Shown here in pieces: positions 1-37,902 of a stretch of 37,902 bases of DNA (position 1 is its first letter; the number at the start of each line of letters is the position of its first letter). Made by a program: the position numbers and the translations under genes. A model generated the notes under the pieces. The model did not search any database and had not been told where the DNA came from. It worked only from the letters and a program-made list of their open reading frames with translations. Source of the DNA: Sporosalibacterium faouarense (GTDB lineage Bacteria; Bacillota; Clostridia; Tissierellales; VENL01); assembly GCF_016765695.1 (NCBI RefSeq), contig NZ_JAETGO010000091.1, positions 1 to 37,902 of the forward strand, in the 5' to 3' direction.

Positions 1-35
1 GTAACATTTTTAGTATTTTGTTACATGAATGTAAC
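1..35. repeat. GTTAC/GTAAC inverted repeats at the window edge
   Basis: GTTACAT (20-26) and ATGTAAC (29-35) form a 7-bp inverted repeat with a 2-nt gap, and a further GTAACA at 1-6 pairs with TGTTAC at 19-24. This could be an operator palindrome or the end of a hairpin belonging to a gene left of the window. No U-tract follows, so a terminator is not supported. The rest of 36-232 shows no gene that I can defend. Confidence 0.35.
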
Positions 36-232
36 TGTCAATAAAAACAAAAAATTTACAGTCCAGCAATCAATCTGGCAATCATAGGTATCACTTAGAA
101 TATTGCGAATAATTTTGCAACACATTATAGTGGTTGGAAAGCGGAGGTGATTATTTCTAAACAATTAAATGCATTAAATATATGTGGGTGGATGGATGAA
201 AAAAGGTTAGAAATTTTATATGGGGGTATGGC

Positions 233-1558
233 ATGGAAACTACTATAAAAGAAAAAAGTAATAAATTAACTAGGGAAATATTTAAAAAGAGAGTAAAGTT
301 AAACTTGCATAAGAAATTAACTATTATTACAGTAGCAATATTTTTTCTAAGTGGTGTGATTGAAGCTAGCTTATTAAAATTACTAACATCATTATTCTCT
401 AATGATTTAGCACTAGATATAGTATCATTAGGTATTGGAATATTAGTAGTATCAATTGGCTCTGCCATATTTATAAGGATATTTTTAAGAAAACCACTTA
501 AGCAATTGACAGATCTAGGAATTAATTTGAGTAATAATAATCTGACTTATAAAACAGATATAAAAAGTAAAGATGAATTAGGACTACTAGGAGAGAGTTT
601 AAATGAGTCTGTGGGTAATTTAAGACTTCTTATAGAAGGAATTTTGAGTAATTCAGATAATATTCAAGGAGCTAGTAACGAAATATATAATCTTTTAGAT
701 GATATAGAGTCAAATTCAGAAACAAATCATGGATATGTTCAAGAATTTGCTGGAGCTATGGAAGAAAGCAGTGCTGCTATTGAAGAAGTAAACTCAGCTA
801 TTAAGGAAGTTACTTCAATTACCAAAATGTTATCTGAAAAAGCACAGGAAGGCAGTAATTTATCAAATGAAATTGATATTAGAGCTAATAGACTAAAAGA
901 AACTACGAAAGAAGATATTAATAATGCTAATGAATTATATAAAGAAATTCATGGGAAAATACTTAAATCCATTGAGAGAAGCAAGGTTACTTCTGAAATT
1001 GAAAAAATGACTTCTCAGATTGAACAGATATCAGAGCAAATAAACTTATTAGCTTTAAATGCAGCCATAGAATCAGCTAGAGCAGGTGAACATGGTAAAG
1101 GATTCGCTGTTGTGGCAGAAGAAGTAAGAAAGCTTGCAGAGCAGGTGTCAGAGACCAACGGTAATATAGAACTAGTAACTAAAGATATTAATGATGTTAT
1201 GCTAGATTTATCGGAAAATGCAAAGGAAATATTGAAATATATAGATGAGGATGTATCAAACAACTATAGTAAGATAATGGAATTTGGAAACAAATATATT
1301 GAAGATTCCAAATCAATTAATATGTTAGTAGAAGAGATTTCAGTAACAAGTCAACAAGTTTTTGCATCCATGGAAGAAATGGAATGTGCAGTTGAATCAG
1401 TTTCAGCTTCTGTAGAGCAAAGCAGTGCAAATATTCAAGAAATATCATCCAATATAACTGAAACAACACATAAAACTAAGGATATAAACAATAAAAATAA
1501 AATCCTTCATGAGATGACAAACGAGCTAAATGAAAGGATTAAAGAATTTACAATATAA
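233..1558 (+). CDS. Methyl-accepting chemotaxis-type receptor without an extracellular sensor domain
   Basis: The product is 441 residues. Two hydrophobic segments (about 29-49 and 62-84) are separated by only about a dozen residues, so there is practically no outside ligand-binding domain. A HAMP linker follows (about 84-135), then a long coiled-coil signalling domain. The conserved hairpin tip is seen at about 262-304, with [16 protein letters not shown] and [16 protein letters not shown], which is the CheA/CheW contact region of the family. The ATG is preceded by GGGGG five bases upstream. The receptor probably senses a membrane, cytoplasmic or partner-derived signal; this is inference from the architecture. 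No other chemotaxis gene is in the window. An imperfect hairpin follows the stop. Confidence 0.9.
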
Positions 1559-1570
1559 CTCTTTAGCTTT

Positions 1571-1642
1571 GTTAACAAAAAAGTAAGAGTATGATTATGC
1601 CTTACATTAAGGATAAACATACTTTTTACTTTTGTTGATAAT
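1571..1642 (+). terminator. Long imperfect hairpin after the receptor gene
   Basis: The arm at 1571-1593 (GTTAACAAAAAAGTAAGAGTATG with the T-rich partner at 1618-1642) forms a long AT-rich imperfect stem 12 bases after the stop codon. There is no clean U-tract, so it could be a weak terminator or an mRNA-end structure. Confidence 0.4.
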
Positions 1643-1708
1643 AACATTTTAGATGTATAGATTTAAAAGTGTGTAGTAAATAAAAAGACAAGTAACCTAG
1701 GAGGAGAA

Positions 1709-1912
1709 ATGAATAATAAGAATTATAAGGGATCTTTTGATAAGAAAAGTAAATTAAAAAACTTGATTGAGGAAATTGAAGTAAAAAGGGAAAATCTTAA
1801 TAATAAATTGAAGGATGAAAACCAAGAGATTATTTCCAATGAAATACTTCTATTGAGTCAGTGCCTTGATAATTTAATTGTTGAATACATAAAAAAAGAA
1901 CAAGAAAAGTAA
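1709..1912 (+). CDS. Spo0E-like sporulation regulatory protein
   Basis: This 67-residue, highly charged, probably two-helix protein carries SQCLDNLIVEY at residues 50-60. It matches the SQxLDxxI signature of the Spo0E family, small phosphatases that remove phosphate from Spo0A~P and so delay sporulation. The size fits the family. The ATG follows AGGAGGAG with good spacing. The next gene, a c-di-GMP enzyme, starts about 28 bases after the stop, so the two may be co-transcribed. Which response regulator it acts on cannot be read from sequence. Confidence 0.75.
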   Translation: MNNKNYKGSFDKKSKLKNLIEEIEVKRENLNNKLKDENQEIISNEILLLSQCLDNLIVEYIKKEQEK

Positions 1913-1940
1913 ATAATCTAGACTTATAAGAGGGATGAAA

Positions 1941-3911
1941 ATGATGGGGATATCAAAACAAACAAATACAGCAAAAAACAAAAAAAATAATCTTGTCCTT
2001 AAACAAATAAAAAAATTATGGGTACAAGCTAGCAAATATAAAAGGGAGTTAAAAATTTCTTTAGGATATATAGTTGTAGGGATAATATGGATTGCATTAA
2101 CAGATAATTTATTACACTATATTATAGGTAATCAATTAGTGCTTGATAAAGTGGTGAGATATAAAGATTATTTTTTAATGTTGGCATCTGGACTGGCCAT
2201 ATTTATTATACTAAAGAGAAACTTAGTTATGATAAAGAACATTGAAAGAAAAGAAAAAAATATAAATAGTAAAATACTAGACAATGCATCAATGATTACT
2301 ATAATGTGGGATTTAGACATGAATCTATTTGAGTTTAACAAATTTGCTCAAGAGATAACTGGATTCAGTAAAGAAGAACTTGCTGGGAAGAAATGGATTG
2401 ACAAAATCATTCCAGAAGAGGAAAGAGAAATTATCATAGATAATTTCGACAAGATGAAGAGTAATAAATTAATATCAAAGGTAAAAAAACAGTTGATATG
2501 TAAGAATGGGGAAAGAATTGATGTGCTTTGGAATTACAGCTTAATAAATGATGATAGCAAAGTCATTTTAGTATCTATGGGCATGGATATAACTAAACAA
2601 GAGCAAGTTGAAGAGCAGCTATACTATTTAGCTCATTATGATGAATTGACTGGACTACCAAATAAAAACCTATTAAATATTGAGTTGAATGGGATTTTAT
2701 CCGAAAAAGAAGATCAAGAGGCTAAATTAGCCTTGTTATACATAGATTTAGATAACTTTAAGCATATAAATGATACATTAGGTCATGATTCAGGAGATAC
2801 TTTTTTAAAGTATGTAGGTAACCAATTATCTACACATATTAATAAACCTGATATTGTTGCACGCATTGGCGGTGATGAGTTCGCCATAATTTTAACTAAT
2901 GTATCAAGTTCAGAAGATATTACAATTAAAATTAATGAAATCTTAGATTTATTTAGAAAACCATTTTTAGTGAATGGCTACGAGTTTTTTGTTTCATTAA
3001 GTATTGGAGTAGCAGTTTTTCCAGAGCATGGACAGGATATAAATACATTGCTTAAGAATGCAGATGTTGCTATGTTTAAGTCTAAGGAATATAAAAACTC
3101 ACAATATACTTTTTTTACAACATGGATGCAAAATGAAATGGAAGATTATGTAGAGCTAGATAGAGAATTAAGATATGCAATAAATAATAAAGAATTTCAA
3201 TTGCACTATCAACCTCAAATTGATTTAAAGACTGGATTTGTAACTGGGGTGGAGGCATTAGTGAGATGGATACATCCTAAGAAAGGGTTAATTCCTCCTG
3301 ATAAATTTATACCATTCGCTGAAGAATCGGGGATTATAGATGATATAACTGAATGGGTACTTGAAAATGCTATTAAACAAAAAAAAGAGTGGGAAAAGCA
3401 AGGATATATACCAATAAAAATGGGAATTAATCTATCAAGTAAGTGTTTTCATAGGAACAATTTAGTAGAAAAAGTCAGTGGAATTATTAAAAGGGAAGGG
3501 ATTTCATATGAAGAGGTAGAGCTTGAGATTACTGAAACTGCTGCTATGGACAATATAGATAATTCTATTAAGGTATTAAATAATATGAAAGAATTGGGCA
3601 TTAAAATAGCATTAGATGATTTTGGTATTGGTTTCTCTTCTCTAAACTATCTAAAGAAATTACCTATTGATGTTTTAAAAATGGATAGAGGATTTGTTAA
3701 TAACGTAACTAATGAAAAAGATGATGAAGCTATAGCAAATTCTATAATTCAGTTAGCTCATAAATTAGATATAACAGTTGTAGCTGAAGGAATTGAGACA
3801 AATGAACAGTTGCAATTTTTATCAGAAAATAACTGTGATGTAGGCCAAGGCTATCTATTTAGTAAGCCTTTACCGGCACAAGATGTTGAAAAATATTTTA
3901 GACATACATAG
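1941..3911 (+). CDS. Membrane-anchored PAS-GGDEF-EAL cyclic-di-GMP turnover protein
   Basis: Numbered from the ATG at 1935, there are two membrane segments (about 42-62 and 78-97), a PAS domain (about 113-223), a GGDEF domain with intact GGDEF at 312-316, and an EAL domain with EAL at 440-442, DDFGIGFSS and GQGYLFSKPL. Both the diguanylate cyclase and the phosphodiesterase signatures look intact. The position of the RxxD inhibitory site reads NKPD, so product feedback is probably lost. The ATG at 1935 sits directly against AGAGGG with no spacing, so ATG 1941 or 1944 is the more likely start. It probably couples a PAS signal to c-di-GMP level; net direction is unknown. It follows the Spo0E-like gene closely. 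Confidence 0.92.
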   Translation: MMGISKQTNTAKNKKNNLVLKQIKKLWVQASKYKRELKISLGYIVVGIIWIALTDNLLHYIIGNQLVLDKVVRYKDYFLMLASGLAIFIILKRNLVMIKNIERKEKNINSKILDNASMITIMWDLDMNLFEFNKFAQEITGFSKEELAGKKWIDKIIPEEEREIIIDNFDKMKSNKLISKVKKQLICKNGERIDVLWNYSLINDDSKVILVSMGMDITKQEQVEEQLYYLAHYDELTGLPNKNLLNIELNGILSEKEDQEAKLALLYIDLDNFKHINDTLGHDSGDTFLKYVGNQLSTHINKPDIVARIGGDEFAIILTNVSSSEDITIKINEILDLFRKPFLVNGYEFFVSLSIGVAVFPEHGQDINTLLKNADVAMFKSKEYKNSQYTFFTTWMQNEMEDYVELDRELRYAINNKEFQLHYQPQIDLKTGFVTGVEALVRWIHPKKGLIPPDKFIPFAEESGIIDDITEWVLENAIKQKKEWEKQGYIPIKMGINLSSKCFHRNNLVEKVSGIIKREGISYEEVELEITETAAMDNIDNSIKVLNNMKELGIKIALDDFGIGFSSLNYLKKLPIDVLKMDRGFVNNVTNEKDDEAIANSIIQLAHKLDITVVAEGIETNEQLQFLSENNCDVGQGYLFSKPLPAQDVEKYFRHT

Positions 3912-3948
3912 AATCAGCACTGCATGATTAGCATGTGGTGCTGATTTT
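3912..3948 (+). terminator. Rho-independent terminator after the GGDEF-EAL gene
   Basis: AATCAGCAC (3912-3920) pairs with GTGCTGATT (3938-3946), followed by a short T-run. It lies immediately after the stop codon. Confidence 0.7.
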
Positions 3949-3998
3949 ATAAGTCTAATAGGTTATAATATAGTTATAATATATATGGAGGGAATAAT

Positions 3999-5021
3999 AT
4001 GACGAAGCAAAAGGATATAACTGTATTAGCTATTGAAACATCTTGTGACGAAACTTCTGTGGCAATTGTGAAAAATGGCAGGGAGGTTTTATCGAATATT
4101 ATCGCATCACAAATAGATGTTCATAAAAAATTTGGAGGAGTTGTGCCAGAGGTCGCTTCAAGAAAACATATTGAAAATATAAATATAATAATACAAGATG
4201 CTCTTGATGAGGCTAATATGACATTTGATAATATAGATGTGGTTGGAATTACATATGGGCCAGGATTGGTAGGAGCCTTATTAGTGGGAATTTCTAGTGC
4301 AAAAGCTATAGCTTTTGGTAGAAATCTTCCATTGGTAGGAGTGAATCACATTGAAGGACATATATATGCTAATTTTATTGAGGATAAAAGCTTAGAACCA
4401 CCTTTTATTACTCTAATAGTATCTGGTGGACACACTCATTTAGTGTATGTTGAGGATTATGGCAAATATGACATCTTAGGAAAAACTAGAGATGATGCTG
4501 CAGGAGAAGCTTTTGATAAAGTAGCAAGGTCATTAAATCTTGGATATCCAGGAGGACCATTGATTGATAAATTAGCTAAAAAAGGAGATAAGGAAGCAAT
4601 TGATTTTCCAAGAGCCTACTTGGAAGAAGGAAGCTTTGACTTCAGTTTTAGTGGTCTAAAATCTGCAGTACTTAACTATCTGAACAATTCTAAGCAAAAG
4701 GGTCAAGAAATAATAGTAGAAGATGTGGCGGCTAGCTTTCAACAGTCAGTAATAGAAGTGTTAGTAAATAAAACTATAAAGGCAGCTAAATCAAAAGGGG
4801 CAAAAACTATAGCGATTGCTGGTGGAGTAGCAGCTAATGAAGGGTTAAGAAGCTTAATGAAAGAAAAATGTAATCAAGAGGGATTTGACTTTAAATATCC
4901 TGCAAAAATTTTATGTACAGATAATGCTGCAATGATAGCGTCCGTAGCCTATTATAATTACCTAAGAGGTGAGAGAGCTAATCTTGAACTAAATGGAGTG
5001 CCAAATCTGAAATTAGGATAG
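3999..5021 (+). CDS. tsaD: tRNA threonylcarbamoyladenosine transferase TsaD (Kae1/Gcp/YgjD)
   Basis: TsaD transfers the threonylcarbamoyl group to A37 of ANN-decoding tRNAs, working with TsaB and TsaE in bacteria. The 340-residue product has the usual length, the N-terminal ASKHA nucleotide-binding start ([11 protein letters not shown]), the metal-binding HxxxH in NHIEGH (His117, His121), VSGGHTHL, and the late [10 protein letters not shown] phosphate loop. An ATG preceded by GGAGGG supports the start. Two TATAAT hexamers (3964-3969 and 3975-3980) lie just upstream. TsaB and TsaE are not next to it here. The DnaA-box cluster begins about 80 bases after its stop. Confidence 0.97.
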
Positions 5022-5026
5022 TACTA

Positions 5027-5050
5027 CATTATGTAATTGACATTATGTAA
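5027..5050. repeat. Direct repeat of CATTATGTAA after tsaD
   Basis: Two identical 10-bp copies, CATTATGTAA, lie at 5027-5036 and 5041-5050, separated by TTGA (period 14). They sit between the tsaD stop and the DnaA-box cluster. The function is unknown. Confidence 0.5.
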
Positions 5051-5099
5051 AATCATATGACAGTATTTTACAAAAACTTTACACAATTTTAGTAACAAC

Positions 5100-5279
5100 T
5101 TGTCCACAAAAATAATATATATTATTCATAGAATTTGTGGATAATGTGGAAAAAATATAGAAGTCCCATTATAAGTAGGGATAAAAATGTGGATAAAGCT
5201 GTGGATTATGTGTATATTTTGTTAATTATTTGGGAAAACTATGATTTTTTACAAACTAAAACTATTAATTTGTGGATAT
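5100..5279. promoter_or_regulatory. Cluster of six DnaA-box-like sequences (candidate DnaA-binding cluster)
   Basis: The consensus bacterial DnaA box is TTATCCACA. The tsaD-radical SAM gap (5022-5349, 328 bases) holds two perfect boxes on the minus strand (TGTGGATAA at 5136-5144 and 5188-5196) and four one-mismatch boxes: TTGTCCACA at 5100-5108 on the plus strand, and TGTGGAAAA at 5145-5153, TGTGGATTA at 5200-5208 and TGTGGATAT at 5271-5279 on the minus strand. Five of six share one orientation. Neither dnaA, dnaN, rpmH nor mnmG is present, so a DnaA-titration or regulatory cluster is a better reading than oriC. Chance occurrence of two perfect boxes within 61 bp is unlikely even in AT-rich DNA. 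Confidence 0.7.
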
Positions 5280-5349
5280 TTTACAATGGCCACTGTTGAC
5301 ATAAAGTCACAAATTTTGATCAAACAATAAATTAAAGGATGATACAAAA

Positions 5350-6696
5350 ATGAATATAGCAAGAAAAGATATAATACTTCATACTATTCAGACCCATAAT
5401 ATATTACCTATAACTTCTGCTTGTAATACTAACTGTATATTCTGTAGTCATAAATTTAATTCACAAGATTTGAATGTATACAAGCTTCCCCAAATATCTA
5501 TTGAAGACATAGAGGTTATGGTTAGTTTTTTAAATCCAGGTAGAAAAATAATTATAGGAGAATCTGCAACTAGAATAGTTGAAGGGGAACCTTTTTTAAG
5601 AAGAGATATTCTAGACATATTAAGGATTATTCGTAAACCATTCAAAAAGGAGACCATTGAAATAACTACTAATGGTACAGGTCTTACTGAGGAAAAGATA
5701 AAAATTTTAAAAGAATTTGAGCCTATTGAATTGAATATTTCCTTAAATTCGGCCAGTGAACCTGGACGACAATTATTACAAGGGGATAGGAATCCTAAAA
5801 GAGCAATAGAAGGAGTAAAATTATTATCTAAATATAATATATGTTTTCATGGAAGTATTGTTGCCATGCCTATGGAGGTTGGATATAAGGATATTTATGA
5901 AACTATACTATTTTTAGATAATAATAATTGTAAAACAATTAGGTTGTTAACACCAGGATTTGCTAAGGGGTCTGTGATTAAATTTAACTTTTTTGAGTTA
6001 AGAAAAGAATTAGATAAATTTATAAGCAAAATTCAGCAGGAAGTAGGAGCAACAATATTATTGGAACCTCCAATCATTACAAATTTAAAACCAGTGGTAG
6101 AAGGAATAATTGAAGGAGGAATAGCCCATAACTCAGGTATAAGAGCAGGAGACATTATCTATAAAGTCAACGACTATGAGCCAAAAACTAGAGTAGATTG
6201 TTTTAATTATATATTTCGCTCAAAAAATCCTACTTTAAAAATTAAAAGGTTATGTAGTGGCAATATTGATAACATAGAAATATACATGACTAAAGGAAAA
6301 AATACTTCTCCAGAATTTGTTATGCTCTACGACATATCTAGTGATACAAGGGAAGAAATCCTTGAAGTAATTAGAAGAAATAGAGCTAAGAATCCTATAG
6401 TATTAACTTCTGAAATAGGAATTGATGTTATGGAAAAGCTCCTTGATGAAGAAATAAAGTCCGGAATGTTAAGTGTTAAAGTAGTAAAAAATACATATTT
6501 TGGAGGGTCAATTAAATCGGCAGGGCTTCTATTAGTAGAAGATTTCATAAAAGAGATTAATGAGATAAAAGAAAATAATGTACCAGACTTAATAATAATA
6601 TCATCTAAACCCTTTGATTATTTAGAAAAAGACTTAAAGGGAAATAGCCTCTATGATATTGAAGATAAAACAAAGGTAAAGGTTGAAGCTATCTAG
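5350..6696 (+). CDS. Radical SAM protein with internal PDZ domain and DUF512-like C-terminus
   Basis: The 448-residue product has a CxxxCxxC cluster (Cys25, Cys29, Cys32) near its N-terminus, as in radical S-adenosylmethionine enzymes, followed by a TIM-barrel-like stretch including TTNGTG and ISLNSA. A PDZ-like segment (about 245-315, with GGIAHNSGIRAGDIIYKVND) follows. The C-terminal part (about 340-445) contains YFGGSIKSAGLLLVEDFI, which resembles the FFGGxVTVAGLLTGxD signature of DUF512 proteins. In DUF512 proteins as I know them the PDZ comes first, so this order differs. The substrate is unknown. It converges on the ABC-F gene with only five bases between stops and no hairpin between them. 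The SD is weak (AAAGGATG). Confidence 0.75.
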   Translation: MNIARKDIILHTIQTHNILPITSACNTNCIFCSHKFNSQDLNVYKLPQISIEDIEVMVSFLNPGRKIIIGESATRIVEGEPFLRRDILDILRIIRKPFKKETIEITTNGTGLTEEKIKILKEFEPIELNISLNSASEPGRQLLQGDRNPKRAIEGVKLLSKYNICFHGSIVAMPMEVGYKDIYETILFLDNNNCKTIRLLTPGFAKGSVIKFNFFELRKELDKFISKIQQEVGATILLEPPIITNLKPVVEGIIEGGIAHNSGIRAGDIIYKVNDYEPKTRVDCFNYIFRSKNPTLKIKRLCSGNIDNIEIYMTKGKNTSPEFVMLYDISSDTREEILEVIRRNRAKNPIVLTSEIGIDVMEKLLDEEIKSGMLSVKVVKNTYFGGSIKSAGLLLVEDFIKEINEIKENNVPDLIIISSKPFDYLEKDLKGNSLYDIEDKTKVKVEAI

Positions 6697-6701
6697 AGAT
6701 A

Positions 6702-8621
6702 TTATATATCTCCTGTTAGCTCAACCCACTTTTCAAACATATTTTCTAAACTAACTTTTAATTCTTTGTTTTCCTGGTGTATCTCTTTGCTTTTTTCAGG
6801 ATCAGAGTATATTTCTGGTTGACACATGAGCTCCTCAAGTTCTTTTATCTTAATTTCCGCATCATTTATTTTTGCTTCAAGATTGTCAATAGCTTTTTTC
6901 TTTTGTTTTTCTTCCTTTTTCTTTTCTTTCTCTTTTTTACGAAGAGCTTTTAATTCTGTTTTGGTAATTGTAGGCCCATCATCTTCCTCATTATATGAGA
7001 GTTCGTTCTTTTTCTCTAAATAATAGTTGTAATTACCGAGATATTCACTGATACCATCTTTGGAGAATTCTAAAATTTTGTTGGCCACCTTATTTAAGAA
7101 ATATCTATCATGGGAAATTATAAATAAAGTTCCATCGTAATTTAATAGGGCATCCTCAAGTACTTCCTTTGAATCTATATCTAGATGGTTAGTAGGTTCG
7201 TCCATTAATAGAAAATTAGCATTAGATAGCATAAGCTTTAATAATGCAATCCTACTTTTTTCTCCACCACTTAAATCGCCAATTTCTTTAAAAATATCAT
7301 CTCCATAGAATAAAAACTGTGCTAGAAGTGTTCTAATTTTATAGTGATCCATAGAAGGATTTTCGTCCCATATTTCATCCACTATAGTTTTCTCAGAATT
7401 TAAATTTGATTGTTCTTGGTCATAATATCCAACATTAACATGATGTCCAAGTTCAAAATCACCTTCATAATCAGTAATTTCCTTCATCAATATTTTAAAT
7501 AGAGTAGACTTTCCAATACCGTTAGGACCAATAAGTCCAACTCGCTCACCTCGATAGATTCTAAGAAATAAATCTTGAAATAATTGAAAATCATCAAAGG
7601 ATTTTTGTAAATCATCTACCATCAGCACTTCATTACCACTCTTTACCTTAGGCTCAAATCTGATTTTGGCTTTGTTCCTTAAAGAGTCAGGCCTATCCAC
7701 ACGCTTCATTTTTTCCAACATCTTCTGTCTGCTTTGTGCTTGTCTAACGTATCTCTGCCCGCCATAGGACATAAATCGTCTAATGATTTCCTCTTGCCTA
7801 GAGATTTCTTTTTGTTGTTCCTCATATTTTTTTGCTTGAAGTTCTCTTTCTTCTTTTCTTTTTGTCATAAACACAGTATAGTTTCCATTGTATTTTTTTA
7901 GCTCTGTATTTTCTAAATAGAAAACTTTATTAACTATTGCATCTAGAAAATATCTATCATGAGAAATAATTAAGCAAGCTCCTTTATATTCTTTTATAAA
8001 TTTTTCTAACCAGTTAATGGCTTGTATATCTAAATGGTTGGTTGGCTCATCTAAGAGTAGAAGATCAGGTTTCTTTAATAGTAGTTTAGCTAAGGCAACC
8101 CTCGCTTTTTGACCACCACTAAGCTGATAAATAGGTTGGTCGAATTGTTCTTCATCAAAACCTAAACCTTTTAAGACGCCTCTTATTTCACTTTTATAGC
8201 CATATCCATTTTTATTAGCGAATTCTTCAGATAGATGAGAATACTCTTCCATAAGGCTTTCAAGCTTTTGGGAAGAAGCTTTTTCACCTTCCTTACTTAT
8301 TTGTTTTTCTAAAGATCTTAGTTTATCTTCCATATCTATTAGAAATTGAAAAACCTCAAGAGTTTCGTCATAGATAGTTTTTTCACTTTCAATCTGTGTA
8401 TCTTGTCTAAGATGTCCTATTCGACAATCCTTAGCAATATAAATATCACCTGAATCCTTGGATAGCTCTCCTGCCAATATATTAAATAAAGTGGATTTAC
8501 CAGACCCATTAAGACCAACTAATGCTACTTTTTCACCATCATTTATCGCAAATGTAATATTATCTATTATTTTATCAACAATATAGCTTTTGGATATATT
8601 ATTACATGATAGTACTATCAT
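6702..8621 (-). CDS. ABC-F family ATPase (YdiF/Uup-like ribosome-associated factor)
   Basis: The 639-residue product has two ABC ATPase domains and no membrane segment. The first domain has Walker A GLNGSGKST (36-44), LSGGQKARVALAKLL and LLLDEPTNHLD. The second has GPNGIGKST, LSGGEKSRIALLKLML and LLMDEPTNHLD. A charged inter-domain linker (RQEEIIRRFMSYGGQRYVRQAQSR region) and a lysine/glutamate-rich C-terminal coiled coil (about 550-630) are typical of the ABC-F group, which acts on the ribosome as translation factors or, in some members, as antibiotic protection proteins. Adjacency to tsaD and rex matches the B. subtilis YdiF position, favouring a housekeeping role. The ATG follows GGAGGAAG. 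Confidence 0.9.
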   Translation of the reverse strand: MIVLSCNNISKSYIVDKIIDNITFAINDGEKVALVGLNGSGKSTLFNILAGELSKDSGDIYIAKDCRIGHLRQDTQIESEKTIYDETLEVFQFLIDMEDKLRSLEKQISKEGEKASSQKLESLMEEYSHLSEEFANKNGYGYKSEIRGVLKGLGFDEEQFDQPIYQLSGGQKARVALAKLLLKKPDLLLLDEPTNHLDIQAINWLEKFIKEYKGACLIISHDRYFLDAIVNKVFYLENTELKKYNGNYTVFMTKRKEERELQAKKYEEQQKEISRQEEIIRRFMSYGGQRYVRQAQSRQKMLEKMKRVDRPDSLRNKAKIRFEPKVKSGNEVLMVDDLQKSFDDFQLFQDLFLRIYRGERVGLIGPNGIGKSTLFKILMKEITDYEGDFELGHHVNVGYYDQEQSNLNSEKTIVDEIWDENPSMDHYKIRTLLAQFLFYGDDIFKEIGDLSGGEKSRIALLKLMLSNANFLLMDEPTNHLDIDSKEVLEDALLNYDGTLFIISHDRYFLNKVANKILEFSKDGISEYLGNYNYYLEKKNELSYNEEDDGPTITKTELKALRKKEKEKKKEEKQKKKAIDNLEAKINDAEIKIKELEELMCQPEIYSDPEKSKEIHQENKELKVSLENMFEKWVELTGDI

Positions 8622-8653
8622 GATTTCTTCCTCCTTCTAAACTTACATCATAT

Positions 8654-8683
8654 AATATAATTTTAGCAGAAAAGTAGTGTAAA
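8654..8683 (-). promoter_or_regulatory. Candidate promoter of the ABC-F gene
   Basis: On the minus strand, TTTACA (8678-8683), an 18-base spacer and TATATT (8654-8659) lie about 35-60 bases before the start codon. Each hexamer has one mismatch to the vegetative consensus. Confidence 0.45.
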
Positions 8684-8872
8684 TGAAACCATTGACATAT
8701 TTCTGTAATAAATATACTGCAATTTAGGCAAAATATAAGGAGTATGTTGTACAATACTAGATAATTTGATAAAATATAACGAAAAGAGATCGTAAATGTC
8801 ACCAATTATGTACATTAGACATGATTTAATGTATAATTATTAAGGGACACTAGATTCTGAAATGTCAGAAGA

Positions 8873-8901
8873 TTGACATTTATTTAACAATATGATATAA
8901 T
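8873..8901 (+). promoter_or_regulatory. Perfect vegetative promoter of rex
   Basis: TTGACA (8873-8878) and TATAAT (8896-8901) are separated by exactly 17 bases, and TGA before the -10 adds an extended -10. It is the closest match to consensus seen in the window. The rest of 8622-8950 (329 bases between divergent genes) shows only the ABC-F promoter candidate; no full Rex operator (TTGTGAA-N4-TTCACAA type) was found, although TTAACAA lies in the spacer. Confidence 0.85.
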
Positions 8902-8950
8902 AACCCCGTAATTTAGTATTTATTATAGGGATATAAGTGAGGGATAGAAT

Positions 8951-9592
8951 ATGAGAAAAAGAGATAATGTTTCTATGGCAGTAGTAAGAAGATTACCAAA
9001 ATATTACAGGTATTTAAGAGATTTATTATCTAAGGATATTAATAAAGTTTCATCTTCTGAGTTAAGTAGATTAACGGGATTTACTGCATCCCAGATAAGA
9101 CAAGATTTAAACAACTTTGGAGGATTTGGACAACAAGGATATGGATATAATGTAAGTGAGTTACATAATCAATTAAGCAAAATATTAGGACTTAATAAAT
9201 CATATAATGCAGTGATAGTTGGTGCTGGTAACTTAGGTCAAGCTATAGGAAATTATGGTGGATTGCAAGAAGCAGGATTAAACCTTTTAACTTTTTTTGA
9301 CAAGAGTGCGAAGATGATTGGACTAAGAATAGGAGACCTAGAAATTAGGGACGTTAGTTCTTTAGAAAGATTTATTGAAGAAAATAATGTGGAGGTTGGC
9401 ATAATAACAACTCCAACTGGGAGTGCACAAGCTGTAGCTGATTTGATGGTAAATAAAGGTATAAAAGGAATTTGGAATTTTGCTGAAGCTGATTTAAAGG
9501 TACCAGATCATGTAATGGTAGAGAATGTTCATTTAAATGAGAGTTTATTTACTCTAAGTTATCTGATAGAAGATAACGATTTAGATGATTAA
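8951..9592 (+). CDS. rex: Redox-sensing transcriptional repressor Rex
   Basis: Rex senses the NADH/NAD+ ratio and represses fermentation and respiration genes until NADH rises. The 213-residue product has the N-terminal winged helix (residues 1-80, including the conserved LTGFTASQIRQDLNNFG and QGYGY) and a Rossmann domain with GAGNLGQA at 91-98. The C-terminal domain-swap helix ends in SLFTLSYLIED. The length is typical. Start ATG 8951 follows GAGGG. It has its own perfect promoter and its own terminator, so it is probably monocistronic. Confidence 0.97.
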   Translation: MRKRDNVSMAVVRRLPKYYRYLRDLLSKDINKVSSSELSRLTGFTASQIRQDLNNFGGFGQQGYGYNVSELHNQLSKILGLNKSYNAVIVGAGNLGQAIGNYGGLQEAGLNLLTFFDKSAKMIGLRIGDLEIRDVSSLERFIEENNVEVGIITTPTGSAQAVADLMVNKGIKGIWNFAEADLKVPDHVMVENVHLNESLFTLSYLIEDNDLDD

Positions 9593-9615
9593 TGGGATTA
9601 AAGGGAAAGATTAAG

Positions 9616-9652
9616 GACATTTAGTGAACTAATTAACACTAGATGTCTTTTT
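9616..9652 (+). terminator. Rho-independent terminator of rex
   Basis: GACATTTAGTG (9616-9626) pairs with CACTAGATGTC (9637-9647) with one G-U pair, followed by TTTTTA. Confidence 0.85.
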
Positions 9653-9731
9653 ATTTGCATTAATTACTAGTGCATTAATTTTAAATTATATGTTAGAATG
9701 ATAATATAAATGCAATTTTGGAGGAATACTA

Positions 9732-10544
9732 ATGGAAATTATGGCTTTAGTAGGCAAGAGTGGTACTGGGAAAAGTTATAAAGCAATGATGATTGCCAAA
9801 GAAAGGAATATAAATTATATAATAGATGATGGACTATTTATTAGCGGCACAAAAATCATTGCAGGCAAATCTGCCAAGAGAGAAAACTCTACGGTATCAG
9901 CGGTAAAAAGAGCTTTATTTATGAATAAAAGTCATAAAGAAGAGACAAAAACTGCTATTAATAAAATAAAGCCAAGTGGAATATTAATATTAGGGACATC
10001 AGACAAAATGGTAAGGAGAATAGCTGAAAACTTAGAATTGCCACAAATTACTAAAACAATCTATATAAGTGATGTTTCCACTGATGAGGAAATAAAATTA
10101 GCACATGAATATAGGAATAAAGAAGGTAAGCATGTTATACCTGTTCCAACCTTTGAAGTGAAAAAAGATTTCTCAGGATATTTTATTGATACTTTGAGAA
10201 TTTTTAAGAAAAGAGAATCACGAAAAGAAGATTATTTTGAAAAAACAGTTGTAAGGCCTACGTTTAGCTATTTTGGTAAATATATAATATCTCCAAAAGT
10301 TGTTAAAGATTTAACAAAACATGCTACTACTAAAGTGACTGAAATCACTCGTATCAGTAATATTTACGTAAAAAATCAAGAAAATGGAATAAGGATTCAA
10401 TTAGATATAGAGGTAATTTATGGCAAATCAATAATCATGATTGCTCAAAAAGCTCAAAGGCAGATAATTACAGAGGTTGAGAGTATGACAGCATTAAATA
10501 TTTTAGCCGTCGATATATTTGTAAAAAAAATGATAAAAACGTAA
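9732..10544 (+). CDS. P-loop ATPase fused to an Asp23/Gls24-like domain
   Basis: I recognise no named function. The 270-residue product opens with a Walker A loop, GKSGTGKS, at 8-15, in a small nucleotide-binding domain of about 160 residues. A basic linker leads to a C-terminal region (about 181-268) that begins FGKYIISPKVVKDL and contains the amphipathic strand-helix pattern of the Asp23/Gls24 envelope-stress family (IQLDIEVIYGKSIIMIAQKAQRQI). No membrane segment is seen. It starts at an ATG after TTTGGAGG. It lies between rex and gdhA but is bounded by the rex terminator and the gdhA promoter, so it is probably transcribed alone. The Asp23 assignment is from pattern only. Confidence 0.65.
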   Translation: MEIMALVGKSGTGKSYKAMMIAKERNINYIIDDGLFISGTKIIAGKSAKRENSTVSAVKRALFMNKSHKEETKTAINKIKPSGILILGTSDKMVRRIAENLELPQITKTIYISDVSTDEEIKLAHEYRNKEGKHVIPVPTFEVKKDFSGYFIDTLRIFKKRESRKEDYFEKTVVRPTFSYFGKYIISPKVVKDLTKHATTKVTEITRISNIYVKNQENGIRIQLDIEVIYGKSIIMIAQKAQRQIITEVESMTALNILAVDIFVKKMIKT

Positions 10545-10550
10545 TATGTG

Positions 10551-10579
10551 TTTACAAAGGAAAATTGGTATGTTATAAT
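10551..10579 (+). promoter_or_regulatory. Promoter of gdhA with extended -10
   Basis: TTTACA (10551-10556), a 17-base spacer and TATAAT (10574-10579), with TGT before the -10. The start of transcription would be near 10586, leaving a leader of about 190 bases before the GTG start. Confidence 0.8.
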
Positions 10580-10589
10580 GCCAGTATAA

Positions 10590-10685
10590 AGTGAAAGACA
10601 AGATAATAAGTTGTTTTCACTAGTGTTAATTTGTTTTCTAATTCACTAAACAAATTAGGTTTTGTTATAGGAAAACCTTTTCTTT
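10590..10685 (+). promoter_or_regulatory. gdhA leader with competing hairpins and a terminator-like stem
   Basis: The leader can form AGTGAAAGACAA/TTGTTTTCACT (10590-10621), AATTTGTTT/AAACAAATT (10628-10636 with 10648-10656), an alternative CTAATT/AATTAG (10638-10643 with 10653-10658), and AGGTTTT/AAAACCT (10657-10663 with 10672-10678) followed by TTTCTTT. The third overlaps the second and fourth, so the structures exclude each other, as in an attenuator. No known riboswitch class was recognised. Confidence 0.4.
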
Positions 10686-10760
10686 GGATAGGTAAAGTTA
10701 AATTTTTAACAAACTCTATTTTGTAGTGGAAAATATATTAAATAAAGTATATTAAATTAA

Positions 10761-12116
<1,356 letters not shown>

Positions 12117-12153
12117 AATAAATTAGCTTTAAATTGATGTGAATTTTATAGAT

Positions 12154-12194
12154 AAAAAAGATGGGAGTTCAAGATTGAGCTCCCATCTTTTTTT
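12154..12194. terminator. Bidirectional terminator between gdhA and the ABC permease gene
   Basis: AAGATGGGAG (12158-12167) pairs with CTCCCATCTT (12180-12189), flanked by A-run and T-run so that it can terminate both converging transcripts. Confidence 0.9.
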
Positions 12195-12202
12195 ATTATC
12201 AG

Positions 12203-12922
12203 CTACTGTTGTTCGGCAAATCTCCACCAAACAAAAGTTCCAGCTATCCCAGCTATTCCCGTAGAAATAAGAATAAGTATGCTGCTAAAGCTAAGGAATC
12301 CACTACCTAAAAATACCGAAGGTATTGTCCATGGAAAATATGATGCAAAGCCCATAGAAGCTAGCACACTTGAGAAAATAACAATTATTAATATGAGCCC
12401 AATTGGAGCTAAATATCCTTTGCTTACATTGGCTAAAAATGCACCAGGAGTGGAAACAATAATGAACAATAACGATGTTATAAAAAATCTTATGAAGATA
12501 TTCATAATAAGTGCAGATGACCAGCCGGTAAGACCCATAAATCCTCCTATAGAGAGGGCGATAGCAAACATATAGATTGAAAGTAATATGTCCCATGTTA
12601 ATATAACTAACATCTTTGACATTACTATATTTCCCCTGGATACGGGCTTCACAAGTAAATCTTGAATTGTATTATCTGTATATTCCCGCCCAAATACCCA
12701 TGCGGCACTAAATGTATATCCTATAAGTCCCAGCCCAGAAAGACTGTTAAGCAACTGTGATAAATACATTTGCCAACTACTTTCATTGGGTCCACTGGAT
12801 GAAATAGTTCCAATTCCCATCATTATTGGAGCAAGGGCAAAAACAAGAAATACCAGCCAAAACACTTTTGAGCGACAAACCTTACGAATTTCACAATATA
12901 AAACAGAAAAAATATTCATCAT
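12203..12922 (-). CDS. ABC-2 type permease
   Basis: The 239-residue, very hydrophobic protein has about six membrane segments, and the cytoplasmic motif AWVFGREYTDNTIQDLLVKPVSR is typical of the ABC-2 permeases found with BcrA-type ATPases (bacitracin or lantibiotic protection and related exporters). Its start overlaps the stop of the upstream ATPase gene by four bases, indicating translational coupling and one complex. The substrate cannot be deduced. The gene is last in the minus-strand set and ends before a shared terminator. Confidence 0.85.
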   Translation of the reverse strand: MMNIFSVLYCEIRKVCRSKVFWLVFLVFALAPIMMGIGTISSSGPNESSWQMYLSQLLNSLSGLGLIGYTFSAAWVFGREYTDNTIQDLLVKPVSRGNIVMSKMLVILTWDILLSIYMFAIALSIGGFMGLTGWSSALIMNIFIRFFITSLLFIIVSTPGAFLANVSKGYLAPIGLILIIVIFSSVLASMGFASYFPWTIPSVFLGSGFLSFSSILILISTGIAGIAGTFVWWRFAEQQ

Positions 12923-13878
12923 TGATTCCCCCTTACTTTACCAATTGTACGAAGAAAATAGCCTTCCAAATCCTCTGTAATTACTCGAAGTAGAGTGGGT
13001 GGCTGATTCGATGTAACTAGCAACTCTGCTAACTGTTCGGGACTCTCTACTGCTCGGTTATCACTTAATTTCAAGGGTCCATCCTTTGTTTCCTCAAATT
13101 CATAGGAATGATCTTTGAGCACAGTCTTTATGGCATTTGTATCATGTCCATCTATCACCAAGCTCTTCTGTAACGATTGCTCAAGATTATCCATCTCAAT
13201 TTCTTTGATAAGGCAACCATTATGGATAATTCCAATACGTGTAGCAACTTTTGAAAGTTCTTCTAATAAATGACTGGATATAAAAATAGTTACGTCATTA
13301 TTTTTTGCTAAATCATATAGCATGTTCCGTATTTCTGCAACTCCCGCAGGGTCAAGACCGTTTATAGGCTCATCCAGTATAAGAATTTCTGGATTGTGTA
13401 TTATAGCCTTTGCCAGTCCTAAACGTTGCTTATTTCCTAAAGAAAGATGTTTGGCTTTTTTATTTTTATAAGGTTCAAGTCCAAGTTTATTGATAACTTG
13501 ATTTATGGACTCCTTATCAGATACTTTTTGCATACGGCGGGCTATATCAAGATTTTCTATTGTGGTTAAGTCAGGATAAAAAGTAGCTTCTTCCAAATAT
13601 CCAACCTTATTCCATAATTTATAGTTTCCAGCATGGACTTTTTCGTCTAACATGTAAAGCTCACCAGCCGTTGGTTTGAGCATACCTAACAAGGTTTTTA
13701 TGGTAGTTGTCTTTCCAGCACCATTCAAACCTAGAAAACCATAGATTTCACCTCGTTTTACCTCTAGGGACAAATTATTTAAGGCTTTATAGTCACCAAA
13801 AGTTTTATGCAATCCCTTAATTTGTATTGCAGCTGTTTCACTGTGTTTTTCCTTTGAAAATACATGCATAGTTCTCAA
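12919..13878 (-). CDS. ABC transporter ATP-binding protein (BcrA/NatA-like)
   Basis: The 319-residue product has Walker A GLNGAGKTT (50-58), signature LSLGNKQRLGLAKAI, Walker B ILILDEPINGLDP and the switch-region ISSHLLEEL. The C-terminal extension of about 90 residues is common in this exporter class. It powers the permease encoded immediately downstream. The start ATG is preceded by AAGGAG on the minus strand. The gene has its own upstream region (13879-14031) containing a motif shared with the response regulator promoter, so it may be a target of the adjacent two-component system. Confidence 0.92.
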   Translation of the reverse strand: MRTMHVFSKEKHSETAAIQIKGLHKTFGDYKALNNLSLEVKRGEIYGFLGLNGAGKTTTIKTLLGMLKPTAGELYMLDEKVHAGNYKLWNKVGYLEEATFYPDLTTIENLDIARRMQKVSDKESINQVINKLGLEPYKNKKAKHLSLGNKQRLGLAKAIIHNPEILILDEPINGLDPAGVAEIRNMLYDLAKNNDVTIFISSHLLEELSKVATRIGIIHNGCLIKEIEMDNLEQSLQKSLVIDGHDTNAIKTVLKDHSYEFEETKDGPLKLSDNRAVESPEQLAELLVTSNQPPTLLRVITEDLEGYFLRTIGKVRGNQ

Positions 13879-13910
13879 CTCCTTATTTTGTTGTTACTCT
13901 ATTCTAACAA

Positions 13911-13953
13911 TCTAATATCAACTGAAACTCAACTTTTGGCTCATTAAATAAAT
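13911..13953 (-). promoter_or_regulatory. Candidate response-regulator site upstream of the ABC genes
   Basis: This stretch aligns with 15847-15888, the region upstream of the response regulator gene. The first 23 plus-strand positions (13911-13933 against 15847-15869) match at 19 without gaps, and TAAATAAAT is shared at the far end. On the minus strand it contains GTTGA...GTTGA with an 11-bp period, the spacing OmpR-type regulators often use. Confidence 0.5.
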
Positions 13954-14031
13954 ATTAAAAAAATAGGGTAATAAGGGCATTTTTGAGGACTTTATATATA
14001 GTAATAAGTAAAAAAGGGTCTAAAAATGGTG

Positions 14032-15072
14032 TTAACTATCCATTTTCATCCCTAAAGGTAAGGAAACAGTGAAGGTACTGCCTTTTTCTAAATGGCTTTC
14101 AACTTCTATATGCCCATTGCAGAGATCAACAATTTTTTTAACTAATGTCAGTCCAAGACCATTTCCAATAATTGCGTGGGAAGTATCCCCTTGATAAAAT
14201 TTATTAAATATATTTTTTCTCGTCTCTTTATCCATTCCTTGTCCATTATCCTGTAAACAAAATCTTATGGAAGAATTAATAATTCTTAAACTGATTTGTA
14301 ATTTTCCACCATTATCTGTGAATTTAATAGCGTTATCCAATAGATTTACCCAGACCTGCTGGAGCAGAGATGAATTGTTATAAATGTTTATGCTCTCTAA
14401 GTCTACATCCAATGAAAGGTTTTTAGCACTCCATTTGGGTTCTAATATAAGTATAGCCCTACGAATTTGCTCATCTAGAGCATAATTTTCTTTCTCACTG
14501 ATGATCTCTGTGTTCTCAACCTTTGACAAATTAAGTACATTTGTAGAAAGATTAACTAATCTTTGAGATTCTTCAATGATTATATCTAGATATTCTTGGG
14601 CCTCTTCACGTCCCAAATCTTCTTCTTTTAAAAGCTTTGCGAAACCTTTAATAGAAACAATAGGTGTTTTGAATTCATGTGAAAAATTATTAATAAAATT
14701 AATGCGTAGCATTTCAATTCCAGCAAGCTCACGTACCATTTTATTAAAGCTTGAGGCAAGACTCTCTAGCTCTGGAATATTGCTTCCCTTAACAGTAACT
14801 GAAAAATCGCCTTTAGCCACATTTTCACTGGCCTTAATAAGATTGTGGACAGGTTTAACCATCCATCGGCTTAAAAGAGCAGTGATAGAGGTACCAATAG
14901 ATACGCTTATTAGCAACATTGCAAAAAAAGCTAAAAAACCATTTTCTAAAAAGCTGATGTCAAAAATAAAGTCTAGTAAATATGTACATAATCCTACAAT
15001 AGCAACTGATAAGATCATAATAAAAAATACAAATACAACCAATGAAACAGCAAGATTCATTCTCTTTTTCAT
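14032..15072 (-). CDS. Sensor histidine kinase with HAMP domain
   Basis: The 346-residue product has two membrane segments (about 10-32 and 46-68) with a short loop of about 14 residues between them, a HAMP domain (about 66-118), a HisKA domain with phospho-accepting His132 in NFSHEFKTPIVS, and a HATPase domain with VNLLDNAIKFT, DNGQGMD and GNGLGLTLVKKIV. The tiny external loop resembles intramembrane-sensing kinases that work with an adjacent ABC transporter. It overlaps the response regulator gene by four bases. The cue is unknown; antimicrobial peptide or envelope stress is a guess from the neighbouring exporter. Confidence 0.93.
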   Translation of the reverse strand: MKKRMNLAVSLVVFVFFIMILSVAIVGLCTYLLDFIFDISFLENGFLAFFAMLLISVSIGTSITALLSRWMVKPVHNLIKASENVAKGDFSVTVKGSNIPELESLASSFNKMVRELAGIEMLRINFINNFSHEFKTPIVSIKGFAKLLKEEDLGREEAQEYLDIIIEESQRLVNLSTNVLNLSKVENTEIISEKENYALDEQIRRAILILEPKWSAKNLSLDVDLESINIYNNSSLLQQVWVNLLDNAIKFTDNGGKLQISLRIINSSIRFCLQDNGQGMDKETRKNIFNKFYQGDTSHAIIGNGLGLTLVKKIVDLCNGHIEVESHLEKGSTFTVSLPLGMKMDS

Positions 15073-15743
15073 ATATGCTTCACCACCTTATATCCTAGGC
15101 CCCGCACAGTAACAATGTCAAAATCAGGATTATTCTTAAATTTTTCTCGTAACCTTCCTATGTGGACATTTAGAGTATGATCATCAGTTTCTGTATCTAG
15201 TCCCCATATTTCATCCATTAGCTGTATTCGAGTGAAAATTACATTTGGATAGCTCATCAATTTAAATAATAAATAGAATTCTTTTTGAGGAAGGGCAATT
15301 GTTTTTTCATTATAGGTGACGGTGAAAGTATTATAATCCAAAATAGTATTACCCACTGTTAATTTGTGTTCATTCACAATTTGAGCTCGACGGAGTAATG
15401 CCTTTATACGAAAAAGCATTTCCTGTTCATCAAATGGCTTTATCATGTAATCATCTGTACCTACAAGAAAGCCTCTATGCTTATTTTCAATTTCCTGTTG
15501 TGCTGTAATCATCAATATAGGAATATTTTCTCCAACATCTCGTAATTCTTTACAAAGCTGATATCCGTCCATCTTTGGCATCATTAAATCTAAGATAATC
15601 AAATCAAAATACTGTTTTTCCATCATACTTAAAGCATCAAGGCCATCTTTTGCAGCGAAGGCATTGTAGCCTCCCCGTCTTAGGACAGTACAGATTAATT
15701 TTTGTGTATTAGTGTCGTCTTCCACTACCAAAATATTAAACAT
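15069..15743 (-). CDS. OmpR/PhoB-family response regulator
   Basis: The 224-residue protein has a receiver domain with acidic pocket EDD (8-10), phospho-accepting Asp52 in LIILDLMMPKMDG, and Lys in MIKPFDEQE, followed by a winged-helix C-terminal domain (about 125-222) with DDHTLNVHIGRLREKF and VRGLGYK. The ATG follows GGAGATG. It is the first gene of the minus-strand set regulator, kinase, ATPase, permease and probably activates the set, including itself, via the repeated upstream motif. Confidence 0.94.
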   Translation of the reverse strand: MFNILVVEDDTNTQKLICTVLRRGGYNAFAAKDGLDALSMMEKQYFDLIILDLMMPKMDGYQLCKELRDVGENIPILMITAQQEIENKHRGFLVGTDDYMIKPFDEQEMLFRIKALLRRAQIVNEHKLTVGNTILDYNTFTVTYNEKTIALPQKEFYLLFKLMSYPNVIFTRIQLMDEIWGLDTETDDHTLNVHIGRLREKFKNNPDFDIVTVRGLGYKVVKHI

Positions 15744-15846
15744 AAACTCATCTCCTAACTAAGTCTATTATAAAGAAGTTGTTTTGCAGTAATATTACAT
15801 ACTTTATTTTCTTTATGGCAATATTTTAACATATTAACTTTACTAT

Positions 15847-15888
15847 TCTAAAATAAACTAAACCTCAACTCTGAGCTACTAAATAAAT
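15847..15888 (-). promoter_or_regulatory. Candidate response-regulator site upstream of the regulator gene
   Basis: This is the second copy of the motif also found at 13911-13953. It lies about 105-145 bases before the response regulator start. On the minus strand, GTTGA and GTTTA half-sites are again 11 bp apart and are followed by TAGAAT. Shared motifs at both transcription units suggest autoregulation. Confidence 0.5.
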
Positions 15889-15960
15889 TTTCTATATTCT
15901 TCAATATAATATTATCCAAAATAAACTATACTAAAGCTATAAATTAGAGTATAGACACAA

Positions 15961-15990
15961 TTGATTTAGAAAAATACAATTTTATATTAT
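15961..15990 (+). promoter_or_regulatory. Candidate promoter of ogg
   Basis: TTGATT (15961-15966), an 18-base spacer and TATTAT (15985-15990). The intergenic stretch 15744-16112 (369 bases) otherwise holds only the response-regulator motif and AT-rich sequence. Confidence 0.45.
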
Positions 15991-16112
15991 AATAATATTG
16001 AAATATATACCTATAAATATTTGTAAAAAACCTATAACTGGGTAATATTTATATTAGGCACTATTCAGTAAATATATTTAGAGGATGAACATTATTTGAG
16101 GAGGGAAAAAAC

Positions 16113-17000
16113 TTGGAATATAAACTAAAAGAAGAAAGTGGGAAAATAATAATTGAGAATTTAGACCATTTTGAGCCAAAGCATGTGTTTGAATGTGGTC
16201 AATGCTTTAGGTGGAATGAAGAAGAGGATGGAAGTTATACAGGAGTAGCCCATGGTAAAGTAGTAAATGTAAAGAAAGAAAATAACAATATAATTTTTTC
16301 AAATATAAATAAGAAGGATTTTGAAGAAATATGGTATAATTATTTTGACCTAGACCGAGATTATGGAAAGATAAAAGAACAGTTATCTAAGGATAAAACT
16401 TTAAAGGAAGCTATAAAATTTGGTTACGGTATAAGGGTTTTAAAGCAAGATCCTTGGGAAATACTCATATCCTTTATTATATCTGCTAACAATAGAATTC
16501 CTATGATTAAGAGAGCAATTGAGAAGCTAAGTGAGAAGTATGGAGAATTTATCGAAGAATATAAAGGAAGGAAATACTATAGCTTTCCTTCAGCAGATAA
16601 ATTAGATAATCTTACAGTTGAGGATATTAAAGCTTGTGGCACAGGTTTTAGGGCAAAGTACATACAAAGTGCAGCTATAATTGTATCTTCATCAGAAATT
16701 GATATATATGCTATTAAGAATCTATCTACCGAAAATGCTAGAAAAGAATTAATGTTATTTTCTGGAGTTGGGCCGAAGGTATCTGATTGTATAATGTTAT
16801 TTTCTATGAATAAAGATGATGCTTTTCCTATAGATGTATGGGTGAAAAGAGTTATGGAGTATTTTTATGTTGATGATGATACTAAACTTAAAGATATACA
16901 GAAATTTGCCCAAGATAAATTTGAGGGCATTGCAGGGTTTGCACAACAGTACTTATTTTATTATGCTAGAGAGCTAGGTATTGGCAGAAAGAAAAAATAA
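16113..17000 (+). CDS. ogg: 8-oxoguanine DNA glycosylase/AP lyase, clostridial OGG1 type
   Basis: The 295-residue product matches the eukaryote-like OGG1 group known from Clostridium acetobutylicum. It has an N-terminal OGG domain (HVFECGQCFRW at about 24-34) and a helix-hairpin-helix fold with LFSGVGPKVSDCIMLF and PIDVWVKR. Lys222 is the expected Schiff-base nucleophile and Asp241 the expected activating residue; both are present. It excises 8-oxoguanine from oxidised DNA. The start is TTG 16113 after GAGGAGGG. The DUF554 gene follows about 100 bases later and may share its transcript. Confidence 0.93.
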   Translation: MEYKLKEESGKIIIENLDHFEPKHVFECGQCFRWNEEEDGSYTGVAHGKVVNVKKENNNIIFSNINKKDFEEIWYNYFDLDRDYGKIKEQLSKDKTLKEAIKFGYGIRVLKQDPWEILISFIISANNRIPMIKRAIEKLSEKYGEFIEEYKGRKYYSFPSADKLDNLTVEDIKACGTGFRAKYIQSAAIIVSSSEIDIYAIKNLSTENARKELMLFSGVGPKVSDCIMLFSMNKDDAFPIDVWVKRVMEYFYVDDDTKLKDIQKFAQDKFEGIAGFAQQYLFYYARELGIGRKKK

Positions 17001-17101
17001 CAAATGAAACATAGATCTAGACAGATATTCAAAAAAATATTCAAAATGAAATTATAAAAATAAAGACATTGCAGTCTGCCATGATTAGAAGGGGGAGGGG
17101 A

Positions 17102-17818
17102 ATGCTAGGAACTGTCGTGAATGCATTAGCTATAATTATAGGTAGTGTAGTAGGAATCACCTTAAAAAAAGGTCTCAAAGAGAGATATAAGGAAACAATA
17201 ATGCAAGGTTTATCTTTAACTGTAATAGTGATAGGGCTATTAAGTGCATTAAAAGCCGAAGACATTATGTTAGTTATAATAAGTATTGCCATAGGTAGTA
17301 TAATTGGAGAGTGGATTGATATAGAAGGAAATCTGGAGAGGTTAGGTAATTGGGCACAGAGTAAAATGAGAAATGAGAATTCAAGTTTTTCTAAAGGATT
17401 CGTAACAACATCTCTTTTATATTGCGTAGGAGCCATGGCCATAGTAGGTTCACTAGAAAGTGGCTTAACAGGGAATCATGAAACCCTTTTTGCAAAAGCA
17501 ATTATTGATGGAATATCTGCAGTGATATTTGCGTCTACTTTTGGGATAGGTGTAGCTTTCTCAGCTATTTCAGTTTTTCTATATCAAGGAATAATAACAA
17601 TAAGTGCATCATATGCAAAGGTGCTATTAACTGATCAGGTTATTTTAAATATGAGCTCTGTAGGAGGTATATTAATAATGGGAATAGCATTTAATATCCT
17701 GGAAATCAAGAAAATAAAAATAGGAAATATGCTTCCAGCTATTTTCATACCTCTAATATACTATATTATTACACTTACTTTTAAACCTTATATATTTGAT
17801 ATGTTACATTTATCTTAA
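17102..17818 (+). CDS. DUF554 family membrane protein
   Basis: The 238-residue protein starts MLGTVVNALAIIIGSVVGITLKKG, the hallmark opening of DUF554 proteins (YdfK-like), and has about six membrane segments and a conserved LLYCVGAMAIVGSLESGL segment. The function of the family is not established. The ATG at 17102 is chosen over further upstream in-frame starts because GGGGGAGGGG precedes it and family members begin here. A strong terminator follows the stop. Confidence 0.85.
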   Translation: MLGTVVNALAIIIGSVVGITLKKGLKERYKETIMQGLSLTVIVIGLLSALKAEDIMLVIISIAIGSIIGEWIDIEGNLERLGNWAQSKMRNENSSFSKGFVTTSLLYCVGAMAIVGSLESGLTGNHETLFAKAIIDGISAVIFASTFGIGVAFSAISVFLYQGIITISASYAKVLLTDQVILNMSSVGGILIMGIAFNILEIKKIKIGNMLPAIFIPLIYYIITLTFKPYIFDMLHLS

Positions 17819-17820
17819 GA

Positions 17821-17866
17821 AAAATTACTTGAATATTATGCATAATATTCAAGTAATTTTTTAAAT
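17821..17866 (+). terminator. Terminator after the DUF554 gene
   Basis: A perfect 40-base palindrome (17821-17860) with inner loop only at its centre is followed by TTTAAATTTTT. The remainder of the gap to the CIRCE element (17867-18015) shows nothing recognisable. Confidence 0.85.
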
Positions 17867-18015
17867 TTTTCTCTATTTTCTTAGTAGTAAAAGGGGATAA
17901 AAGCGGAAAGTTAAGGAATTAAGTGAAAATTCAAGATAGTAGGCAAGAAATGAATAAAAATGGTGATAATAAGCAATAATTGAAGTTAGTAACAAATTTC
18001 ATATGAAAATGGAAT

Positions 18016-18044
18016 TTGCTTACAGATAGTCTATTATGTAACAT
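18016..18044 (+). promoter_or_regulatory. Possible groESL promoter
   Basis: TTGCTT (18016-18021), 17 bases, and TAACAT (18039-18044) lie just upstream of the CIRCE element, the usual position for an HrcA-repressed promoter. The hexamers are weak matches. Confidence 0.35.
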
Positions 18045-18057
18045 AGTAAATGTAGTG

Positions 18058-18084
18058 TTAGCACTCGGCGGAGTTGAGTGCTAA
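18058..18084. promoter_or_regulatory. CIRCE operator (HrcA binding site)
   Basis: TTAGCACTC (18058-18066), nine bases, and GAGTGCTAA (18076-18084) form a perfect match to the CIRCE consensus. HrcA binds it to repress chaperone genes until heat or misfolding draws GroE away. hrcA itself is not in the window. Confidence 0.97.
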
Positions 18085-18140
18085 TAAAAATTTAAAAGTT
18101 AAACTAAAAATAAACTAAAAATATATAAGGAGGGTACAAA

Positions 18141-18410
18141 ATGACAATTAAACCATTAGGAGACAGAGTTGTTATCAAGAAAGTAGAATTAGAAGAAACT
18201 ACAAAAAGCGGAATAGTGTTACCTAATTCGGCAAAAGAAGAACCTAAAATAGCTGAAATTGTTGCAGTTGGACCTAAAGTAGAAGAAAAAGGAGAATTAA
18301 AAGTTGGAGATAAGGTTATTTTCTCAAAATTCTCTGGTACTGATGTAAAGGCAGATGGAGTAGAATATACAATATTAAAGTCAATAGATATATTAGCTAT
18401 AGTTGACTAA
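18141..18410 (+). CDS. groES: Co-chaperonin GroES
   Basis: This 89-residue protein forms the heptameric lid of the GroEL chamber. It begins [14 protein letters not shown] and carries the mobile-loop region [17 protein letters not shown], which contacts GroEL, and the C-terminal [11 protein letters not shown] strand. The start follows AAGGAGGG. CIRCE lies about 57 bases upstream and groEL follows 54 bases after the stop, giving the standard groESL operon. Confidence 0.97.
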
Positions 18411-18443
18411 TAAAAAACAATTTAAAATCTTACTGATTAATAA

Positions 18444-20102
<1,659 letters not shown>

Positions 20103-20141
20103 GAAGAATAAAAAGTAAGTAAAGAGTTTGATATAGTATAG

Positions 20142-20183
20142 AAAACTTCCCAAGGGTGAGTAAAACCCCTGGGAAGTTTTTTA
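20142..20183 (+). terminator. Terminator of groESL
   Basis: AAAACTTCCC (20142-20151) pairs with GGGAAGTTTT (20171-20180), with an inner AGGGT/ACCCCT extension, and ends in a six-T run. Confidence 0.92.
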
Positions 20184-20229
20184 ATAGATATGACATAATA
20201 GAGAAGAATTTATTATGAAATTTCCTCAA

Positions 20230-20496
20230 TTAAATAAAATTTGAATATTTTTCTACAATACCTACAACCTCTCTATTATTAGCCAAGTGAACTTTATTCC
20301 AGCCTTTCCTTTCGGATAAATCAAACAGGGAATACTGAATATTGTGAGCTTTTAACAGACATCCAGATAAAACCTCTCTAAGAACGGGGCAAGAAGAATC
20401 AATTACTCCATTATTATATGAAGAAGTTAGATGTTCCTCTGATGCCATAAGGTCTAATACAAGTTCCTTTTCAGTTAATGTCTTACCTGAAAACAT
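20230..20496 (-). CDS. CotF-like spore coat protein
   Basis: The 88-residue protein resembles the coat F domain: LTEKELVLDLMASEEHLTSSYNNGVIDSSCPVLREVL, followed by a second helix pair with QYSLFDLSERKGWNKV. CotF is a structural protein of the Bacillus spore coat; clostridial homologues are often annotated the same way and fold as ferritin-like helices. The start ATG follows AGGGAGGA. It lies 17 bases downstream of another small helical protein on the same strand, so the two form an operon. Confidence 0.75.
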   Translation of the reverse strand: MFSGKTLTEKELVLDLMASEEHLTSSYNNGVIDSSCPVLREVLSGCLLKAHNIQYSLFDLSERKGWNKVHLANNREVVGIVEKYSNFI

Positions 20497-20513
20497 ATAA
20501 GTCCTCCCTTAAA

Positions 20514-20720
20514 TTATGACTTTAAGTAAGTTAACAAGCTTTCATAATTATGTTTATGATCTTTACTTGCTTGTAAAAAAATACTCTTAATTTCTGCATC
20601 ATATACTTTTTCCGCTGCATTTAAGTACTTTTTGAATAGAATGGCCTCTTGATCTAGTTGTTCTTCCATTATAGCTAGCATTTTTGTATCTAAGCTCTTT
20701 TTTTCCTGTAAGTTATCCAT
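20514..20720 (-). CDS. Small helical coat-associated protein
   Basis: This 68-residue protein is predicted to be almost all helix (MLAIMEEQLDQEAILFKKYLNAAEKVYD then DHKHNYESLLTYL). The pattern is that of small ferritin-like proteins encoded beside cotF genes in clostridia. I do not recognise an assigned function. The ATG follows GGAGGT. It is first in the two-gene minus-strand unit. Confidence 0.65.
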   Translation of the reverse strand: MDNLQEKKSLDTKMLAIMEEQLDQEAILFKKYLNAAEKVYDAEIKSIFLQASKDHKHNYESLLTYLKS

Positions 20721-20939
20721 GATCTTACCTCCATTATTTAAAAATCAATATAGTCAATATTGTTCACCTTGATATCTTTTTTTAAATATTGGCAATGAAA
20801 TTATTTTAAAAGCCATTAAATTTAGATATCTGCTATAAACTTAGTATGTTACTATAATAAATATATATAGCATGTAAATAATGAAACTGTAAACAATAAT
20901 ATAGCTATAATGAGCAAAAATTCCTATCAACTACAAAAA

Positions 20940-20967
20940 TGTTAACAGAGCATTTTTGTGCTATAAT
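20940..20967 (+). promoter_or_regulatory. Candidate promoter of the lar operon
   Basis: TATAAT (20962-20967) is preceded by TGC, giving an extended -10. The -35 is poor (TGTTAA at 20940-20945). AGCA and TGCT arms (20949-20962 region) overlap the -10 and could be a small operator. The rest of the 282-base gap 20721-21002 shows no gene. Confidence 0.45.
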
Positions 20968-21002
20968 ATACTTACATTTGAGTTTTGGAGGAGTGTAAAT
21001 TA

Positions 21003-21827
21003 ATGGATTTAAATGAAAAATATTTAAAATTAAAAAAAATAATAAGAGAATTAGATAGTGTAGCCGTTGCTTTCTCAGGTGGAGTGGATAGCACTCTATT
21101 AATAGAGGTATGTAAAGAAGTTTTAAGAGAAAAAGCTATTGCTATTACCGCAATAGCACCTATGCATCCATCTAGAGAGATTGAAGAAGCAAAAGAATTA
21201 GCTCAGTCTATTGGAATTACTCATAAAATAATAGAATTTGATGAAGACAGTATCAAGGATATTGAAGATAATCCTCCAGAAAGATGCTATATTTGTAAGC
21301 ATATGATATTCACTAAAATTAAAGAAGTAGCAAAAAAATATGAGATTCTAAATGTACTGGATGGTTCAAATGTAGATGATTTAGGAGATTATAGACCAGG
21401 TCTTAAAGCAATAGATGAATTGAATGTGATAAGTCCTTTAAAAGAAGCAGGATTAACAAAACAGGATATAAGAGATTTATCTAAGGAATTGGGACTCTCA
21501 ACATGGGATAAGCCTGCCCTTGCATGTTTGGTTACAAGAATTCCTTATGGTGAGAAAATAACTGATAAAAAGCTTAGACTTGTGGAAAAGGCAGAAGAGT
21601 ATTTATTAGAAAAAGGATTCAAACAATTTAGAGTTAGGTATCATGGAGATATAGCTAGAATAGAAATTGCACCAGAGGAAAGGATCAATTTTTTCGATGA
21701 GGAATTGATGGATGAGGTTTCATATATATTTAAAGAGATTGGCTTTACATATGTAACAATGGAGTTAAGCGGATATAAAACTGGTAGCATGAATAGTCCA
21801 ATATTAAATAACGAAATAAATTCATAA
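21003..21827 (+). CDS. larE: LarE, sacrificial sulfur transferase for nickel-pincer nucleotide synthesis
   Basis: LarE converts the dicarboxylated pyridinium nucleotide to its bis-thiocarboxylate form, in the L. plantarum enzyme by giving up its own cysteine sulfur. The 274-residue product has the PP-loop SGGVDS (25-30), PERCYICK (92-99), GSNVDD, and Cys175 in LACLVTRIPYG, which lines up with the sacrificial Cys176 of L. plantarum. ATG 21003 is chosen because GGAGGAG lies nine bases upstream; an upstream in-frame TTG overlaps that site. It is the first gene of larE-larB-unknown-larC. Confidence 0.92.
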   Translation: MDLNEKYLKLKKIIRELDSVAVAFSGGVDSTLLIEVCKEVLREKAIAITAIAPMHPSREIEEAKELAQSIGITHKIIEFDEDSIKDIEDNPPERCYICKHMIFTKIKEVAKKYEILNVLDGSNVDDLGDYRPGLKAIDELNVISPLKEAGLTKQDIRDLSKELGLSTWDKPALACLVTRIPYGEKITDKKLRLVEKAEEYLLEKGFKQFRVRYHGDIARIEIAPEERINFFDEELMDEVSYIFKEIGFTYVTMELSGYKTGSMNSPILNNEINS

Positions 21828-21855
21828 AAAAACCTTATAGTTGGGGGGGAGAATT

Positions 21856-22620
21856 TTGAAAGAAAAAGACATTCAAAGGATACTAGAAGATGTAAAGAAT
21901 GGAAATATTAATGTTGAAAATGCCATGGGTAAATTAAAGGATTTGCCTTTTGAAGATCTAGGCTATGCAAAGATTGATCATCATAGAGGAATTAGAAATG
22001 GATATCCTGAAGTAATTTACTGTGAAGGTAAGGCTATAGAACATATTCAAGGAATAGTGGAAAAAATGTTATTGAGAAATAACAACATACTTGCAACTAG
22101 GGCTGATAGAAAGGTATACGAGGCAATTAAAGAAGTATGTGATGACGTAAAATATTATGAGATAGCAAGAATTGTTGTAGTAAAAAAGCAAGAACCTGAA
22201 AAAACTAAGAACAAAATATTAGTTGCCACGGGAGGAACTTCAGATATGGCTGTAGCCGAAGAAGCAGCAATTACAGCTGAAATGTTAGGAAATACTGTAG
22301 AAAGACTTTACGATGTAGGAGTAGCAGGAATACATAGACTTTTATCCCACAAAAGTAAGCTTGATGAGGCGAGTGTTATTATAGTAGCTGCAGGAATGGA
22401 AGGTGCATTGGCAAGTGTTGTGGGTGGATTAGTGGATAAGCCTGTCATAGCAGTTCCTACAAGTGTGGGGTATGGAGCAAATTTTGGCGGTCTAGCTGCA
22501 CTGTTGGCAATGCTTAATAGCTGCGCTAGTGGTGTTGGAGTAGTGAATATAGATAATGGATTTGGAGCAGGGTATTTAGCAAGTACAATAAATAGACAGA
22601 TTGAAAAAGCAAGTTTATAG
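21856..22620 (+). CDS. larB: LarB, pyridinium-3,5-biscarboxylate mononucleotide synthase
   Basis: LarB carboxylates nicotinic acid adenine dinucleotide and hydrolyses its phosphoanhydride, the first step to the nickel-pincer cofactor. The 254-residue product has an N-terminal helical part and a PurE-like C-terminal domain with VATGGTSDMAVAEEAA, YDVGVAGIHRLL, VAAGMEGALASVVGGL and the PTSVGYGA segment. The start is TTG 21856 after GGGGGGAG; a further upstream in-frame TTG overlaps that site. It follows larE by 28 bases. Confidence 0.93.
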   Translation: MKEKDIQRILEDVKNGNINVENAMGKLKDLPFEDLGYAKIDHHRGIRNGYPEVIYCEGKAIEHIQGIVEKMLLRNNNILATRADRKVYEAIKEVCDDVKYYEIARIVVVKKQEPEKTKNKILVATGGTSDMAVAEEAAITAEMLGNTVERLYDVGVAGIHRLLSHKSKLDEASVIIVAAGMEGALASVVGGLVDKPVIAVPTSVGYGANFGGLAALLAMLNSCASGVGVVNIDNGFGAGYLASTINRQIEKASL

Positions 22621-22697
22621 GTAAAATTATAATAAATAAGATTAGAGTAACATAAGAAAAATGTAAAAATAAGCTTTATGAATTTGGGGGATTTAAA

Positions 22698-23054
22698 ATG
22701 AATAAATTTGTACTGTTTTGTTATGGTATTCTTACTATTATTAAACTTTTTACTGCAAAAGTATTATTAGTTGGAGACTCTTTATCACAACTTGTAATAA
22801 AAATATATCCGACAACTAGCAATACCTTTGAAGTATTAGGAGGAGAAACCATTGCAAACATTGAGAAGTATAAAGATACATGGTATTATAAAGGCAATTA
22901 TATAACCTTGTTATCGGATGAATATAGGTTTTTAGGAGAATCTATTTATTTAAAATCAATGAGTGTATGGTGGGTATTAACCTTGATTCTCCTAATATTT
23001 TATTTACATAAGCTTTTGACTAAAAAAGGACTATCCTTAAAACCAAGAATGTAG
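22698..23054 (+). CDS. Unknown small membrane protein inside the lar operon
   Basis: I do not recognise this 118-residue protein. It has an N-terminal hydrophobic segment (about 3-25), a polar central part of about 60 residues (with YKDTWYYKGNYITLLSDEYRF), and a C-terminal membrane helix (about 89-107, VWWVLTLILLIFYL) followed by a basic tail (KKGLSLKPRM). The ATG follows TGGGGGA. larC starts 11 bases after its stop, so the gene is coupled to the cofactor pathway. It lacks obvious metal ligands and does not resemble known nickel permeases. Confidence 0.7.
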   Translation: MNKFVLFCYGILTIIKLFTAKVLLVGDSLSQLVIKIYPTTSNTFEVLGGETIANIEKYKDTWYYKGNYITLLSDEYRFLGESIYLKSMSVWWVLTLILLIFYLHKLLTKKGLSLKPRM

Positions 23055-23065
23055 GAGGAGAAAAG

Positions 23066-23986
23066 ATGAAAAAAACGATTTTGTATTTTGATTGCTTATC
23101 AGGTATTAGTGGAGATATGACCATTGCTTCATTACTTGACCTTGGAGTAGACAAAGATAAATTTTTGGAAGAATTAAAGAAAATAAATGTTGATGGCTAT
23201 AGAATAGAGATTAAAAAGGCACAAAAGAACGGTATAACAGGAACAGATTTTAATGTAATCCTGGAAAGTGAGGAAGGACATAATCATAATCATGATCACA
23301 AACATTCTCATCATGGTCATTCTCATGACTCTAATCATTCTCATGAACATGAAAATGACCATAGTCATGATCATTCCCATGAACATCAGCATGAGCATAC
23401 TCACAGTCACGATAATAATAACGAACATTCCCATAGTCATAGCCATGGTCATGATCATGTACATAGAAATTTACATGATATAGAACACATCATTGATGAT
23501 AGTGAATTAAATAAGAATGTTAAAGAATTAAGTAAGAAAATATTCAAATACGTCGCTACTGCCGAGGCTAAAATACATAATAAACCAATAGATGAAGTTC
23601 ACTTTCATGAAGTTGGAGCTGTTGACTCTATTGTTGATATCATTGGAGCTGCAATTTGTATTGATATGCTTAATGTTGATGAGATTTATGCATCTCCATT
23701 ACATATAGGAACAGGATTTGTTAATTGTGCCCACGGTAGAATACCAGTGCCAGCACCAGCTACATTAGACATATTAAAGGGGGTACCAGTATATTCCACA
23801 GGTATAAGGAGTGAACTTGTAACACCTACTGGTGCAGCTATAATAAAAGCCTTAGCAAAAGAATTTATCCAGACTCCACAGATGACTATTGATAAAATAG
23901 GTTATGGATTAGGAAAGAAGGATTTAGAAATTACGAATGTTCTTAGAGTAAATTTGGGTAAAAAAAAAGTAATGAGAGCCTATTAA
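23066..23986 (+). CDS. larC: LarC1, N-terminal part of the nickel insertase LarC, with long His-rich segment
   Basis: LarC inserts nickel into the pincer nucleotide in a CTP-dependent step. This 306-residue frame contains the DUF111-family opening LYFDCLSGISGDMTIASLLDLG, then residues 72-141 with about 30 histidines, then HFHEVGAVDSIVDIIGAA and the SPLHIGTGFV and TPTGAAIIKAL segments. It ends with TAA at 23984-23986. In L. plantarum larC is expressed as one protein through a programmed ribosomal frameshift, and this gene has a matching arrangement (A9 run at 23960-23968). The shifted product would be about 445 residues. The His-rich stretch may hold Ni2+. The start follows AGGAGGAG. Confidence 0.93.
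   Translation: MKKTILYFDCLSGISGDMTIASLLDLGVDKDKFLEELKKINVDGYRIEIKKAQKNGITGTDFNVILESEEGHNHNHDHKHSHHGHSHDSNHSHEHENDHSHDHSHEHQHEHTHSHDNNNEHSHSHSHGHDHVHRNLHDIEHIIDDSELNKNVKELSKKIFKYVATAEAKIHNKPIDEVHFHEVGAVDSIVDIIGAAICIDMLNVDEIYASPLHIGTGFVNCAHGRIPVPAPATLDILKGVPVYSTGIRSELVTPTGAAIIKALAKEFIQTPQMTIDKIGYGLGKKDLEITNVLRVNLGKKKVMRAY
23960..23969 (+). other. larC: Slippery A-run for -1 frameshifting in larC
   Basis: The run of nine A (23960-23968) is read in frame as AAA AAA AAA. The heptamer A-AAA-AAA at 23962-23968 allows a -1 slip, after which reading continues AGT AAT GAG AGC CTA TTA ATT CTT, giving KSNESLLILETNIDDMNPE. In the -1 frame a TAA at 23959-23961 blocks any start further upstream, so the switch must occur on this run. 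A weak TATTA/TAATA stem can form just downstream. Transcriptional slippage adding one A would give the same product. Confidence 0.75.
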
Positions 23987-24402
23987 TTCTTGAAACTAAT
24001 ATAGATGATATGAATCCAGAGGTATATTCTTATGTTATACCTAAGCTGTTTGAAGAAGGTGCTTTGGATGTGTACCTTACTAATATTATTATGAAAAAAA
24101 ATAGGCCGGGAATTAAAATAAGTATTCTCTGTGAAGATAATGATACAGAAAGCTTTGAGAATATATTATTCGCAGAAACTTCGACATTAGGAATAAGAAA
24201 ATATAAGGTTGATAGAGAGAAGCTTGAAAGACAGTTTATTAAGGTGAAGACTAAATATGGTATTATTACCGTAAAACAAGCAATTAGAAATGGCAAAGTT
24301 TTAAAATCTGCTCCTGAGTATGAAGATTGTAAAAAAATAGCTGAAGAAAACAATATACCGATTAATAAAGTATATACGGAGGTAGCTAAATCGTTTAATT
24401 AG
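23968..24402 (+). CDS. larC: LarC2, C-terminal part of LarC expressed by -1 frameshift
   Basis: About 144 residues in the -1 frame relative to LarC1. It opens with LLILETNIDDMNPEVYSYV, the conserved junction of full-length LarC, and continues with GALDVYLTNIIMKKNRPGIKISILC and VDREKLERQFIKVKTKYG, typical of the C-terminal domain. The first in-frame ATG (24010) has no SD and would drop the conserved ETNIDD residues, which argues against separate translation. The domain ends at a TAG after AKSFN. Confidence 0.88.
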   Translation, partial: SNESLLILETNIDDMNPEVYSYVIPKLFEEGALDVYLTNIIMKKNRPGIKISILCEDNDTESFENILFAETSTLGIRKYKVDREKLERQFIKVKTKYGIITVKQAIRNGKVLKSAPEYEDCKKIAEENNIPINKVYTEVAKSFN

Positions 24403-24516
24403 AGACAATTATAATTTGCTACTTTAAATGCTTTTAATTTTGTTTAAAACTTCGATATTAATTTTCTTTTAAAATGGAGCAAAACAATTTTTTATAATAA
24501 ATAATCGTAATATATG

Positions 24517-24545
24517 TTGACATTTCTATGAACTTTTGTTAGTCT
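24517..24545 (+). promoter_or_regulatory. Candidate promoter of guaBA
   Basis: TTGACA (24517-24522), 17 bases and TAGTCT (24540-24545) place transcription start just before the riboswitch aptamer. The -10 is a weak match. Confidence 0.45.
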
Positions 24546-24569
24546 ATAAAAAATTAAAATGATGAAGTT

Positions 24570-24634
24570 ACTCATATATCCTCCAGAATATGGCTGGAGA
24601 GTCTCTACCAGACGACCATAAATTGTCTGACTAT

Positions 24635-24638
<4 letters not shown>
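24570..24638 (+). ncRNA. Purine (guanine) riboswitch aptamer
   Basis: P1 is ACTCATA (24570-24576) with TATGAGT (24632-24638). P2 is CTCCAG/CTGGAG (24581-24586 with 24594-24599) and P3 is CAGACGA/TTGTCTG (24609-24615 with 24623-24629). Both loops are seven bases (AATATGG and CCATAAA), as needed for the kissing interaction. The J2/3 CTCTACC segment is conserved. The specificity base before P1' is C (24631), which indicates guanine rather than adenine. It controls guaB-guaA. Confidence 0.96.
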
Positions 24639-26238
<1,600 letters not shown>

Positions 26239-26253
26239 ATTTGGAGGTAGAAT

Positions 26254-27798
26254 ATGAAGAATAATATGATTTTAATACTAGATTTCGGTGGACAATATAG
26301 TCAATTAATAGCAAGAAGAGTTAGGGAAGCAAATATATATTGTGAAATAGTACCCCATGATTGCTCAATAGAAAGAATTAAAGATAAAAATCCTAAAGGG
26401 ATAATATTTTCAGGGGGACCTTCTAGTGTATATGTAGAAAATGCACCTCAATGTGAAAAAGAAATATTTGAACTTGATATTCCTATATTGGGAATCTGCT
26501 ATGGTGGTCAATTGATGGCTCAAAATTATGGTGGAAAAGTAAATAGAGCAAAGGCTAGAGAATATGGTAAGGTTGAATTACAGATAGCTGACAAAGAAGG
26601 GATATTTAAAGATATAAATAATGATATCCTTTGTTGGATGAGTCACACAGATTTCATAGAAACACCTCCAGAGGGTTTTAAGGTAACTGCTACCACAGAG
26701 TCATGTCCAGTTGCAGCCATGAAAAATCAAGATAAGAAACTTTATGCTGTGCAATTCCACCCTGAAGTTGAACATACTGAAATGGGTAAAGATATGATTA
26801 ACAACTTTGTACGTGAAGTATGCGATATTATACCTAGCTGGGATATGGGAGATTTTGCAGAAGAAACTATTAAAAAGATACAATCGGAAATAGGCGAAAA
26901 GAAAGCCCTATGTGCTCTATCAGGAGGAGTAGATTCATCTGTAGCAGCAGTTATGGTTCATAAAGCCATAGGGAAAAATTTAGTTTGTGTTTTCGTGGAC
27001 CATGGCTTGCTTAGAAAAGATGAAGGTGATCAGGTAGAAGAAGTCTTTAAAGAAAAATTTGATATGAATTTAATTAGAGTTGATGCTAAAGATAGATTCT
27101 TAGGAAAGCTTAAAGGCGTAACTGATCCAGAGGCGAAGAGAAAGATAATTGGTGAAGAATTTATTAGAGTATTTGAGGAAGAAAAGGCTAAATTGAAGGC
27201 TAAATTTGGAGATGTTGATTATTTAATACAGGGAACTATATATCCAGATGTAATAGAAAGTGGAACAGATAAAGCATCAGTTATTAAAAGTCATCACAAT
27301 GTTGGTGGATTGCCAGAAGATGTTGATTTCGAACTTATAGAACCACTACGTCAGCTTTTCAAAGATGAGGTTAGAGAAGTTGGTAGAAAACTAAATATTC
27401 CAGCTGAAATTGTCGATAGACAACCTTTCCCAGGACCAGGATTAGCTATAAGGGTTTTAGGAGAAATAACTGAGGAAAAATTAGAAATAGTAAGGGAAGC
27501 AGATTGGATATTTAGAGAGGAAATCAGAAAAGCTGGATTACAAAATGAAATCTGGCAATATTTCGCTGCCTTACCTAATATAAGAAGTGTTGGGGTTATG
27601 GGAGATGAAAGAACTTATACCCATACTATTGCTTTAAGAGCAGTAACTAGCTCTGATGGAATGACTTCTGATTGGGCTAGAATACCATTTGATGTACTTG
27701 AAAAAATTTCAACTAAAATAGTTAATAATGTTGATGGAGTAAATAGAGTAGTTTATGACATTACTTCCAAGCCACCTGCAACTATTGAGTGGGAATAG
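26254..27798 (+). CDS. guaA: GMP synthase (glutamine-hydrolysing)
   Basis: GuaA aminates XMP to GMP using glutamine and ATP. The 514-residue product has a class I glutamine amidotransferase domain with Cys82 in GICYGGQLM and His/Glu in FHPEVEHT, an ATP-pyrophosphatase domain with [11 protein letters not shown], and the C-terminal dimerisation domain ending [13 protein letters not shown]. Start ATG follows TTGGAGG. It is the second gene of the riboswitch-controlled guaBA operon and is followed by a terminator. Confidence 0.98.
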
Positions 27799-27855
27799 AT
27801 ATAGAAGTATTATAAATGCTTAACTTTAGAGGGTTATTAGTATTTTGAATATAGG

Positions 27856-27899
27856 AAAAGATGGATATGATCTTATGGGATCATATCCATCTTTTATTC
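27856..27899 (+). terminator. Terminator of guaBA
   Basis: AAAAGATGGATATGA (27856-27870) pairs with TCATATCCATCTTTT (27881-27895), with further GATC pairing inside. T-rich sequence follows. Confidence 0.85.
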
Positions 27900-27910
27900 T
27901 TAGCAGAGTA

Positions 27911-27955
27911 TTAAATAAAGCCATAACTAATCAAAATTGACTAATTATGGCTTTA
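27911..27955 (-). terminator. Terminator of the lipoprotein gene (minus strand)
   Basis: TAAAGCCATAA (27916-27926) pairs with TTATGGCTTTA (27945-27955). Read on the minus strand the stem is followed by TTTAATA, which suits the gene converging from the right. There is no T-run on the plus side. Confidence 0.6.
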
Positions 27956-28045
27956 CACGTTTACACTCATAGTATGAAAAAATTTAAATTATCTTAATAG
28001 AACTTATAAGTACTGAGTCGTTATAAGTATATATAAGATTATTCT

Positions 28046-29362
28046 TTAAAAGTCAAAATTAGAATCAGTGTTATACACTTCTTCTTGGGTATTCATCATC
28101 TCTTGCTCTATTTTAAACATATCCATATAATTAACAGAATTTTCTTCTGTTAATTCAGGTATTTCAATATTAATCTCTTCGTTAATATTGTATATATCTT
28201 GGTTAAATTCTAATTTAATATCGATAATCATATTTTCTACCGAAGAAGGAGTGTCTTTAGTCTGAGGTGTATCCTGAGGAAAGCCTGGCTCCCTCTTAGT
28301 ATTATACTGTTGGATGTTAATATTATTAAAGTCATTTTGATTAATACTAAAGTGTATCTTTCCATTTGTGTTTAAGATATTACCTTTTTTATCTAATTTA
28401 AAATCAATGAGTAATCCTTCTTCACCAAGAATATTGAAATTATCTATCGTATCAAAGAAAGTATCGATATCATTCAATACCTCTTCTCTGGAATCCTCTG
28501 AAAAAACTTCCAGCATTTCATTTAGCGATTGAGTCATCTCTTCTTTTTCCACTTCATTTTCAGTATTCATATCTTCTGTAAATTTAGTAATGATACTAAA
28601 GTATTCTCTTACTAAATCTTCCGTTGAATCACTTTCTATTAACCTGTGTGTAGCATATCTTAAAAACTCTTTAAAAGTTTCATCATCAAGTTTCAACTGA
28701 TAAACCATTGCAGTTTTTCCATCTATTGTCTCTTTGCCCTTATATGAAATTATATTCTTTTTAAAGTTGAAATCTTTAGCATATTCCTTAAAAAAAGCTT
28801 CTGCTATTAATTGAAATTCTTTACTTAATTCAGTGGTTTCTTTTAGAATCTCACTATTTATTGCTACTTCTTCTTGACCCATATTTTGATATATATCTGA
28901 AAGATCAAGTACCATATATTCCTTATTTCTATATGACTCTGGCATGGACATCATCATTAGAGGGGGAAGTTGAAAAATCTCTTTCATAGATAATTCATCT
29001 CCTGATAGATCACTATCAACCCACAAGTTCATATCCATAACTATACCGGCAAAATTCATTCCTATATTTGTCTGAGACTTAACTTTAGTCTGCTCCTCAT
29101 TACTTTCCATTTGTTGATGTAATGTAATATCTGAATTGTTAATCATATATAAAAGCTCTTGAATTTCCATTTGTTTTTCTTCAGATAAACCTGTTACATT
29201 AACATTTACTTTTATACTTGTATCACTTTCATAGGATGTCATATTATTTTGCTTGATGAGTGCATTAAACACTTTCATTTCACTAGCATTACACCCTATC
29301 AATAACATTGATATTACTGTAAAAACCATTACTACTTTGATTAGTTTAAACCTTTTTGTCAT
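28046..29362 (-). CDS. Lipoprotein of unknown function
   Basis: The 438-residue product has a signal peptide ending in a lipobox, LIGC, with Cys24 as the lipid-modified residue, so it should be anchored to the outer face of the membrane. The mature part repeats a SYESDTSIKVNVNV type opening and TVYGL-like beta-rich segments such as GMNFAGIVMDMNLWVDSDL, similar in style to LolA-like sensor lipoproteins, but I cannot name a family. The ATG follows GGGGGGC. It has its own promoter and lies downstream of the SEDS gene on the same strand, 137 bases away. Confidence 0.75.
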   Translation of the reverse strand: MTKRFKLIKVVMVFTVISMLLIGCNASEMKVFNALIKQNNMTSYESDTSIKVNVNVTGLSEEKQMEIQELLYMINNSDITLHQQMESNEEQTKVKSQTNIGMNFAGIVMDMNLWVDSDLSGDELSMKEIFQLPPLMMMSMPESYRNKEYMVLDLSDIYQNMGQEEVAINSEILKETTELSKEFQLIAEAFFKEYAKDFNFKKNIISYKGKETIDGKTAMVYQLKLDDETFKEFLRYATHRLIESDSTEDLVREYFSIITKFTEDMNTENEVEKEEMTQSLNEMLEVFSEDSREEVLNDIDTFFDTIDNFNILGEEGLLIDFKLDKKGNILNTNGKIHFSINQNDFNNINIQQYNTKREPGFPQDTPQTKDTPSSVENMIIDIKLEFNQDIYNINEEINIEIPELTEENSVNYMDMFKIEQEMMNTQEEVYNTDSNFDF

Positions 29363-29403
29363 GTTTTAGCCCCCCTTGTTATATTATGTAAAAACATAAT
29401 TCA

Positions 29404-29459
29404 ATTATATACTGAGATTAGATTATAATCAATAGGCTATTGGTCTGTTGATTATAATC
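29404..29459 (-). promoter_or_regulatory. Lipoprotein promoter overlapped by two identical palindromes
   Basis: On the minus strand TTGATT (29427-29432), 17 bases and TATAAT (29404-29409) form a promoter. The self-palindrome GATTATAATC occurs at 29421-29430, covering part of the -35, and again at 29450-29459. Their start-to-start distance is 29 bp. This looks like a paired operator. Confidence 0.6.
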
Positions 29460-29499
29460 ATTTTATCAATATAAAGTCTAATTCTTTACACTATATATA

Positions 29500-30858
29500 T
29501 TATTCATATAGATTATTACTTAGTACCAAATCTTTTCTACGATATATCCCTAGCATTAATCCCACTAGAGCCATACTTACGATAAAATTGGTGCCACCAT
29601 ATGAAATAATAGGTAATGATATGCCAATAATAGGGAAGAGACCAAGGTTCATAAGAATATTGGATATTATTTGTAATGTGAATAATGTCACAATAGAGCT
29701 AGAAATGTACTTACCATATATTGTATTGATTTTTCCTATTGTAAGTGTCATACGTAAAATAGTTAACATTATAATTAGAATCAACCCAATGCCTGCAATC
29801 CATCCAAAGGCAGACACTATATAAGTGAAAATAAACTCAGAATTTGATAAAGGAAGTGTCAAGCCAAATCCAGAATTTTCAGTAGCAAAATGTAATCCTG
29901 CTCCTTCACCTAATAATTTGGCTCCAGATAGAAGTTTCTTGATAGTTAGATATAAATAACCTGATCCATTGGGGTCTGAACTTGGCTGAAAGAAACTAAG
30001 TATTCTTTGATATCTATAGGAGTAACTAATAAAGGTAAAGACTAATGCAATCAATCCTCCACCAATATTAATGCCATATATAAGCAAGAGTGATTTAACT
30101 CTATTTCCTTGAAAATTTTTATTCATAATGCTAACTGTGAACATAACTAAAAATCCAGTCCCTAGTAATATGGGATTTGCCAATGATGAATTAGTAAGGC
30201 ACATAAATATACTTACAATTGATAATCCTATCAGCTTTAGCATATTTTTTAGATTTTCATTTCCCCATTTAATCAATAATCCAGAAAAGGATATTAGCAA
30301 TATTGGAATAGATATAGTTATTGGATTGATTATAAAAGAACCAATAGTAATATATGGATTACCATTTATAGTTGGAAACCAATTAGATAAAAACAGAAAG
30401 ATATTAGTAATAATAAAAAGGTGTAAAGAATATTTCTCAAGTTTAGTATAGTCAAAGAAATAAAATATTGCCCCTCCAATGATTCCAATTAATAAGTATG
30501 TGAAATAATGACTAATGGATATATTAGTCGAGGACTGATAAGCAATATCTTTTGATAAGAAATATAGAACTCCTCCACTTATTGCGGACATTAATCCAAT
30601 CAACAAGACGATAGACCATTCTATTTTAGGTTTATGGGTTTTATTAAGTTCTTTTCCTATGTCATCTGGACTTCCCATTTGTTTAATTGCTTTTTTTTCT
30701 GCTTCGGAATCTGACATACCATTATTCATATACTCAGCTTTAATTTCATCTATATGTCCTAGAAGCTCAGTCTTTATGTCATTATGTATTTTTTTATATT
30801 TAATTTGATTGCATACCTTTTTTAAGAAATCTGAAGTATGATTAATCAATACACTCAC
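29500..30858 (-). CDS. SEDS-family (FtsW/RodA/SpoVE-like) protein with N-terminal HAAS-like domain
   Basis: The 452-residue product starts with a cytoplasmic helical domain (about 1-75, including GHIDEIKAEYMNNGMSDSEAEKKAIKQMGSPDDIGKEL) of the kind found beside PadR regulators, followed by about ten membrane segments. The SEDS region has RILSFFQPSSDPNGSGY and ISLPIISYGGTNF. SEDS proteins polymerise lipid II into glycan strands. The residue expected to be catalytic Asp in TDFIF reads Glu341 in NSEFIF. The gene begins 17 bases inside the padR gene, which implies tight coupling. It may be a cell-wall enzyme or a sensor derived from one. Confidence 0.8.
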   Translation of the reverse strand: MSVLINHTSDFLKKVCNQIKYKKIHNDIKTELLGHIDEIKAEYMNNGMSDSEAEKKAIKQMGSPDDIGKELNKTHKPKIEWSIVLLIGLMSAISGGVLYFLSKDIAYQSSTNISISHYFTYLLIGIIGGAIFYFFDYTKLEKYSLHLFIITNIFLFLSNWFPTINGNPYITIGSFIINPITISIPILLISFSGLLIKWGNENLKNMLKLIGLSIVSIFMCLTNSSLANPILLGTGFLVMFTVSIMNKNFQGNRVKSLLLIYGINIGGGLIALVFTFISYSYRYQRILSFFQPSSDPNGSGYLYLTIKKLLSGAKLLGEGAGLHFATENSGFGLTLPLSNSEFIFTYIVSAFGWIAGIGLILIIMLTILRMTLTIGKINTIYGKYISSSIVTLFTLQIISNILMNLGLFPIIGISLPIISYGGTNFIVSMALVGLMLGIYRRKDLVLSNNLYE

Positions 30859-31180
30859 CTCCTAGAACCTTTTTTACGGCACTACTATAAGTGTTCCATT
30901 CTTTTTGTTTTTCTACCAGAAACTCTTTCCCATTTTCTGTAATAGTATAATATTTTCTTTTTCTAGCTGAATCAGTTTTTTCCCAATATGAATTAATTAA
31001 TCCTTTACTATCAAGGGAATGCAAGATTGGATAGAGGGTACCTTCCTTTAAAGAAAAAGTATCATCAGACCTCTCTTTTAATTCTTTAATCATTTGATAT
31101 CCGTACATGTCTTCATTGATTAATAGACTAAGGACTAGCATTGTCGTACTACCTTTTATAAGCTCCTTATTAATCTTCAA
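30842..31180 (-). CDS. PadR-family transcriptional regulator
   Basis: The 112-residue winged-helix protein contains LVLSLLINEDMYGYQMIKEL, the GTLYPILHSLDSKGLINSYW recognition segment and RKRKYYTITENGKEFL, all diagnostic of PadR. The start is TTG at 31178-31180, seven bases after GGAGGTG. It heads the minus-strand unit padR-SEDS(-lipoprotein) and overlaps the next gene by 17 bases. PadR proteins commonly repress their own operon in response to envelope-active ligands. Confidence 0.92.
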   Translation of the reverse strand: MKINKELIKGSTTMLVLSLLINEDMYGYQMIKELKERSDDTFSLKEGTLYPILHSLDSKGLINSYWEKTDSARKRKYYTITENGKEFLVEKQKEWNTYSSAVKKVLGGECID

Positions 31181-31216
31181 TGTAACACCTCCTAAATATA
31201 TGCATCGTATATCTAT

Positions 31217-31245
31217 ATATTAATTTGAGGTTCTAATTTTGTCAA
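31217..31245 (-). promoter_or_regulatory. Promoter of the padR operon
   Basis: On the minus strand TTGACA (31240-31245) and TAATAT (31217-31222) are 17 bases apart. Between the -10 and the start lies TATATGCATCGTATATCTATATA (31197-31219), with dyad character, which is a plausible PadR autorepression site. The plus-strand gap 31246-31488 holds no further gene that I see. Confidence 0.65.
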
Positions 31246-31488
31246 GTATTAAATTTATAATCAAAGATAGCTTTAAATACTAATCTATTAAGTAAGGTTT
31301 TTTAATTTTTTGATTTGTAGTAATTTTTTAGACAAGTCCTACATATTAATAGATTATAGAAAAATAAAGATTTACATAACAGAACTCTTCTCTAAAAAAA
31401 GAGTTATATCAGGCAATAATTAGTAATATTATAATAATTTTACTGGCAAAGGATTCCAAGGTAATTCTATATATTTTAAGGAACCAAA

Positions 31489-31581
31489 ATGATTATTTAT
31501 TTGAAAGGAGGTGACCTTAGGGGAAAGTATAGAGCCTGGGCCTTTAATATTTTTTATAAAAAGGAGGAGAGTGTAAATTGA
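31489..31581 (+). CDS. 30-codon leader ORF ending on the subtilase start codon
   Basis: ATG 31489 follows AAGGA by about six bases and opens a 30-residue frame (MIIYLKGGDLRGKYRAWAFN onward, then IFYKKEESVN). Its TGA (31579-31581) overlaps the TTG start of the subtilase in TTGA, a classical coupling arrangement. The ORF contains a perfect extended anti-16S sequence, AAAGGAGGTGA (31503-31513), and the subtilase SD AAGGAGG near its end. It has no recognisable family. Expression is not proven. Confidence 0.45.
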   Translation: MIIYLKGGDLRGKYRAWAFNIFYKKEESVN

Positions 31582-34500
31582 AAATGAGAAAATTAATGTC
31601 TTGTTTCCTTGTTTTAGTGTTGATGTTTGGAACAATATCAACAGTAATGGCTACACCAGACAAGGAAGTACTAGGAACTAAGACCACTAAGGAAGTTAAA
31701 AAACCAACCGGAGAAAAGCTTTCTTTAGATTCAAGGGTAAATAGTCTAAAGGAAAATGATCAACTTAGAATTATTGTAGAGTTAAAAGAAGAGCCAGTTA
31801 TTCAATATGCTACCGAAGAGGGAGTAAAAGTAAATCAATTAAGCTCCAGTAAAGTGGAAAGTATTACGAAGAATCTTATCCAAGCCCAAAAAGAGCTTAA
31901 AAATCAAATCAAAAGTGAAAGCATAAATATAGAGTATCACAATCAGTTTGTTAATGTAGTAAATGGATTTAGTGCCACTACTACATATTCTGAAGCTAAA
32001 AGAATTGAAAAATTACCTAATGTTAAGAGCGTAACAGTAGCAAATGAATATGATAGACCTGAACCTGATATGTCCAGTAGTAAGGAAATAGTCAAAGCAG
32101 TAAAGGCTTGGCAAGAATCTGGATATACTGGAGCAGGAATGGTGGTAGCAATACTAGACACTGGTATTGATTATAATCATAGAGATATGGTACTGTCTAA
32201 CTTAAATCGTGCTACACTAAATAAGCAGGTTGTAGAATCATTAATCAGTACAGAAGGATTGCCAGGAAAATGGTACACTGACAAGGTGCCTTATGGATAC
32301 AACTATATGGATAATAACGACACTATTTTAGATCTTGGACCAGATGCTTCTATGCACGGTATGCATGTTGCTGGAACAGTTGGTGCCAATGGCGATGAAG
32401 ATAATGGTGGAATTAAGGGAGTTGCTCCAGAGGTACAATTACTTGCAATGAAGGTATTTGGTAATGATCCAGGTATGCCATCAACCTTTGGTGACGTTAT
32501 AATTAAAGCAATAGATGACTCTATAGTCATTGGTGCAGATGTTATAAATATGAGTTTAGGGTCAACTAGTGGATTTGTTTTACCTAATGATCCAGAACAA
32601 ATGGCAGTAACAAGAGCCGTTGAAAATGGTGTTTTCTGCGCTATATCAGCAGGTAACTCTAATCATATTGGAGATGGATGGGATAATCCATTAATTAAAA
32701 ATCCTGATATAGGTGTTGTTGGTACGCCAGGAAGTACTTCAGAATCATTACAGGTAGCTTCTATTGAAAATACAAATGTGATAGCTAAGGCCTTTGAGTA
32801 TGGTGATGACGAGCTAGCTGGATATACTTTATCTGGTCCTAATCCTGTAGGGTTATTAAGAGGGCCACAGGAGTACGTATATTGCGGACTAGGTGGAACT
32901 GCTGAAGACTTTGAAGGAATTGACTTAGAAGGTAAAGTAGCACTAATAAAGAGAGGCGAATATGCATTCACAGAAAAAATTATGAATGCACAGAATAGAG
33001 GAGCAGTTGCAGTTATCGTATTTAATCAGACTTTAGAGGAAAGACCTGATGGTGGTGGAGAAGAGCTTATAAACATGCAATATCCAGAAGATGGAAATAT
33101 ACCTGCAATGTTTATTGCTAACTCTGATGGTGAAATATTACTACAATTAATCCCAAGTGGAGAAAATACAGTTGAATTTAATGGAGAGAGTAAAACAGTA
33201 TTAAATCCAAATAAAGGGAAAATGTCAACATTCACATCATGGGGAACTCCAGCAAATTTAGATTTTAAACCTGAAATTACAGCTCCAGGAGGACAAATCT
33301 ATTCTACACTAAACAATGATGAATATGGAATTATGAGTGGGACGTCTATGGCAGCTCCTCATGTTGCCGGTGGTGCAGCCCTTGTATTACAAATGGTAGA
33401 GGATAAATTTCCTAGTTTAGTACATGAGGATAAAGTAAATATGGCCAAAAATATTCTTATGAGTACTGCAGAACCATTAGGAGATCATGGTGCCAATAAT
33501 GAATATTTTGGATTAAGTGAATATAATTATACTTCACCTAGAAGACAAGGTGCAGGAGTTATGAACTTATATGCTGCTACATTTACTCCAGCATATGTTG
33601 TTGATAAATCAACAGATTTAAGTAAGGTAAATCTTAAAGAAATAGATGATGATACAGAATTTACTCTTACCGTAAAAAACTTTAGTAATGAGACAGTTTC
33701 ATATGCAGTATATGGTACTGTTGGAACCGATTTAAGAAGTGGAGACTATAACTTATTAGAGACATCAGGAATATATGATGTTAGTACTCTTGCAGAAGAT
33801 GGTCCAAATGGGTTCTATTCTGGAGAATTCCCAATTTCATTTAGATTAGATGATGGAACAGTTGTAGATAATGTATATGATTATGTTGAAGTGCCTGCTG
33901 GACAATCAGTAGACTTTGATGTGGAAATAGATTTATCTAATGCAGTAGATTGGAACTATAATTATCCATTATCTATGATATATCCTAATGGAACTTTTGT
34001 TGAAGGTTTCGTAAGATTAGTTGATATGAATGATGGATCTAATCCTGAGCTAAGCATACCTTATTTAGGATTCTATGGTGAATGGGATGAAGTACCAATT
34101 ATAGATACTTCAATCTATGAAAATGATATATCATTCTATGAGATTACTTGTATGGTTGATGGAGAGGGTTACTTCTTAGGACAGAAACTAGATGGAACCT
34201 ATGATGAGAGTAAGATAGCTATTTCACCAGATGGTGATGGATGGTTTGATAGTGCTAACTCGGTACTTTCATTCTTGAGAAATGCTAAAGAAGTAGAAGT
34301 GAGAATTTTAGATGAAGAAGGAAATCCTTTAAGGACAGTTTATAAAGAAAATGATGTTAGAAAGAATTACTATGATGGTGGAAATGGAACAACATATAAT
34401 TATAAGCCTCAGTATCTATGGGATGCTAAAGTAAATAATAAAGTTGTAGAAGATGGTCAGTATTACTATGAAGTACTAACAAAAGCAGATTATCCTAATG

Positions 34501-35975
34501 CTGAATGGCAATCAGTAGAATTTCCAATTATCGTAGATACTGTAGACCCTGTGATAGATACTGTAGACTATACAAATGGAGCAGATACATTGGCAGTAAC
34601 AGCTTCAGATGAGGGTGCAGGCATTAGCGCATTCTATCTAGTTGAGGGTAGTGAGATTGTATTAGAGTCAGAAGATGGAATCTTTGACCTTGGTGGACTT
34701 GAAGCAAGACCATATGCATTTACACTTGTAACTGAAGACTATGCAGGAAACCAAACTGTATATCCTCAGCCTATTATAGTTGGAGATTCAACTATTCCAT
34801 ATATAATGGCTGATAGTCCTGAAGCCTTTGGAATCTATACAGTAAGTGACATACTTATCAAAGGATCAATCGTTGATGCAACTGCAATAAATGAGTTTGA
34901 AATCAACGGACAAAGCATACCTGTTACTTATAATCCAGCAACAGGAAACTTTGATTTTGAAACTACTTTAAGCTTTGAAGATGGAATGCATAAGATTGAT
35001 TTCACAGCTGTAGACGTAGTTAATAATGAAATTAATTTTGAGCGTAAAATATTTGTTGATACAAATGCTCCAGTTATAGATATGACGCAAGAACCTACAG
35101 AAACTGTAGTAGAGAGTAATGTTGAATCAATAACATTAGGAGCTAATATCACTGATAATTTACCAGATCTTAAGGTAAGTGTTAATGGCAGTATGATAAC
35201 TAATATCTCTGAAGATTGGTCATATTTTGATGCATTGGATCCTGCTAGCTATGAGCTAAATGAAGAGGTAGCATTAGAGTATGGTGAAAATATCATAACT
35301 ATTGAAGCGGAAGATGGAGCAGGCAATGTAACAGTTAAAGAGTTTAGTGTATTTAGAAAAGAAGTAGATGGTGAGGCACCAATTGAAATTACCAGTATTG
35401 ACTTAGATAGAACTGAGTATGTAAGCAGTGATAGACCAGTAGTTATAACTGCAACAGCTAACCAAGAGGTTAATTGGACAGTAAATATAGTTGATCCAAA
35501 TGGTTCGGTTGTTGATACATTTACAGCTATAGGAGCTAATTTCAGTGAAAGCTGGGCACCTGATCAGTTTAAAAAGCTTAATGGAGAATATACAGTAGAG
35601 GTAAGTGCAACTAAGGATGAGTTTACCGTTAAAGATGAAGAAACCTTTAATGTATATAACTATCCAGTTAAGATTAATGAAATTAATGTTATAAACCAAG
35701 GTGGATATATAGCAGTAGAAGCAGCTATGGAAAATCTTGGCCCAGACGATGCAAGTCCAATGCTAGTTATCCAAGTTACTGATGAATGGGGATACGTTGT
35801 GAACATTTCTACAGCTAAAATGGCTGGATTAAGAGATGGTCAAATAATTAACTTAAGTTCAGGATTTGGTTTAAGCAAGTCTGGACAATATAACGTAGAT
35901 GTATATGTATGGAATGGATGGGAAGATACTAAATCACTATCTAGTCCTGATTCAACTACATTTGTAATTGAATAG
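31578..35975 (+). CDS. Secreted subtilisin-like serine protease (S8) with PA and C-terminal Ig-like domains
   Basis: The 1465-residue product has a signal peptide (1-25), an inhibitor-like propeptide (about 60-160), and an S8 catalytic domain with Asp194 (ILDTGID), His260 (HGMHVAGT), oxyanion Asn360 (SAGNSN) and Ser590 (SGTSMAAPH). A protease-associated domain is inserted (about 440-535, VALIKRGEYAFTEKI). After about residue 660 come Fn3-like and several Ig-like domains (for example TVDPVIDTVDYTNGADTLAV and later AGNVTVKEFSVF). The layout resembles Vpr and lactocepin/C5a-peptidase proteases. There is no LPXTG or S-layer-homology anchor at the end, so it is released or held non-covalently. TTG start follows AAGGAGGAG; ATG 31584 is an alternative. 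Confidence 0.95.
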   Translation: MKMRKLMSCFLVLVLMFGTISTVMATPDKEVLGTKTTKEVKKPTGEKLSLDSRVNSLKENDQLRIIVELKEEPVIQYATEEGVKVNQLSSSKVESITKNLIQAQKELKNQIKSESINIEYHNQFVNVVNGFSATTTYSEAKRIEKLPNVKSVTVANEYDRPEPDMSSSKEIVKAVKAWQESGYTGAGMVVAILDTGIDYNHRDMVLSNLNRATLNKQVVESLISTEGLPGKWYTDKVPYGYNYMDNNDTILDLGPDASMHGMHVAGTVGANGDEDNGGIKGVAPEVQLLAMKVFGNDPGMPSTFGDVIIKAIDDSIVIGADVINMSLGSTSGFVLPNDPEQMAVTRAVENGVFCAISAGNSNHIGDGWDNPLIKNPDIGVVGTPGSTSESLQVASIENTNVIAKAFEYGDDELAGYTLSGPNPVGLLRGPQEYVYCGLGGTAEDFEGIDLEGKVALIKRGEYAFTEKIMNAQNRGAVAVIVFNQTLEERPDGGGEELINMQYPEDGNIPAMFIANSDGEILLQLIPSGENTVEFNGESKTVLNPNKGKMSTFTSWGTPANLDFKPEITAPGGQIYSTLNNDEYGIMSGTSMAAPHVAGGAALVLQMVEDKFPSLVHEDKVNMAKNILMSTAEPLGDHGANNEYFGLSEYNYTSPRRQGAGVMNLYAATFTPAYVVDKSTDLSKVNLKEIDDDTEFTLTVKNFSNETVSYAVYGTVGTDLRSGDYNLLETSGIYDVSTLAEDGPNGFYSGEFPISFRLDDGTVVDNVYDYVEVPAGQSVDFDVEIDLSNAVDWNYNYPLSMIYPNGTFVEGFVRLVDMNDGSNPELSIPYLGFYGEWDEVPIIDTSIYENDISFYEITCMVDGEGYFLGQKLDGTYDESKIAISPDGDGWFDSANSVLSFLRNAKEVEVRILDEEGNPLRTVYKENDVRKNYYDGGNGTTYNYKPQYLWDAKVNNKVVEDGQYYYEVLTKADYPNAEWQSVEFPIIVDTVDPVIDTVDYTNGADTLAVTASDEGAGISAFYLVEGSEIVLESEDGIFDLGGLEARPYAFTLVTEDYAGNQTVYPQPIIVGDSTIPYIMADSPEAFGIYTVSDILIKGSIVDATAINEFEINGQSIPVTYNPATGNFDFETTLSFEDGMHKIDFTAVDVVNNEINFERKIFVDTNAPVIDMTQEPTETVVESNVESITLGANITDNLPDLKVSVNGSMITNISEDWSYFDALDPASYELNEEVALEYGENIITIEAEDGAGNVTVKEFSVFRKEVDGEAPIEITSIDLDRTEYVSSDRPVVITATANQEVNWTVNIVDPNGSVVDTFTAIGANFSESWAPDQFKKLNGEYTVEVSATKDEFTVKDEETFNVYNYPVKINEINVINQGGYIAVEAAMENLGPDDASPMLVIQVTDEWGYVVNISTAKMAGLRDGQIINLSSGFGLSKSGQYNVDVYVWNGWEDTKSLSSPDSTTFVIE

Positions 35976-35986
35976 TTAATTTAAAG

Positions 35987-36022
35987 TTAAGTTAAAGAGG
36001 GGATTTCCCCTTTTTAACTTAA
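35987..36022 (+). terminator. Terminator after the subtilase gene
   Basis: A stem of about 16 bp, TTAAGTTAAAGAGGGG (35987-36002) with CCCCTTTTTAACTTAA (36007-36022), surrounds an ATTT loop. The T-run lies within the descending arm. Confidence 0.7.
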
Positions 36023-36111
36023 TGATATATGGACAAGATGAATGAATAATTTAGTGTCACATCTTAAAAGATAAAAATTGGGTTTTAACTATGAGTACAG
36101 GAGGGGATAAA

Positions 36112-37902
36112 TTGAAAGGAAGGGTTATCTCTACTATATTAATTTTTTGCTTATTGATAGGGTTATCTACACCAACCTTTGGTCAGTCAAATTCATTTAA
36201 TATGAATGCAACAATAGATAAAGCCAGTTATAGCCAAGGAGACAATCTTATTGTTACTGGTAATGTTACTAAAGATGATGTAGCTTATTCAAATACAGAT
36301 GTAACTATAGTAGTTGAAGGAAAATCTAATAATATTAAGCTATTTACTTATCAGACGCAGACGGATGAAAATGGTGATTATTCAAAGTCATTTACTCTAA
36401 ATAATGATGTAGAACTAGGAGACTATGTAGTGACAGTGAACTCAGTGGGAATAAGTAAAACATTAGACTTTACAGTGAGTGAAAGCAATAAAGAGACATC
36501 ACTAAGCTTAAATCAAACAAGATATTATCCAGAAGAAATTGTAAAAATAAATGGTTTTGTTTATCTAGAAGGCGAAATTCAGAGCTATACTGATGTTATA
36601 GTGAAGATACTTTACAATGGTACTAAAGTATTTACGGATCAAACCCAAACTGATAGCAATGGCCAATATAAATCTCAGTATAATCTAAAGACTAATCAAG
36701 AAAAAGGCACTTATACTGTAGAGATTAATGCAGTTGGGCAAACAATTTCTGAAGACTTTGAAGTTCTTGAAAAAGAAATGCCTGTATTGCAAAGTATAAC
36801 TATTGACTCTACTGATATTCAACTAGAAGTCGGAGAGCAAAGTCAGTTATCGGTTAAAGGTATAATGAACGATGGATCATCAGTACCTTCTACTGAACTA
36901 GAAGGTGTAACATGGAATTCATCTAATGAAGGGATTGTGGATATTAATTCATCAGGACTAATGGAAGGAATATCTGCCGGTACAGCTACTATAACTGCTC
37001 AAAAGGGTAATTTATCAGACTCAATATCCGTAACAGTTATAGAGGAGTCAGAGCCAACAACTGAATATTCTTTAGAGGCCAGTATACCACAGACTAATTA
37101 TAATCCAGAAGATCAAGTGATTATTTCTGGTAAGATATCCAATAATAATGCTGGTTACTCTAATGCTGATGTTATAGTGAAGGTAAAGAATACAGATACA
37201 CATACACAAGTATTTACTAAACAGTTAAAAACAAATTCACAAGGATTATTTTCAACAATATATAATATTAGTAGAGATGTTAAGCTAGGAAATTATAATA
37301 TTGAAATAACATCTGTTAATATCACTAAGAATATTAGCTTTAGGGTTAGTGAGGCATTACAAACATCTAATATGACAACAGATAAGGACATATATTATCA
37401 AGGTGATATGGTTAATATTTCTGGAATAGCATATAAGCAAGGTATTCCTCAATCAGATATATCAGTTACAATTAAAGTTTTATGCAACGATGAGAAAATG
37501 GCAGCATATGATTTGATAACTGATAGTGAAGGTAGATTTAGTGATACTTATAATCTATCTGATAATCAACAACCTGGTAACTACAAAATTGAAGCTAACT
37601 TGTTAAATAAAACTCTAGTTGAAGATTTCAAAGTTAAGCTTGTAAAACCAGAAATCACTTTTGTTAATGTAGTAAACGGGTCAATATATAAAGAAATTTC
37701 ACCAGATGTGGCTATTAATAAGGGTGAGATTGTAGATGTTGAATTACTAAAAGATGGTAGTGAAATTATAGGATATAGCCTAGGTGATACATTGAATGAG
37801 GATGGAAATTATGAGCTCAGTGTAGTGGCTGAAGCCCTATATGAAAATAGGAATGAAGCAAGCATAGAGTTTAGAATAGACGCAACCGGTCCAAGTATTG
37901 AA
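36112..37902 (+). CDS. Secreted protein with repeated Ig-like domains and a Big_2 domain (partial, runs off the end)
   Basis: The frame stays open for 597 codons to the window edge. A signal peptide (about 1-24, ending STPTFGQ) is followed by four related domains of about 90 residues (about 33-123, 130-218, 321-413, 419-508), each with a Y.(Q/P)(G/E)(D/E) opening, a T(D/N)S.G.(Y/F/L) turn and a G.Y.(V/I)E(I/A) strand. A Big_2 domain (about 226-309, with ISAGTATITAQKG) lies between the second and third. The last part seen (510-597) resembles the Ig-like domains of the subtilase. This fits a cell-surface adhesin or scaffold, or a second large exoenzyme whose catalytic part is beyond the edge. 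The TTG start at 36112 follows GGAGGGG, as in the subtilase gene. Confidence 0.85.
   Translation, partial: MKGRVISTILIFCLLIGLSTPTFGQSNSFNMNATIDKASYSQGDNLIVTGNVTKDDVAYSNTDVTIVVEGKSNNIKLFTYQTQTDENGDYSKSFTLNNDVELGDYVVTVNSVGISKTLDFTVSESNKETSLSLNQTRYYPEEIVKINGFVYLEGEIQSYTDVIVKILYNGTKVFTDQTQTDSNGQYKSQYNLKTNQEKGTYTVEINAVGQTISEDFEVLEKEMPVLQSITIDSTDIQLEVGEQSQLSVKGIMNDGSSVPSTELEGVTWNSSNEGIVDINSSGLMEGISAGTATITAQKGNLSDSISVTVIEESEPTTEYSLEASIPQTNYNPEDQVIISGKISNNNAGYSNADVIVKVKNTDTHTQVFTKQLKTNSQGLFSTIYNISRDVKLGNYNIEITSVNITKNISFRVSEALQTSNMTTDKDIYYQGDMVNISGIAYKQGIPQSDISVTIKVLCNDEKMAAYDLITDSEGRFSDTYNLSDNQQPGNYKIEANLLNKTLVEDFKVKLVKPEITFVNVVNGSIYKEISPDVAINKGEIVDVELLKDGSEIIGYSLGDTLNEDGNYELSVVAEALYENRNEASIEFRIDATGPSIE

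Follow-up and report, generated by a model that had tools for sequence, protein, structure and literature searches.

Introduction

Among described DnaA-box clusters (DBCs; as given in PMC7561715, at least three boxes averaging <100 bp apart), the closest to the site reported here is region 4 in Table 1 of PMC4447404, which lies "downstream of gcp; downstream of ydiF" in Bacillus subtilis, contains 10 DnaA sites, and is the cluster beside the tsaD homologue gcp to which the original prediction for our locus had pointed. In that study, gcp-ydiF shows a Kd of 0.15 µM with ATP-DnaA and of 0.33 µM with the ADP form and was recovered 16-fold more with ATP-DnaA; at sda and ywlC of B. subtilis, the same study describes DnaA as a transcription factor. 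Two reviews (one of them PMC13220808), citing Okumura 2012, state that deletion of six DBCs outside oriC leads to early initiation in B. subtilis. One review doubts that the B. subtilis DBCs have significant roles, and ~10-fold overproduction of DnaA is reported to occur without over-initiation in this species (PMC13220808). Further, according to PMC13220808, B. subtilis is without IHF and without the datA and DARS loci, E. coli datA works together with IHF, and whether B. subtilis has any regulators of DnaA-ADP/ATP interconversion is given as unknown in this 2026 review.

Here, we describe an array of DnaA boxes after tsaD in a 37,902-nucleotide stretch of Sporosalibacterium faouarense DNA (hereafter, the window). 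Six boxes in 180 bp make it a DBC by the definition above, and its placement, i.e., after tsaD, outside oriC and facing an ABC-F gene, is of the gcp-ydiF type. The array thus appears to be an extra-oriC DnaA-box cluster of the known gcp-ydiF kind, with DnaA binding predicted from the boxes and from the similarity of the DnaA proteins. Specifically, the DnaA of this genome matches PDB chain 8btg_A (E 1e-185), which we take to be B. subtilis DnaA, and is identical to it over the stretch EFGGRDHTTVIHA, presumably the part of the protein that reads the box.

A DnaA-box array in the gap after tsaD

Six DnaA boxes, two perfect and four with one mismatch, lie within positions 5100-5279 of the window, five on the - strand and one on the + strand. 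The original prediction of two perfect and four one-mismatch boxes in 180 bases, five of them in the same orientation, hence proved right box by box. The gene before the array, the gap and the boxes are as follows.

3999..5021, + strand: tsaD (gcp), NCBIfam TIGR03723 with 457.9 bits vs. a cut-off of 296.1, and Pfam TsaD; the cluster is anchored to its 3' end
5022..5349: non-coding gap with the cluster, 328 bp, 24% GC, bounded by the tsaD stop (5021) and the ORF from 5350
5100..5108, + strand: DnaA box A, TTGTCCACA, one mismatch, the sole box in the opposite orientation
5136..5144, - strand: DnaA box B, TTATCCACA, perfect, 52 bp before box D
5145..5153, - strand: DnaA box C, TTTTCCACA, one mismatch, abutting box B (spacing 9)
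5188..5196, - strand: DnaA box D, TTATCCACA, perfect
5200..5208, - strand: DnaA box E, TAATCCACA, one mismatch, spacing 12 from box D
5209..5217, - strand: possible DnaA box F, ATATACACA, with two mismatches in the window, positioned by alignment with relatives, many of which have TTATACACA or TTATTCACA at this position
5271..5279, - strand: outer DnaA box, ATATCCACA, one mismatch

Chance clustering in AT-rich DNA is refuted as an explanation and retains a practically negligible probability. In 20,000 dinucleotide shuffles, the gap never yielded six boxes (maximum four), and the cluster recurs at the same place after tsaD in 106 of 170 genomes overall (below). The 1,520 one-mismatch boxes in the 4.12 Mb genome give 0.066 expected per 180 bp, and P(≥6) per 180 bp is ~1e-10 from this genome-wide rate, or ~3e-5 with a crude correction for positions; elsewhere in the window, no 180-bp stretch starting at a box contains a second box. 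What speaks for chance is that boxes are not enriched genome-wide over the reversed word (67 vs. 79 perfect boxes and 1,520 vs. 1,793 one-mismatch boxes), and the signal is therefore the clustering, not the number of boxes.

Ranking of the whole genome was based on same-strand tandem patterns, so that mixed-orientation clusters are outside its scope and others of that kind may exist. Tandem pairs of the form TGTGGAW...TGTGGAW occur 15 times in the genome vs. seven for the reversed control, and more than one such same-strand pair is found at only three places, namely the tsaD gap (2), position 98.4 kb of contig C40 (2) and position 15.5 kb of contig C87 (3). That is, the tsaD-gap cluster is among the top DnaA-box sites of the genome in the same-strand ranking, and the cluster idea withstood the check proposed with the original prediction, i.e., a search for many gaps of equal box density, as far as same-strand patterns go. 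Among twelve loci of the same genome (L001-L012), clusters of at least three boxes were present at the C40 site (L009), the C87 site (L010) and oriC (L011, in two groups).

The cluster is on contig C33, and the only dnaA match in this draft genome is on C62, which places the array outside oriC, as predicted. The accompanying expectation that no replication genes are near holds for dnaA, the sole replication gene checked. The description of the site as origin-distal was not borne out: in 16 order genomes, picked for having dnaA and tsaD on one chromosome-sized contig, the two genes are separated by 6.2-33.6% of the contig (mean 22%), and in the present genome dnaA is on a different contig. DnaA boxes in an AT-rich gap (24% GC) could also denote a secondary or cryptic replication origin. 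We consider this very improbable, given that the DnaA-trio pattern used here is absent from 5022-5349, whereas the genome's own oriC2 has TAGTAGTAG, which we take for a DnaA-trio, right after a perfect box, and given the location of dnaA on another contig.

It is similarly most improbable that the gap encodes an RNA element or a terminator with repeats that resemble DnaA boxes by accident. As an inverted pair, boxes A and B could base-pair in RNA, but most boxes are on the same strand and cannot pair with each other; the fold z-score is -1.42, with 17 of 200 shuffles folding equally well; a search for terminator-like sites found none; and a comparison with Rfam gave no family (one miRNA hit, E 0.61, was far below threshold).

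Conservation of the array after tsaD

A genome was scored as having the cluster if the 600 bp following tsaD contained a 300-bp stretch with three or more one-mismatch boxes. In the order, 75 of the 112 genomes qualified, and elsewhere in the phylum 31 of 58, while the same criterion applied upstream of tsaD gave 0/108 and 0/58, respectively. Sixty permuted words used as controls gave a mean of 0.32 loci (maximum 8) in the order and 0.07 (maximum 1) elsewhere. The original prediction that the cluster may be conserved in relatives and across Firmicutes is accordingly supported. Of 120 genomes of the order, 114 yielded tsaD, and 112 of these were examined, without G034, whose hit was partial, and G075, which shares its genus with G115. 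For the phylum, tsaD was found in 196 of 199 genomes, and 60 were hand-picked among the matches listed, spread over the ranking and with long contigs favored; two of these belong to the order, and of the remaining 58 two share the class of the window and the rest do not.

Fewer than three boxes within 600 bp were seen in 37 of the 112 order genomes and in 27 of the 58 others, so that many lineages lack the site or have it in reduced form. One genome scored as without the cluster (G052) has box trios ~660-715 bp after tsaD, i.e., beyond the 600-bp limit. Among 13 named loci, from which one poor match (L025) was excluded, five have the cluster (L013, L014, L016, L017 of Tissierella sp., L024 of Alkaliphilus serpentinus); L018 and L020-L023 have one box at most, and L015 and L019 stop at or just past tsaD. 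No description of the cluster beyond B. subtilis was found among the literature matches listed, in the parts available; Okumura 2012 and Ishikawa 2007 are outside this scope and could hold one.

A link to sporulation was considered and rejected. In raw counts, the cluster is present in 65 of 72 Spo0A-positive vs. 10 of 40 Spo0A-negative order genomes (Fisher 2e-12), where negative means every order genome outside a 77-genome list (23 of the negatives were not named by the search). On the TsaD tree these counts reduce to a few events (11 cluster changes and 9 Spo0A changes), independent pairs are not significant, and for these reasons the link is not claimed.

Spacing and orientation of the boxes

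In the aligned loci (63 of the 170, i.e., those that could be lined up), the core of the order consists of boxes B, C, D, E and F at -52, -43, 0, +12 and +21, with a further box frequent at +32. Recurrent spacings in the order are 9, 12, 21, 32, 43, 52 and 64; a spacing of 51-52 bp, as from box B to box D, recurs in 47 pairs within the order, and a + box 35-37 bp ahead of a - box, the same arrangement as for box A, in 32 pairs. Loci elsewhere in the phylum often show a spacing of 9 and then 12. Of the boxes lying up to 600 bp after tsaD, 303 of 404 in the order and 172 of 190 elsewhere are on the minus strand. Among the periods tried, the distances between minus-strand boxes are best described by 10.5 bp in the order (R 0.749; maximum of the jitter null 0.159) and by 11 bp elsewhere in the phylum (R 0.48; at 10.5 bp R was 0.265, null maximum 0.174). 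It is important to note that the loci are related and box pairs are not independent events; hence, the phasing shows that spacing is kept. A different, short layout was observed in one family (f19, including L105, L096 and L167), with alternating + and - boxes ~22, 33, 72 and 95 bp after tsaD.

Gene neighborhood

The genes that follow the array in the window are listed below.

5350..6696, + strand: radical SAM / PDZ / DUF512 gene (Pfam), which likewise comes next after many of the clusters elsewhere in the phylum
6702..8621, - strand: ABC-F ATPase gene (NCBIfam NF000355, 471.6 bits, cut-off 380), converging on the cluster and taken as the ydiF counterpart by place
8951..9592, + strand: rex, redox-sensing repressor (NCBIfam NF003990, 323.5 bits, cut-off 233), a synteny marker

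The gene order tsaD, ABC-F, rex, groESL, guaA, which the original prediction had likened to the B. subtilis locus, is confirmed by family models for tsaD, ABC-F and rex, and comes from ORF reading only for groESL and guaA; beyond gcp-ydiF, the resemblance to the B. subtilis order is presumed. Further along the window, a glutamate-dehydrogenase-like frame (10776-12116; the name is from sequence reading only) is broken by an in-frame TAA at 11310-11312, i.e., it is either a pseudogene or a sequence error.

The next ORF after each cluster was called mechanically (at least 100 aa). In the 75 order clusters it was a converging ABC-F gene in 62 cases, another minus-strand ORF in eight and a plus-strand ORF in five, two of the latter being the radical SAM gene (the window among them); in the 31 clusters elsewhere, it was the radical SAM gene in 13 cases, another plus-strand ORF in 15, ABC-F in two and another minus-strand ORF in one. 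The boxes are located ahead of the next ORF in 533 of 560 cases. The window combines both neighbors, with the radical SAM gene first and ABC-F next but one after the cluster. Since the cluster stays with tsaD under either next gene, converging ABC-F or co-directional radical SAM, it travels with the tsaD 3' end.

These arrangements bear on a transcriptional role, in which DnaA would act on transcription here, as it does at sda and ywlC in B. subtilis (PMC4447404), and would repress or activate either the radical SAM gene or read-through from tsaD. Co-directional radical SAM genes in the window and after 13 of the 31 clusters elsewhere are consistent with such a role, but the next ORF is on the opposite strand and converges on the cluster in 70 of the 75 order clusters, and promoter-like sites at 4900-5400 are in no excess over shuffles (six vs. 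a shuffle mean of 4.5, sd 1.8). We therefore find a transcriptional site doubtful as the general explanation. Nonetheless, the next ORF is co-directional in 28 of the 31 clusters elsewhere in the phylum, and promoter effects are thus possible there.

Other DnaA-box arrays

A second conserved cluster lies upstream of hpf (ribosome hibernation factor), at 7521-7632 of L010 (G000:C87:15520-15631), with spacings of 12, 9 and 23; in this genome, the hpf array is ahead of secA. A box-trio pattern occurred in 85 of 120 order genomes vs. 5 of 120 for the reversed control, some matches being coding repeats, and 20 trio places chosen by look among the matches listed (L206-L225) were all beside hpf with the boxes upstream (20/20). 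In a set chosen without regard to boxes, namely the 30 hpf loci closest to that of the present genome among 111 genomes with a match (L226-L255; own locus included, and overlapping in genomes with the set of 20), at least three boxes in 300 bp were found within 800 bp upstream in 30/30 and on the downstream side in 0/30, with 183 boxes upstream vs. 12 for the control word. None of the literature matches listed in this connection contains the term "DnaA box". A third cluster in this genome (L009 9977-10163; G000:C40:98376-98562) lies between an N-acetylmuramoyl-L-alanine amidase gene, presumably cwlD-like, and bioY.

Discussion

We favor, as fairly probable, the explanation that the tsaD gap is a cooperative extra-oriC DnaA-binding site that would titrate DnaA and restrain initiation. 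Specifically, DnaA would bind boxes B-F on one face of the DNA and assemble cooperatively, as suggested by the boxes, their orientation and their helical spacing, with ATP-DnaA probably favored by analogy to B. subtilis gcp-ydiF. Each copy of the array would take several DnaA molecules out of the free pool, and the number of copies would double upon passage of the replication fork; an array that removes DnaA and doubles with the fork would, we propose, therefore postpone the following round of initiation at oriC. Any effect on gene regulation would be secondary because the cluster sits between two converging genes in most relatives of the order.

Cooperative binding with titration is favored because the DnaA of this genome is close to 8btg_A, because of the B. 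subtilis binding data, and because of the effect of deleting six B. subtilis DBCs, one of which is presumably gcp-ydiF. On the other hand, the ~10-fold overproduction of DnaA without over-initiation in B. subtilis is hard for simple titration, and two further points count against this explanation: beyond the order the phasing is less pronounced, with its peak at 11 rather than 10.5 bp, and a sizeable share of genomes does not reach three boxes after tsaD. Further, fixed spacing is not needed by titration alone, and the strict spacing therefore leaves room for a function in nucleotide state.

Such a function could be that of a DnaA nucleotide-state switch like E. coli datA or DARS, where a defined oligomer would speed ATP hydrolysis or ADP release. 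Several lines point in this direction: the geometry is kept beyond the needs of titration, with spacings shared by several families and a phasing of 10.5 bp; the B. subtilis site tells ATP- from ADP-DnaA (PMC4447404); and regulators of DnaA-ADP/ATP interconversion in B. subtilis are an open matter (PMC13220808). However, datA works with IHF, which B. subtilis lacks, as it lacks datA and DARS (same review), and by eye no conserved non-box segment for binding of a partner was evident in the 63 aligned loci, and we consider a switch unlikely. A broader version, which is speculative and rather unlikely, would have the tsaD array as an ancient, phylum-wide, fixed-helix DnaA platform, i.e., the functional counterpart in Firmicutes of datA/DARS, which would determine the nucleotide or oligomeric state of DnaA instead of just titrating it and would act with the hpf array; if true, ribosome hibernation would be coupled to the replication cycle through such a platform.

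Whether by titration, the explanation we prefer, or by nucleotide switching, the array bears on the open question of how Firmicutes limit initiation without the E. coli toolkit. An array beside one gene across much of the phylum makes one B. subtilis cluster a strong candidate for the oldest, and helical spacing that is kept in different neighborhoods gives exact spacing mutants for titration vs. nucleotide switching.

Finally, the array can be compared with known systems. Like E. coli datA, DARS1 and DARS2, which act on DnaA, it is non-coding and outside oriC; datA works with IHF, whereas by eye no partner site was evident at the aligned loci, and any nucleotide-state activity of the window array would be hypothetical. 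The oriC clusters of the same genome (L011 4605-4954 and 6471-6630) have the same box consensus as the tsaD gap but flank dnaA, and oriC2 has a TAG repeat taken for a DnaA-trio, neither of which applies to the tsaD gap. Likened by place, B. subtilis gcp-ydiF and the window array are both multi-box sites outside oriC that lie after tsaD/gcp and downstream of an ABC-F gene, with the difference that a radical SAM gene separates the cluster from the ABC-F gene in the window.
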